Assembly (NCBI GenBank): GCA_021229015.1
Contig: CM037784.1
Span: forward strand, 66,243,223-66,307,222
Origin: Solen grandis
Lineage: Eukaryota > Mollusca > Bivalvia > Adapedonta > Solenidae
Direction of reading: 5' to 3'
DNA length: 64,000 nucleotides
Positions 1-64,000 of this stretch are shown in pieces. The position numbers and the translations under genes are program-made. A model generated the notes under the pieces. The model was not told the origin of the DNA and made no database searches. It was given only the letters and a program-made list of their open reading frames with translations. Every line of letters begins with the position of its first letter. Position 1 is the first letter of the stretch.

Positions 1-708
1 TTTTTTTTGTTTATTGTATTTATTTATTTTATTATTAAATTGTTGTTTTTTTAAATGTTTATTTCCTTCATGTGTCTATTCGATGAGAAAAGGATTTAAA
101 TGAAACTTAATTGACGAAAATAGACGATTATATTATATATATACATATTTTATAACTAAGAATTTCTTTATATATAAATAAAAGTATATGAAGTGTGTGT
201 TTTCATATTTCATGACTGTACATATAGACACTGACGCTCATTTATACGAGATAAAATTACAAAGAAAGACAACTTTGCCCTTTTGATAAACGATTTATTC
301 TGAGTTACTGGTCATGACAAAACCTCAAATAATAAATATTTTCCTGTTGATCGTTCTATTTATTTATTTAGATATATTTTGAAACGGGGATTTAACGTTG
401 GACAGTTCATTACCCAAAACCCATTATTCACCGAAGACATTCAATCAGTCATCTTTCACAAAGCAAACACGTAATGTGATATTCGATTATTTCTTTTTTT
501 AAAAAAATTTTTTCTTTAAAATGGTAAAAATCGTAATGAGCAAATAGGAACCATAATTGTAATATTTCGTAAATTAATCAAGAGCTACAATAAAAAGAAA
601 ATATTCCACCAACACTAGCGTTAAGTAATACTTAAATGCTTGTTACTCTTATAAAAATATACCTCGCTTGATCAATTTTTAACAAATAGTGATAGTAATA
701 ATTTATTT
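1..708. other. AT-rich non-coding flank, no feature seen
   Basis: This stretch is AT-rich, with short T and A runs and no reading frame that looks like protein. I see no repeat family that I recognise and no splice-like exon. It ends at the target site of the SINE that follows. Confidence 0.5.
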
Positions 709-719
709 CAACTTAGGCA

Positions 720-975
720 GGGGCCGCCGTGGCCGAGCGGTTACAGTCGTGGACTACAAATCTCTCAGCCCCTCACCGCTGTGGGTTCGAATCCCGGTAG
801 GGACTTCGGATTTTTCATGTGAGGAAGCCTTCCAGCTGACTTGCGGTAGGTCGGTGGTTCTACCCGGGTACCTCTGTGTACTCGGGGTCTTCCTCCACCT
901 GTAATTAGCTGGACGTCGCTATATGATTGAAATACTATCGCAGCGACGGTAAACCCCAATACAACAATACAACAA
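720..975 (+). mobile_element. SINE family A, full-length copy, tRNA-derived
   Basis: The head looks like a tRNA gene: an A box (TGGCCGAGCGG) near 731 and a B box (GGTTCGAATCC) near 784 form an internal pol III promoter. A conserved body and a tail of CAACAATA-type repeats follow. It is bounded by a perfect 11-base direct repeat, CAACTTAGGCA, at 709-719 and 976-986, which is the target-site duplication of LINE-assisted retroposition. Other copies in the window, whole or partial, lie at 3482-3616, 4333-4400, 8240-8363, 13819-14050, 56208-56457 and 60868-61115. Open frames here are incidental to the SINE. Confidence 0.9.
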
Positions 976-986
976 CAACTTAGGCA

Positions 987-1821
987 TATACATGTATATA
1001 ATTATCTCGTAATGTAGGAATGACGAAATGCGTTTCATCCTTATTTGAGAATATAAGTATTATTTAGCGATAAGTAATGTTAATGGAATTTTAACCTGGT
1101 CTGTTTTATATAGGATCGTGTAGCAGATATCAACACATGTGCTACTGTGTTTGTTTTTCAATATTTCTACTCTCTTGTGATCGATAATGTGTGTTTGACA
1201 TGTTGATATGATAAATTGACATTTTAATAAGAAATGCGATAAAAATGACTACGAAAAATTATACATAGTGAGAGTTAGAGCACAGTTTTTCTATTTAGAA
1301 ACTAGGTTGAATGGGCTGGGGGAAGCGACTCTGTTTCAGTGAATGTCATATTTTTTATTTGTAATTGAACCGTTCCTATATTATAAGAGAGGCATCCTAA
1401 CAAATAATCAACAACAAACAAACAAACAAACAAACATACAAGCTATATAATACATGTATAATGTGTGTGATGCAGTGGTATTCTTAAATAGATAACGAAA
1501 CATCGTCATAAATATTTTTATGTGTGTATGTGTGTGTTTCTATTTAAGAGAAACAAGAGAGAATAACATGCTGTTATTGTATGTGTTACTGGGAAAACGT
1601 TTAAAACAAATATACCTCTTTTTACATGTATTTATTTTTGATAAATCACTGAAAATACCTACCTTTAAGTAAAATGATTTAAAGGTCTTTTTATACATGT
1701 ATCTCAAATTACGAAATCAAATCAAATTATGTCGTTTTCAAACAACAATAACAAGATCTTATCGCATGTGGAAATATTGATGGAAATTGAACTATTTATT
1801 CACTCAAGGAGGAAATAGACG
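987..1821. other. Non-coding, with a (CAAA)n microsatellite
   Basis: AT-rich sequence without coding signal. A CAAA tetranucleotide run lies at about 1410-1435 and a short TG-rich run near 1520. Nothing else is recognisable. Confidence 0.45.
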
Positions 1822-2003
1822 CAATGTGGTACAGTGGTAACGTTCCCGATTACGGATCCGAAGGAAATGGGTTATAACCCCGTTTGGGCAAGAAATTTTC
1901 ACGACCTGCCCGGGCGCAAAGTGCTGGTCAAACCAGGAACCATCGAGAGGGATTAGTATAAGTTATAAGAACTTGTTTCCCAATCGACGTAAAATGAATA
2001 AGT
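1822..2003 (+). mobile_element. SINE-like repeat family C, copy 1
   Basis: The segment begins with a tRNA-like A-box stretch (GTGGTACAGTGGTAACG) and a B-box-like GGGTTATAACCCC. Its body (GCAAAGTGCTGGTCAAACCA ... GAGAGGGAT ... TATAAGAACTTGTTTCC) recurs at 21833-22147. Two copies with the same 3' end support a dispersed SINE or SINE-like family. The target-site duplication was not resolved. Confidence 0.6.
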
Positions 2004-2790
2004 TAAAACTAATATTATCATCTCAGACTATGAAATCAGACACCTACCTGTTACCGGCCTCATCAAACGGATACCCTCGCACCAGCATGTTCATGATGTC
2101 AGTAAAGACCCGTCCGTCCGTACACTGTCCCATTCTCTTACGTCACACAATACTACGAATCTTATCGTATTAAGTCCTCAGTTTCTTTACAACCATTTAA
2201 GAATTATGAACGCAGCCCTCTGGCGACTTCGACGAAAATGGGTGTTTTCAGAGCCGGGAACTAGAATAATGAGAAAATGTCAGTCTATAGAAACTTCCTT
2301 CAAATAGTTCACCATTAAAGAAAGTTACTCTTTTTTAATTATTGATCCTTTAAACAATTTCTATCCATGGATGATGAATTGTACTTCATTTGAATATACC
2401 TTAATGGAGTATTTGTGCACTCTTTTATATACCTGAATCTCTTGATACAATTTATGGTAACTATATGCGCATATTCATAGTGTGTCGCCTATTTACGAGA
2501 CAATTAGAACATCGTGGAGAAATGAAGATCAGACATTTAATCAATGGAGAGTTATAAAGATCATTTCAAGCGATAAATGAACATGGAATTTTTATGAGGG
2601 GCAAACAAAAATGGAATAAGATTGAAAAGAGAACATTAACAATATATACTGAAGGCAGTTTTACCCACAGGGGAGTGGCAATTAGAAGTTTAAGTCTCTC
2701 TCGCATGTTACTTAATAAATGTGATTTGATATATTTATTAAGCGATTTTTATTGTCATAACAGTATTATTTTGCTATTTATCATTATTAG
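2004..2790. other. Non-coding stretch, nothing recognised
   Basis: AT-rich sequence with no repeat, exon-like segment or RNA gene that I can support. Frames of about 65 codons occur but look random. Confidence 0.4.
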
Positions 2791-2796
2791 TTGGTG

Positions 2797-3066
2797 TTGA
2801 TGTAATAGTAGTAGTAGTAGTGATGGGTTGACAGCAGTTGTGACAAAAGTTGCAATAATAGTAGCAGTGGTAGTCGTTGGGTAGTAGTAGTAGTGATAAT
2901 GATAAAAAAAGTAGTAGTATCAGCAGCAAAGTGGTAAAATAAGTAGCAGTGGCAGTAGAATAATGGAAGTGATGGTAGTTGTGGTAGTAACATTATAAGT
3001 AGTGATGTAGAAAAAAAAGGTAGTGGTGATGTCGGGGGCAGTGGTGATTGTTGTGATACAAGTAGT
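2797..3066. repeat. Degenerate (GTA/GTG)n trinucleotide tract
   Basis: About 270 bases of imperfect AGT/GTG/GTA triplets, giving Thr- and Ile-rich frames on the opposite strand. These frames are a by-product of the triplet repeat and not genes. Confidence 0.75.
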
Positions 3067-3309
3067 AGAAACAGTATCGAAATCAGTTGTATGATTGATC
3101 ATGTTATCTGGACCGTTTGAATCCCTTATCACAGCAGATTTCCACTTAAACCCGCCTGAAGATCAGAGATTTAGGTAAATCCAAGAGCCAACATGCACTC
3201 AACTCAATTCAATATCCCTTAGTGTTAATATCAATATATCGATACTTCGTTTGTATAATAACAGTTCACAAACAAAAGCGAGATCAGCTGGCTACGTTTT
3301 CTGTCTTCT

Positions 3310-3335
3310 CCCCCCCCCCCCCCCCCCCCCCCCCC
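3310..3335. repeat. Poly-C tract of 26 bases
   Basis: An uninterrupted run of 26 C. Its length in the assembly is probably unreliable. On either strand such a tract could form a G-quadruplex or i-motif. Confidence 0.9.
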
Positions 3336-3481
3336 GCCTCACAATCTACAAACAAATAGTCTACTGACTTTCATAACTGTCTGTTGTATATATAAATACT
3401 TTAACAGCATATAGCACGTTTCAATTCAGTATTCCAGCTATACTTAACTATACTAGTATTTGACAAAACTGTCAGCGGAAC

Positions 3482-3616
3482 TTAACATTTCGCAGCCTCT
3501 CATCGCTATGGGTTCGAGTCCCGGCAGGGTCACTCGGATCATTTATTCGAGGAAGCATCTCAGGTTCAATTGTTTACCTACATCTGAGCATTTGGAATCT
3601 TCCTCCACCTGTAATG
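3482..3616 (+). mobile_element. SINE family A, diverged partial copy
   Basis: The B-box region (GGGTTCGAGTCCCGGCAGGG) and the CTTCCTCCACCTGTAAT motif of family A are present in order. The 5' tRNA-like end and the 3' tail are missing or too diverged to recognise. Confidence 0.7.
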
Positions 3617-4086
3617 TACGTATGATTATTGAATATCATAAATATCTAGTTTGTTGTTTTTGTATTTACAGTGATATTCCCGGGACTCATGGTTTCGATT
3701 CGATAAGAGTTTCAAATAATAATGATAATGCCTTTAAGTAAAGCATGAATAAATATTAACTATTAAACATACACATCTTGTTGTATTTGTATTTGCAAAT
3801 TTTAATTAATTCTTTAATCTGTATACGATTATTCTTTAACCACTAACCAGTACTTTTTCTGTAACTCCATATATAATCTATTAGAACTTGAAGAAGCATA
3901 TGTATGCGAAACTAAACCATTACTTTAAGCAATCGTTAAATTATTGCATTGAAATCATTCTCTTTGATGTGCTACTATATATATATTTTACTGCATTGAT
4001 ATTTGTTTTCACTTCCTTTAATCTCTCTCTCGGTGTGTGTGTGTGTGTGTGTGTACTTTGACAATATACTGTATTGTTTGTTTGTT

Positions 4087-4285
4087 TGTTTGTTCGGTTT
4101 AACGTCCCACCGACAGTATTTCAGTCATTTGGAGACGATGTCTACTTGAAACAGATATAGTGCTGCCACACTGCAGCATCACGCCGTAGACATGTGGCAT
4201 GATACCACACCCAGTCACATTATCCTGACACCTGGCCAACCAGTCCTGGAACTACCCTAATATGCTGAGCGCCAAGCAAGGGAGT
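4087..4285 (-). mobile_element. SINE family B, partial copy on the minus strand
   Basis: Read on the minus strand, this is the body and 3' tail of a second SINE family: GCCAAGCA, CCAGTCCTGGA and CAGTCACATTATCC in reverse, ending at the TTTAACGTCCCACCGACAGT motif. A (TTTG)n run at about 4073-4093 represents its tail. The tRNA-like head is absent, so the copy is 5' truncated. Better copies lie at 32800-33095 and 50023-50237. Confidence 0.75.
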
Positions 4286-4332
4286 GATATATACTGTATC
4301 GTATACGTCTGAATAAACTATCTGTTCTGTTC

Positions 4333-4400
4333 TGTAATTAGCTAGACCTCTTTATATTACTGAAATACTGACGCAGTGACGGTAAACTCCAGCAGCAACA
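4333..4400 (+). mobile_element. SINE family A, 3' end fragment
   Basis: Only the last ~65 bases of family A are visible (CTGTAATTAGCTAGAC through the GACGGTAAACTCCA end). It may be a short 5'-truncated insertion. Confidence 0.6.
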
Positions 4401-4975
4401 ATTTATTTTTATGACTTAAAATGAAATGCTGACAATTGTTTCACGAGATAAAACGGATATGATGCGTATAATGTTAGGTACATCAATATATTATTTATGA
4501 TACTTAATATTATGCTCATATCATTTAGGGCAATCATCTGCCCCCAAATTAAAACTAGTGACACATTTATATACGTAGTTGCAGAAAAAAGTGAGCACCC
4601 AGGTTTTTATTATTCAACATCTGCTATATTTTTTTTCAGAAAATATTATGAATGGAAGATAATTTGATCCATGCGATGTGTATTTTGAATTTCGGCACAT
4701 ATAATTAAATGCAGATGTAAAACTATTTTGCATACATTATATATAATATATACATTTTTACAATGCGTCTATAGTAGTTTTATAACTTAAACAAACCCGA
4801 TCACTCAAAACTTCCAAATATCATGTCAGATGAGGCGATCAATATCACGAGTATGCTTTAGATACGAGTGAAAAATCCGACACCTATGCACAAGTCCTGT
4901 ATATGAGATACACCGAAACTTATATCTGTTCGACTTCCATCAACAATACTTGACGGCAAGTATTACACAATTCAA

Positions 4976-5055
4976 TTCAATTTCTATCCTATCCTATCAT
5001 ATCCAACCTATCCTATCCAATCCAATCCATTCCAATTCAATCCAATTCAATTCAA
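4976..5055 (-). repeat. Pentanucleotide tail of a LINE-like element
   Basis: Runs of TATCC, CAATC and CAATT type pentamers abut a non-coding block from 5056 onward. On the minus strand this resembles a retroelement 3' end followed by a microsatellite tail, as seen more clearly for the LINE at 51713-53150. I see no reverse-transcriptase sequence next to it, so the assignment is tentative. Confidence 0.45.
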
Positions 5056-6290
5056 TAGTTTATTAGGCATAAACACACAGTTTATTGCTATACAACTTAT
5101 GACATTGACTATAAATGTAAGAGAAAAGCATGAAATGAATAAACATTAACTTCATGAATTACTATAACTTTAATCACAATTTAACTTTAGAGGAACTGTT
5201 ACATATAATTATCAGGTATGAATATTTACATGTCATATAATTTAATATAATTTCTTCAGTATATCAATTGCTGATATGCAAACTTAGTTAGGAATGGTTC
5301 ATACACAATTGGAAAATATTAATACACAATTTCTTAAACAAGGTAGAAACGCATCCCAACATTCTTGTTTTGCGAAGTATTAAACGTTCTTTACTAAGTA
5401 ACAATGTTTGTTGTGAAATGAACTATTTTGGGTGTTTTTGTTAAAGAAACAATATTAAAGAAATACGTCGCTTAAGTAGTCTTAAGAACCAGGAAAATCG
5501 GTGGAATGGGTGCAAGATCTTTATCACGCTTGTATACTGGATGTACTGAAAGGGCGTTTCCGGCATTTTCATCCACTGCCCTGTCGGATAGAATCAATTA
5601 ATGCATTAAATACATATAATTCAACCCGACTGACTTCCGCCATTGACCCCGGTTCTATTCAACGATATTCAATAAAGGCTTCCAATGACATGTGTCGATG
5701 TGGGCTGGATAATGGTTCATAGATTATCAGAAATACAGTCAATATTTATGAAGCTGTTTACAAATATCTGATTTATTTTTCTCCAATTCTTTGTTTATAC
5801 ATACCATGTAATCCGACATTCAACCAAAATATATCGATCTATTAGAATATAAATCACTTTTATATGTACAAGTACAATAAAAACGAAACGTATATTGTGT
5901 ATGTGGCTGGTGTGGATGTAATATATTGTATATAAAATACATTATTGAGGTAGGAATAGATATATTGTGTTCAGTCAAGTGTTTTGAAAAGCAAACAGTA
6001 GATTCAAATGAAATTGTCCATTTAGCCATAAATAACCAGCATTGTATGCGTCAATAATAGGGACATGGATTTATTCATTGTGCATCTAAATGTCTTGGTG
6101 ATCGATGTGATTTGGTATATTAATATAAAATATATCCACCATATTATATACAATAAAATGATCGTGCCGGTCGAGATTTTAGGGACATCTTTTCTTCGCT
6201 AGTTAAGTGTTGAATCTTTTTCAACATGGACAATTTAGCATTATTGTTAAAATTTAAAACTACAATTATTTTCCTATCATTATAGGTAAA
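5056..6290. other. Non-coding stretch, possible LINE 3' untranslated remnant
   Basis: AT-rich and without coding signal. The part near 5340-5400 (AAGGTAGAAACGCAT ... ACTAAGTAA) has a looser match at 7060-7120, suggesting a dispersed repeat. Frames of 60-73 codons are not convincing as genes. Confidence 0.4.
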
Positions 6291-6379
6291 ACCCTATATA
6301 AAGACCATCTCAGTACTAAGACATCCTCTCTATTCAGACCAGATGAGGATTAGAACATCGCATTAATCAGACCGGTTAA

Positions 6380-6960
6380 GGACCAGACTATCTTATTATT
6401 CAGACCAAACAATTTTATTATTAAGACCAATTGAGGACGAGACCAACTTATTATTTAGACCAGACAATTTTATTATTAAAACCAATTGAGGACGAGATCA
6501 ACTTATTATTTAGACCAGACAATTTTATTATTAAAACCAATTGAGGACGGGACCAACTTATTATTTAGACCAGACAATTTTATTATTAAAACCAATTGAG
6601 GACGGGACCAACGTATTATTTAGACCAGACAATCTTATTATTAAAACCAATTGAGGACGAGACCAACTTATTATTTAGACCAGTAAAGGACCATTAGTTA
6701 TTTAGACTAGTTGAGGATCAGACCATCTAACTATTGAGACAAGTTATCTCATTATTAAGACTTGTTATCTCATTATTAAGACTAGTTGGGGATCAGACAA
6801 TCTCATTATTAAGACTTGTTATCTCATTATTAAGACTTGTTATCTTATTATTAAGACTAGTTATCTCATTATTAAGACTAGCTGAGGACCATCTCACTAT
6901 TCAAACCAGTTGAAGATCAGATAATCTCATTATTAAGACGTTTTGATCACGGTCTTAATG
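6380..6960. repeat. Two-part minisatellite, about 55-bp then about 21-bp units
   Basis: From about 6380 to 6700 a unit of about 55 bases repeats some five times; it contains TTATTATTTAGACCAGACAA and ACCAATTGAGGACGAG. From about 6735 to 6955 a shorter unit (TTATCTCATTATTAAGACTAG and variants) continues. The shorter unit shares the TTATTAAGAC core with the longer one, so it may be a contracted derivative. Confidence 0.85.
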
Positions 6961-8239
6961 AAAATCCTGTTTTGAAATGTACTATTTTTGAAACAGTATC
7001 CTAATTGATTTTTTTCTGTGTCATCAATAATACTTAAAAAAGTAGTGCTTATATTCTTAAATCAGGTAGAAAAGCATTTCGGCAGTCCTGTTTTAACGAA
7101 ATATTCGAATTCATGACTAAGTTGACATAATTTTTTACCTGAATAACTGTCAACATGTGCACGTGTGTGTATTACTTCCACCTTTATGTATTGTTAATTT
7201 TATATGATTTATATTTTAAAATTTAAAAAAAAATTTTAATGATTATCTGTTATTAGATTATTCATAACGTACTATACAAATATACATACCCAAAAAAAAC
7301 AGAGACACGTATTCCTGGTTGCAGATGTAAAATGTTAAAGTTTACGAAATATTCCGAATGATTATCAATCACTGTCACGCAAACGCTTTCTAATGTGCAA
7401 ATCACGTGTGTGATCTTGAAATATAGCAATTTTCCACTGCTTCACCAGGTACTTATCACCAGCTTAGCACTCTTCAATCTATTTTGATAAATATACAACC
7501 GTATTAGTAGACAACTTTCTCTTCACTGCATGGCTTACCTAAAGAGGGCAACCAAGTGTTCTGAATTGATTGATATGCTTTTTTCCCCTTTCCTTTCTCT
7601 TATAAGGAAACTTCAATGCCCACTATATAGAAGGAACATCATCGTTCAATACGTAAACTTTTATTGAGGCAATAGGCTAACTCGCGGATTATACGGTTAT
7701 CGAGTTTATTAAATATGAGAAAATATCATAACACCCGGGAAAAACTCTTTTGATGAAGGGATAACTGTGAAAATCTATCGATGATAGTTTGTTTGGACCG
7801 GGCTTCTAACTTGTCAACTTGTAACCAGGCAGTTAGTGGATTTATGATATACAGAATCATGTTGAATACCAACCTGAAAAGCGAACATATTTGATATAAT
7901 GCTGATTAAGACACCATTCAATAACTTAAGGATTGTTAGTCCTGGTCTCAAAAGCCTTTCCATTTAAACTTTTCCCTTTATCTATCAGCGGGCGAATGAC
8001 CGTCAGAGTTCATATAAACATGATATACAATACAGGGAAATAGGTGTATTGAACTCATTATTATCATGGTCGTCGTCGTTATCACCAGCATCATCAGCAT
8101 TACCCCCACACCATCACCAACTGCATCAGCAATAGCAACAACGTGACCCTCATCCTTTTTATAATCATCATCGTCTTGTATATACTGTATTTAAAGCACC
8201 GTGGTATTTTAAAGTACATGTTTCAGCCATGACTTGACT
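6961..8239. other. Non-coding stretch, nothing recognised
   Basis: AT-rich with a small degenerate ATCATC/CATCAC tract near 8060-8180. No exon, RNA gene or repeat that I can name. Confidence 0.4.
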
Positions 8240-8363
8240 ATTTGGGTTTTTAACGTCGCTGCGACAGTATTTCAGTCATTTAGCGACATCCAGCTAATTA
8301 CAAGTGGAGGAAGACCCCGAATGCACGGAGACATCCGGGTAGAACCACCGACCTACCGCAAGC
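8240..8363 (-). mobile_element. SINE family A, 3' half, minus strand
   Basis: On the minus strand this covers the body and end of family A, from the tRNA-distal part (CTTGCGGTAGGTCGGTGG) to the TCGCTGCGACG end. The tRNA-like head is missing. Confidence 0.75.
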
Positions 8364-8407
8364 CATGTGTCTGTGTAAATTATGACAGTGTCCATATGTT
8401 TGATAAC

Positions 8408-8412
8408 CATCC

Positions 8413-8452
<40 letters not shown>

Positions 8453-8460
8453 CCTGTTTC
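8408..8460. repeat. (CTGT)n/(CT)n microsatellite
   Basis: Nine or so CTGT units followed by CT dinucleotides. The overlapping Cys/Leu/Ser-rich frames come from the repeat. Confidence 0.9.
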
Positions 8461-9055
8461 TCTTCTCATCATTTAATACAGCATACATTTATGTCAACGC
8501 AAGGCATTCTACGTATGTAAGTTGTACGATTAAACGGCAAACAAAGTGCATTGATCGACTGATCGACAGGTGTTAGATTATTTACATAATCTGTTTACAG
8601 AGGAATAAGAAATGTAGACATATTGGACACAATAACCAATTTCTCTTGTCTGAGTAGCAATACTGCGAACTTAAACCTACAAAAACCTAAATCTGCCAAT
8701 GTCTATTCAAACACTTACTTTAAAGTAAACTGATTTCAACAAAACACAAGTTTTCAAGAAAAATTGCCATTAGTGTATGCACAACACAAAGTTTTGACCG
8801 CATGACTTTGTTTCATTCCCCAAACATCCCCAAGAGCGCTGTGAAATTTCTAACAAGACATAATGTTTTCATTCAATCTCTACTCACTGACATGCGTATT
8901 ATTCATGAATGTTTCTATTTCATTAGAGAAACTTAATTACCCCTATCATCGTGGAGAAATCTATATGATTAATACACCAACGGATAGGCCTGCTGAGAGG
9001 TATTCAGTGTTTTTGGACATGTTTATGAAAGGCTGTAATGGTTCCTGATGATTGA

Positions 9056-9155
9056 NNNNNNNNNNNNNNNNNNNNNNNNNNNNNNNNNNNNNNNNNNNNN
9101 NNNNNNNNNNNNNNNNNNNNNNNNNNNNNNNNNNNNNNNNNNNNNNNNNNNNNNN
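9056..9155. other. Assembly gap of 100 N
   Basis: Exactly 100 N, the usual placeholder for a scaffold gap of unknown size. Sequence character changes after it: long homopolymers become frequent. Confidence 0.99.
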
Positions 9156-9799
9156 ATTTCTAATGCTGCAAAATTTTTAAACCAAAATATAAAAGTTAAA
9201 AAAGGGGCCATATTTGTATTAAATTCAGTCAAAGTTATCTACTTAGTTGTCTGATGCCCTGTATATCCAAAAACTTACTTCATAAAGGGTTATTGATTAT
9301 AGGCTTGTAGTAACTTGCATGAAAAAACAAAACCAAAGCTGCAAACGCCGACGAAAGGGTGACTGCAATGCTCTCATTTCTTCGAATAGTCGAGCAAAAA
9401 ATCATTTTTTACTTAACATGATATTTAAAAAAAAAGGTTAGTTGTTTTCTCAAGGTAAGATTTGTGGTCCTAGGTTGTAAAAAAATGCATGTAATCATTT
9501 GTTTATATTTAAATTTTTTCATTTTATCGTCATTAAAAAAAAAAATGAAAATAAAAAAAAAATTCCCCTTTTAGCATGTTATTTTTTTTTTTCTTTTTGA
9601 CCCCTCACTTTTTCTGTTTTATTTTTTTTTGCCCCCCCCCTCCCCCACGATCAAAATATTTTGGGGAAAAAAGAATTTAAAAAAAAAAAAAAAAAAAACG
9701 TGGCCTAATAGTGTTATGTTTTGGGGGTGAATACCTCAGTAAAAAAGGTATCTAAATGTAACTTTATTCAGGCAAATTTTTTTATGTAAATACAATTTA

Positions 9800-9965
9800 T
9801 TGGGTTTTTCGTGGACTGCACGCAGCCGCGAAAACCTACTGTTTTTTGTGTTTTTTTTTTTTTTTTTCCCATTATTATTAGGTTTTCGTGGACTGCAACG
9901 CAGCGCAAAAACCTTTGTTCTTTTGTGTTTTTTTCCCCTTTTTTTTTTTCCATTATTATTATTCT
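9800..9965. repeat. Short tandem duplication, about 85-bp unit
   Basis: TTTCGTGGACTGCA...GCAGCG..AAAACCT occurs twice with about 85 bases between starts, each followed by a long T run and CCATTATTATTA. The copies differ mainly by homopolymer length. Confidence 0.7.
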
Positions 9966-9969
9966 TTGA

Positions 9970-12345
9970 TTTTTTTTGGGGCCCGCTGTTGCGGCGTGAT
10001 TAGAAGTGCTACAAATATGAAAATTTCGTGATACTACAGTATTGAAGTTGTGCACCTTTTTTTGTTTTTTTTTTTAGTAAAAGTTTTGCCGTAGGTGGCG
10101 TTTGCTCAAAAATATAATTCCCGATAACTTTTTTTTTGAATTTTTTTGTATGAGTTTTTTGCATTTGTTCTCTGTAACTACCCCTTTAAAATATGATAAA
10201 AAGGAAATATCATTCTTTGAAATTTTGAGTAGAAGAGGTTGAATGTTTAAATCTTTGAAAAAATCTGGCAAATTGGGGTGTGTCACGAAAAACATGCCCA
10301 TTTTTTTTAGGATTAGATTCCTTTTTGTTTTTGAAATTGATTCTGAAATTTTTTGTCCCAAAAAATTATGGGGTGGCGATTTCAAAAAATGATAAAAATG
10401 TTTTCAAAAGGGGTCAAAAGTGTACTAAAATTTAGAGGATTTTTTTTTTTTCGGAATGGGATTTTTTTAGTTTTTTGATGATTCTCCCATTATTTTTTAA
10501 TCAATTTTATAAAATTTTTCACAGATTGTTTTGTTGTTGTTTCAAGGGTTTAACAGTTTAAAAATTTAAAAAAAGCAAAGGGGTCGGTCAATTTTGCGAT
10601 TTTTTGGTTTTTTCTTTGACCTTAAAATATTCAAAATCTAAAAATATTTTATCAAAAGAATAGGGGGTAAAAATCAAAAGCCTCTAAAGGTATTTTTGAA
10701 GAAATTTATTTTTTTCAGATGGGGGTTGATTGGTTGTTTGGTGGCATTTTGAAGTTTGGTCATACTTTAAACTGATTCAAACCCTTTAAAAGTTTAAATG
10801 GGTGATATATTTTGCTCATTGGAAAAAAAGAATGTCTTACCTCGCCCAACAAAAAAAAAATTTTGCAAATTGTCGGAATTATGAATTTTAGGAATTTAAA
10901 TACTGCCCGAAAAAAAACTGGGGAAATTTGACAGAAAACGGATCCCTATGTTCTATAAAAAAAAAACTCTGCTCTGCTAGTTTGCTTTTGGGTTTGGGGA
11001 TGAAAACAGGTCTGAATGTTGTGTAAAAACTCCCTCTATCTCATTCCATTGTAGAGGTAATTTGTTATGCATAAAACCCATAGAGGTTTTCCACAAAGCT
11101 ACTGTAATGGCTAAAAGACCCCCTGCGTGAGCCCAGATATTAAGGGGGCTTTTTCACGCGTTGGGGGCCGGTCAGTGGGACTCCTTTCCTTTCGAGATCC
11201 CTTTTAAATTTAATTTTTTGGTCAAGCGAATTCACCATGAAGAAAAACATAAGATATTAAAGCATTTTGATTTTGTTGTTTTTTGTATTTTAATTTTGGT
11301 GTCAGGTTTAAAACTGTTTCTCATCACAAAAACCCGGTGCATTTGCAGTAGCAAATCTAGTTATTCTTTGCATTTTTTTTGTGGCCGCTGTTGCGAATGA
11401 TTAGAAGTGCTCAAAATGAAATTTCCAGCATTCACATGTATTGAATTTGTGCACCACTAAGTTTTTTTTTCATTTTGTACTAAGTTTTCCCCGCTAGGTG
11501 GCTTTTAGATCAAAAATATAATTGCCGATAACTCTGTTTTTGCATTTTTTTTTGTATGCAGTTTTTTGCATTCTTTTCTCTGTCAATGCCGTTAAAATAT
11601 GTTTGGTGGCAAATCCATATTTTGAAACTTTTGGCTAGAAGGGTTAAATTTTTTGAATCTTTGAAAAAAATCTGGCAAATTAGGGGGGGTTGTACGAAAA
11701 ACATCCCCATTTTTTTTAGAGATTAGTAGCTCTTTGTTTTTTGAAATTGTTTCCCGAAGATCTTTGGCACAAATTATGGGGTGGAAATTTTCAGAAATGA
11801 TAAAATGGTTTCAAAAAGCGGTAAAGTGCACTAAAATTGGGGGGGGAAAAATTTTCGGAATTTGGCATTTTTTTGTTTTTGGAGGATTTGTCATTTTTTT
11901 TGAAGCAATTTTATGAAATTTTCACAGATTGTTTTGTATGTTGTTTCCGGGATTCACGTTTAAAATTTTTCAAAAATGCAAAGGCAAGGTTTTTGTGATT
12001 TTTGTTTTTTCTTTGACCTTAAATATCTCAAAATCAAAAAATATTTTATCGAAAGATATGGGAAAAATAAAAAAGCCTTAAAATACTTTTTGAAGAATTT
12101 TAGTTTTTTCAGATCGGGATTGTTTGGTTTGTTTGGTGGCGTTGAAGTTTGGTCAACTTTAAATTGTTTTAAAAAGTTTTTTTAAAAGTTTAATGTGTGA
12201 TATATTTTGTCTCATTGGAAAAAAAGAATGTCTTCCCTCGTCAAAAAAAAAAGAATTTTAAAAATTGTCAAATTGATGAATTTATAGAGAATTTCAATAC
12301 AGCCCCAGAAAAAAAACAGAAAAAATTTGCAAAGTTCCTAGTTCT
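9970..12345. repeat. Tandem pair of a roughly 1.4-kb repeat, noisy copies
   Basis: Copy 1 starts near 9975 (GCTGTTGCGGCGTGATTAGA) and copy 2 near 11370 (GCTGTTGCGAATGATTAGA). Landmarks follow in the same order in both: GTGCACC, ACTTTT-rich block, AAAAACAT.CCCATTTTTTT, TTCACAGATTGTTTTGT, CTTTGACCTTAAA and AAAAAAGAATGTCTT. The copies differ mostly by one- or two-base indels in homopolymers. Part of the unit recurs at 14095-14395. No protein is supported; frames here are short and shifted. Confidence 0.75.
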
Positions 12346-12599
12346 ATAATTGATGCAGCTTGTAGCTGGCTTGCAACAGGTCAATGTAAGTGTATGTGTA
12401 ACTATGAGGCAATGTGTCAAAAATGGTCTGAAGGGACCGTGAAAAAGCGCTAAAAGAATATGGGTAAGAGAGAGAGAGGGGGAGAGGGGATGAATTTGTG
12501 TCTTTATTTCATGTTTATTATTCCCCCCACAACTCCTTTGATTTGGTAGCAAAACGCTAAGTACTGTACAAATCCCTTTTTTTTAAAAAGTTTTGCTTA

Positions 12600-13810
12600 C
12601 CAAAAATTCCTTTTGGCATTACTGAACTTTTAGGCTAGAGGAAGCTGATTATGTTTAACCAAAGGCTTGTTTCGTTACCAAAATTTTTGATAACAAATAA
12701 AATTTTAAATCATTTTACTATGAAAAAATATTGTTTTATAATAAAAAAGCAGGATTTCCCCAAATGTTCCCCTGATTTTTTAAAATGTTTAGTATAAAAA
12801 ATGGGAAACTTTGGAAGAATTTTTGAGCGACGGATGATCAAAATTAATCAAAACGTTCAATGTGCCACACTTGATCATTTGGGTCTTGCCAATATATGGA
12901 TGCTTAAAGGCATCTCAAAACCCTTTTATAATGACCCCACCCCCCCTTTTTTCAATTTAATTCAATAGTTATTTCCCAAAAATTTTTAAAGTAAATAACA
13001 TTGGGCAAAACTATAGTACAAAAAATTTTGGTTTGGCGGTTGTTTTCAATTAAATTTTGGTATTGAGTTTAAAAATTATATCTCAAGCAAAAAGTCACCA
13101 CCGCCGTTTTGTGGGATCTGTTTTTTTTTTTTGGCAGGGTGCCCCAGTCTGTCACAGGTATTTTCAAGAGTGCTTTTTGCTACATGGGGTTGTATGTAGT
13201 CATTCACAGTTTTTTAAAAAAGTTTTGAACATACCAAATACCCGAAATGATCCTAAAAGTTTTCTTTATTTTTTTTTTTTATTCGAGCAAATTAATTTCC
13301 TTTTCTTTCTTTCTTTCTTGTTTATTTATTTTTTTACTTTTTTTGTTCTTTCTTTCTTTCATTTTTTCATTTATTTGTTTTTCTTTCTTTTTTTATTTAA
13401 GTTGTAAATTATCATAAAAGGGACATTAAATTTTTTAAAAAAAGTTATGTATCCTCATTACTTTCTTCTCTATTTCTTCCTCAACACATGTTTTTATGTC
13501 GGAAATCAACACAAATTTTTTTACTTGTTTTTTCAATAAGAGAAATTCGTTTAAAAATGTAACAAAATGTCTCTAGCAAAAACAATAAAAAAAAAAAGAT
13601 CTTGCTTTTTTTAGAATTAGTCCTTCAGGCTCATTTTAATTACTACAAAAAAGCGTATCTCTATATTTTCAAAACAAAACTTTTAATTTTGAAATAAATG
13701 CCGTATGATCCCATAACATGCGTTACAAAATTTATCCAAGTAATAAAAATAATAAAGAAAAATTAGTAAGGGGTCATAAAATAAAAAACCCCCATATTTA
13801 TATCATTCTT
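12600..13810. other. Non-coding, T-rich, low sequence quality likely
   Basis: Dominated by A and T runs and a TTTCTTTC tract at about 13300-13400. No supported feature. The 116-codon frame at 13057-13407 is mostly Phe from the T runs. Confidence 0.5.
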
Positions 13811-13818
13811 ATATGTTT

Positions 13819-14050
13819 GGGGCCTCGTGGCCCAGGGGTTTTAAATCCTGATTTAACACTCCTCCGCCCTCACGCGTGGGTTGAATCCCCGGGGGGTCAT
13901 TCGGATTTTCATGGGGAAGCCCTTTCCCGCTGGCTTGCGGTAGGCGGTGGGTTTACCCCGGGTGTCTCCGTGATTTGTGTCCCTTTCCCCCACCTGTAAT
14001 TTTTCTGGACGTCGCTATATGATGAAATACTGTCGAAACGACGGTAAATC
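13819..14050 (+). mobile_element. SINE family A, full-length but noisy copy
   Basis: All parts of family A are present from the tRNA-like head (GGCCTCGTGGCCCAGGGG) to the end (ACGTCGCTATATGATGAAATACTGTCG). Against the clean copies at 720 and 56208 it differs by many single-base indels in G, C and T runs, fitting the low base accuracy inferred for this contig. Confidence 0.85.
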
Positions 14051-14094
14051 AAATAGTCAAGCATTATATGTTTATTGCTTTGTGTAAAACTGTA

Positions 14095-14395
14095 CTGTTC
14101 ACTTCCCTTGTAGAGATAATTTTGTTATGCACACCTCAGAGGTTTTACGTAACATTAGGTATATATTTGGTAAAACTCCTGCAGTGATGACCGCAATTAG
14201 CAGGTTGATCACACAGATGGGGGCCCGGCTCAGTGGGACACACATTTCCCTTTTGAGTGCCCTTTTAAATTTTTGGGACATATAAAGATTTTGCATTTTG
14301 TTTTTTTTGTATTTTTTAAATTTGGTGATCAGGTTTGAAACTGTTGATCATCACGAAAACCGTTGCATTTGCAGTATGCAAATCTAGTTAATACT
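14095..14395. repeat. Dispersed repeat, copy of the 11.04-11.37 kb segment
   Basis: TAGAGATAATTTTGTTATGCA, GAGGTTTTAC, GGGGGCCCGGCTCAGTGGGA, CTTTTAAATTT and TGCATTTGCAGTATGCAAAT follow in the same order as at about 11040-11365. This is a third, partial member of the 1.4-kb repeat family. Confidence 0.7.
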
Positions 14396-14454
14396 GAAGA
14401 GAGTGGTCAAAAGCATAGCAATTTATTGCAATAAAGGAAAAAAAATAGTTCTGT

Positions 14455-14640
14455 TTTGGTCTCCAACAAATAAAAAAAGGGGTCGGGGGGTCGGGATTTT
14501 TTTTATTTATTTATTTATTTATTTTTATTTTTTTCATGAAACGAAAAGGTAAAAAAGGGGGGAAATTTTTTTAAAGGGGGAAGGTAAAAAACCCCTTTAG
14601 GTCGGTCATTAAAAAAGGACCAAAAAAAGGAATCCTTTTT
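14455..14640. repeat. GGTCGG-bearing dispersed repeat, copy 1
   Basis: CTCCAACAAATAAAAAAAGG followed by GGTCGG...GGTCGG and a T-rich stretch, ending with TTAGGTCGGTCATT. A similar arrangement is found at 50790-51005. The class is unknown to me. Confidence 0.45.
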
Positions 14641-15299
14641 TTTGCCTAAAATTTAATATAGCAAAACAATAGATTTCACAAATTATATACTGTACTTTTG
14701 TAAATTTTATAAAAATATAGTAGAGAGAGAGGGGGAAAGAAAGGCCCTTTTACCCCTACAAGCAATAACTATTCAGTATGTCCCCCTCTTACTTTTGTCT
14801 TGTGGATCTGGAAAATGAAAATAATTAAAAAAAAACACTTTCTACTTCTTCCATATTCAATTTTTTTTTTTATATTATATTCGGTGTAAAAATTTGTAAA
14901 TTTCTTTTGTTACATTATGTATTTACTCTATTTTTATTTTTTTGGTTCTTTGCGAGATTTAAACTCCACTGTGAAGCTTCATATTTTATGAAAAATGGGA
15001 AAATTGAAAATAAAAAATCATTGATTTCCTTTTTGCGCTTTTGGTGAAAATTTCCCTTTTTGTACCGCGTTTACCGGTTTCTATGTAAAAACAATGTCAT
15101 TTTTATTTGTGTAAAAAGGAAGCACGTTCATCTTTTTTTGATGATTTAAATTTTTGAAACCGGCGGAAATTTCATTTGTTAGTTTCTTCTGTTTAAAGAA
15201 TTTTTTTACGGTATTTTTTAGTGGGCCCACGTGACCTAAGAAACAGACGCCTGGGATTAATATCCCCATGTTATTTTTTGTAATATTGGGTGATTAAAA

Positions 15300-17540
15300 A
15301 GTTCTGATTTGTCCTTATTTCACGGTTAGTACGTGTATTTGTAAATTTTTTTTGATGTGTTTCCCTCAAATTTACAGTTATCCCTCTGGGAAAATAACAA
15401 TTAAATCTGACTTCATTATGCCAATTTGTAATAATGAAATATCAATGCACCTAAATGTAAACTAATACAGGTCATGTTAGATGTGATATGATCAGTTATC
15501 ACACTTTACACATTATTTATATAGCAGACTTCAGTTTAAAATACGGGGGCAAGAAAGTGCGTATTAAATTGTCAAACAAACTGATTAATAGCATTCTTTG
15601 TGTTTAAAACAGTGTCAGCTTCGGGGCCTGTAATGAAAATAACATTTCCAGTATCTTTATAAGTAAAACGGTTCCTATTCATCTGAGGGTATATATTGCT
15701 AATCGTGGAAAACGTACAGTGGTTTGAATTGGGATCACAATATCAAAATATTTTTAGAAAATCTATGATTGGGAAACTATGGGTAATGCAAAGTACAAAT
15801 GTTTCATTTTTAAATTTAAGTCATTAAACAAAGGCTTTAAATGTCTTTAAACAATTGTGGTACAGTGTAAAATAACTCAAGTAGACTATAATCGTATTGT
15901 TTTTTATAAACATGGATTTGAAACTGAAAGATCCTGAACAGAAGTTTATTGTTGTTAGATTTGAGCATACACAGATCGTCATCTTTTCATATATAATACA
16001 TAATAACTAAACATCAATTGCATTTCGTGTTACATAATTATATTGATTTTATAAAATTAAATGAGTCAGAGGGGTTGTTTGTTTTTTGTTGTTGTTGTTG
16101 TTGTTTTTTTGGGTTTTTTTTGTTTTGGTGGGGGTTTTTTCAGCGGAAAAAAAATTACTACCCACCTAAAACCTGGTTTTAATGATAGCCCTACTATCTA
16201 ATCTATTTTTTTTAAATGTATTGTTGTAGTGTCTGACCAATCTGCGAATGTTAGACTTACGAGAGTTTCTTATATTCTCTTCTTCTTCTTCTTCTCTTCT
16301 TCTTTTTTTATGCCATGCATACAAGATTTCACGTGCGTGTTTTTGTGCATTACGTTTTAAAACACTTTTCATTCGGTTATGTTCGGGTTTTTCCTTCGTT
16401 CCACAACAACAAACACGTTGGTTGTGCAACCCGGTCGATCATTCTTTATTAAACCCACCTATAATACACGGGTACGTTCTTTTAAAACGGTTACTGAAAT
16501 TTGTATACTGTATTCGAAATCGAGATCGGTCATCCCTCCCTCTTCTTCAGTACTTAATTTGTAATTAGTTTTCGCGATTTTAGTGAATGAATTGACAGCC
16601 ACAAGTCACAGAATTATTATGTCATTATAGCGATTTTTTGTAAACTTAGGAAATGATAATGTATTTGAATTAGTTCTCTCACTTCAAACGTTCGATATAG
16701 AGACAAACATGAAAAATAAACTTTCTCAGTTCACCCACAAGTATAGTCCTATAAATAAGCTTTCGCATATCATAATTCCCTTCAACATTAATAGACTGAT
16801 TTTTAACATTTTTACTTTCAAACAGATATGCGAAGTCTTACGGCTTCCCATAGAGGTCCATGTAGCAAAACATTAAATTAAGTTATACGTACCTGTTGAC
16901 AAAATAACTCATATATAGAAAACAAACACGAAAACATATTGATTGATCACATTAAAGTTTGAAATATTACCATTATAATTTCAAAAAAATCCTTGTTTAA
17001 TTGACACATCAATTGATGTAGTCATTTGTCCACCATCTGCTGTGTAAATTAGTGTTATGTAAAATACACGGAATAGCCGAAAATATTTAGATGAAATAAA
17101 TAAAGTAAAATTAACAATGTTGAGTGGGACAATTCTCATTCACTGAAATATTATCATCTGTCATATCGCTCACTTCACGATATAAATGTTTCAACATTGG
17201 AAATGTTTATTTTGGACTTTAATCACGCTATAGTTTACAAGACAAGCTTCATCTACCCAAAATTCGTGTTTCCAGTTTAACCTGACTGTACACATTTTTT
17301 CGGAACACTCGGTGTTGTTTGTATGTAATGGAGGATATAAACGCAAAAAAGGAAAGTGAAGTTTTTAATAAGGTATTTCACCCTCTTAATGTCTATGTAT
17401 GGCAATTTCCTTAACTAACAGGAAAATTATTATGTCTGCTATAAGTTTATTGTGTTTTCATAGTGAATTGCCAATTTTATGCCTATGATAAATGGAAATG
17501 TAGCCATTAGAATTCATGCGGAGTTTGCTACATCAATGTA
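15300..17540. other. Upstream region of the KLHDC4-like gene, no feature recognised
   Basis: Base quality looks much better here than at 9.2-15.3 kb. There is a (GTT)n run near 16090 and a TTC-rich run near 16275-16310 that gives Glu/Lys- or Ser-rich frames. I found no exon, RNA gene or repeat family. Confidence 0.45.
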
Positions 17541-17623
17541 TACGGCGAGCCATAAGACATAGCATATCAAGGAAATGTCAAAATAGTAAAATCGATATGC
17601 TATGGCTTATTTATAGGACTAAC

Positions 17624-18020
17624 CCACAGGCTACCAGCGTGGGATCCCCAATGATACAAAGTAACAATTCAAAACACATTTTATAACAAAATTTCACAAT
17701 TCTAGAAAAAAAAATATTACTATCATAAAATAAGAAAAGGTATGTAACTCTCTGTTCAAAATCTATTGGAAAACTGACATGGTCGTATTCTGAACTTCAT
17801 ATCTGACACAATTTACAGTGATTTCAGATATGCGGGCTTGTTCAACGCAGAAACAATAGGTCTTTTTGTTTCCTAGTCGATTTTCTATCTTAGACAAACT
17901 ACAAAGACAATACGAGTCACGAAACTCAATGGAAACTGTACTTGGACACGATGTGACCGAAGCAATGCATATCGTATTGTCTTTGTATCATTGGGGGGTC
18001 CCACGGTAGCCTGTGAGTTC
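17624..18020. mobile_element. MITE-like element with imperfect inverted ends, about 395 bp
   Basis: The left arm (CCACAGGCTACCAGCGTGGG and CCCCAATGATACAAAG, 17624-17660) is mirrored by the right arm at 17983-18020. An inner inverted pair, ACAAAGACAATACG at 17901 and its complement at 17973, forms a second stem. There is no coding sequence. The superfamily is unclear because I could not fix a target duplication. Confidence 0.7.
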
Positions 18021-18361
18021 ACCAAGATTGACTATCTACCAGAGCATCTTAATTTGCATTGTACCGGTGTAACACAAATTTTGCGATATTTAGAACATAT
18101 GTCAGTGGCATTTTAAATAAACCACAGTAATTCATAATTATACTGGTTATAATTTTACCACAACTTTTTAAAAGTTACTTTAGTCATTCAGCGGTTGCTA
18201 AATATAAACAAATATGGCTGTTGTAAACTCTTACATTGATCAGAAAACGTAACCTAAATCCGGCGTTTCTGATTAGTTTTTATTTTGGTGGGAGTGTGAC
18301 GTAGAATGTCATATGACCTCGGTAGTAAAAATAATAAAATGATGATTTTCAATCTTTTTAA

Positions 18362-18596
18362 CCCTTTCCCTCATAGAGGAAACCATGAAAAGACCTATGC
18401 GAACAACATAAAAACCAGATCAGCCTGCAAGTAACTCGCAGGCTGATCAGGTTTTATGCTGTTGGCTGCTCCTCAGTGGTCTGGAAATGAGGACTTTATA
18501 ATTAAATTTGGTAAGGTTTAACTGTGGTTTTCTGCAGATCAGGCTTTATGTGGTACCTATTGAGTGCGTCAAAATGAGTCTATATGAGGGAAAGGG
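18362..18596. mobile_element. piggyBac-type MITE, 235 bp, TTAA-flanked
   Basis: Perfect 14-base terminal inverted repeats, CCCTTTCCCTCATA at 18362-18375 and its complement at 18583-18596, are flanked on both sides by TTAA (18358-18361 and 18597-18600). TTAA targets and ends beginning CCC are typical of piggyBac elements. Inside is an 18-base hairpin with one mismatch: arms 18411-18428 and 18438-18455, loop of nine bases. No transposase, so it is non-autonomous. It sits about 320 bases upstream of the KLHDC4-like start codon and could act in its 5' region. Confidence 0.9.
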
Positions 18597-18922
18597 TTAA
18601 GCAACAATATCTTTTGAAAAAAAAAGAAAGGATGGTGAATATTAAAATTGCATTAGGTAAAAACACACATTTTATCACAGAAATGCACCATTTTTTTTTT
18701 GTTTACCTGTCGTATTTCCATGTTTGCACAGAAAATCACTCAAGTAGCAAAAATGGACCGTGGGACATAAACATGATTGAACTTCACTTCTGAAATCATG
18801 CAAGAATTTAAGTGAGAAACAAAATACAAAACATGCGAATTCAGTTTATCACCGGCTTTTGGGTACAGGAGGATATTTTTTATTTGCAGGAATTAGAGAT
18901 TTCATTTTTCTAGAAAATCAGA

Positions 18923-19034
18923 ATGGGGAAGAAAAATAAGAAGGAGAAGAAGGGCAGGGGAAGGAGAAAAACCAGCAAAAGATGGAAAAGAAAGCAAGTA
19001 AACGAACAAAGAGGAGTTAGCAGAGAAAGGAGAG
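18923..19034 (+). CDS. KLHDC4: KLHDC4-like exon 1
   Basis: The ATG at 18923 opens a Lys-rich N-terminus (MGKKNKKEKKGRG) matching KLHDC4. From about residue 14 the frame wanders because of indels in GGGAAGG and AAAAA runs; a neighbouring frame then reads the expected Glu/Lys-rich helix. The donor is GAG|GTATAT at 19035. Confidence 0.85.
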
Positions 19035-22000
19035 GTATATACATAGTTAATCCCCAAATATGTTTAACCAGGGTTTCTTTAATACCCTAGTTTAACACAT
19101 TTTCTGGCATTTAGATAAACTTTATTAAGTATGTGATATTTTGTTTGATAAAGTAATAATTAGCTGTTTTAATTTACTTAGTGTTGACATGACTTTAAAT
19201 GCAAAACATCAAAATTTTGATTTAAAGATTTAAATAACTGAAAATGGTTTCTTAAAAATCTAGTCACTACATGGGTCACTCTTATTTAACTTTTAAACAA
19301 TTACTTCTGAAAACAAATAATTACAGTTTAAAATTTAAAGTCATCTGTAAATGATTATTTTATAAGAATCTAGCCACTACTTGGAAAACCAACTTAGAAT
19401 TCCACTTTAAACAAAACAATTGCAGCTTTTAAAAAAATTGCCTTTTATGGGTTTCCCTATCTGAACAGATGGTAAAGTAATTAATTTATGACCAGTAGTA
19501 TATGTTCAAAAAAATCTTACTTGGGAAGAAAAGCAATCATATTGAATTTTTTAACCTGAAAAGATATTAGATCTTTTTGGTTAAATTAGAAGTTAAAACA
19601 AAATTCTGAAATTATTGTCTCAGGATGTTAATAATGTACTATTGTTTGGATAGTTAAATTTTAACAATTTTTCAAATTATTCAGTTTTATGTTATCAGAA
19701 ATTTAATCAATATAAATTGAAGGATGATTTATATTAATTTGTTGTTATTGTTGTTGTTGTTTTTTGTTAATATATTTTTTATTTCAAAATACAAGATGTC
19801 TATTGAAGTTTAAACATATTTATTCCCGTTATGCAATATAATAAGCAATTGGGATAGGATGTGAACAAAAGCATAGCTTATTATTTTCTTCTCCAAAAGA
19901 TGTCTATTAATCTATTTATAATATATATAACCTGATAATGACTGATGGTATATATCATGGCATTGATTTTTGGTGGTAAATACTACCTTTTTCAGGTGGT
20001 TTCCCCTAGCCAAAAAAACTGATATATTTTTTCCCAAAATAATTACTATTTTCCAAATAAAAGAGTTTCTTTTTTTTTTTTGGGGGGGGGGGGGGGTTCT
20101 TTGGGAACAGGAATAATACTTGGAATTTTAAAGAAATTTGTGTTATTCTTATGATTTTAATGTCTATTTGAAACTTCCTAGACATATACCACATACAATT
20201 TTTTCTTCTTTTTTTTAATGCTAATTTTCACAATAAGAAAGCCACAGGTTTTAAAAATAAATCTAAAATAAAACACTGCATGATGCCATAGTAATATTTT
20301 ACATTTATGTCAGGATGATATTGAAAGGATGATCGCAGAGTTTCAAGAAAAAGACAAGAAAAGACACAGGTCATTGAGAAAAATGTGGACCACCATCACA
20401 AAGGTACATACAGTATAGGAACAACTCAAATTCTTCTCAGTTTGTTTTAAAGATATAACATTTTTTAAAATGCAAAACATACTTACACTTTAAGAAAATT
20501 ATTTAACTAATTATATTTTTAATTTATTTGATAATCACCCTTTATTTATTTACACCTTTTTCTGATCGGGTTTAAAGGGACCTTTATTAAAATTTTCTCT
20601 GAGAAAGAGATTATTTTATTCTAACATATTGGTATTTTTAAAATGTTCAATATGGTTTTAAATTCTGATATTATTTTTTTAATTATAGCTTTAATTACTA
20701 ATCAAGCACAATTTAATCTCAGAGTAGGTATATTATTTTTTTTATGTTGTATTTCTTAACTACAATTCCCCTAACTTTCCCCCAAAAAATCTTTTTTGAT
20801 TCTTTAAAATTTTCCCTTTTTCCATAGGCTTAAATTAAATGCTGGTCTTTTGTTTAATTGCAATTTAACCTCCCTTCCCTTCTAAATTTTATTCCAAAAC
20901 ATTCAGTAGTTCACAGAAACACATCACCATGTGTATGCATAGCTGCTTATCCAATAAAATAAAATCTGTCAGACAGTATTTTGTGTGTATTTAATTTCAA
21001 TTGTTTTTTAATGTATTTAAAAAATGACCAAAAAAAATAAAATAATAATAATATATGGCTATTAAGTGAGTCCCGTGAACTGCAGCAGTATTCATATTAA
21101 GTTGATTTTGTGTTTATTCTTTTTAAAAGATAATTATTTGATTTTTACTCTTGTTTATTTCGTTTTTATTAGAATAAAATAATGGGGTTTTTTATGCTCT
21201 TGTTCTACTTTGAAAATTAAATGTATTAAATTAAATTAAACTAGTCTATAACAAAATATACATATTTATTTTGTTCTTCAATATTTTTTTCTTTTTCTTT
21301 ATCTGTTATTATTCATAATAATTTTTGTTTCAAGATTGTGCTGCTAATTTTAATTTAAAAACACATTTGCAGAGCAACATGTCTTTGTCTGCCCATCCTG
21401 ATAAAGAAGAACTTATAATGTTCGGGGAGAATTTTTTTACTGGAAATAAGGAAAACAATATTTTTAATATATAATTTACCGTTAAGTAAAAGCTATCTTT
21501 AAAAAAAATATTTACAAAGATGTTGTTGGCTAAAATCTATAATTCTTTTGCCGAAAGAAAATAAAATTACCTCCCTTTAAAGAAGAAGTAAGTGTATAAA
21601 TGTACAACTATAACATTTATTTGATCTTTAATATATCTGGCATATACATATTATGACAAAAATATATTGTTGGATATATGTTCAGCCAGACTGCTTTTTT
21701 TAAAAGATAAACTAAATTGAACTGTATCTGTAAATGGTAACTGACATAAACCAGCCGAAATACATATGTCAAAATGTTCAAAAAGGCTCTACTTTCCCAC
21801 ATTCGGTTGTCACAGTAGTTTAAAACTTCTGACCTGGGGCCCTTCGGGCCATGGATGACATGATGATACTAGGTTGTGATCTCAATGATTAAAACCTAAC
21901 AGGTGCCGGGGATTGCGACTCCCTTTCACCTAGATCTGACTCATCCTGGTCCTCTCTACACTGACAAAATGTTAAAAATCCAAAATCATCTATTGCAGAT

Positions 22001-25000
22001 GGATTTAATTTCAATATCAAGTCAAAATAGAAGTTGAATTATTTTTCCCCAGGCACAAAGTACTAGTCCAATCCAAGAAAACCCTCAAGAGGGATAAGTA
22101 TATGTTGTAAGAACCTGTTTTCCCCAAACAATGTAAAATAAATCATTTTACATTAAATGTTCATTTGTATACATATACATGCAGCTGTTTGCACTGTTTC
22201 AGATGTTCATGTACAATGACCTGTTGTTCTACAACATTAAGAAGAATGAATGGTTAAAGGTGTCGGTCCCCAGTGCACCTCCACCAGAAGCTCTCACCAG
22301 GGATACCTGTTGTCAGTCCTTTGTTTTGGATGTTGAAGAATGGGATTTAGACCATATTGGGGAGGGGGGGGGGGAGTTATAAGCAAATTTTATTAAATCT
22401 GGGAAAGAAAAATTCATACAAAAATTTTTGGGGGAAATTGTGTGAATTTTAAGAAATTTTTTTGTTTTTTTTTTTGTTTTTGTTTTTTTTATACCTCTAC
22501 ATCATGGCTATATAGGAAAACAAATATTATCCAGTCCCATCCAGTTTTATCAAAAAATTAAATATTTTTTTTTTTCTTTCTTATATTGTTATGCCAAAGC
22601 ATGGAGCAAGGATTATCCTCACTTTCAATGATAGCTCTATAGGTTTTTGTTTTGTTAAAGGAATAGCTCGGCTGAAATAAAAAATTTAACCATTCAACAA
22701 ACCTTTTAGTGTAGATCACTTTGACATGACTTTCTTTTTTTATACACGCTTATTTGGGAAGATATAGCTGTTTAAAGTTTGTGATTTCGATCGGCTATGG
22801 CCGCCGCCATTTTTGTTCATGTTTCCTTTCTGTGACGTCACAAATCCCCATTGACCTTATCCCGATCGATGAGTGCGATTAATGGGGGTTTGTGATAAAA
22901 GCATTAAAGGAATAGCCGGCTGATTACAACTAGGTTTAAATTGAAAGATATTGATGTAAATAAACCAATTAAATTTCTCATTTCATTTTAATTTAATCGT
23001 AATAAGAAAGAAATTGTAAGTTAAAGACGTCTATTTTAAAACAATTTGCTCCGTGATATTTTTTATTTTATAATACATCTTTGTCATTTTTACCGTGAAA
23101 TGCTTGCAATGCGGTTTTGAAAGTTGGGGTGGTGTTAAAAAATGATTGGATAAGAAATCATGGCAAGTCTTTGTAACAGACTAAGCGTCATATAAAATCG
23201 CACCTCAGGGCCATAAAACACGGCCATAAAACGAAGCGTGCGACCGAGTCACCATGTCAACAGACAATTGATGTGCACGTTTTACTGAAACGGACATGTA
23301 GAGTATAATCATCACCACAAACATACTAAATGCCCTTATAAAAAATATGAAAGAAAAGTGTTGAATCCCCGTTTTATATTATAATAATCTATATTATGCT
23401 ATTTTACGGAAAAAGTCTGTTTAAATAAATATTATAAGTAAAAGTATCCCTATCGGCAATGAGCTCATGTTGTGTGATATACAGAAAGTAGTTAGCATAA
23501 ATTTTCATTTTTGCTTTAAAATTTCGAGCAAAATTTGGTGTGTTTAAAAAATAATTACAACCACGGTGTCCTTTGATTCGTCTCTATAGTATTTCACAGT
23601 TACCGTCATTGCAATTAGATTTCTACTTACATGATACTGCCCTTTTATATATTTATATGTTTGATTAAAAAAACTGTTTAAAAATTGCTGTAATGATTTG
23701 CGCAATTAAAATAGGGGATGTTTGTGAGAATGTGCATAAATGATTGCGTGACAAGGTAAATTGACTTTATTTATGGTTCGATCACTATAGCAGGAAGTTT
23801 AATAAAGTTTTGAGATATTTCTTAAAATGGAGTGTATAGTTCCTTACGACTTTGAGCCCAAATTTAATGAGGAAGAGCTGCAACTGCTTAGGACAATGAC
23901 GTAGGGGAGGAGGAATATTATGTGCTGGGACTTTTGTCGGTGTGATAACTGGTTATGATGCCATCCAATATGGAAAATGTATGTTGTAAATCCAGTGACT
24001 TGGTTGTTGGAATTTAGATGAACTTACGTGCATTACGACCTTTCGGACTTTCCACCTTAGTTCTGAATGATTTTTGTTTAAGAGTTGCATTCATTACCAT
24101 TCTGGCATACAAGGTCTAGGACGAGGGCTCCAGACTCTCTCACTACGAGTAAGAAAACAATAAAATGATCATAGTTTTAAACTTTTAATAATATATTTTT
24201 TATCATTTTTCAAATAATAAACATTTTTCAAACAAATATAATAAAAACAATATAAATGTTAACCGGAAGTGTGTCTGTGCGTCATGATTGTTGTAAAAAA
24301 AGTCTCGCGAGACACGAGACGTAAACAATGTCTGCGCCCATGTCTCGGAGCAAATTGGTGTAAATAGACGTCTTTAACTTGCAATTTCTTTCTTATTACG
24401 ATTGATTCAATGAAATGAGTAATTAAATTGGTTTATTTACATCAATATCTTCCAATTAAAAACCCAGTTGTTTTCAACCCAGCGTATTCCTTTAACGAGC
24501 ATATTCTGGTCAATCATTTGACTGGTACCCATGAACTGAGTTTATTTTCTGTAAGGCGGTAGCGCTGAAGCAGGAAGGTGGACAGCTGTGGATATTCGGT
24601 GGAGATTTGCCAGCCCAACCCAGTTTCCCCGTTCTATCACTTCAAGGAACTAAAGGGGTGTACCGATACGGGACAAGAAGGGGGAGAAGGTCAGGTAAGG
24701 TGACCCCAACCCGGGGAAGAAAACTCGTATTATACTAAAAGTTTGCTTGGCTCCAAAAAATTACTGGTGTTTTTTTTTTTTTTGAAGGATTATGCAAGTA
24801 AGTGAAAATGATATTGAAAATTTTTTACAGGGAAATTACGAAAATATAATTTTGTTCTTCCCAATAGAAATAAGAAAAAAAATTTTTTTTTGGGGTTTTT
24901 TTTCTTTTGCAAAATTCAAAACTTTTCTCACTTGTGGTTTTGCCACTGAAGGGAATACATTTTTTGAAAAATCTCTGAGATTCCAATTTTCAGGTTTTGG

Positions 25001-28000
25001 ATAAAAAATTGAATTCACGAAAACAAACCAATGCCTCTATGTAAAATTTTTGCATATTTACAGTATTTTTTTTGGTTATGAGGGAAAATCCCCTTTTTTA
25101 ATGGAAAAAAAAATTTTTTAATTTCTTAACTAAAATATTAATTTTAAATTTTAAAATATATAAAAAAAAAAAACATCATGTAAAAATATTTGAACAATAA
25201 ATTTTTTTGGTTTTTCAATTATGGGGGTTTTGGGATAATAAAAAATATTAAGTTTAATTTTTTATTTATTTGTTCTTGTTGGCCGCTTTGCGCTTTGGAA
25301 AACATTTAAACCCTTTTTGCATTAACTCTTTTGACATAGGCAACAAGGCAACTGCTGATCGGGTTTCCTCTGTTGCTCTACAAATTTTTAGGTCAGTTTC
25401 ACACATCATTGGTGGCAAAGAAAAAACCTTATTTCATAAACATTTAAGTCAAATTAAAATTAAAATTTATCAAATCTAAATTTTTCTGAATATTTAGGGA
25501 AAGGATTAAAGGGTTCTTGCCCAAACGTCCAAGTAGTCGGAAATAGAAGTTAATGGGGTAGAAGTAGTATAAAATTTTTGTGTAGAAATAGGAGTAGCAG
25601 AAGTTTTTTGTTTAGGGTTATGTATAGTAGTAATAGTGGGAATAGAAATATGTAGCGCAGAATGTAGCAATGGGAGTTTAGTATCTTTAATGCAGTGATC
25701 GAAATAATGCAGGGCCCCTTTAACCGATCTAGCAGCGCCTTAAAAAAATTTTGCAGTTTCCATCATTTTATTTTTATATAATTCCCCCCCGTAGGAAAAT
25801 CTTAGTTTATATGCTTTTATTAATTTTGGCCGCCGCCTACTCAGTACTAATTTTTACTTTAAAGTTTAACATTTACCTTGAATTTTCTGTAAAAATTTAT
25901 GATTTAAATATCTTTTATGGTCTTTAAATGATTTATAAACAAATTGGTTTTTTTTTTTCTTGGTTAGGTAGCTGTGTAAAAAATGATTACATTTTTGTAT
26001 GAGCAAACAAACAAACCCCCGATCAGAAGCTCATAGGAGCTGTTGATCTGGGTCTCTTGTTTGCCCAAAGTGAAAATGAATGTAATGAGGGAAAGGGTTT
26101 TTAAAAAGTAGAAAAAAATTTTCCCCCAGTCTTTTTTTACAAGTTTCTTTGTACATGATAAAATTGACATATATTATTTTCCTTAATAATAAAACAATAT
26201 TTGCAGTGATTTATTTTTTTTCATTCATGTTTCCCAGTCTTGGAATCCCCTAGGAAAAAAAAAAATAGGCCCAATACAGAAAGTAAGCATCCTACTTTTA
26301 ATTTTAATAGAAATTTTTTTTATTTTATCATCCAGTGGGGTATTGAAATTTTAGCGTCTGCATCAACAGCCCAAAACATAGCACCAAGATGAGATGCGAG
26401 TTTAAAAAAAATCGTGTTAATTTTTTGAAACTAAATATTTTAATTTTCTAATTTTAAAAAAAAAGAATAAGAAATACTACTAAGTATTTAAGTTTACTTA
26501 TACAAAGTTAAGTTGGGGGAATAGTATTTTTTATAAAAAATTTTAAAGTTGATGACTGTCGCATGTGTTTTTCCCCTTTTGATGTGTAACCCCTTCACTG
26601 CGTTAAAAATGATCAATCCCTGGGGAAATTTTTTAAAATATTTCTCTCTTCACAAAAATATCAGCGAAGACCCCTTTTTTATAAAAAACATCCCAAAATT
26701 AAGTTATGAAGTTAATTGATAGTTTTTTAATTTTTAATGAAAATTGAGTTGCCTCCAAGTGCTTTCGTCTCAATACAGTACTCTTTACCCCGACGTGCTG
26801 GGAGTATGACATATGGGAAAATATTTTACACCTTGCAGTGCAGGTAAGACAGGGAAGGGATTAAACAAGAATAAAAGAAAAAAAACGTAGGGTAAATCAG
26901 GGAAGTATGTCTCCAGATAAATATTTTGCATATGTACTTTGTCAGTGATTATATTAAATTTTTAATTGTTTTTTAAAGCCACAAATTTACTTGAAAAGAA
27001 AAAATTGCTAACCATTGTTTATAGGATAATTACAAATTCCGTAGTTCAGGTATTAGTTTTTTTGGACTTAAAAGTTTCATGAGGATAGAAAAATGATTAT
27101 ATTTGCCTTGTTGCAGTGCACCTGGAGGCCCCTTTGCTCGAAGGGACCAGGAGGTAGAATGCAAAAAGAAATGTTAGTTTTTTGGGGGTTTTCCATGAAA
27201 ATAAGGTATTTTTCCCCTGGGTAAAAATTTATAGAAGAAAAAGCAGAAAAAGTGTAAATCAGTGGTGTTCTAGCGGGAGGGCAGAACCATGTTGAATCTC
27301 TTTTTTTAATTTTTTTCATTCATTTGCGCATCCAAAAGTTCTCTTATTACTTAAGGTTTATTTTAATTATTTAAAATGTATGTCAGTAATTTTAATTTTA
27401 AAGAGATTTTGTTTGTTAGTTTTGCGTGGCCTTTTGCCCCAAAAGGGAGGTTATTAGCTCTTTAAAAAAAAAATAATTTATTTTTAGTTACCTGAAAGCT
27501 ATTTTATACAAAAGCTTTTAAAAATTCTTTTAGTTTTAGCAGTTGTATTTGCAGTTGGTTTTTTAAATGTTTGAAAAGAAAATTCAGTGTAAAAAAGACT
27601 GAGAAAAGATATAAAAGGGGAAAATATTTAATTTGTATGGAAAAAATTTTTTAAATAGCCCGTAACTTACTAAATTATGATATTTTTTTTTCAAAAGCAA
27701 GTTGAGACCATTCTTTTCTTTTTTTTTGCTGATTTTTCTAAAAAATATAAAAACTTTAAAGGGCAGCAAGGGGAAAAAATTTTCTCATTTGGGTTTTTAA
27801 ACCCTTACCTCATGAATTTTCCCTTACAATTTATACTTGATAATTTTAATTTACTAAAAAATTTAGATGGTAAATAAAAGAAGGTTTTTTTCTTTGCGTA
27901 CACACATTAGTTCTGGCTAAATATTGTTGAGCAACAGAGGGGACCCGTCAGAAGCCCTTCCAGGGGTGGGTTTGTTCTGTTTGCCAGGCATCAAATAAGT

Positions 28001-31000
28001 CTACTGATATGTGAAATCATTAATTTTTGGACATTAAATTTTGTGGAATTTTTAATAAATGCAATTTTTTGGTAATATTACTCAAGGAAAAAGAAAGTTT
28101 TTGTCAGTTTTAAATAGAAAGATTTACTATTACAGTTTAAAATTATTTTGATAAAGTTTTTTTTTTTTTAAAAAATAAATGCTTTTTTAATGAGATGGGG
28201 TCTTCATATGAGGTTTATGCAGGTAAGGGGGAAAAATTGAGGAGGCTATCAGACTAGTTACCCTGTGTTTTTTTTTTTGTTTTTTTTTCCTTTTTGGAAA
28301 ATTTGTGGTTTATTTCTAAAAAAGAGGTCCCATCAGATAAACGGTTTTTAGGATTTAAAATTTGTGGAAAAAAAAAATCCCCGAAATCAACGAAAAATTT
28401 GTCCCACACAAAAAAATTTAAAGATTCCAGAGGGTAAAAGGGAAACTGTGTTTTTATTTCCATTTTTTTTTTTTTTTTTTTTTATTTTTTTTAATTTTTT
28501 ATTAACAGGGGTGCCTGTTACTTGACCCTTGGCTTCGGAGTCTATTTTTGAACAAAGATTTTTTTACCTAAGCAAATGCAGTATATTTTTTTTAAGGGGG
28601 TGGAAAAAATTTAAAAAAAATCAATTTTTTTGTCCAGGGATTACAAGTATTATAAGACGTTACGCTTTGCCCTTGAGCTACCCCGGGAGTCAGATGTACC
28701 CAGCGGGTTGCCCCCAGTGAAAGTGGGTTGTTTTGGCATCCCTGGGACCCGGGGAAGGTGTTGGGTTTCGGAGGGTCAGTAAGGAGAGGGTCAAGCGGGA
28801 GGGGGGTGGGGAAGGCCCACGGGTTGTTTTCCTGGCACCGGAAGGGGAGGCTATGACGGTGGGCTGGAAGGTTAAACTTTTTTCGGTCCATTTAAAAAAT
28901 TATCAAAGGTGAAAAAAAAGGTTTGCCCCCTCCTCTGTCCATCCAGATTTCCCCGGAAAAACTGTATCCCATAATTAAAAACCATTTTAGATAAATATGA
29001 AACTTGGTAATGAATAGATGGCAGTATGGAGATTCGCCGTCTTTCTTTTTTTTTTGGTTTTTTAGCTCACCCGGCAAAACTCGTGGAATTTTCCCGTGGT
29101 GTCGGCTTGGGTCTGCAGCGTTCAACATTTAGTGTTTACACTCTTCACCTTTTTTTCTTAAGCAATCCTTCAAACTTTTAAAACAATGTTAATGACCCTT
29201 ATGTTTCGATGAGTTCGATTTGGCTGAATCGGTCAATACGCAGGGTTAGCCCTTTTAAAATTCAAAAAATGCCAGATTTCACTTTTTTTTAAATCTAGCT
29301 CTTCCTCTTTTGGGCAAACTTTCAAACATTTATGGCAATGCTTATGCCATAATGTCTCGACTGAGTTTGATTAAACGAGTTTGTTGATTGTCAGGATTAT
29401 GCCCCCTTTTAATAAAAAAAAAATGCCATATTTCACTTTGATTACCCCTTAGCTTTTCATTTTTTTAGCAATCACTTCAAACTTTTGACTTGTAAATAAA
29501 ATAATGTCTTTTTGAGTTTTTGTGGTGGTTTGGCTTTGGGTCGGGTTTACCCCTTTTAAATTAAAAAATTAAAGATTTCCTTTTTACTCTCTCCAATTCT
29601 TTTTTTAAAAAATCTTTTTTTAAAATTTAAAAGAAAAATTTTTATCCCAAACTCCAATCGGGTTCAATTTATAATTTATATTGATTTGTTAATTTAGGAT
29701 TATGCCTTTTCACCAAAAAAAACCCAGATTTCATTTTTTTACACTCTAGCATCTTTTTTTAAAAGCAATCATTTTTCCAGGTGAGCGTAAAGGGGGCCAT
29801 TTTGGGCCCTTGTATCTTTTTATTTGGTAATAACGCAAGTCGCACCTTACTGAAACCCCTGGATTGTTTTGTGGACCCTCCCAATTTTGTTTAAATTATG
29901 ACCCTTGGGTAAAAATCCTTTGCCCCGGGGGTCCTTGATTTAACATGATTATATAGAAAATTTCTTTCAGAAACAACAGACTTGGAGTTTAGATTTTTGG
30001 GGGTACCTTGTCTGGGGGATCTCTCCCAACTTTCTTCAAACATGGCCCGGGTGTCAAAATTGGCCCCCCCCCCGGGATCATTGAATTAGGTTTATATAGG
30101 AAAAAAAACTAGAAAATTCTTTCGAAAACCTCAAGGCCGGAGTAGTTTTTAGTGGACATCTACTAGTTTATTAAAATCAGGGCCCCGGGGGTAAAAATTG
30201 GGCCCCCCTGGGGATACTTTTGCTTTAATTTGATTATATAGAAAAAAATCTAAAAAAATCTTCTCTCAAAACCCACAAGGCCTGGAGTTTAGATATTTTT
30301 TTTGTTTTATTGCCTTAGGACATTACCAAGTTTGTTCAAATCATGACCTTGGGAATAAAAAATTGGCCCCCCCAGGGGTCTTTTGACTTCGTGGGAAAGA
30401 TTTTTAGCTGACTATTCGAAGAATAGAGAGCTTTTTGTAGTCCCCCCCCCCCGGGGCTTGGCGTTGGGTCCCTTTTTGGGTTTTAAAAGTTTTGCATGAA
30501 ATTTTTTTCAATCTTATATCTAAATAACCATTTTATTTATTGATTTGAAAAGTTTTGAATTGTTAAGGGGCATCAGAAACCAAGGTAAAAAACCTTGAGG
30601 GGTTTTTGATATAAATTTGGGCCTTTTTTTTTACTTGAAATTTTGGTTAAAGTTTTGCTAAAATATAAAATTTGGTTAGTTTTGCATGAAAGCTTCTGTC
30701 AGCCGTTTATCTCAATAACCTTTCATGGTTTTGCTGAAAGTTTATGAATTTTTTAAGGGGCATCAGACAACCAAGGTAATAACTTTTGAGGGAAATATTT
30801 TACAAATTATGGCCCTTTTTAAACTCAAAAAATTTTGGGGTTAAAGTTTTGGCATGCTACCTCTGTTTATCTCAGTATCCGGGCTGCAATTGATTTTAAC
30901 ATCAAAATTTGTTTAGGGGTATCTACTTTCGGAGATATTTTTTGTGGAATATATAAATTATGGACCCTTTTTTAACTCTGAAATTTTGGTTAAAGTTTTG

Positions 31001-32632
31001 CTGCAAGGTACTTTCTGCAAATTCTCAGTACCCACATGAAATTGATTTGAAACATTTTTAATTTTTGGGGGGGTTTTCATACTTTCAGGTAATAATTTTG
31101 ATGAAATTTTAAACAATTATGCCCCCTTTTTTAACTCAAAATTTTTGGTTTAAAGTTTTCATGAAAGGTTACTTATGCTAATTTCGTTTTCCAGGCATGC
31201 AATTGATTTGAAACATTTTAAATTTTGTTTGGGGTTCATCTTTCAGGGTAATACTTTTGATGGAAAAATTTTTCAATTTGGCCCTTTTTAACTTGAAATT
31301 TTGGTTTAAAAGTTTTGCATGAAAGGTACTTTCAGCTAATCTCATTTTCCGGGCATGCAATTGTTTGAAAACTTTAATACTTGGGGGTATCAATTTCAGG
31401 TAGTAACTTTTGATGGAATATATTAAAGTTAGGCCCCCTTTTTTAAAACTTTGAAATTTTGGTTAAATTTTTGTGCAAGGTACTTTATGCTAATTCTCAG
31501 TATCCAGGCATGCAATTGAAAACTTTTAATACATTTAGGGGTATCATATATAAAGGTGATAACTTTTGAGGAATATTTTAAAAAATTATCCCCCCCTTTT
31601 AATTTAAAATTTTGTTTTTTTTTTTTTGTTTTTAAGTTTTCCCAGTTTTATTCTCAGAAATGTCTAGTGAATTGACTTAAAGTTAAGGAGTGTCTTCAGG
31701 GACCCCAGAAAAAAAACCAAAGGGGATAACTTTGGGCTGAATTTTTTTGCAAATTATGGCCCCTTTTTATGCTTGGGTTTTTAGTTAAAGTTTTGCTGAA
31801 AAGTGTTATTATGCTTATTTTCCAGTAACTAGGCTGGGATTGATTTTGACTTAAAAAAAATTTATTAAGGGGTATCGCTATAAGGAAATTTCTTTTTGAC
31901 TATTATTTTACAAGGTAGTAAGGGCAAGAACAAAATAGTTTCATTTGTTTTTCCAAAAGCATTTTGAATGTCGGTGTGCTGTCCTCTGACAGCTCTTGTT
32001 AAAAGTACCTTGTCAGAAACCAAAGAACGGGGTTTTGATTTTTGGGTAGTAACGGGCCTTGGGGACCTGAACCAATTTTTTTAAATCAGGCTCTTGGGAT
32101 CCCGTTTTTTACTTTTTCTGTTTTCAATTAAGTTTTTTTTACTTTTTTAAAAAAGGGGCTATATTCGGTGAATTCAGGGCCCTCATGGCCCCCTTGTTTG
32201 GGGACTAAAATTCTAGTTGCTTGGTCCCGGAAAATTTTTGTACCCCGGGGGTGGGGACTTGTGAACACCTTACTTAAAATTTGCAAATGTTTTACTTCTC
32301 TTTTTTCACTGACGGTTTTTATTGATTGAAAAATTGGTTAGTTAATTTGGTACCCTTACACTTTGTGATTACAAAGGGTTTTTGAAAATGCTAAATTACT
32401 GATGGTTATAAAAAAATTATAAAATTTTAATGGGGTAACGGGAAATTGTTATTATAAAAAGAAAATTATAGAGTCTCTTATTTTGTTTTGGGAAAAGCCA
32501 AGACAGAAACTCAACCAGAAGACAAATGGGGATCGGTAAAACAATTGGGCCAACCCCGCAGCAGGGCTGGGCTTTGTTTGGGAACATCCCCCGGGAAAAA
32601 AGGCCTTTGTTTTTGGGGGGGTGTTCGATGAG
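18923..32632 (+). CDS. KLHDC4: KLHDC4-like kelch protein gene, eight exons, 3' end missing
   Basis: Joined in order, eight exon-like blocks read as kelch domain-containing protein 4, a beta-propeller protein of unproven biochemical role in animals. Exon 1 starts MGKKNKKEKKGRG, the hallmark N-terminus of the family. Exon 2 is the EDLE-like helix, exons 3-8 carry the kelch FGG/WIFGG/FGGV motifs and the SKERVK-type insert. Most borders are AG and GT. Exons: 18923-19034, 20314-20403, 21373-21450, 22203-22300, 24556-24696, 27117-27205, 28638-28870, about 32505-32632. One- or two-base indels, mostly at homopolymers, shift the frame in nearly every exon, which in the low-quality contig I attribute to base errors. 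The family is about 500 residues; roughly the last quarter is not visible before the gap at 33410. Family recognised from memory. Confidence 0.88.
20314..20403 (+). CDS. KLHDC4: KLHDC4-like exon 2
   Basis: The acceptor is TTTATGTCAG|GATGAT and the donor AAAG|GTACAT. The first half reads DDIERMIAEFQEKDKK, matching the family's EDLEALIAHFQ segment. After the AAAA run near 20357 a different frame reads TQVIEKNVD, so one base is missing there. Confidence 0.85.
21373..21450 (+). CDS. KLHDC4: KLHDC4-like exon 3
   Basis: The acceptor is TTTGCAG|AGCAAC. The exon reads SNMSLSAHPDKEELIMFG, the start of the first kelch repeat, then shifts in the GGGG run just where FGGEFF is expected. The donor is GGAAAA rather than GT, probably a base error. 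Confidence 0.85.
21833..22147 (+). mobile_element. SINE-like repeat family C, copy 2, in intron 3
   Basis: The end (GCACAAAGTACTAGTCCAA ... GAGGGATAAGTATATGTTGT ... AACCTGTTTTCC ... GTAAAATAAA) matches the copy at 1822-2003. The 5' half is diverged and may include unrelated sequence. Confidence 0.6.
22203..22300 (+). CDS. KLHDC4: KLHDC4-like exon 4
   Basis: After the acceptor TTTCAG the frame reads MFMYNDLLFYNIKKNEW and VPSAPPP, matching the family's FLYNELYVYN...W and IPSPPPR. The expected SSHQ end is one base out of frame. The border CACCAG|GGATAC lacks GT and is probably miscalled. Confidence 0.88.
22669..22903. mobile_element. Partial relative of the next TTAA element, with GC-rich hairpin
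   Basis: TTAA at 22665 is followed by AGGAATAGCTCGGCTG, almost the same end as the element at 22908. An inverted pair, TCACAAATCCCCATT at 22838 and its near complement at 22881, forms a stem. It may be a truncated copy into which the larger element inserted. Confidence 0.5.
22908..24491. mobile_element. Non-autonomous DNA transposon with ~145-bp inverted ends, TTAA-flanked
   Basis: The left end (22908 to about 23055) and the reverse complement of the right end (about 24345-24491) match over about 145 bases with few mismatches, including GATATTGATGTAAATAAACC and AGTTAAAGACGTCTATTT. TTAA flanks both sides (22904-22907 and 24492-24495). The 1.3-kb interior has no transposase that I can recognise. 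It lies in intron 4 of the KLHDC4-like gene. Confidence 0.85.
24556..24696 (+). CDS. KLHDC4: KLHDC4-like exon 5
   Basis: The frame starts AVALKQEGGQLWIFGG, the best-conserved kelch motif of the protein. The following FASP..FYHFKEL and TRRWEKVR pieces are split over frames by indels near 24608-24680. The donor is GGTCAG|GTAAGG at 24697. Confidence 0.88.
24697..27116. other. KLHDC4-like intron 5, noisy sequence
   Basis: AT-rich intronic sequence with many long A, T and G runs. There is an AGTAG-rich degenerate tract near 25540-25700. No other gene or RNA is supported. Confidence 0.5.
27117..27205 (+). CDS. KLHDC4: KLHDC4-like exon 6
   Basis: The acceptor is CCTTGTTGCAG and the donor ATAAG|GTATTT. 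Fragments in shifting frames correspond to the GGP.ARSGHRMV and LVVFGGFHDN segment of the family. Several indels at A, T and G runs are needed to read it through. Confidence 0.8.
28638..28870 (+). CDS. KLHDC4: KLHDC4-like exon 7
   Basis: This is the longest exon, with acceptor TTTGTCCAG and donor GGAAG|GTTAAA. Over several frames it gives DYKYY, SGLPP, GCFGIPGT, KERVK and a Pro-Glu-Gly end, the order of kelch repeats 3-4 and the SKxRVKxDVDKG insert of KLHDC4. It stands out as GC-rich against the T-rich introns. Confidence 0.85.
29064..29814 (+). mobile_element. Composite element: AGCTCACC start, ~170-bp tandem core
   Basis: It opens with AGCTCACCC and closes with CAGGTGAGCG...GGCCATTTTGGGCCC. 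Between them a unit of about 170 bases repeats about four times, with TTATGCC, GAGTTTGATT, AGGATTATGCC, CCAGATTTCACTTT and AGCAATC..TTCAAACTTTT in each. This end/core/end layout resembles the bivalve pearl-type non-autonomous elements, with internal tandem repeats near 160 bp. A sister copy is at 54979-55925. The family name is inference. Confidence 0.6.
29815..30420. repeat. Tandem array, ~180-bp unit, noisy
   Basis: At least three units share GATTATATAGAAAAA, ACAAGGCCTGGAGTTTAGAT, AAGTTTGTTCAAATCATGAC and GGGGTAAAAATTGGCCCCCC. Units differ by homopolymer indels. It continues directly from the composite element before it. Confidence 0.65.
30530..31910. repeat. Tandem array, ~155-bp unit, about eight noisy copies
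   Basis: TTTTGGTTAAAGTTTTGCAT, ATGCAATTGATTTGAAAC and TTTAGGGGTATCA recur in fixed order; the starts near 30840, 30990, 31145, 31305 and 31460 give a period of about 155 bases. A terminal-type motif (GGGCCCTCATGGCCCCCTTG) at about 32171-32190 may close the whole composite. Confidence 0.75.
32505..32632 (+). CDS. KLHDC4: KLHDC4-like exon 8 (5' border uncertain)
   Basis: The end reads GKKAFVFGGVFDE just before the donor GATGAG|GTATAT, matching the FFGGVCDEEE segment of KLHDC4. The preceding GPTP motif is in a different frame. The acceptor could be either AG near 32502-32507. No later exon was found up to the gap. Confidence 0.8.
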
Positions 32633-32799
32633 GTATATTTCAATGTTTTCTTACAGTACATCTATATTATTTATATTTTTGCTTCCTTCCCCTTCAAGCA
32701 AAATTTTTCTTTATTTGCATCACTGTTTTTTTCCCATGGGGGGTGGAGAGAAACAGTCAGTTTCCCTTTTGGAGCTCTGTTTCCTTTGTAGAAATTTAC

Positions 32800-33095
32800 A
32801 TATCATGGGATCCACGGCCCTGGTGGGGAGGTAAATTTGAGTTTCGCCCAAAAATTGGAGGGCATGGGTTCATTCCATAGTGCGACATACCAAAGTGTAA
32901 AAAAAAGGTACAGGTATAGCTCCTTTGCTTGGCATCAATTTGGGCTGTTCAAAGACTGGTTGGCCCTGTCGAATAATGGACTTGGGGTGGTATCAGCCAT
33001 TTGATGGCATATACTGCAGTGTGGGGATCAGTATTTGCCTAATAAAATAGTCTCCAAATGACTGAAAAGTGTTTTTAACCCCTAGACAAAAAAGT
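32800..33095 (+). mobile_element. SINE family B, near full-length, noisy
   Basis: In order it has a tRNA-like head with a B-box-like GGCATGGGTTCATTCC, ATAGTGCGACATACCAAAGT, CCTTTGCTTGGC, GACTGGTTGGCCCTGTCG, GTGGTATCA and AGTCTCCAAATGACTGAAAA. It is the only copy here that joins the tRNA-like part to the 3' end. Indels are frequent, as elsewhere in this contig. Confidence 0.75.
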
Positions 33096-33409
33096 GGATG
33101 CTGGAATTAAACACCTTAGGATGTTCTTTTTTCATATTTTTTCTTCACTTACCTACCCCTTTCTTTCCTTTTCCCCATGGGGTTTGGGGGTATAAACAGT
33201 CCCCCACCTTTAGGTACCCAAAAGGGTTTTCTTTCTATCTCTAATACGGGAACTCCCCTATCTTTATATACTCCATATACCATGTCTGTTATACCGCAAT
33301 TTTGAAAATTGACATAAAACCTGGGAGCGAATGGCATTTTTTTTTTTTTAATTGTTACACGACAAATTTTTTTTCAAAACCAACACTTGGTAAATTATAT
33401 ATCTTTAAC

Positions 33410-33509
33410 NNNNNNNNNNNNNNNNNNNNNNNNNNNNNNNNNNNNNNNNNNNNNNNNNNNNNNNNNNNNNNNNNNNNNNNNNNNNNNNNNNNNNNNNNNN
33501 NNNNNNNNN
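33410..33509. other. Assembly gap of 100 N
   Basis: A second 100-N placeholder. The KLHDC4-like gene loses its 3' exons at this gap, and the LINE fragment that follows is cut by it. Confidence 0.99.
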
Positions 33510-34020
33510 ACACGATTTAACAGTAGTATACATCGATCTGAATATATTCAAAAACTTGCCAACAATTCCAATATTGAACAATTTAAACCAAAGGGCATTT
33601 CTATACACAGAATCAAATGCCTTTTTAAGGTCAACGAAAGCACATGGTAATCTTTTATTATTATTAATGAAGTGTATGACTATATTATGTAAGACAATCA
33701 CTGCATCAACGGTGCTACATTTTTTTCTAAATCCAAATTGAGCATCTGATAATATATTATTGTTTTCATCCCATTTAGTAACTCTATTATTCAACACTCT
33801 TACAAATATTTTCCCAAAATTACTCATTAATGTTATTCCACGATAATTATTTGTATCATTTTTGTCCCCCTTTTTATGAAAGGCCTTTTTTTCATCCCAA
33901 TATATCCATGACTCAATAAAATAATCATTTAATAAATCATCACTTGGGCAAGAACTCTTATTTCGTTTTAATTGCCTAATGGCATTTTCAACTTCATTAA
34001 TACATATTGGCTTATTTAAC
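33510..34020 (-). pseudogene. LINE reverse transcriptase, N-terminal half of RT domain
   Basis: On the minus strand an open frame reads from an upstream segment (NEVENAIRQLKRNKS) through NNYRGITLMSNFGKIF and AQFGFRKKCSTVDAV to CAFVDLKKAFDSVYR, reverse-transcriptase blocks 1-3 (A), typical of non-LTR retrotransposons of the jockey/CR1/RTE type. The frame is cut by the N gap before the catalytic FADD box. The FADD-containing part of a very similar element lies separately at 51713-53150. Flanking sequence upstream is degraded. Confidence 0.88.
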
Positions 34021-34179
34021 TAATTGGGTTTTCCATATTCATGTTATGATTTTCACAAAAATCTTGACTTATCTAATTTTTTTTTAAAGAAATATATTAT
34101 TAGCGTATACCAGAACATTAGTATTGTATTCTTATTTTAAACCTATGCAAGAATAATATAACATTCTTCACTCGCTAAT

Positions 34180-34554
34180 TAGTACATTGTAGCTTGCGGC
34201 TATACCAGCCCTTTATTCCTCCCTCTTTTTCCGACTGATTAGTGAGAATCGCTCGTAGTTGTTATGTGTAAACAATTTGCAGGTGACACCTCCATTGCAG
34301 TCACGCGCCAAGAGTAGTCCGAATCATGTCTGAAAATAGAAAGAGGGAAATCCAGTTTGAACTGGTACCCGGATTATCGAGTCATTTTGTAAAGCAAAAG
34401 GAAGATTTGTTCCCAAAATGGATGTCCGGATCCGGAACGCGAATTTCCGTCATATCGAAGCATTTTTACGTTGTGGAAATCCGTTCCAAAAGAAAATGTC
34501 CGGATGGCGAGGTTTCCGGAGCAATGTAATCCGGACTAACGAGGTTTCACTGTA
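34180..34554. mobile_element. pogo/Tigger-like DNA transposon end
   Basis: The right end, TCCGGACTAACGAGGTTTCACTGTA at 34531-34555 in two parts (TCCGGACTAACGAGG and TTTCACTGTA), has the form of Tigger/pogo terminal repeats. Sub-terminal variants, such as GGATTATCGAGTC and GGATGGCGAGGTTTCC, lie upstream. I could not find the matching left end and there is no transposase. Confidence 0.55.
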
Positions 34555-34664
34555 TATATTCTGAAAGACAGGATTGCATTCATCTTGAAGAAGTAGATCT
34601 TTTATCACAGTATAGTTTAAGAATAATGGTTCCGGCCTTATCTGTATATATTAGCTATGTAATG

Positions 34665-35345
34665 GTTAGTTTATAGTTGCCTTTAACTACACGAAAACGT
34701 CACGAGAGCGGAGCATGGCATTTTCCTTCCATTAGCAACAAAAGTGTGAGCTATGTGGTTGCATGCGGTAGTCAGCACTTATTGATTTTTACAAAAGTGT
34801 TAAACTTTGCGTTATAGGTCACGGTGACTATGTATAGATTAGTTCATAGTTGCCTTTAACTACACGATATAGTCACGAGGGCGGAGCTAAGCTATTTAAC
34901 AAATGACATTTTCCTTCCACTAGCGACAAAACTTCACAAAAGTGTAAGTCATGTGGTTGCATAGTGCACACTTATTGATTAGACTACGCGTTATAGTCCA
35001 CGGTGACTATGAACAAATACTATCATTTGATTTGACGAGAGGAAAATGCCAGGTGCCAAATTTGCCACTGCTATGTAGCCACGTGTAACAGAGTGAGTGG
35101 TGAATGTAAGGTTAGTTCACAGTTGCTTTTAACTACACGATATAGTCACGAGGGCGGAGCATGGCATTTCCCTTCCACTAGCGACAAATTTTCACAAAAG
35201 TGTGAGTTATATGCTTGCAAAGTCCACACTTATTTATTTTTACAAAAATATTGGACTATGCGGGATATAGTCCACGGTGATTATAAACAAATATCAGCAC
35301 CTGATTGGACGAGAGGAAAATGCCATGTGCTAACCAGAGACATAT
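34665..35345. repeat. Three tandem copies of a foldback (MITE-like) unit
   Basis: Units near 34665, 34840 and 35108 each contain GTTGCCTTTAACTACACGA, TAGTCACGAGGGCGGAGC, TGGCATTTTCCTTCCA and a later GTCCACGGTGACTAT; two also contain GAGAGGAAAATGCCA, the inverse of TGGCATTTTCCT. Paired inverse motifs within each unit suggest stem-loops. No coding sequence. Confidence 0.7.
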
Positions 35346-36891
35346 ACCCTTAGGATTTTAGTGTTGTTTTTTTGGGGGGGGGGATCCTAACTTCATTTTG
35401 CTCAGAATTATTAAATTATACCCAAAACTGCAAGTAGTACAGACAAAATGAACACTTTAATCGCTGGTCTATATATAAAATCTTCATAAATTGATTTGGG
35501 ATAAGTAAGAATGGGGTTGGGGTGGGGCGCTTATCCAGGATATAAATTTATTTCTGACCAGGATAGAACTAGATTTGAAATCATTATCTGCTAAAGCACA
35601 CCATCAAAGAAATGGTGGATTCCATTGAAAAATGAAAAGGTTTCATTTTAAAAACTAAATTCCCATTTTGTAGAAAACACTCATTAAAACTGGCAGTTTG
35701 AGTCCAAATAATACACACCACTTTGTAATCTCAACAGTACCCGAGCTGACAACAAGTAACCAGGCACTCAAGCAACACATGCACTCTCCAGTCTAAAGAA
35801 CATAGTCAGTTGAATATAAAAGACAATTCGCTATGGTGAGGCCACCATGCCATCAACCATGTCATTTGGTCAAATTGTGTAAATAATATTTATTCAAACA
35901 TGTCCAGATATTATGCAGAAACTTTTTTAAAAATGGTTTAAATAATCTATTATTAAGTAAACTCATGAAAATAGTACGTTAAAAAAGAAAATACTGCTCT
36001 AAAAATGCAATAAAAAACCATCGTTCTTTTATGTTAACTCTGCAAGAACAGTTATAAACAAATGAAAACTTGAAGCAGGATCTGTCTCGGCTTGAGGAGT
36101 AAAATAAAAATCTTAAAAAGCATATTTAATACACTCAGATACATACCCAGTCTTCGGTTTCCTACTTAGAATAAAAGAAAATAAAAGCAGATTTATCCCC
36201 ACCCCGGAAAAAAGCAAACATTGATCTGTGGTTTACAGATCAATACGGTTTAACACTGTATTAAAATGTGAAACTTCCGACATAGAAACTGCAGAAATTT
36301 TGTACAAAATGTATACGGTTACAGACAGTGAAAATGTCTTCTATACATTGTCATTTTTTGTCGTCAGACCTACCTACCTAAGATTAACGTGTCATGGGAT
36401 GGATCTAAGGTAAGCACATTATCCAATTTTGTCCATGGATTTCCCTAATGACGATTCCTGTTCATACACAACTCTTGCCTAATCACGGTGAAATGTAATG
36501 AAACTTATGGCAGTTTGAGGGTAACATTTGAATTGATAATGACCTGGTTGAAAAAAAAGTTTATTGAACTAGATAGGGTCCTTTACAACATGGAAACCCT
36601 TTTGGGGAAAATATGAAGTTTATACAAACTTGTCAGAGTTCAACGGTTTAATTGCTACTTCCTCATGTTATGTCCATGGTATTATGTAAGTCAGATACAT
36701 ATCAATATTGACAGTGATAGGAGTTTTACACGTGAAGTACAATAATATGCCAAGTTACTTCAAAGATTATCAATTTTGAGACTTACAAGTCTGTAAACAC
36801 AAACCACTGCTTGTAAAAGATTCAGAAAACATTATTCATGATGAACTGCACATCTTGCTGAGAATATGTAAGGGGTGTGCATTTGTCAAAT
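35346..36891. other. AT-rich left flank of the Polinton, nothing recognised
   Basis: No coding sequence, repeat family or terminal inverted repeat is visible. The shift from AT-rich to more GC-rich sequence occurs near 36880, where the first Polinton gene begins, so the element's left end is either truncated or lies unmarked in this stretch. Confidence 0.5.
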
Positions 36892-38205
36892 ATGGTTGAT
36901 GATTTTAAACCAGCAGAAAGCAAACGTGAAGTTCTTGGGGAAAAGCCCTATCATGTGCTGCAACTTGTTGAAAATAAAATCACGGTTGCTCACAACAACG
37001 TCTTCTTCGCTAAAATGCCAGATATCTGGACGAGCTATAGGCTGCCACAAGTCAAAAAAGAGGGTACAGCCTTAGCTTGGACGAGCACCCCAATGCAGTT
37101 ATGGCAGAATCAACTCAACTTTGCCGTATGGTGCGCAACGACCGGATGCGAAGTTTCGTTTAACGACCACCTGAACGGGGTGCATAATTACCCCCTCCTC
37201 CAGTCGGTCTACTTCTTTCATGTTTATTATACCACGAGGCGTGTTTTGGAAGAAATGAAAGTAGCCCTCCCCCAGGATCCTTTCTGGAACCCGGTTAACA
37301 ACACGTATGATAGGAGAGCTTTCGAATGAATTTGCCAGGAATTTAGGGTCTACCCCAAGACAGACTGGCGTCAGAAAGAGTTTTCTAACAGCGTCGGCCT
37401 TGGCGACGTCCACACTAGAGGGCATATGGCTTGGACTCAAAAGGACATCCGTAATGATGGTCCATCCAAGCACATGGTCAGGAGGAACGTCGGAAATTGG
37501 GACTTCGCGCACATGACATTTGGTCAGTAGGTCTCAGGTGGCCGCTATTGTAGAATTTCTAAATGTGACTGGGGACTCCCCAAGAAGGCCCACATTGAGT
37601 TCATAGGGCAAGATCCTGGTGTAGACGGCGCTTCGAGCACGTTCGTGATCGATAACTCGAAAGGCTTCACTCAAGCTGGCATGGAGCGAATTAACAACTC
37701 GATCCGCACCTATGTGTGAGCCCTGCTAGGGGATCAGGCGCAGACCAAGTCTAGTATCGGCCTCGAGGCGCAGAAGCAGTTCTTAACAAATGTGGAGGAC
37801 GCTATTAACTCCCCAGTGGACATACCCTCTTCGATAACGCGCTATGAAAACGTGCTGCAATACGCCGGTAGCGAACTCAACATGGTCTTCGGAACGGGTG
37901 TATACAGGGCCCCGAAAAACATGGTCCTAAACATTAATTCCGGCATCGTAGGGTACAACAATAATATCAAGATTGCTACGGCGAACCTAAACGTCGGAGA
38001 GGTGGATGTAAACCATCAGACGCTGCGCGTGCCTCAGACTGGTAGCTTCCAAGACGGAAAAATTGCAGGGCCGCCAACTTCAGAACCCCTAAAGCCGGCA
38101 CCCATCACTAAAGTGTCATCGAAGGCTCATGAAGAGGAAAAGAGATCGCTGGTCTTAGGAGGGGTCACCGTAGGGTTATTAGCCATCTGGCTAGCGCTTC
38201 GTTAG
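36892..38205 (+). pseudogene. Conserved Polinton virion-protein candidate, three in-frame stops
   Basis: One reading frame of 438 codons runs from the ATG at 36892 to TAG at 38203 with no frameshift, broken only by TGA at 37327, TAG at 37528 and TGA at 37717. The N-terminal third has the motif LNFAVWCATTGCEVSF and then VYFFHVYYTTRRVLEEM, which I recall from proteins beside Polinton capsid genes. The C-terminus is hydrophobic (LVLGGVTVGLLAIWLAL), suggesting a membrane or capsid-internal anchor. A minor capsid or other virion role is possible but not shown. It ends three bases before the stop of the opposing gene at 38209. Compared with other genes here its frame is unusually intact. Confidence 0.75.
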
Positions 38206-38208
38206 TAT

Positions 38209-38989
38209 CTAGTCGCGAGCCGCAACCAGGAGCAAACCTCTGACAGCTAAATATAGAGCCCAGGTATTTTCTGCGAGCCAACCGACCGCTTTACCAGCTG
38301 TTGACAACAGCCAGGAGACAATGCTGCTTATAATGCCGGGTAGAGCAGCCGCAGCCTTACCAGCCAGTTTCGCTAGTAAACTACCTAGGGTTTTAAGCTG
38401 CTTTTTTACCCATTCTCCCGCTCCCTTGGAAAGGGGCTTTGGTTGTGGTGCTGCTCCACCTCCTCCTCCAGTGACCTAATACTGTAATAATTGAAACCAG
38501 GGTAATACCCTATTCGCTGAATAGAGTCTTAATCCTCTCAGCAAGAGAGGTGTCCTCGTTCAGAATTCTACGAAAGGTTTCACGAATTCGGCTGATCTGT
38601 GACTTGATGGCCTCCCGATTGGTTGAAGCCGCCTCTAGACGCGCAGACCGCTCGAGCTCGAGATCTTGGAGTCTTCCACGAATTCTTCGCTTCATTTCAT
38701 CATCCTCGGTCTCCCCCAACTTCTTTTTTTCTTGAGCGATATGCTCGGAGAGCTTTGCCAGGTTGTTCACAAGCTCGCCGCGCTGGGTCTGCATTGCTTT
38801 ATCTAGGCCTTTAAGCTCACGGTAATCTAGGCCCCTAAGATCGGACTTAGGATCATGGATGGTCTTTAACAAAGTCTCCTCCACTTCAGATGTAATGGAG
38901 CCTACATTCAAAAGCCGTCTGTCCGAAAGCGACGCTTCCGCAAGCTCTCTATTCGCTTGTCTTATACTCGACACTGCCGTGGGGGGCAA
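38209..38989 (-). pseudogene. Coiled-coil protein with hydrophobic C-terminus, Polinton-conserved
   Basis: The ATG at 38989 starts a 159-codon frame rich in Glu, Arg, Lys and Leu (for example LSEHIAQEKKKLGETEDDE), a clear coiled coil, ending at TAG 38510. Beyond it, in another frame, a Gly-rich linker near 38460 leads into a cationic amphipathic and hydrophobic tail (KLAGKAAAALPGII, SWLLSTAGKA, LLLVAAR) that stops at 38209. I read this as one original protein of about 260 residues, now broken by one stop and a frameshift. I recall the same domain order in other Polintons, but no function is known to me. It is the only minus-strand gene among the structural genes. Confidence 0.75.
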
Positions 38990-39022
38990 ACTCTTCCGAC
39001 CCTATTCTGAAAAACCGAATTG

Positions 39023-39148
39023 ATTTCTTATCAAGTCCCTACCACCCCGGCAAAAGTGGATAATGCCAAGGGTTTTCCAGTACGACTATTAAACAATCAA
39101 TATCCGGGTAGCTTTTCAGGTGAAGATGCCCATTTTTATCTAACCTAA
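39023..39148 (+). pseudogene. Coding-looking stretch upstream of the capsid gene
   Basis: One frame reads a protein-like segment, including TTPAKVDNAKGFPVRLL and SGEDAHFYL, then stops. A neighbouring frame continues as SLPAAGSPKEF. It could be a separate small capsid-associated protein or the broken N-terminal part of the capsid gene; the sequence does not decide this. Confidence 0.45.
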
Positions 39149-40636
39149 ACTTAGTGGAGTCCCTTCCTGCGGCGGGTTCACCCAAAGAATTTTAGTAATT
39201 ATCGACTGCTTCAATAAACAGTTAAATGTAGGAGGTTCGAATGAAAAAGGTTTCGGCGATGTCATCATCAAATTCAAATTCCTGGTCCTCCTCAAAATCT
39301 TGGACCGGTATATCTTTATCCATTTTAGACTCTTTGTATATTACCGCATATCCTTCAATATATCGCAATACGGAAGAAAGCTCAATCCGCACAGGCGCCT
39401 TAAGGAGCCCCTGGGTGTTAAAGGCATCCGTCAAACGGTTGTCATCACCAACAACCCATCAACTATCGACCAAAATCAGCAGCTCTTAGTGAGGTTTCCA
39501 AACTTAGGAGCCAACGATGTCATCGTGCCCGGAACAGCCCGTCTGGCCTTTCAAATTGCGCTGGACTCGACCGACGTTAACCGAACCGTGGTCAACAACA
39601 TTGGCCGGGCGATAGTCAAGAAAAGCACGATTAAGATTTCAGGAAACGAGGTCATGAGCATTGACTACAGCGACATCTACGGTTACTATTTCGACCTCTG
39701 GAAAACGGAAGAAGAACGAAATAATGCCCAATACCAGTTGATTGATACCTCGGGAGACAGGAATGTCACACGTATAAGGCTTGATGCCGGAAATAAGAAC
39801 GAGGGCGTTGACAAGGACGCTGCAATTGCCTATGGTAGCCGATTTTATATCCCTCTCGACTTTGAGCTACTGGAGAGCCACATGCCGTTCTTTCAATCCG
39901 CTTTCGGTGATAGGCTAGAATTCGAACTCACCTTTAATGACCATAACCGGGTTATCAAGGCGACCACTAACGCCAGTTTCACTGTGAAAGATATCACTCT
40001 TGAGTTCGAGATGGTCACTAACCCACAGCTGGCTGCAAATATCCGTAACCAGTACGCAGAAAGGGTGAGCATCTTCTTCGACAGAGTACTTAGGCACAGA
40101 AAAATCGTAAAAAATAAATCCGACGCACTATGGAACATAAACCTTAACTTGCCTGCCATGTCGATGAAAGGAATCTTACTGCTCTTCGAAGAACCCACGG
40201 CAGCCTTTGCTAGACATAGCGAGGCCTTCTATAACCCTAAGATTACCAAGGTGGAGGTCACTTTTGAAGGCGTTCCTAACCAGCTCTTCGCCCAAGGTAT
40301 AAGTCCATACCAGATGTGGGGCGAGGTCCGTAAATTAAGGCAGGAGGAACTAAACGTCAGCCGGAGGTTGCCATGGTTGCTAAGGATTTAGGGCTCCACG
40401 CGTGTGATCTCGGAAAGTACCTCACCAAAGAGTACGCCCTATGGCTTAACCCCTGGACAAACGATGACCACGGCCTGCACGGAAACGGGAGGAGAGTGGA
40501 AAACGCCAGTGAAGGCATTACCATCCAATTATCGAAGGAGGTGGAAGCGGATGGAGCATTGAACGTTTACGTATTTGTAGTGATGGACGCCCAGCTCAAC
40601 ATAGAAAATGGCAGGTTTGTCTCGGCTGTGTACTGA
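39144..40636 (+). pseudogene. Major capsid protein, double jelly-roll type
   Basis: A long frame (open from 39144, no ATG at its start, to 40391) and a second frame (to 40636) together cover the Polinton major capsid protein. Recognised family motifs are STIDQNQQLLVRFPNLG, FYIPLDFELLESHMPFFQ, LEFELTFNDHNRVI, and at the end LNVYVFVVMDAQLNIENGRF. The protein builds the hexon-like trimers of an icosahedral shell. The frame changes near 40355-40364, so the C-terminal 90 residues are in another frame. The N-terminus is unresolved: an ATG at 39241 lies in a different frame, and more coding-like sequence precedes it. A minus-strand frame at 39222-39434 is antisense to conserved capsid sequence and is rejected. 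The packaging ATPase follows almost directly. Confidence 0.85.
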
Positions 40637-40640
40637 GGCC

Positions 40641-41223
40641 CACTCAGTAATAATATGTGGGATGACGGGCTGTGGAAAAACAAAATTCGCTTTAGACCTC
40701 CTAGAGGGCCCGTACCGGCGCACTTTTCGACCACATTGTGCTACTCTGCCCCACCGTTAAGTACAACGAGACGTATAAAAGTCGACGGTGGGTTTGGTCT
40801 GACGATGAAGTCTATGTTGTAGACCCCGGTGAAAGGCTTCATGAGTATTTACGAGCCCTTTATCAATTATTTCAAGGCCAGCCGACTTTATACATTATTG
40901 ACGACATGGCCACCAGCAAGCAGCTTACCAATAAAAAAGACATACCCTCTGAATTGGCCTTTTCCGGACGACATGCCAAGCAATCTGTATGGGTACTTTC
41001 TCAGCGGTATAATGCTGTACTCAAAGAGCCACGAGAGCAAATCCGCTGGGTAGTTATTTTTCACAAAGACAGGGATAGCTTTGACGAGTGCTTACGAGAA
41101 AACATCATACCTCCGGCTGAGCGCAATACTGTGCGCGAACGACTTGCCAAAACTAAGCATACTAAGCTTTTGTTAAATACTTCTCAGCCAAGTAGGTACC
41201 ATTTAGTTGACGGCGGTACATGA
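40641..41223 (+). pseudogene. FtsK/HerA-type genome-packaging ATPase
   Basis: The Walker A motif GMTGCGKT is encoded at 40659-40682 and the Walker B motif LYIIDDM about 75 residues later, near 40890-40910; an arginine-rich C-terminal part follows. This fits the A32-like ATPases that pump DNA into capsids of Polintons, virophages and large DNA viruses. The Walker A part is in one frame and the rest in another, with the break at the TTTT run near 40724-40727. No ATG is visible before the Walker A box. The usual size is about 200-250 residues, so little is lost apart from the frame. Confidence 0.88.
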
Positions 41224-41332
41224 GCCGGCGGTGCCGTGTTAGCGGCTTTACTATGTTTCCTAATTTTATCTTCTGGCAGTGTTTTTGACACTTCGTTTCG
41301 CAATTTGAGTTGAGAAGTACGTGACTATAGCC

Positions 41333-41893
41333 ATGGAATGCGACGAGTTACTCGATGAGCTTCTTGCCGATCAAGCGACGCCCAATGAAATGCAGGGTGA
41401 CACTACGCCCGCTAGTCTTAAGAGTCTTAAGAGTCAAAGATTGTCGACCCTCGCCATGGGAGGTCAGTCAAAAAAGTACATGGGAAAAGAATTTTCCGTG
41501 GATCAGACTGAACAGCTTCCAGACGAAGAGACTGACAAACTCTACTCTCGATATGAAGCCCGGCTAGGAGCGAGTAGGACCAAGACACTCGGCTCCGCAG
41601 CACTCCAGATATACACAATGGTGGTAAGCCACTTTCTACCTATCCCACGACAAGATTTACTTATTGCTGACTTGGAGTCTGACCCTTTCCGCGACCACAT
41701 GCTAAACACCACTACCTGCGAACTATACCATCACTTTGGCTCGTACTTAGCTCCTGTCACAATAATGCATGCACTTTTAAACATTGCCAAGCACCTAGTA
41801 AACATTGCAAAGCAACTACTTAACATTGCCAAGCACCTATTAAACATTGCCAAGCACCTACTGAACATTGCCAAGCACCTAGTAAGCAATTAG
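41333..41893 (+). CDS. Conserved Polinton protein with C-terminal heptad repeats
   Basis: An intact frame of 186 residues starts at ATG 41333. The acidic N-terminus (MECDELLDELLADQ) is followed by a conserved core (LYSRYEARLGA, KTLGSAALQIYTMV, LESDPFRDHML, CELYHHFGSYLAP) that I recall from other Polintons without a known function. The C-terminus then has five copies of a seven-residue unit, LNIAKHL and variants, encoded by 21-bp tandem repeats at 41777-41881. Such heptads with Leu and Ile at fixed spacing favour an amphipathic helix or coiled coil. It is the only mid-sized gene of the element with no break. Confidence 0.75.
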   Translation: MECDELLDELLADQATPNEMQGDTTPASLKSLKSQRLSTLAMGGQSKKYMGKEFSVDQTEQLPDEETDKLYSRYEARLGASRTKTLGSAALQIYTMVVSHFLPIPRQDLLIADLESDPFRDHMLNTTTCELYHHFGSYLAPVTIMHALLNIAKHLVNIAKQLLNIAKHLLNIAKHLLNIAKHLVSN

Positions 41894-41908
41894 TTACACT
41901 AAGTGAAG

Positions 41909-42269
41909 ATGACAACAGACAAGGAGCCGGAGAGGGTGACAAATCCGCCGCCCAAGAAGGACCCTAGGCGTGTTGCGGCTGGCAAGGCTGCGGCTGAGGC
42001 TAGAAAAGAAGCAGCAAGCTTTCAAATACGAGTTGCAGCGTTTAAAGGCGGCCGAGGCCCGGAAGATGGACACTCAGGAAGAACCGCCCACTCAGGAGGA
42101 ACCGCCCACTCGGGAGGAACCGCCAAAACCCTCTGAAAATACAAATAGCGTTTGCCAGATAGGCGTAGCAGCTGGTGTAGTAGCCGCTGCAATATTTTGG
42201 AAAACCCAACCTGTCGCCGAATTAAACAAGCCCATCTATTATAAACCTGATCCTCATTATATGGAATAA
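41909..42269 (+). pseudogene. Small basic/coiled protein with one membrane segment
   Basis: The ATG at 41909 starts a Lys/Pro-rich N-terminus with KKDPRRVAAGKAAAE, a motif I associate with small Polinton proteins. The frame shifts near 42005, after which a charged coil (YELQRLKAAEARKMD), three QEEPPT-like repeats and a hydrophobic stretch (VCQIGVAAGVVAAAIFW) follow to the TAA at 42267. Three 15-base repeats encode the Glu-Glu-Pro-Pro part. A DNA-condensing or membrane role is possible; no function is established. Confidence 0.65.
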
Positions 42270-42500
42270 GAGTGTGCGGACGGAAAGGAAATAGTAAACG
42301 CTATCTATCACGGTGCCGTGGTAGGTGGACTTTCAATTGGATACGCCAGATTAGGTAAGGCTGCATTTTGAGGTAATTTTCCCAAGCTAGACTTCACTCC
42401 TCGTGACGTTGAAATGACCGTAGTCGACGTAACAGCCGCACTGGCAACCAAAGATCTTCTAGTGAAGCAAGGAATAATACCTGATAACACATTAAAGTAG
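42270..42500 (+). pseudogene. Small conserved Polinton protein, one in-frame TGA
   Basis: The frame directly continues that of the preceding gene after its TAA and reads ECADGKEIVNAIYHGAVVGG and later DFTPRDVEMTVVDV, ATKDLLVKQGIIP, ending at TAG 42498. TGA at 42369 interrupts it. The Gly-rich first half looks membrane-active. I recall this short protein from other Polintons; its function is unknown. Confidence 0.65.
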
Positions 42501-42534
42501 AGCTGATTCTTTAGACGAAGATGGCTGTATTGCA

Positions 42535-42961
42535 ATGATGCTGGGTGGAGCTATCGCTAACGCGGTGGCGTTCACTGGTAGTAACTTCTTATTCAGCAGT
42601 CTTAAGGACTCCAAAGTTGAATAGAGGCGTCGCCACGACCTCGCAGTAGAACAATTAAAGGCGGCACAAGCTGAGTGGGCTGAAAGGCGAACTTAACGAA
42701 TTGATTTCATCCAAGACGAGGCGACAAGGCCACGCCGTCCAAACCTTTAATGATGTAGATGTGGCTATTCGAGAGTATTCTTTAGTCACGAATAAGCAGT
42801 TAGATCCAGTTGACCCCGAGCCACAGCTGCCTAACTTTTATACGCCATCTTCAGAACAACAAGGTAAAGAAATTGGATTTATAGTATTAGCTCTGGGAGC
42901 TGCCGGTCTTGTCGGCTATTGGGTCGAAAAAGAGATAAAAACAACAATTTTTTCTATATAA
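42535..42961 (+). pseudogene. Small membrane/coiled Polinton protein, broken
   Basis: The frame begins MMLGGAIANAVAFTGSNFLF, a likely membrane segment, hits TAG at 42622, continues in the same frame through AVEQLKAAQAEWAERR, then shifts frame near 42690 to read GHAVQTFNDVDVAIREY, EPQLPNFYTPSS and a second hydrophobic segment (FIVLALGAAGLVGYW) up to 42961. The domain order (membrane, coil, membrane) suggests a capsid-internal or membrane protein. The start may instead be the ATG at 42521 in a third frame. Confidence 0.65.
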
Positions 42962-42963
42962 TC

Positions 42964-43200
42964 ATGGGTATCCCCGAAGAATTATACCTTGCAATGCTTG
43001 AGGTCGGGTACAGCGCCCGCCGCCATAAAATCCCAGGTTCCCGCTTAGTTGTCGACGTCGCACAAAAATCTCTCGATCTCTGACGGCGGGATGAACGGGC
43101 AGTTCTAGTATTTGCTCGCCTTGTGCTGAGCAGGGAGAAAGACAGGCAGTTTCCGGGACCAGTCTATGAAGCCTATTTGAGATTGACAGGTCTGTTGGAA
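42964..43200 (+). pseudogene. Small Polinton protein of unknown function, one in-frame TGA
   Basis: The ATG at 42964 starts MGIPEELYLAMLEVGYSARR; TGA at 43081 interrupts and the same frame continues DERAVLVFARLVLSREKDRQ up to about 43200. The sequence looks like a short folded domain, but I do not recognise it with confidence. It immediately precedes the integrase. Confidence 0.5.
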
Positions 43201-43213
43201 TATATCGTGGGTC

Positions 43214-44199
43214 ATGGCTTCCCTTGCGAGCATTTACTACAGCCCTCGCGGCTGTTGGAAGGGGCTGGCGGCAATTCAAAAACTGGCGGCCGCGGCTAGC
43301 ATTTTTGAGACCAAAGCCCGGGACTTCCTGAAAAAACAGGCCATCTGGCAAATCTACTTCCTGTTCCGCGCCATATACCGAGGCCCAAGTTTGACGTTTC
43401 AGTACCGTACGAAGTTCACCAGGCCGATCTCTTATTTTTACCACATGACACGGTTCGTGGGAAGAGATACAAGTATGCCCTGACTGTTGTCGATGTGGCA
43501 AGTAGGTTCAAAGCTGCCGAACCGCTTACTACTAAGGAGGCTAAAGAGGTCGCCGATGCCTTCGAACGGATCTACAAGCGGGGTCCTCTGAACTGGCCAA
43601 AACTATTTCAAGTCGACCCTGGGCGCGAGTTCATGGGTGCCGTCAGCCAGCTTCTGTCGAAGCATGACGTCGAAGTTAGGCGCGGCCGTGTGGACATTCA
43701 TCGTGATCAGGGTATCGTTGAACGTTTTAACCGCACCCTGGCTGAACGCCTGTTCGGGCACCAGTACACCGTCGAGATGCGACTGCCAGAGGGCAAGCGG
43801 TCAGCAGAGTGGGTTGGTAGGCTGCAAGGCGTTGTTTCGGCATTGAATGAAGAAGTAACACTCCATACCGGTAAACGGCCACAGGAAGCCATCAAAGCTA
43901 AAACGGTGCAGAAAAAAACCCTCCTCAGTTGTTCCAGGTCGTGTGGTTGGTCTTAAGGAGCAAAAGCTTCCTTCCGGGTTGGGTTTTCGATATCTTTACC
44001 AGCCTGGTGAGCTCGAGGGTGGCCGACGCCGAGCCAATGACCCCGTGTGGTCTCTGGATGTTTACTAGATAGAACGTTCTGTGACGAGCCCGTGCTGTAC
44101 TACTAACAGGATGGACCTGGGCGAGGCTTTGTGCGTTAGGAACTCCTGGTGGTGCCCTCAGACACCCAATTGCCCCCAGATGGTGTTCTCAAGCGTTGA
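43214..44199 (+). pseudogene. Retroviral-type DDE integrase (rve) of the Polinton
   Basis: The N-terminal part (YYSPRGCWKGLAAIQKLAAA, KKQAIWQIY) is in one frame; after a shift near 43360 the catalytic core follows: HQADLLFLPHD (first Asp), LFQVDPGREFMG (second Asp) and QGIVERFNRTLAERLF (Glu). A second break lies in the seven-A run at 43912-43918. The C-terminal domain continues with VGLKEQKLPSG, PGELEGGRRRANDPVWSLDVY, then TAG 44066 and further broken coding sequence to TGA 44197. The enzyme would insert the element and duplicate 6 bases of target. Its last 11 bases overlap the end of the polymerase gene on the other strand. Confidence 0.92.
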
Positions 44200-47100
44200 G
44201 GAGCTCATCTTTGTAAGCGTCCACTGCAGACGTCGCCTCTTTATGTCCAAAGGCCAGAGTTTCCACCACATTTTCAGCAATCCAGCGCTTGGAGTCAAAT
44301 GGGGATAATGAAATCTTATTAAGATTCTGCCCGTAGATTTGGTGCTTCTCCGATCGCAGGACGTCCATGCCGTGGTGAAATGTCTTTTTTCCGAAGAGGG
44401 CGTCTTTGTACTGTTCGTGTCGGATTTGCTTTTTTACGCCTTTGGCCTTCTTGATACTTTTTCCATTGTTTTCTAGTATGGAGTACATCTTAGGGCGCAG
44501 ACCGACATATTCAGCTATAGGCCGCCCCGCACATTCGTCTTTCATTTTACCTAGCACTTTCTTATTCACAGTGCTGTGTAGTGGGTTGTTCTCTGGAAAG
44601 TCGGACGTGTCATAAAGATCCGCATTATCGGCCATGTCCTTGTAGACATCCTCTGTCTGGATTTCTAACAATAGACTGTCAGTATCGGTGTAAAGCAGTT
44701 GACAGCGTTCGCTATACTTACTCTTCATCTCGTTGTAGTAGAACTCATACATAAGGTTCTTACTGAGGTCAAAAACGCTCATTCCCACATATACTGGGCG
44801 GTATAGCACTACTCGGTTTTTGTGGACCTGAATTTCTACAAGGTCGTCGTTGAATATGTTTGCTCGAGCAAAGGATGGGCTGGCAATGAGCCGTCGGAGC
44901 TTGTCCTCCTCGTTTGCCCTTCTCGTTTGACACTGACCCTCTTGCGCAGGTTTTCCATAGTTTTAGCAAAGACGCTGTTGTTCATTAGTTTGTACAGGTC
45001 CTTCTCAAAGTCGCTGTTGGCCTTCTTCCTGAGCTCGGTGTTCATCCTTATGTAGGGCGCTATCCAAGGTTTCTGCTCAAATCTGAGGGCACGGTGATCT
45101 TTTTAAGGCGAAGGCCTAGAGACAGGTAAAGCTGTATATTCCGGTAGTGTAGCACATAGCGGTCCTTGTTGCGGAGGTTCGGAACCAGTATCTCAACCTA
45201 TGTAGCGCCACCCCTAACGCTGATGAGGCTGTGCTGGTAAACGGACATCCACTGTTTTTGGACTACCATGCGCCCTGGTGCCAGAGGATATGCGTTGTGT
45301 GCATTGTGCAGCTCTTATATATAGCCCACAGGATGGTCGGCAGGGTGATCTGCAATGGCCAGTTATTCGCAATTTCCACCCAGCGGAAGCCGCTTGTTGG
45401 CAGAGGCTGGGACATGGCCCAACCATAGAGATTGTTCGCGTCGAGGTACAGTATGTGGCTATTTGGCTTTTCTGGGTTGTATCCTTTCACTCTTTGGTTG
45501 TTGGCTTTGGCGTAGCGCTTGGACACCATGGAGATACCTCTTCGCATTCCCTTCTCGATGTACAGGTGTTGGTCGTAGTCTGTGAGCAATTCAAGCTCTA
45601 CGCCCGTCTTTTTGAGTAGGGCGTCCCATGAAAGTCCGGGACTTGTATAGTAGTGTGCGGGGTCTAAGCCATACTGCCTTAGGCAGGTCTTCCGGAATGT
45701 TTCAAAGACATCTGCCAGTAGGAGGACATCTGTGCGGTTGTAGAGGTCGTGGTAGTCCCCGAGGGTTTTACACCTAAATGCCGTCCAGACTTTCTGAGCG
45801 TGGGCATAGTCCTCATCACAGATGTGCTCATTGGAGAGCTTGCTGTAGAATGCCTCCTTTGGTGGGAGCCTTGTCTCATGCGAAGCGCTCCCAGGAGTCC
45901 ATGTACTCGTATGGGTACACACCTTTGCGCATCAGGAGCTCGTGTTCGGGCTCATAGCGGGAAGTAACTAGGAAAGCCTCTGGCTTGTTGGCGGCTACCA
46001 GCCTGTCGAGCGATGTCAGCAGGGACTGGGCTCTGTCGATGAAGCGAAGCTGGCCAAGGCTGAATGAGATGTATTTCTCTGTGTTGTTGGGGATGCAGCT
46101 TACCTTGCCCTCGACCTTTGAGATGGCCTGCATAAGCAGGTGGGAGTCGTAACTTCGCAGGTTGTGGAAGACCACTGGTATAGTGGTTGTCTTTGAGTTA
46201 AGTCGCAGCTTTAGGCTACAGGCATTATGGGCTGCTCCTCTGTATTGCCCAGTGATATGACAGTGGTCACGGACTGAGTTTCCCTCAAGTGGCTTTCCAC
46301 ATACATGGCAGATAGTTGCAGCATTGTAGGCTTGCCAGTCCTCCCGTGTCATCCTCATTGGGTAAGACAACACTTGCTTGATTTTGCGCTCCCCAACCTG
46401 AATGGCCTTTAGGAAATGTTCTGCCGCATTGGGAACCCGGAATTCAGCTGGCGGCTCTGTATGGCCATCATTCCGCACCACGATGTAGCAGTAACTGGAA
46501 GCCTCGTGTTTTTGCGTTTTTTGAATGTTGGCTCTTTGTGGGGTCGAGCTCTGGGCTCTCATCCTTGATGATGAGCGCCTCAAAGTCAGCGTAGATGATA
46601 TAATGAGCCGGGAGCTGCTTGTGATGGTTCTGGAATGTCACAAGATTTTTACCCTCTTCAGGCATCTCCACTTTGACGGCTGTTAGACCGATTCCCTGGC
46701 ACTCTGGCTTGTGGGCCTCTAGCAGATCCTCTCTGGATTAACCGTGCAGGCAGCGCTCGCAGAAGTGTTTACGTCTTCTGGTCTTGTTCTGGTCATGTAG
46801 GAGGCGGCTGAGATTTTTCACCCAGGTGTGGGTGGAACTTACCAGCCTTCTCTATTAGGAGGAGGTTTATTCTTGGTATCTCCTCTGGCTGCTTGCTGAG
46901 GTGGAGTACAGTGACTCCCTTGTCCCAGCCAAAGATGTTGATAGAAAAGTTGTTCTGCCGCTCGACCTTTGGGATTTGAGAGATTGGTGTAGGAGCATCA
47001 ATCCCTGTGAAATCTAGGCCGTCGTGTGAGGGGTATTTTGTAGGTCTGTCCACATGATCCCCAGCTGGAAACAGGGCAGAACGCAGCGCCCAACGGAGGC

Positions 47101-47897
47101 AGTGGTTATCCTTGTTTTTCACATTTACAACAGCCTTCTTGTTTTGTACCTTTGCTGGTAGTGGGATATACGACCCTCCTCTCAATGGCTGATATCTGGC
47201 AATGTCTAGCCAAAGGGTCTTTACCTGATCTACAACCCAGCCAGACCCTCTTTGGGTCCACTTCTCGAGCGTTTCTTGGATCCTTGGGAAAGCTCGGTTG
47301 AGGGCTTCTTCTATTTCACCCTCCTGCAGAATAGACTCTTGCTTATGACGCAGCACGGGTTCAGTGTACTCTTCACTACCGTCTGGTTTTGTCCTTCCGA
47401 AGCCTGACCTTTAGAGCAAGCTGAAATTTAACGCCATTCAGAGCCCTAATCTCGTTTACTAACTTGTTAGGGATAATGGGTTCCATTTCCTCAAGGAAAG
47501 CCCTAGGGTCTGCACCCTGTCCTTGAGGCGCATCCATCTGCCAGCTTCTCAAGAAACTACTAAGGACCCACGGGGTCTGTCTAAAGATTAGTTTGTCTTC
47601 CTGCTTCATAGGTGCGAACAAACCCAGGAGCTCATCCTGATACTCTTGTGCAGATCTCAACGATTTTTGATGGGGAATAGGGTCGAAGTATTTTTCCAAG
47701 GTCTTCCTCTTGGTAGCTTTCTTTGTGCGTGGAGGTCGGTATTTTCTGGGGTATAATGGTTTTAGTAGGCGCTCCTTGACAGCCTCAGGAATGGGCTCAT
47801 CCAAGATGTTTTTCACCACATCATGGAGAGTCGAATCTCGCATTTCTGCAAGTATCTTTTCGATATACTCTTCGAGTTATTTATTCGCAGTAGCCAT
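44189..47897 (-). pseudogene. Protein-primed family B DNA polymerase of the Polinton
   Basis: About 3.7 kb on the minus strand covers a polymerase of roughly 1,230 residues, the usual Polinton size. From the N-terminus: NNFSINIFGWDKG domain, a Cys/His finger (CERCLHG), exonuclease motif I YADFEA (46590-46579), a second finger CHVCGKPL...HNAC (46310-46218), exo II FHNLRSYDSHL (46169-46137), exo III YNRTD (45742-45728), motif A YLDANNLYGWAM (45448-45413), motif B KLMNNSVFAKTMEN (44991-44950) and motif C YTDTDS (44692-44675). Breaks: TAA seven codons after the ATG at 47897, frameshifts near 47375, 46820, 46530, 45900, 45350, 45088 and 44930, TAA near 46738 and TAG near 45201. Motif B has Ala where I recall Gly in relatives. 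The coding density of the fragments shows recent decay. Confidence 0.95.
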
Positions 47898-47904
47898 GTC
47901 GATG

Positions 47905-48037
47905 CATATACCATGTGCAGAATAATTCGGTAACTGAAAATTTTTCTGATATACCATGTGCAGAATAAATCTCTAACTGAAAATTTTCTGATATACCATG
48001 TGCAAAATACATCTTACTGAAAATTTTTATATATAGA
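47905..48037. promoter_or_regulatory. Three 43-bp direct repeats and TATA tract upstream of polB
   Basis: ATACCATGTGCAGAATAA...TAACTGAAAATTTT recurs three times with spacing of 43 and 42 bases (CCATGTG at 47911, 47954 and 47996). TATATATA at about 48029-48037 lies 135 bases upstream of the polymerase ATG on the minus strand. The position suits a promoter with repeated factor sites; a replication or packaging role is also possible. Confidence 0.5.
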
Positions 48038-48045
48038 CGGGCTTA

Positions 48046-48270
48046 CTAGAGGCCAATAAAGGGCATCCGCTGAATCCTTACACAGTCCTCGAGCTCGCGT
48101 AGGAATAGAGAGAATAACTTCTTCCTCTGGGCCTCTGCTCGGAGGAGGACGTACCTCGCACGGCTCGCGCCGCACTTAACCCCACACCGATAGGTTTCCG
48201 ATTTTGTACGCCACCCACAAGTACGGCAGGGGTGTGGCTCAGAATCGGGCTTACGGCGTAGTTGTGCCAT
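48046..48270 (-). CDS. Small Cys-rich protein, zinc-ribbon-like
   Basis: The ATG at 48270 (upstream starts reach 48360) gives a 74-residue frame with HPCRTCGWRTKSETYRCGVKC, a CxxC...CxxxC pattern suited to zinc binding, then a basic helix-rich tail. It is upstream of the polymerase on the same strand and just outside the repeat/TATA tract. It has no break. I do not recognise the family; small zinc-finger proteins are known in this position in some Polintons, but that is recall only. Confidence 0.45.
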   Translation of the reverse strand: MAQLRRKPDSEPHPCRTCGWRTKSETYRCGVKCGASRARYVLLRAEAQRKKLFSLFLRELEDCVRIQRMPFIGL

Positions 48271-48360
48271 GTGTACGCAACATAGCTGCCCTATACACCG
48301 CCGCCCGCATTGATCGACGCACCCAACTACCAGCCACTCGCAGCGTCTATGTCCGATCAT

Positions 48361-48719
48361 TTTGTTTTTTTATACTATGCGTAAACAAATATCTAATATA
48401 AAAAAATATGCTACCCCTTTTTTGGCCCGATCCGATTTTTGTTGGTCGAAATTTGCGCCGGCGGCGCTAAGACATCAGTTAGAGACATGCTCCAGTTAGG
48501 CACGCCTAAAAAAACGCAACTTTCGGCGGAATCCGTTCGGCACATTGCTTCTGGCGAGATCGGGGTACATGCAGCAAAAACTAAATACAAAATAGGAGTA
48601 AAAAGGGTTAGGTAGGTCCCGCAAAAAATGCGCTATCGCCCCGGGTACACACAGGCTGGGGGCTCGCCGATGGGGGTGGGGCGGGCCCTGGGTAGCCGAC
48701 ATTTGCGGTAGCTCCGGCA
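48361..48719. other. GC-rich right margin of the Polinton, no gene recognised
   Basis: Still GC-rich compared with the flanks, with a GCGCCGGCGGCGC palindrome near 48451. I see neither a gene nor an inverted repeat matching the left side. It ends where the LTR begins. Confidence 0.45.
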
Positions 48720-48887
48720 TGTGGGTCTGGACTATGAGAAATGACGAGGGGCTCCGTTCGTCATAAAGGAGTAGTAATGAAAGGCTGGTCCAGGACCGGC
48801 CTTTCTATTACTACTAAATGTGTTTAAATGTGTATTGTCTTTAAACTTGTATTTACTGTACCAGAATTATAAAAGATAAACACAACA
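48720..48887 (+). repeat. LTR of a Ty3/gypsy-type element
   Basis: A 168-base segment runs from TG (48720) to CA (48887) and is followed directly by a primer-binding-type sequence, TGGTGTCAGAAGT (48888-48900). It has a TATA-like TTATAAAAG near its end and a large stem-loop at 48770-48815. The gag frame begins about 45 bases downstream. No second LTR is seen, so the borders rest on these signals alone. Confidence 0.7.
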
Positions 48888-48933
48888 TGGTGTCAGAAGT
48901 TTATTGGAACTAGGTTTATAATAGAAAATAAAC

Positions 48934-49498
48934 ATAGCCAAGAATCTTCGTCCACCAGAGAGGTTATCCTTGGATGGTAATTTAAAGGAGAACTTCAGGA
49001 GATTCAAACAGCAGTTTGAGCTGTATATGACAGCAACTGGACTGAATGAAAAGGGAAATGAGGTGAAGTCATCAACACTAATAAGTGTTATAGGACCAGA
49101 AGCGCTTGAGATATTTAACATATTTAACTGGAATGAACCAGGTGATGCGGAGGGAGATAACATAAAAGGGGACAAAATTTTGAATAAGTTTCAAAATTAC
49201 TGCACTCCTCGTAAAAATGTGGCATTCGAGAGGCAAAAATTCAATATACGTGCACAAAAGGAGTTTTGATACTTTCGTGACTGATCTGAAAATTCTATCA
49301 AACTCATGTGAGTTTGAGGGGCTGAGAGATTCTTCAATTCGGGACAAAATCGTATGCGGCGTAAAAAGTGAAACAGTAAGACATCGTCTTTTGAAAGAAC
49401 CTGATTTGACCCTGCAGAAAGCAATGGATATTTGCAATATAGACTTTGGCCGTTTGGGGACATTCGTCATTGTTAGTGACACCTCTTGCTTTACTTGA
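48934..49498 (+). pseudogene. Ty3/gypsy gag fragment
   Basis: Two overlapping frames (to 49269 and from about 49255) give a gag capsid region: NFRRFKQQFELYMTATGL, GPEALEIFNIF, KILNKFQNYCTPRKN, then after a frameshift SFDTFVTDLKILSNSCEF and SIRDKIVCGVKSETVRHRLL, LQKAMDIC. This is the usual retroviral-like gag of metazoan gypsy elements, which would assemble the particle. It ends abruptly near 49450-49498 before any nucleocapsid zinc knuckle or pol, so the element is truncated. Confidence 0.88.
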
Positions 49499-50022
49499 TT
49501 ATTACAAATCTTATTGCCAATTACAAAATATTAGTACAGATTACATTGATGTTACAATTGTTGACAAAAGGGTTAAGTCACAAGTTCACAAACTTAGATT
49601 CGACTCTCTTGCTTTTCGTTTTTCTTTTGGGCATCAATTCATAAAGTATGGATGATCTGAATATTCGTCTACTATTTTGAGACGCGAATGTTTAACATGC
49701 AATTTTGTAAAAAAAATATAATTATATAATCGTATATGGATAAGTCGCTCGTCTTTTCTTGAAATTGTCTATGATAATAAATTTGACGGATGTCATTATG
49801 TTTACCGATATTTAAAATCTAAATCAACGTTTTAGGTTTTATCTGCGGAGTGTGATATTGTACTTACACAAAATCAAGTATACACGAACGGCTTAAAGCT
49901 GAGGATATTTGACAAAATGGCATGTATCAATGGAAATATTTAGACCAACTGTAAGTAAATAATCTACATGTATGCGTGTTATTAAATTATTTTGAAATGG
50001 CTTTACTTTATGTAAGTCGTGC
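49499..50022. other. Non-coding, nothing recognised
   Basis: AT-rich sequence after the truncated gag. No frame or repeat that I can support. Confidence 0.4.
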
Positions 50023-50237
50023 TTCAAAAACATGCACGGCGTCTTTGGTGACACAGTCACATTATCCTGAACCGGGTCAACCAGTCCTGCAACTACTCTT
50101 ATATGCTGAGCGCCAAGCAAGGGGGCTATAACAGTACCATTTTTTTAACGACTTTGGTATGTCGCGGCCGGGGATCGAACCCACGACCTCCCGCTCCGAG
50201 GCGGACGCTCTTACCACTGGGCCACCGATAACGGTGT
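50023..50237 (-). mobile_element. SINE family B, tRNA-like head, minus strand
   Basis: On the minus strand the tRNA-like part is well kept: GTGGCCCAGTGGTAAGAGC (A box) near 50225 and GTGGGTTCGATCCCC (B box) near 50175, then GACATACCAAAGT and the body with GCTTGGCGCTCAGCA and GACTGGTTGACCC. The 3' end is missing. Frames in this stretch are incidental. Confidence 0.85.
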
Positions 50238-50789
50238 GTTCATTTTTACCCCCAATAACTTTTTACAAAACTTTAAACGGGCACTTTTTATTTCTTTCGA
50301 CTTTGTTAAAAACCAAAACTCTCTTAGCAGATTCTACATAAGAATTAAATAACTGACATAATAACTTGGGGTTTTGTTTCTCATTTTTTACGTTTTCTAA
50401 GCGTGTATCACGGTGAACTTACCTCTTCTTATCTTAAAAATCAAACACCACATTCAAATTTAAATAAAAAAAAGTTTAAACCAAAGTGCGTTTTTATTTA
50501 TACATTAAACGTTTCTTGTCAACAACAAAGCAAACATACATATTTTTTATTATTTTTTTTTCATTTAAACAATATTCTGAATAATGAACAAAATAGACAT
50601 TGCATCAACGGAAGACCGACCTTTCTTAAAACATACTGTGCCTCGGAAATTCTTAATATGTAATTGGAACAAATCCTATTCAATAAATCATTAATTTAGT
50701 CCTATTCAGAATAATAGTAGTGAATACTTTTTGTCATACGACCAATTAACGTATTAACCTCTGTAATCATTAAGCGAAAAAAAAGTTGT
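50238..50789. other. Non-coding, nothing recognised
   Basis: AT-rich with A and T runs. No gene is supported; the 86-codon frame at 50403-50663 has no recognisable domain. Confidence 0.4.
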
Positions 50790-51005
50790 TTATTTCCACT
50801 AACATCTCCAAAAAAAAATAGGGTCGGTAGGTCGGCTTGATTTTTTAAAAACTTTTTTTCTTCTAATTTTACCATATATCTTTAGAGGAAGTGGCGAAAA
50901 CAGCGTTTTGCAGTTTTGCAACCTTAAACGCCCGAATGCAACGAAAAAAAGTTTAGGGTCGGTACAAAAGGAATAAAGGCGGTCGGGTTAGTGGAAACAT
51001 GTAAC
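50790..51005. repeat. GGTCGG-bearing dispersed repeat, copy 2
   Basis: ATCTCCAAAAAAAAATAGGG followed by GGTCGGTAGGTCGGC, a T-rich stretch, and later TTTAGGGTCGGT and GGCGGTCGGGTTAGTGGAAA. It shares the layout of the copy at 14455-14640. The class is unknown. Confidence 0.45.
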
Positions 51006-51536
51006 TTTTTTTTATTACGCCTTAGAAATACGTGTTTTAATTCGATTGCCTTTTTAAATGATAAACTGGTATGATCTACCAATTAATTTAATAGGTCTTT
51101 GGTTAGCTAACCTTTTCCTAAAAGCATGCGCTAAACATAGAGTGCTTTGATCGGCAACGGGAGTCATGAGTTTGCTTTTGAACCATTAACAAAGTTTGTA
51201 GAAAGAAAAGCTACTGGTATATGAGAGCATCTGTGCCGTGCAGCGTTGTATATTTTACGTATAAATACTAGCTGAATGCAGAAATTACAACATGTGTATT
51301 GTTACAGCGTGTAGAGAGCGTATCTTTAATCTGAACGAATAGATAACATTTTCTGCAAGCCCGCTGCACAACATGGAGCTTTATGTTTTACGAGTCATAT
51401 AGTGTTTGCAAATAAAATATTGATTGGGTGTTGTCGTCTGGGAACATTTATTGAAAATTTCGTGAAATCTGCAACATATTGAACGGGTGTACAAGATGGA
51501 CGGAGATGTATTGGTGTTCTTTGTAAATGGAACCCG

Positions 51537-54500
51537 GGTAAGTAGGTTTTCAGTATATAATATATATATTCCTGATGGTACGAGTTAGTAGGAAGCCTTT
51601 GCTTGATAGTGCGAATTAATAAGTAGCCTATCAGTATATTAATATCCTTGGTAGTACGAGTTGATAAGTAGCCTATTAGTTTATTTATATCCTCGAAAGC
51701 ACGTGTTAATAAGAACAGAACAGAACAGAACAAATTTAGACTTTTATTTAGACTTAAGCATAACAGCTCATCGTCATACATATAAATAAATACATATTAT
51801 ATATTTGGCATGCACATATATTTCACATACATATATGTTTTAGAAATACATTTATAATAAGAATAGTGAACCATTTAAATCTAACACTATGGATTCACTT
51901 ATGAAGTGAGAATGCTATATAAGATATATTCAATTCATACATCATGGATAAAAACTATCAAACATCTTTAAGAACACATGTAATTGTATATCTAAAGCGT
52001 TCAGAGCATTCGTTCTTATATTGAAAGCCTTTTTACGAAACAGTGCTAATTTATTTAATATATTTTTGTTTTCGGTTTTTAACAGTTTGATATATTTGTA
52101 CACATTGGGATTTTGTGTATAAAACTTTGGAACATTTTTTTTTTAAATCTAAATATTAAATTTTCTTAAATTCCTTTATTTTTGGGACTCCATTTCAATA
52201 TTCAAGCTATGTGAAGATAATCTCATTTTTGCCAAAGCATTACGTAACGCAGGATTATCCATAATTCTCAAATAAGGTGACATTAAAAAAGATGTTTTCT
52301 TTATAAAGATACAGTGAGGAACAATTATTCATATCTACTCTCCATTTAGTAACGTATATATTAGTCTATCTCTTAATATTGGAATAAAAATTGAAACATC
52401 TACTTTTTCTGGGTATAACCATACATTTAATCCTGACTGTTGTAAGATATTTCTGATATATTCAAACTACAGTTTTGTGATTTTACAGTAACTGATTTAA
52501 CCAATATTTAATGATGCGAACGTGTCGATTAATGTACAGAGGAAATTCAGAATATAGCGATACTGTATTTGTGGATCTCTTAACATTAAGAATCCATTTG
52601 CAAAATTTACTGTGTACTATCTCAATATTTTCAGCATGTTGATACCCCCATACCCCCCAGTTATATTCAAGTATAGATAATACAAGATAATCAAACAAGT
52701 TAAACATTATATCAACAGGTATATTCTTTCCCCGCGTAATATTCATTAAAGAGTTTACAGCACCAAGTGCCTTTCCTCTTAGGGTACTTTTTGCGTGCGT
52801 AAACAATCCCCCACTTGACATCACAATACCTAAATAATTAAACTTATCAACAACTTCAATATTACTATATTATATTATAATATTTAAGATACCACCTTTT
52901 CTGAAAACTACAATTTTGGTCTTTTCTATTTTTACAGTTAACTTCCATTCTAAGCAATATTTTTTTTCTAATGAATTCAACGATAATTGTAAATCTCCTT
53001 CAGTTTCCGAAATAATAACTGCATCATCCGCAAACAAAAGAAGGTAAATAGACATTTGATCTATTGAGACACCACTTTCCAAATTCTTGTGTAAATTATT
53101 CTCAATGTCATTCAGGAATAATGAGAATAATATCGGGTAGGTGATTTCACCTTAAAATAAGCCTACCTTACTGTCAGTAATAATAAGTAGCCTATCAGTA
53201 TATTTATATCTTTGGTAGTACGAGTTAATATGTTGCCTATCAGTATATTTATATCTTTGGTAGTACGAGTTAATATGTTGCCTATCAGTATATTTATATC
53301 CTTTGGTAGTACGAGTTAATATGTTGCCTATCAGTATATTTATATCCTTTGGTAGTACGAGTTAATATGTTGCCTATCAGTATATTTATATCCTTTGGTA
53401 GTACGAGTTAATATGTTGCCTATCAGTATATTTATATGTTTGGTAGTACGAGTTAATATGTTGCCTATCAGTATATTTATATGTTTGGTAGTACGAGTTA
53501 ATATGTTGCCTATCAGTTTATCTATATCTTTGGTAGTACGAGTTAATATGTAACCTATCAGTATATTTATATCTTTGGTAGTACGAGTTAATATGTTGCC
53601 TATCAGTATATTTATATCTTTGGTAGTACGAGTTAATATGTTGCCTATCAGTATATTTATATCTTTTGTAGTACGAGTTAATATGTTGCCTATCAGTATA
53701 TTTATATCTTTGGTAGTACGAGTTAATATGTTGCCTATCAGTATATTTATATCTTTTGTAGTACGAGTTAATATGTTGCCTATCAGTATATTTATATCTT
53801 TGGTAGTACGAGTTAATATGTTGCCTATCAGTATATTTATATCTTTTGTAGTACGAGTTAATATGTTGCCTATCAGTATATTTATATGTTTGGTAGTACG
53901 AGTTAATATGTTGCCTATCAGTAATATCTTTTGTAGTACGAGTTAATATGTTGCCTATCAGTATATTTATATCTTTGGTAGTACGAGTTAATATGTTGCC
54001 TATCAGTAATTTATATCTTTTGTAGTACGAGTTAATATGTTGCCTATCAGTATATTTATATGTTTGGTAGTACGAGTTAATATGTTGCCTATCAGTATAT
54101 TTATATCTTTTGTAGTACGAGTTAATATGTTGCCTATCAGTATATTTATATGTTTGGTAGTACGAGTTAATATGTTGCCTATCAGTATATTTATATCTTT
54201 GGTAGTACGAGTTAATATGTTGCCTATCAGTATATTTATATCTTTGGTAGTACGAGTTAATATGTTGCCTATCAGTATATTTATATCTTTTGTAGTACGA
54301 GTTAATATGTTGCCTATCAGTATATTTATATGTTTGGTAGTACGAGTTAATATGTTGCCTATCAGTATATTTATATGTTTGGTAGTACGAGTTAATATGT
54401 TGCCTATCAGTATATTTATATCTTTGATCAGTATATTTAAATCCTTGATAGTTCTAGTTAATGAGTAGACTATCAATATATTTATATCCTTGATAGTTCT

Positions 54501-54735
54501 AGTTAATGAGTAGACTATCAATATATTTAAATCCTTGATAGTTCTAGTTAATGAGTAGACTATCAATATATTTAAATCCTTGATAGTTCTAGTTAATGAG
54601 TAGACTATCAATATATTTATATCCTTGATAGTAATAGTTAAGAAGTAGCCTATCATTATATTTATATACCTGAAAGTACAAGTTAATAAGTAGCCTATCA
54701 GTATATTCATATCCTTGGTAGTACGATAATACTTA
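51537..54735. repeat. 45-bp minisatellite, interrupted by a LINE
   Basis: A 45-base unit, GTAGTACGAGTTAATATGTT plus GCCTATCAGTATATTTATATCTTTG, repeats about 27 times from 53180 to 54420, with degenerate units at the left (51537-51712) and right (54430-54735). The edges have older forms (TAATAAGTAGCC, TAATGAGTAGAC) and the middle is homogenised. Because 45 is a multiple of three and the unit lacks stops in some frames, long frames appear on both strands (for example 53575-53946 and 54003-54773); I do not regard these as genes. A LINE splits the array at 51713-53178. Confidence 0.95.
51713..53150 (-). mobile_element. 5'-truncated non-LTR retrotransposon (LINE)
   Basis: On the minus strand it begins inside the reverse transcriptase near YPILFSLFLNDIENNL, then LLLFADDAVIISETEGDL (catalytic Asp-Asp box, 53034-53020), KLTVKIEKTKIVVFRKGG, and after a break the C-terminal region GKALGAVNSLMNI...FDYLVLSILEYNWGVWGY. 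The 3' end is marked by a (TTCTG)n tail at 51713-51736. Several stops and shifts make it dead. The flanks share TAATAAG, compatible with a target duplication. The sequence is close in style to the RT fragment at 33510-34020. Confidence 0.9.
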
Positions 54736-54978
54736 TTATTTACTAAGTTATGACCCCTTTTGAACTTAAACATTTTGATTAAACTAAAGCGTCAATAATA
54801 AGCTTTGGAATAGTCTTGTGCGCTGTCTTACGGACAACTCCTGTTGTTCTTTGCAAATATCATTTATATTCATAATTCTTTGATTACTTATCATTTGGCT
54901 TTTAATTTATTAGTTGCGTGACACGTTATCATCACTCCAATTGTATATCAGGTCATATGAAGCACTATAACCTTTCGT

Positions 54979-55925
54979 AGCTCACCAGAGCACAGCATGC
55001 TCAAGGTGAGCTTTTGTGGTCACCTTGCGTCCGTCGTTATGCGTAGTCATCAATTTACTTTAAGACATATCCTCTGAAACCACAGGGTAGAAATTGATGA
55101 AACTTATCATGAATGATCCTTGGTAGGCCTTTCACCAACCAAAGATGTTAAAATGAATTTGATCCATTTAGAACTCTTGTTGCCATGGCAACCAGCAGAA
55201 TTTTATCTTATAAACTTAAAGTGTTTCTCCTCTAAAACTAAGAATGGTAAGAGTTTAATGTCATTTGGCACAAATTGTCACATTATAGTGCTCTACCATA
55301 AGCTAAAATAAAATTGATCCCTTAAAAATTAGACCCCTAGGAGATCGGCTAATTTCCTCATATACTCTATATAGAAATTTCAAAATTCCTCCTCAAGGAA
55401 TTTTATATCATTTGACAGAAACGGTCAGCTCTTAGTGCTCTAACAAAATATAAGAAATACAATTAATAACTTGAAAGAAGAGGACTGCAGGGGCTCGACC
55501 CATTTTCTTTTATACTCTATACATAACATTTCAAAATACTTTTTTTCTAACAACCCAAAAGTCAGAACTTCATGTCATTTGGTACAAATGGTCAACCCAA
55601 AGTGCTCTACCATAATTGCTTAAATGAAGTTGATCCCTTGGAAAATGAGACTTCTCTATATAGAAAATTCCAAATTCTTTTATCAAACAAATAGTCAGAA
55701 TTTAATTTCATTGCGCACAAATTTGTTCTACTAACATTGCTAAAATAAAGTTGATTCCTTGAAAACTTCGGGCGGTCTGCAGAATAATGTTTGACTAGTA
55801 TATGCTTTAGAATTATGTATATGTAATTTGAATCAAAGCTGCTGAAGCTTTCAAGGTAAAATCAAATGACCTGAATTGTTTTAATTGGGCTAATGATACT
55901 CCAAGGCCACCATGGCCCACTTCTT
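54979..55925 (+). mobile_element. Composite element with palindromic AGCTCACC start
   Basis: It starts with a near-perfect hairpin, AGCTCACCAGAGCA...TGCTCAAGGTGAGCT (54979-55012), followed by CGTCCGTCGT and then about four diverged units of roughly 160-170 bases (GTCATTTGGCACAAA, GTGCTCTACCATAA, AAATAAAGTTGATCCCTTG, ATACTCTATATAGAAATTTC). It seems to end near GGCCACCATGGCCC (about 55905). The layout equals that of the element at 29064-29814 and recalls bivalve pearl-type elements. Confidence 0.65.
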
Positions 55926-56207
55926 TCATGGTCAGATATAACAAAGACAAGGTGAGAATCTGGAGTATTAGTTACCCTTTAGTGATAACTCTAACTATCG
56001 TCAGACATTACTTTGACCTAGCGTTTGGTGCACGTTCTCATATTACCGGAATGATTATACTTGTAAGGGTTAAGTTATATTTCAGAAATCCATGCTTTTA
56101 TTTATAACCAGTACAATGACCAAAACAAAACTCTCATATTACATAAATATTTTTACGCGTCAGGATACTTTTCTATGTGTCTTAATGCTTCCCTGCTCAA
56201 AGGATTG

Positions 56208-56457
56208 TTGTTGTTGAATTGGGGTTTACCGTCGCTGCTATAGTATTTCAATCATATAGCGACGTCCAGCTAATTACAGGTGGAGGAAGACCCCGAGTAC
56301 ACAGAGGTACCCGGGTAGAACCACCGACCTACCGCAAGCCAGCTGGAAGGCTTCCTCACATGACAAATCCGAAGTCCCTACCGGGATTCGAACTCACAGC
56401 GGTGAGGGGCTGAGAGATTTTCAGTCCATGAGTGTAACCGCTCGGCCACGGCGGCCC
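56208..56457 (-). mobile_element. SINE family A, full-length, minus strand
   Basis: The minus strand carries the whole family A sequence, including the A box (TGGCCGAGCGG) near 56450 and B box (GAGTTCGAATCCCGG) near 56390, and a (CAA)n tail at 56206-56216. It differs from the copy at 720 by only a few bases. Possible short target duplication CAAAGGA on both sides. Confidence 0.88.
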
Positions 56458-57900
56458 CCTTTCCAAAGGAGGTTGAAATACTCTGGTATTGTTATGTCAA
56501 TATAACACACACATATTACATGCTCATGTAAACTTCCTGTTCATTTCAAGTAAAATATCTTAGTGTAACATTTTACTGGCTCGTGATAGCAACACAATCT
56601 TGAAATTTAGTTCATCTGTAAAAACGTAAAAAAAATAAAAAAACGCTGATTGTTCTTGGTGGTTAATGGTTATATTGTTGTTGCTTCTTTGCTTCTATAT
56701 TAAACAATGAAGCTTACCTAAATATTTTAAAATTCTGGTAACAATAAATTCATTTTTGTACCATCAGTGCACTAAAAATACATGATTTCCAATATTACTT
56801 TTTAGTCATTTAACGGAACGATGATGATCTATCAGTGCATGTCTTACTGACATCCTTAGGTGTAAATACAATGTACATACATTCTTCCATTTTGAAATAT
56901 ATGTCCTTGCATACGTGTGTATTTATTTCATGATTTGTTTTGTAATACAAATACCAGAATCTTTATCCGTATGCATTTGTTTCCACCTAGAGACCCTTGG
57001 AGATTATGTACAACGAAGTTTACACTATATGAATACACTGACACTGTAACGTACCCTCGCTGTGTATTATCAAATTACACGTAATCGTGGCTGCACGTTT
57101 TCAAGGAATGTGAAAAAAATGCACGCATCTCAATCCTATGGGCCACAAAAGATTTCACTTGTGAAATAGTACAAGAAAAAACGAGAAAAATATTTCAAAG
57201 AGAAATATGCAAACTGGAAATTTACAACACAATACAAAATGAGGCCTTATATGATTTTCCCAAAAATAACTTCCTCCCAAAGCATTTATTTTATAAATAA
57301 ATGTCAGGGTATAAACAGTTTCGAATCCTTACGTGTACATCGTCGATACGGAACGAATGAGTTACATACATGTGAATTGATAGATTGGTTATATGTATAA
57401 TATTTAGTGTAGTCATACTATAAGAATACTCTCAACCAATAAAAAATGTTACATAAAAGGTATGTATCGCGGACATCTTACCAAATCATTATTTTGCATT
57501 ACAACCAACAAACACAAACTATTCCATACAGATGTTCATTGTCGCCCAAAATTCTTATTTGAAACCAAAAGACGACAAAGAAATGAAACCAAATGTTTAT
57601 AAGAACCAACCGTCAATCCGTCGAAAACGTGAAAATTAGTGCAGTCTATTTCTAGAGCTTCAATAACATGTCATTTTACTTCCATATCTGTTACAGTGTA
57701 TTGGCTATATTTCTACATGCAAACACACAACAGATGTAAGCAATTTGGGTAACACAGTTTTCGCAATTTGTCATAATTCAACTGATTCCACCCAGATCTT
57801 CAAAATGTAAATTACACCTGAAAGGACTTTCAAATGATTACAAATTATACTATATGATCTCTACATTATAAAGATCGTTTTTGAGATATACGATAATTGA
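56458..57900. other. Non-coding, nothing recognised
   Basis: AT-rich sequence without a repeat or gene that I can support. Confidence 0.4.
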
Positions 57901-57904
57901 AATA

Positions 57905-59420
57905 TGTATGACCTTGACCTTTGCTTTTTCCGGAAACAGAAGAGATTAGTCACCAAAGGAGCTCATATTTTGCTTTTTCAGTGAAAAGTTCATACAAATC
58001 AGTCAAAAAGCAAGCCCTGCAAAGCTTAAACACCAATTAATTTTGTTTAAAACTTTAAAAGCTTTTAATATCTTGACGTCAAATGACATCACGTAACGTC
58101 AGTGTTCAAAAAATAGAAAATAGACTTCAGTACGTGTAAGTTGTCCAAATTTCATGTTTCAAGCACACCTGGAAGCTTCAAAACGCTTTAAGACATTGAG
58201 GTCCTAGGGTCGAAACTTGTTTATGCCATAGAACCTTAGCCTTTTCGTAATTGGGAAAACGTATATGGATGGGCACATCTATGTCTTGATTTACACCCTC
58301 TGTGAACATTTAGAAAACATCCTACTATAAATGGCGGCGGGAAAGCGCGAACAAGATTTTACATTTAAATTTCAAATACATATAAAATCGTTTCCAATGG
58401 AAATTTAACGTCAATGGTTCGAATATTGAATTCGCCATAAAACCGTTGCCTTTTCGAATTTGGAAAACCTGACACCGGGATGCAAAACTAGAGCGTAACA
58501 TACACATTCTGTGAAATTTTGATAAAATCGGTCCAGAAATAATGGCTGTAGATCACGTACATTTTTAGACGACGTCAAGTTTGACGTCAAGACATGTCAT
58601 AGCCAATGAAAATCATTGAAATGCAAAAGTAACTATGTGAAGCAAATGCTATTAAATTTCCAATGTGCTCGGATGTTTGAAACATATAGAAGTTAACACG
58701 TAGAAATTAGAAATTATTATTCATTTTATGACGTCATACGGCGTCAAACTACGTTCATCTACACAGAATGTAAAGCACTGTCGGAGGCTTATATTCTTTA
58801 AAAAAAATCAGTCTGGAGGCGCTTTTATAGGTATTTATAGGTATTTGAAATTTGACGTTAATTTTCGAATCTTGGATTCGCCAAAAAACATTTGCCTTTT
58901 CGAATTTCGAAAAACGGACACAGGGATGCACAATTAGAACGTAACATACACATTCTGTGAAATTATGTTGAAAATCGGTCCAGAAATAATGGCTGTAAAT
59001 CGTGTAACTTTTGTAGGCAACGTGAACTGTGACGTCATATGACGTCTTATGCATATGAAAATCAATGATATATGCCATAAATTTTTCATGGTCCTGAGAA
59101 TCTTGCAACATATAGAAATTAAGGCGTAGAAAAGAAGAAAGAAAGAATAATAAGAACTAGATTTCGTTTCACGGCAAACGATAGGACTTCCTGCAAACCG
59201 TTCAAAACTCAATCAAACTAAAAATTATTAATACGGAATACGCAGAAAATATTAGGTATCTAGAGTGTAACCTATACTTTCTTTGAAATTTTTTGAAGAA
59301 TTCATCAATTTGTAATGTCTGCAGAGCGCTTACAAACTTTTTGATCCGACGTCTATTCTAGCGTCATATAAATATGAATATTGCATATGATAATTCAGCA
59401 TATTTAATATATGGCTATAA
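57905..59420 (-). repeat. Array of ~440-bp units rich in TGACGTCA, reverse orientation
   Basis: Motifs in reverse orientation recur near 58210, 58415 and 58860: GCC.TTTTCGAATTTGGAAAA, CGGGATGCA.AA.TAGA.CGTAACATACACATTCTG and GGTCCAGAAATAATGGCTGTA. TGACGTCA or one-base variants occur repeatedly between units. The same unit in forward orientation is at 62540-63650. Frames of 60-118 codons here follow the repeat and are not genes. Confidence 0.8.
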
Positions 59421-60495
59421 AATTTTTGTAATTCTGGACCATTCGGATCAAATTGAATTTATGCACCAGAAATGAAAACATATCAGAGGATATTTTTGAC
59501 TATACACCGCTTCATCGAATGATCAAAGTACACGGATACTGAAGTATTTTTCCGATTGCGCTGTTGAATATTTAACCAAACTATTTTCTGTGACTTACAT
59601 GCTTTCTTTTAAATATTTACGTAAGTATGATTCTCATAATTTAATTCCTTTTTATATTTAAATACAGAAAAGAAGCGTTACGCACCGTGGATAAATGATT
59701 CAAGATATTTATTTTAAAAGCTTCACGAAAGCATCGTACATTTTTCAAATACTAGGTGTTTATTAACTCATTGTATACATCATCACATAAAGGCATGTTC
59801 ATTGTGTATTCAAATCTATTTTTAGATGTGTATTTACAAAAGCTGGGTAGATAGCGTTGATTTTCATAGTTTACACAGCGGTTTATTTGAGTTGTTGATG
59901 ATGACATTACACCGTGTCTTTAACTTAAAGGTATCATTAAGTCATAAAAATAGAAACAAACGAAACAATTCACCTCCCACTCATCTGATTATTTCCAAAA
60001 ATAGTTTGAAACTCTTAGAACAATGTGAAAATCAGCACTTAACTTCTTCTTCGCGCCTGGAATGATAAAAGACACTATCTGTACCTGACCAAAATAGTGG
60101 AATTAACAAAAGAAAAATGTTGTATACCCCGGAAGATCTACTCTTTTTACTTCATTGATAGTATGACACTAGTAGAAAAGATCCCTTAAAATATCTTTTG
60201 AATGTTGAAATGTGCATATGCACGCTGAATATTTCACACAGTTCTCCTCTGGATAATCAGTATAGATCTGTGTTAAGTATGTAACATTCTGAAGGAAACT
60301 GTTGTGTATTGGTATTTTGTTTTAGATTGAGTAGTTGGATCAATCACTCTGGTGGTAGATTGAGTGCAAAACTCATTTGAATCTTTTTAAAGACATTAAA
60401 AACTTCATCAATAGCTAAAATAAACAAGTATAACTAGAACACAAGATGTACGCAAAACATGTTGTAAATGCTTTTTGTGTGGGTTACTGCTTAAC
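59421..60495. other. Spacer between repeat blocks, nothing recognised
   Basis: AT-rich. A 79-codon frame at 59826-60065 has no recognisable feature. Confidence 0.4.
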
Positions 60496-60775
60496 CAACA
60501 GTATTTCAGTCATATTGTCTACGTGAGACCACAGAACCCTGATATTCAGACCAAAAGTGTCCTTTGAGAAAATGGACCTCTCTATTTAGATTTTTTTTAT
60601 TTATATTTTTTTTTACTGAATATCAGGGTCCTGTGGTGAGACAAACTAAACTTGATGTCTTATTGTGATATCATGCCACAAACATGTACCATGATCGATA
60701 CCACACCCAGCATCGAAAACCTACGCGGGATTTATCTGTTACCCTCCATACATAGCTGACATGAAGTAAAATTAA
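60496..60775 (-). mobile_element. SINE family B, partial, split by a hairpin MITE
   Basis: The minus strand shows the family B 3' end (ACAGTATTTCAGTCAT... in reverse) at 60496-60528, then the insertion at 60529-60636, then more of the body (TGATATCATGCCACA, GATACCACACCCAGC) to about 60720. The tRNA-like head is not recognisable. Confidence 0.65.
60529..60636. mobile_element. Hairpin MITE of 108 bp with TGAGA target duplication
   Basis: The ends are inverted repeats of about 21 bases with one mismatch (CCACAGAACCCTGATATTCAG and its complement at 60616-60636). Perfect 5-base direct repeats TGAGA lie at 60524-60528 and 60637-60641. It has no coding capacity and interrupts an older SINE. Confidence 0.82.
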
Positions 60776-60867
60776 ATAGGCAGCCGTGAGTATCCGACGA
60801 TGGGCCAACCATTGAACTACACTTACATGATGAGCAACATACTGACAAATGCGATAAACCAGTACTA

Positions 60868-61115
60868 GGGGTCCATGTGGCCTAGCAGGTGAAGTTGGTG
60901 ACTTAATACCACTATGGCTTTCAAGGCCGCTGGTTCGAATCCAGTCAGAGTCAAGTGGGTATTACATGCGAGGAAACCTTCCAGCTGATTTATGGTTGGT
61001 CTGTGGTTTTATTCCGGTGTTATTGTGTGATTGAGATCTTCCTGAACATGTAAGAGCTAGATGTCGCTATATGAATGAAATACTGTTGCAGCGAGGTAAA
61101 TTCCAAAACAACACC
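60868..61115 (+). mobile_element. SINE family A, diverged full-length copy
   Basis: The head has TGGCCTAGCAGGTGAAG (A-box position) and GCTGGTTCGAATCCAGTC (B box), and the body and end (GATGTCGCTATATGAATGAAATACTG) follow. A tail of CAACACCAATAAA is present. More diverged than the copies at 720 and 56208. Confidence 0.82.
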
Positions 61116-61554
61116 AATAAAAAAGTAGGGGGGGGGGATATTTGACTATTTGAATTATGCTGCTTAATTCATTGATATTAATGATTATGATACCAAGAAA
61201 AAAATCCAATACAGTTGAAGACTAAATATTTGAATTGGTCTGTCCACACATAACACTATAAAAGGCAGCATACTCTATAACTGAAGTGTACACCTGTTTT
61301 CTAAGCATCGGATTATGGGCAGGAACTTAACAGTCTCATTATTTTTTCATACAGCTATGGGCATGGTTGATGCTCTCCTGCATATATTATATTTTTCAAA
61401 AATTCATATCAGTTTGTTTAAACACAGATTTGATTGAATTGAATATTCAACCCTCCACTTCTTTATAGTATATGCATATGAAATTGTGAAAATACCGAAT
61501 CTGAAAAAAGGCCAGCAACAAATTGCGAAGTTATTTTGCACACAATAAACAGTT

Positions 61555-62405
61555 CACATATTTTGAACACCATGACTTTGAGAAATTACCTTAACCTTGA
61601 AATATCCACCATTTCATTTATGTGACAAACTGTCCCATTATATTGAATATGAATACCAATTTATGGTAAAATTAGAAAACCCTCAACTAAACTAAAACCC
61701 GGAATATCACAATTTCACATATTTCTGACAAATTTGACCTTTAATGATGACCTTGACAAAGAAGTACCCACAGGTCCATGTACCTGACATACTGTCAAAT
61801 CACATAGAATATATATACCAATTTCTGCTAAACTGAAAATTCGTGACTAAACTATCAACCGGAAAATCAGAATTTTACATATTTTTGACAATTTTGACCT
61901 TCACTGGTGACCTTGACATTGAATAACCCATCAGTTTTTATTTGACATACTTTCACATCATAGTGAACATTTTTATCAATTTCTGCTAAAATCTGGAAAC
62001 TCGTGAGAACCCATGGCTTAAAGCTAAACTGTCACCGGAAAATCAGAATTTTACATATTTTTGACCATTATGACCTTCATTGGTGACCTTGACCTTAAAG
62101 AACACATCAGTTCATTTTACTTGATGTATTTTCACATCATAGTGAACATTTTTACCAATTTATGTTAAAATTGGGTAACACATGACTAACCCATAATTAA
62201 ATTATCACTGGAAAGTCTGATGTTTGCATATTTTTGACAATCATGACCTTCATTGGTGACCTTGACCTTGAATAACCCATCGGTTCAATTACGTGAAACA
62301 CTTTCACACCATAGTGAACATTTTTACAAATTTATGATAAAATCTGACCATCCAAAACAAAATTACAACTCGGAAAACTTCGACAGACGTAACCAAAACA
62401 TTACT
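61555..62405. repeat. Tandem array, ~160-175-bp unit, about five copies
   Basis: GGTGACCTTGAC, ATAACCCATCAGTTCA, ACATACTTTCACATCATAGTGA, TTTTTACCAATTTATG and CACCGGAAAATCAGAATTTT recur in order; GGTGACCTTGAC-type motifs near 61750, 61908, 62083 and 62256 give spacings of 158-175 bases. The layout matches the cores of the composite elements elsewhere in the window, though the sequence differs. Confidence 0.8.
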
Positions 62406-62539
62406 ACAACCGTTGTTGCCATGGTGACAGAACAATGTTTTATGTGAATGAAATCATCATTTTGATATCAGTCTAGTGTTGGTTCTTATTTGTCCAAAAA
62501 TCATTAAGTTCTGAGCCTAGGCCATTTTCACCACTTAGT

Positions 62540-63650
62540 GAACATAGTCCTTTCACAGAACGTGTATGTTACGTTCTAGTTGTGCAACCCGGTGTCCGTT
62601 CGTCAAAATTCGAAAAGGCAAAGGTTTTATGGCGAATCCAAGATTCGAACCATTGACGTAAAATTTTCAAAAACCTATTAAATCGTTTCCAGATAACTTT
62701 GAAAGGTTTTTTTTGACAAATTGTAAGTCTTCAAGTGTCCTATATATTCAGTGAATATTAACGTCATTTGACACCATATGACGTCATTAAGGTCAAAAAG
62801 ACTTTCGGATATCTACGCATTAATATAAATATGTTGTGAAGTTCTCAGGTCCATTGATATTAAATGGCATATACATTAATCCATGACCTTTTGAATGCAA
62901 GGTATTTTATATTAATGTGACGTTATATTACGTCAGATTTGACGTCAGGACAAAAAGGCTTTACGCGGTATACAGCCATTATTTCTGGACCGATTTACAT
63001 TAAAATTTCACAGAATGCACATGCAATGCTCTAGTTGTGCATCCCGGTGTCTGGTTTTCCAAATTCGAAAAGGCAATGGTTCTATGGCGAATCCAAGATT
63101 CGAACTATTGACGCCAAATTTAAAATACGTATAAAATCGCTTCCAGATGACTTAGACAGCTGATATTTGGACTGAATATTAGTCTCTAAGACTTATTTCA
63201 ATTCCGTGAGGACAAAGGTCATTTGACCTCATATGACGTCATAAGGTAAAAAAGAATTTCTGAAATCTACACGTTAATTTCTATGTATTGCAAAGGTCCC
63301 AGGGACATGACAAATTTATTGCATAAAGATAATGAATATTTCATTATTTTCTTATGTCTATGACGTCAGATGACGTTTTTTTTATACAAGTTTGTACGCT
63401 GTCTACAGCCTTTTTTTCTGGACCGATTTTCATCAAAATTTCACAGAATGTGTACGTTACGCTCTAGTTGTGTGCAAACCGGTGTCCGTTTTTCCAAATT
63501 CGAAAAGGCTAATGTTTTATGGCTAGTCCAAGATTAGAAGCATTGATGTCAAATTTCAGTATAAGTCATTAAGTCTTCTTTACATTCTGAGAAGATAAAT
63601 GTCATATGACGTCATGTGACTTTATAAGGCCAAAGTTTTTTTGTTGAAAT
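62540..63650 (+). repeat. Array of ~440-bp units rich in TGACGTCA, forward orientation
   Basis: Three units near 62608, 63063 and 63498 share TTACG.TCTAGTTGTGCA, CCGGTGTCCGTT, AATTCGAAAAGGCAA and TATGGCGAATCCAAGATTCGAA, with spacings of about 455 and 435 bases. TGACGTCA-type palindromes (ATGACGTCAT near 62781 and 63234) lie between them. It mirrors the array at 57905-59420. Confidence 0.82.
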
Positions 63651-64000
63651 TAAACGGTTTTTAAGACCTGTATGCCTTATTTTTTTTTTGTTTGATTTGC
63701 ATGAATTCTTACTGAAGGTGCAGCATTTGCACGGAACAATGTCACTTCCTTTTTGGGAAAAATGTTTATGTGACAATCGAATTGTAAGCATTTTCACTAG
63801 ATTTGTTTTGTTACATAGATTATAGATATAGGCTAAGTTAAATGAAATTAATAAAAAAAAAAAAAAGATTTTCATTTACTTTTGAGATATCCTCCAAGTT
63901 AATCGGTTTATTTTTCAAAGTTTATAGAAGTTATGGCCCTACAAAACAATTTAAAGGAAGGAATTTTATATCCTTTAACTTTTTTCGCTTTTAGTGTTTG
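63651..64000. other. Non-coding end of window
   Basis: AT-rich, with an A run near 63850. An 87-codon frame on the minus strand has no recognisable domain. Confidence 0.4.

Follow-up and report, generated by a model that had tools for sequence, protein, structure and literature searches.

Polintons connect transposons, virophages, adenoviruses and giant viruses, and descriptions of invertebrate Polintons seem to be scarcer than descriptions from vertebrates and protists. One virophage, mavirus, is a helper-dependent virus of a protist. Three Drosophila-associated adintoviruses measure 13.3-14.6 kb, with protease homologues reported for the first of them (PMC8363768); the name Adintoviridae now points to Eupolintoviridae (NCBI taxonomy). 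Human chromosomes 7 and 8 carry placental Maverick fossils that are dated to at least about 102 million years and are highly degraded; the paper describing them gives an integrase and a major capsid protein (MCP) on the same strand as the expectation for Mavericks and includes degraded Mavericks without terminal inverted repeats (PMC9683012). According to a further paper, polinton-like viruses are mostly without a protein-primed DNA polymerase B (pPolB) and a retrovirus-like (rve) integrase, and adenovirids are without an integrase (PMC11071308).

Within the window, by which we mean the whole 64,000-nucleotide stretch of Solen grandis DNA analysed here, the region 36892 to 48363 is very probably a dead, integrated copy of a Polinton/Maverick DNA virus (class Polintoviricetes), an ordinary example of a type of DNA virus already known to insert into animal genomes (Table 1). 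A preliminary description of this DNA had proposed a decayed Polinton/Maverick, and that reading stands: of the six group-defining genes, four were firmly identified (MCP, packaging ATPase, integrase and pPolB), a fifth, the penton, was recognised by its conserved family and its position, the integrase lies on the MCP strand (+) with pPolB opposed (-), as expected for a Polinton, and the damage is clear. The penton has three stops, the MCP and ATPase one frame switch each, the integrase five stops, and pPolB seven switches and seven stops.

The element resembles animal Polintons/Mavericks in its pPolB, rve integrase, packaging ATPase, double jelly-roll MCP and penton-like protein, and differs from them in that inverted repeats and an Ulp1-family protease were not found and all five large genes are broken. 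Its recognisable part spans 11.5 kb, compared with the lengths given above for the adintoviruses. Like the placental Maverick fossils, the element has stops and frame shifts along its whole length, and in both cases neither inverted repeats nor protease matches were found; it differs in that its MCP is still open over 326 codons.

Results

Table 1. Features of the Polinton-like element, in window coordinates.
Feature	Position	Strand	Remarks
Penton-like minor capsid protein gene	36892..38205	+	Single frame, three in-frame stops
Opposed small gene	38212..39001	-	Candidate; coiled-coil part 38513-39001; hydrophobic part 38212-38475 in other frame
MCP gene	39354..40633	+	One frame switch near 40334; MCP homologues, Foldseek of a relative's model
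A32/FtsK-type packaging ATPase	40608..41208	+	Frame differs between the Walker A and Walker B parts
Small gene g1	41270..41797	+	7 homologues; then 21-bp tandem repeat 41778-41885
Small gene g2	41940..42269	+	Candidate; ORF; basic N-part with hydrophobic segment
Small gene g3	42267..42500	+	Candidate; hydrophobic, one in-frame stop; coding z 2.4
Small gene g4	42514..42961	+	Candidate; two frames; coding z 2.6 and 2.1
Retrovirus-like (rve) integrase, broken	42964..44196	+	rve match, D-D-E, L001 match
pPolB	44189..47876	-	Terminal-protein, vOTU-like, Cys/His (endonuclease VII-like), exonuclease and palm parts; broken across three frames
43-bp tandem repeat	47906..48033	.	About three copies, upstream of polymerase; Tandem Repeats Finder and find_repeats
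Small Cys-rich (zinc-ribbon-like) gene	48091..48363	-	Beside polymerase; place and strand as in L001

For the ORF covering most of the MCP gene, 39144-40391(+), 1823 of 4825 candidates proved homologous at E<=1e-3, the best identity being 78% among the matches listed (120 of 1823). Against one relative (P0004), tblastn gave 76.8% identity over 39363-40337 and 77% over 40334-40633 in the other frame. In a profile search, Capsid_N scored 21.3 bits in the window piece, under the Pfam cut-off of 24, and was present in 25 of the 25 members of the MCP alignment at E<=0.1. The top Foldseek match of a low-confidence model of P0004 (mean pLDDT only 51.7, TM-scores near 0.2) was the mavirus MCP (6g43; E 3e-10, 13% identity), the best solved-structure match by E-value, and the fold matches of this model span mavirus, Sputnik, PBCV-1 and adenovirus hexon.

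The MCP piece contains no stop in 326 codons, compared with a mean of 16.7 and a minimum of 6 in shuffles (n=300), and its open frame is therefore not due to chance. Of 102 MCP sites with a conservation of 97% or more among the other sequences, the window departs at 3, which places it 20th among 121 sequences, against a median of about 1%; the decay looks recent relative to the age of the lineage. In a tree of these 121 sequences the window tip (0.246) is the second longest, and the window groups with ten proteins without organism names in a clade of 11 (support 0.996). Organism names are attached to four of the 120 listed relatives, two from Elysia marginata (P0073, P0103) and two from Candidatus Thiodiazotropha MAGs (P0052, P0061); these are 66-70% identical to the window MCP, less near to it than the ten nameless proteins, and in P0103 the MCP and ATPase are fused.

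The claim of a Walker A/B ATPase was upheld by its profile search: Pox_A32 matched at E 2.3e-6, with 27.7 bits against a Pfam cut-off of 22.8, and the Walker A motif GMTGCGKT was found at 40659, in another frame from the rest of the gene. Across its two frames the ATPase is 55-63% identical to the MCP-ATPase proteins P0037 and P0103.

For the penton-like gene, 73 of 79 candidate proteins proved homologous to the N-terminal piece (36862-37329; best identity 58%), and an alignment of that piece with 25 of the 73 contains an invariant WQNQLNFA block. Its three internal stops fall in 437 codons, for which shuffles gave a mean of 21.6 and a minimum of 10 (n=300). A low-confidence model of a relative (P0123) had no fold match below E 1; the name "penton" is putative and follows the position of the gene and the usual Polinton gene sets. 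The preliminary description left this gene unnamed, and its start coordinate, 36892, is the first ATG of the gene.

Both replication and integration genes were compared with L001 (JANQFH010000027.1), a contig filed under an Oligoflexia MAG that was found through the integrase among bacterial and archaeal genome contigs. L001 (GC 0.493) has the same order of integrase, opposed pPolB and Cys-rich gene as the element and is only 5.1 kb long; its pPolB is spread over three ORFs, and it is therefore not known to be intact.

The integrase matched rve in Pfam (E 3.4e-9 on 43309-43953) and retains a D-D-E triad, in agreement with the earlier claim of a D-D-E integrase; the spacings are 40 and 34 residues, and the retroviral spacing is 35. 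From 43357 to 44196 it is 60.6% identical to the L001 integrase, with five stops inside the match. The N-terminal pieces have coding z of 3.1 and 1.1, the second not being the best of six frames, with a stop at 43081-43083; the part before 43309 is presumably integrase, judging by its position. NCBIfam matches to IS481, IS3, IS30 and IS21 transposases were all below cut-offs, and we read them as the shared rve fold and set aside a transposase of these types.

The pPolB corresponds to the L001 polymerase in nine colinear tblastn pieces of 41-68% identity (41-45% for the N-terminal pieces), with the seven frame switches between pieces and the seven stops inside them. This colinearity, a PHROG DNA polymerase match (3.5e-5) and the motifs YADFEA, YLDANNLYGW and YTDTDS bear out the pPolB described earlier. 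An endonuclease VII PHROG also matched (2.1e-6); DNA_pol_B_2 gave weak values of 0.015 and 0.029 in the window pieces, below Pfam cut-offs, and 2.2e-15 in the middle ORF of the L001 polymerase. The putative terminal-protein and vOTU pieces matched no Pfam family in the window or in L001, and the vOTU-like Cys and His contexts are retained. The domain names are putative and follow PMC11071308.

Six or seven small genes had been claimed, and six candidates emerged, two with homologues (g1 and the Cys-rich gene) and four with coding bias only. For g1, 7 of 172 candidates were homologous (48-60% identity), the tblastn matches lie between 41270 and 41797, one with a single stop, and coding z is 3.5. 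The adjacent 21-bp repeat encodes leucine-rich heptads and is absent from all seven relatives; we therefore read it as a local minisatellite, not as a feature of the gene. The Cys-rich gene is 38% identical over 91 aa (E 1e-16) to L001 4702-4998(-), with a tblastn score of 55.8 bits against 25.0 for the best of 200 shuffles; its coding z of 1.2 would give no support by itself, and the zinc-ribbon Pfam match in L001 reaches only E 0.66.

The remaining candidates have their own frame as the best of six in g2 (z 2.7) and, weakly, in the two pieces of the opposed small gene (z 2.6 and 1.6). Neither g2 nor the opposed gene matched a Pfam family above cut-off, the g4 piece 42659-42958 matched none, and the coiled-coil gene has no relative in IMG/VR viral contigs. 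The coding score is a weak guide: three of six controls, two of them antisense ORFs and the third a gag-like ORF, also scored z 3.0 to 3.6. Since controls score high and the homology-supported Cys-rich gene scores low, the score does not establish g2, g3, g4 or the coiled-coil gene. An HTH-like ORF, 48489-48612(+), was rejected as a gene for its lack of coding bias (z -0.4). The earlier suggestion that the small genes may define a lineage is not established by these data: g1 has seven relatives and the Cys-rich gene is conserved in L001, with no homologues shown for the other four.

No terminal inverted repeats were found between 34.0-39.5 kb and 46.0-52.5 kb. The 20 main ORF pieces and 33 other ORFs of the window gave no Pfam match to an Ulp1-family protease, and of two Ulp1 motif patterns searched over 30.0-52.5 kb, the first matched nowhere and the second at just two places, to the right of the element. 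The protease may have lain in a lost part. With neither terminal repeats nor an Ulp1-type protease found, the statement that the element was once complete is therefore not shown. GC is 0.42-0.50 in the element's 2-kb blocks and 0.28-0.37 elsewhere, except for 0.41 in the right-edge block. Assembly gaps lie at 9056-9155 and 33410-33509, none at either element edge, and an ORF that we take to be gag-like adjoins the right edge. Rfam gave no match in the window at gathering scores.

Discussion

The breaks could be sequencing or assembly errors in an intact or near-intact provirus, since uncorrected long reads typically err by switching frame and the MCP piece combines an unbroken frame with few departures at conserved sites. 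However, in-frame stops without a change of frame, in both the penton and the integrase match, and the failure to find terminal repeats argue against this, and we regard it as quite unlikely. Alternatively, the host may have retained some genes, such as the MCP, for its own use, for example in defence, while the remainder decayed, which the open N-part and the three changed sites of the MCP would also suit. Retention appears very improbable: the MCP frame breaks ahead of its final 100 residues, a frame switch separates the Walker A part of the ATPase from the remainder, and only one of the 121 tips in the tree is longer than that of the window MCP, which departs at conserved sites at about three times the median rate.

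The breadth of the MCP fold matches could point to a virophage, a polinton-like virus or an adenovirus-like element instead of a Polinton. That reading is hard to sustain, and we think it most unlikely, given that pPolB and rve integrase occur here together, whereas most polinton-like viruses have neither and adenovirids have no integrase; mavirus-like virophages do have pPolB and integrase, yet they are companions of giant viruses that infect protists. A contaminant or chimeric join, in which a virus contig was placed in an animal scaffold, could be suspected from the sharp GC change at both edges and from the assembly gaps in the window, yet neither edge has a gap, the decay of the genes suits a long residence, and the gag-like ORF adjoins the right edge; we give this explanation hardly any weight.

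For a decayed Polinton, the gene set, the frames and the damage can be read directly in the window; the ancestor's life cycle we infer from its family. The ancestral pPolB, primed by its own N-terminal terminal-protein domain, would copy the linear genome, and its vOTU-like protease domain would release the terminal-protein domain. The MCP and penton would build an icosahedral shell and the packaging ATPase would fill it, while the rve integrase would insert the viral DNA into the host chromosome. The present copy has lost function, each of its five large genes being interrupted by stops or frame switches.

The MCP alignment had no match in bacterial and archaeal genome contigs, and the IMG/VR viral contigs held no relative for the MCP, two polymerase pieces, the MCP and penton alignments or the integrase. 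The polymerase alignment matched two IMG/VR loci (L002 and L003) over only 37 and 41 residues of the endonuclease VII-like stretch; since phages have matches there too, we infer that these loci are not Polintons, and they were set aside. Phage records had no match to the MCP or to a window polymerase piece, a sequence search of solved structures gave nothing meaningful, and neither the viral nor the bacterial and archaeal contigs searched yielded a named reference Polinton. A literature search outside most subscription journals found no paper on Polintons/Mavericks of Elysia, nor one on a zinc-ribbon gene in Polintons, a result that does not establish the Cys-rich gene as new.

By itself, the element alters no accepted view, and it directs attention to a lineage with many nameless MCP relatives in public data. 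A more speculative reading, which we consider rather unlikely, is a compact (about 12 kb) animal Polinton lineage in which the Ulp1-type protease was truly lost, the vOTU-like domain of pPolB was the sole protease, and the Cys-rich, zinc-ribbon-like gene next to the polymerase, whose product might act in late transcription or bind the termini, would be the mark of the lineage. The Cys-rich gene at the edge of the element, which a second record also conserves, may deserve a name of its own and could serve as a query in further searches.

Results and discussion

The element at 36892-48363 is a real, dead Polinton; Polintons are already known, and this copy adds another member to that group. As the preliminary description of a decayed Polinton/Maverick had it, a double jelly-roll major capsid protein (MCP), packaging ATPase, rve integrase and DNA polymerase B are present; we find stops and frame switches in them. 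Open frames are densely packed across the element, where GC content is 42-50% versus 28-37% in the remaining 2-kb blocks of the window, the exception outside the element being a block at the right edge (41%).

Features of the element, left to right, and of its surroundings (window positions)
Feature	Position	Strand	Remarks
Reverse transcriptase fragment	33405-34019	-	Runs into assembly gap 33410-33509
Direct-repeat cluster	34655-35330		Left of element
Penton-like gene	36892-38205	+	Leftmost; single frame, three stops
Coiled-coil/hydrophobic gene		-	After penton-like gene; opposed
Short acidic reading frame	39222-39330	-	Antisense to start of MCP gene
MCP		+	After coiled-coil/hydrophobic gene
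Packaging ATPase		+	After MCP; Walker A at 40659
Four small genes (first, g1, 41270-41797)		+	Between ATPase and integrase
Tandem repeat, 21 bp	41778-41885		Extends g1
Integrase		+	After the four small genes
Long DNA polymerase B		-	Right of integrase
Small Cys-rich gene	48091-48363	-	Beyond polymerase, on its strand
Gag-like ORFs of LTR retroelement, primer-binding-like site	48890-49500	+	Adjoin right edge of element
Satellite array	53181-54426		

The name "penton" is one that we take over from Polinton gene sets. The first 155-residue piece of this gene retrieved 73 related proteins among 79 candidates, and the block WQNQLNFA is invariant across 26 aligned sequences; a structure search with a weak model (pLDDT 45.3) of one relative, P0123, gave no fold match. 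The ATPase exceeds the Pfam cut-off for Pox_A32, with Walker A in one frame and the remainder in another. The D-D-E integrase proposed earlier is borne out by an rve core (Pfam, E 3.4e-9) whose catalytic residues are spaced with 40 and 34 residues between them; the portion before 43309 is presumably integrase, judging from its position.

Taken alone, the polymerase pieces have weak Pfam matches, and PHROG matches to DNA polymerase (3.5e-5) and endonuclease VII (2.1e-6). The integrase query also retrieved L001 (JANQFH010000027.1; best segment 74%), a contig of 5112 bases whose title assigns it to an Oligoflexia MAG. It carries an integrase end, then a polymerase on the opposite strand that is spread over three long ORFs (middle ORF, DNA_pol_B_2 E 2.2e-15), and a small Cys-rich ORF, a gene order shared with the element. 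Since a Polinton inside a bacterial genome would be odd, L001 is likely misbinned eukaryotic or viral DNA. Nine window polymerase pieces are colinear with it at 41-68% identity. Cys and His contexts retained in both polymerases may, compared by eye, resemble those of a vOTU-like domain that PMC11071308 reports in the polymerases of Polintons. The endonuclease VII match, which L001 shares slightly under the Pfam cut-off, may reflect the inserted homing endonuclease domains that the same paper reports in such polymerases.

Where six or seven small genes had been counted, we find six candidates, two of them with homologues. The Cys-rich gene has a low coding bias (z 1.2), insufficient alone to support a gene, and is 38% identical to L001 over 91 residues (55.8 bits; 200 shuffles, at most 25.0 bits). 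For g1, 7 homologues were found among 172 candidates; its tandem repeat, which lengthens it by leucine-rich heptads, occurs in none of these seven. Coding bias weakly supports the remaining four as putative genes, because three of six controls scored z 3.0-3.6.

Beyond the penton-like gene, damage comprises one frame switch each in MCP and ATPase, 5 stops inside the integrase match to L001, and a polymerase whose pieces occupy each of the minus-strand frames, with seven switches and, inside the pieces, 7 stops. Among 121 MCPs placed in a tree, that of the window falls within a clade of 11 (support 0.996) on the second longest tip (0.246); it deviates at 3 of 102 strongly conserved sites, roughly threefold the median, which puts it 20th of the 121 sequences. 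The lineage likely evolved long under constraint, with a rather recent death of this copy.

Four of the 120 MCP relatives listed carry organism names: two Elysia marginata and two MAGs of Candidatus Thiodiazotropha, symbionts of lucinid clams. These names, together with the Mavericks that a bivalve transposon study reports in all mollusc genomes it covered (PMC10294476), fit a mollusc host without proving it.

A repeat search found no inverted repeats linking the two sides of the element, and no protease Pfam match occurred across 20 main ORF pieces and another 33; only one of two protease motif patterns matched, twice, both times right of the element and never inside. Degraded Mavericks of placental mammals similarly have neither repeats nor protease hits (PMC9683012). 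The left edge lies close to the penton-like gene start. The right edge is not sharply marked, GC remaining high to about 48.8 kb, where an ORF and a site begin that we label gag-like and primer-binding-like; the gag-like ORFs have no Pfam match. Elsewhere in the surroundings, the reverse transcriptase fragment matches RVT_1 with E 4.2e-15, similarity within the direct-repeat cluster is as high as 87%, and the satellite array has 27.8 copies of a 45-bp unit (96% matches).
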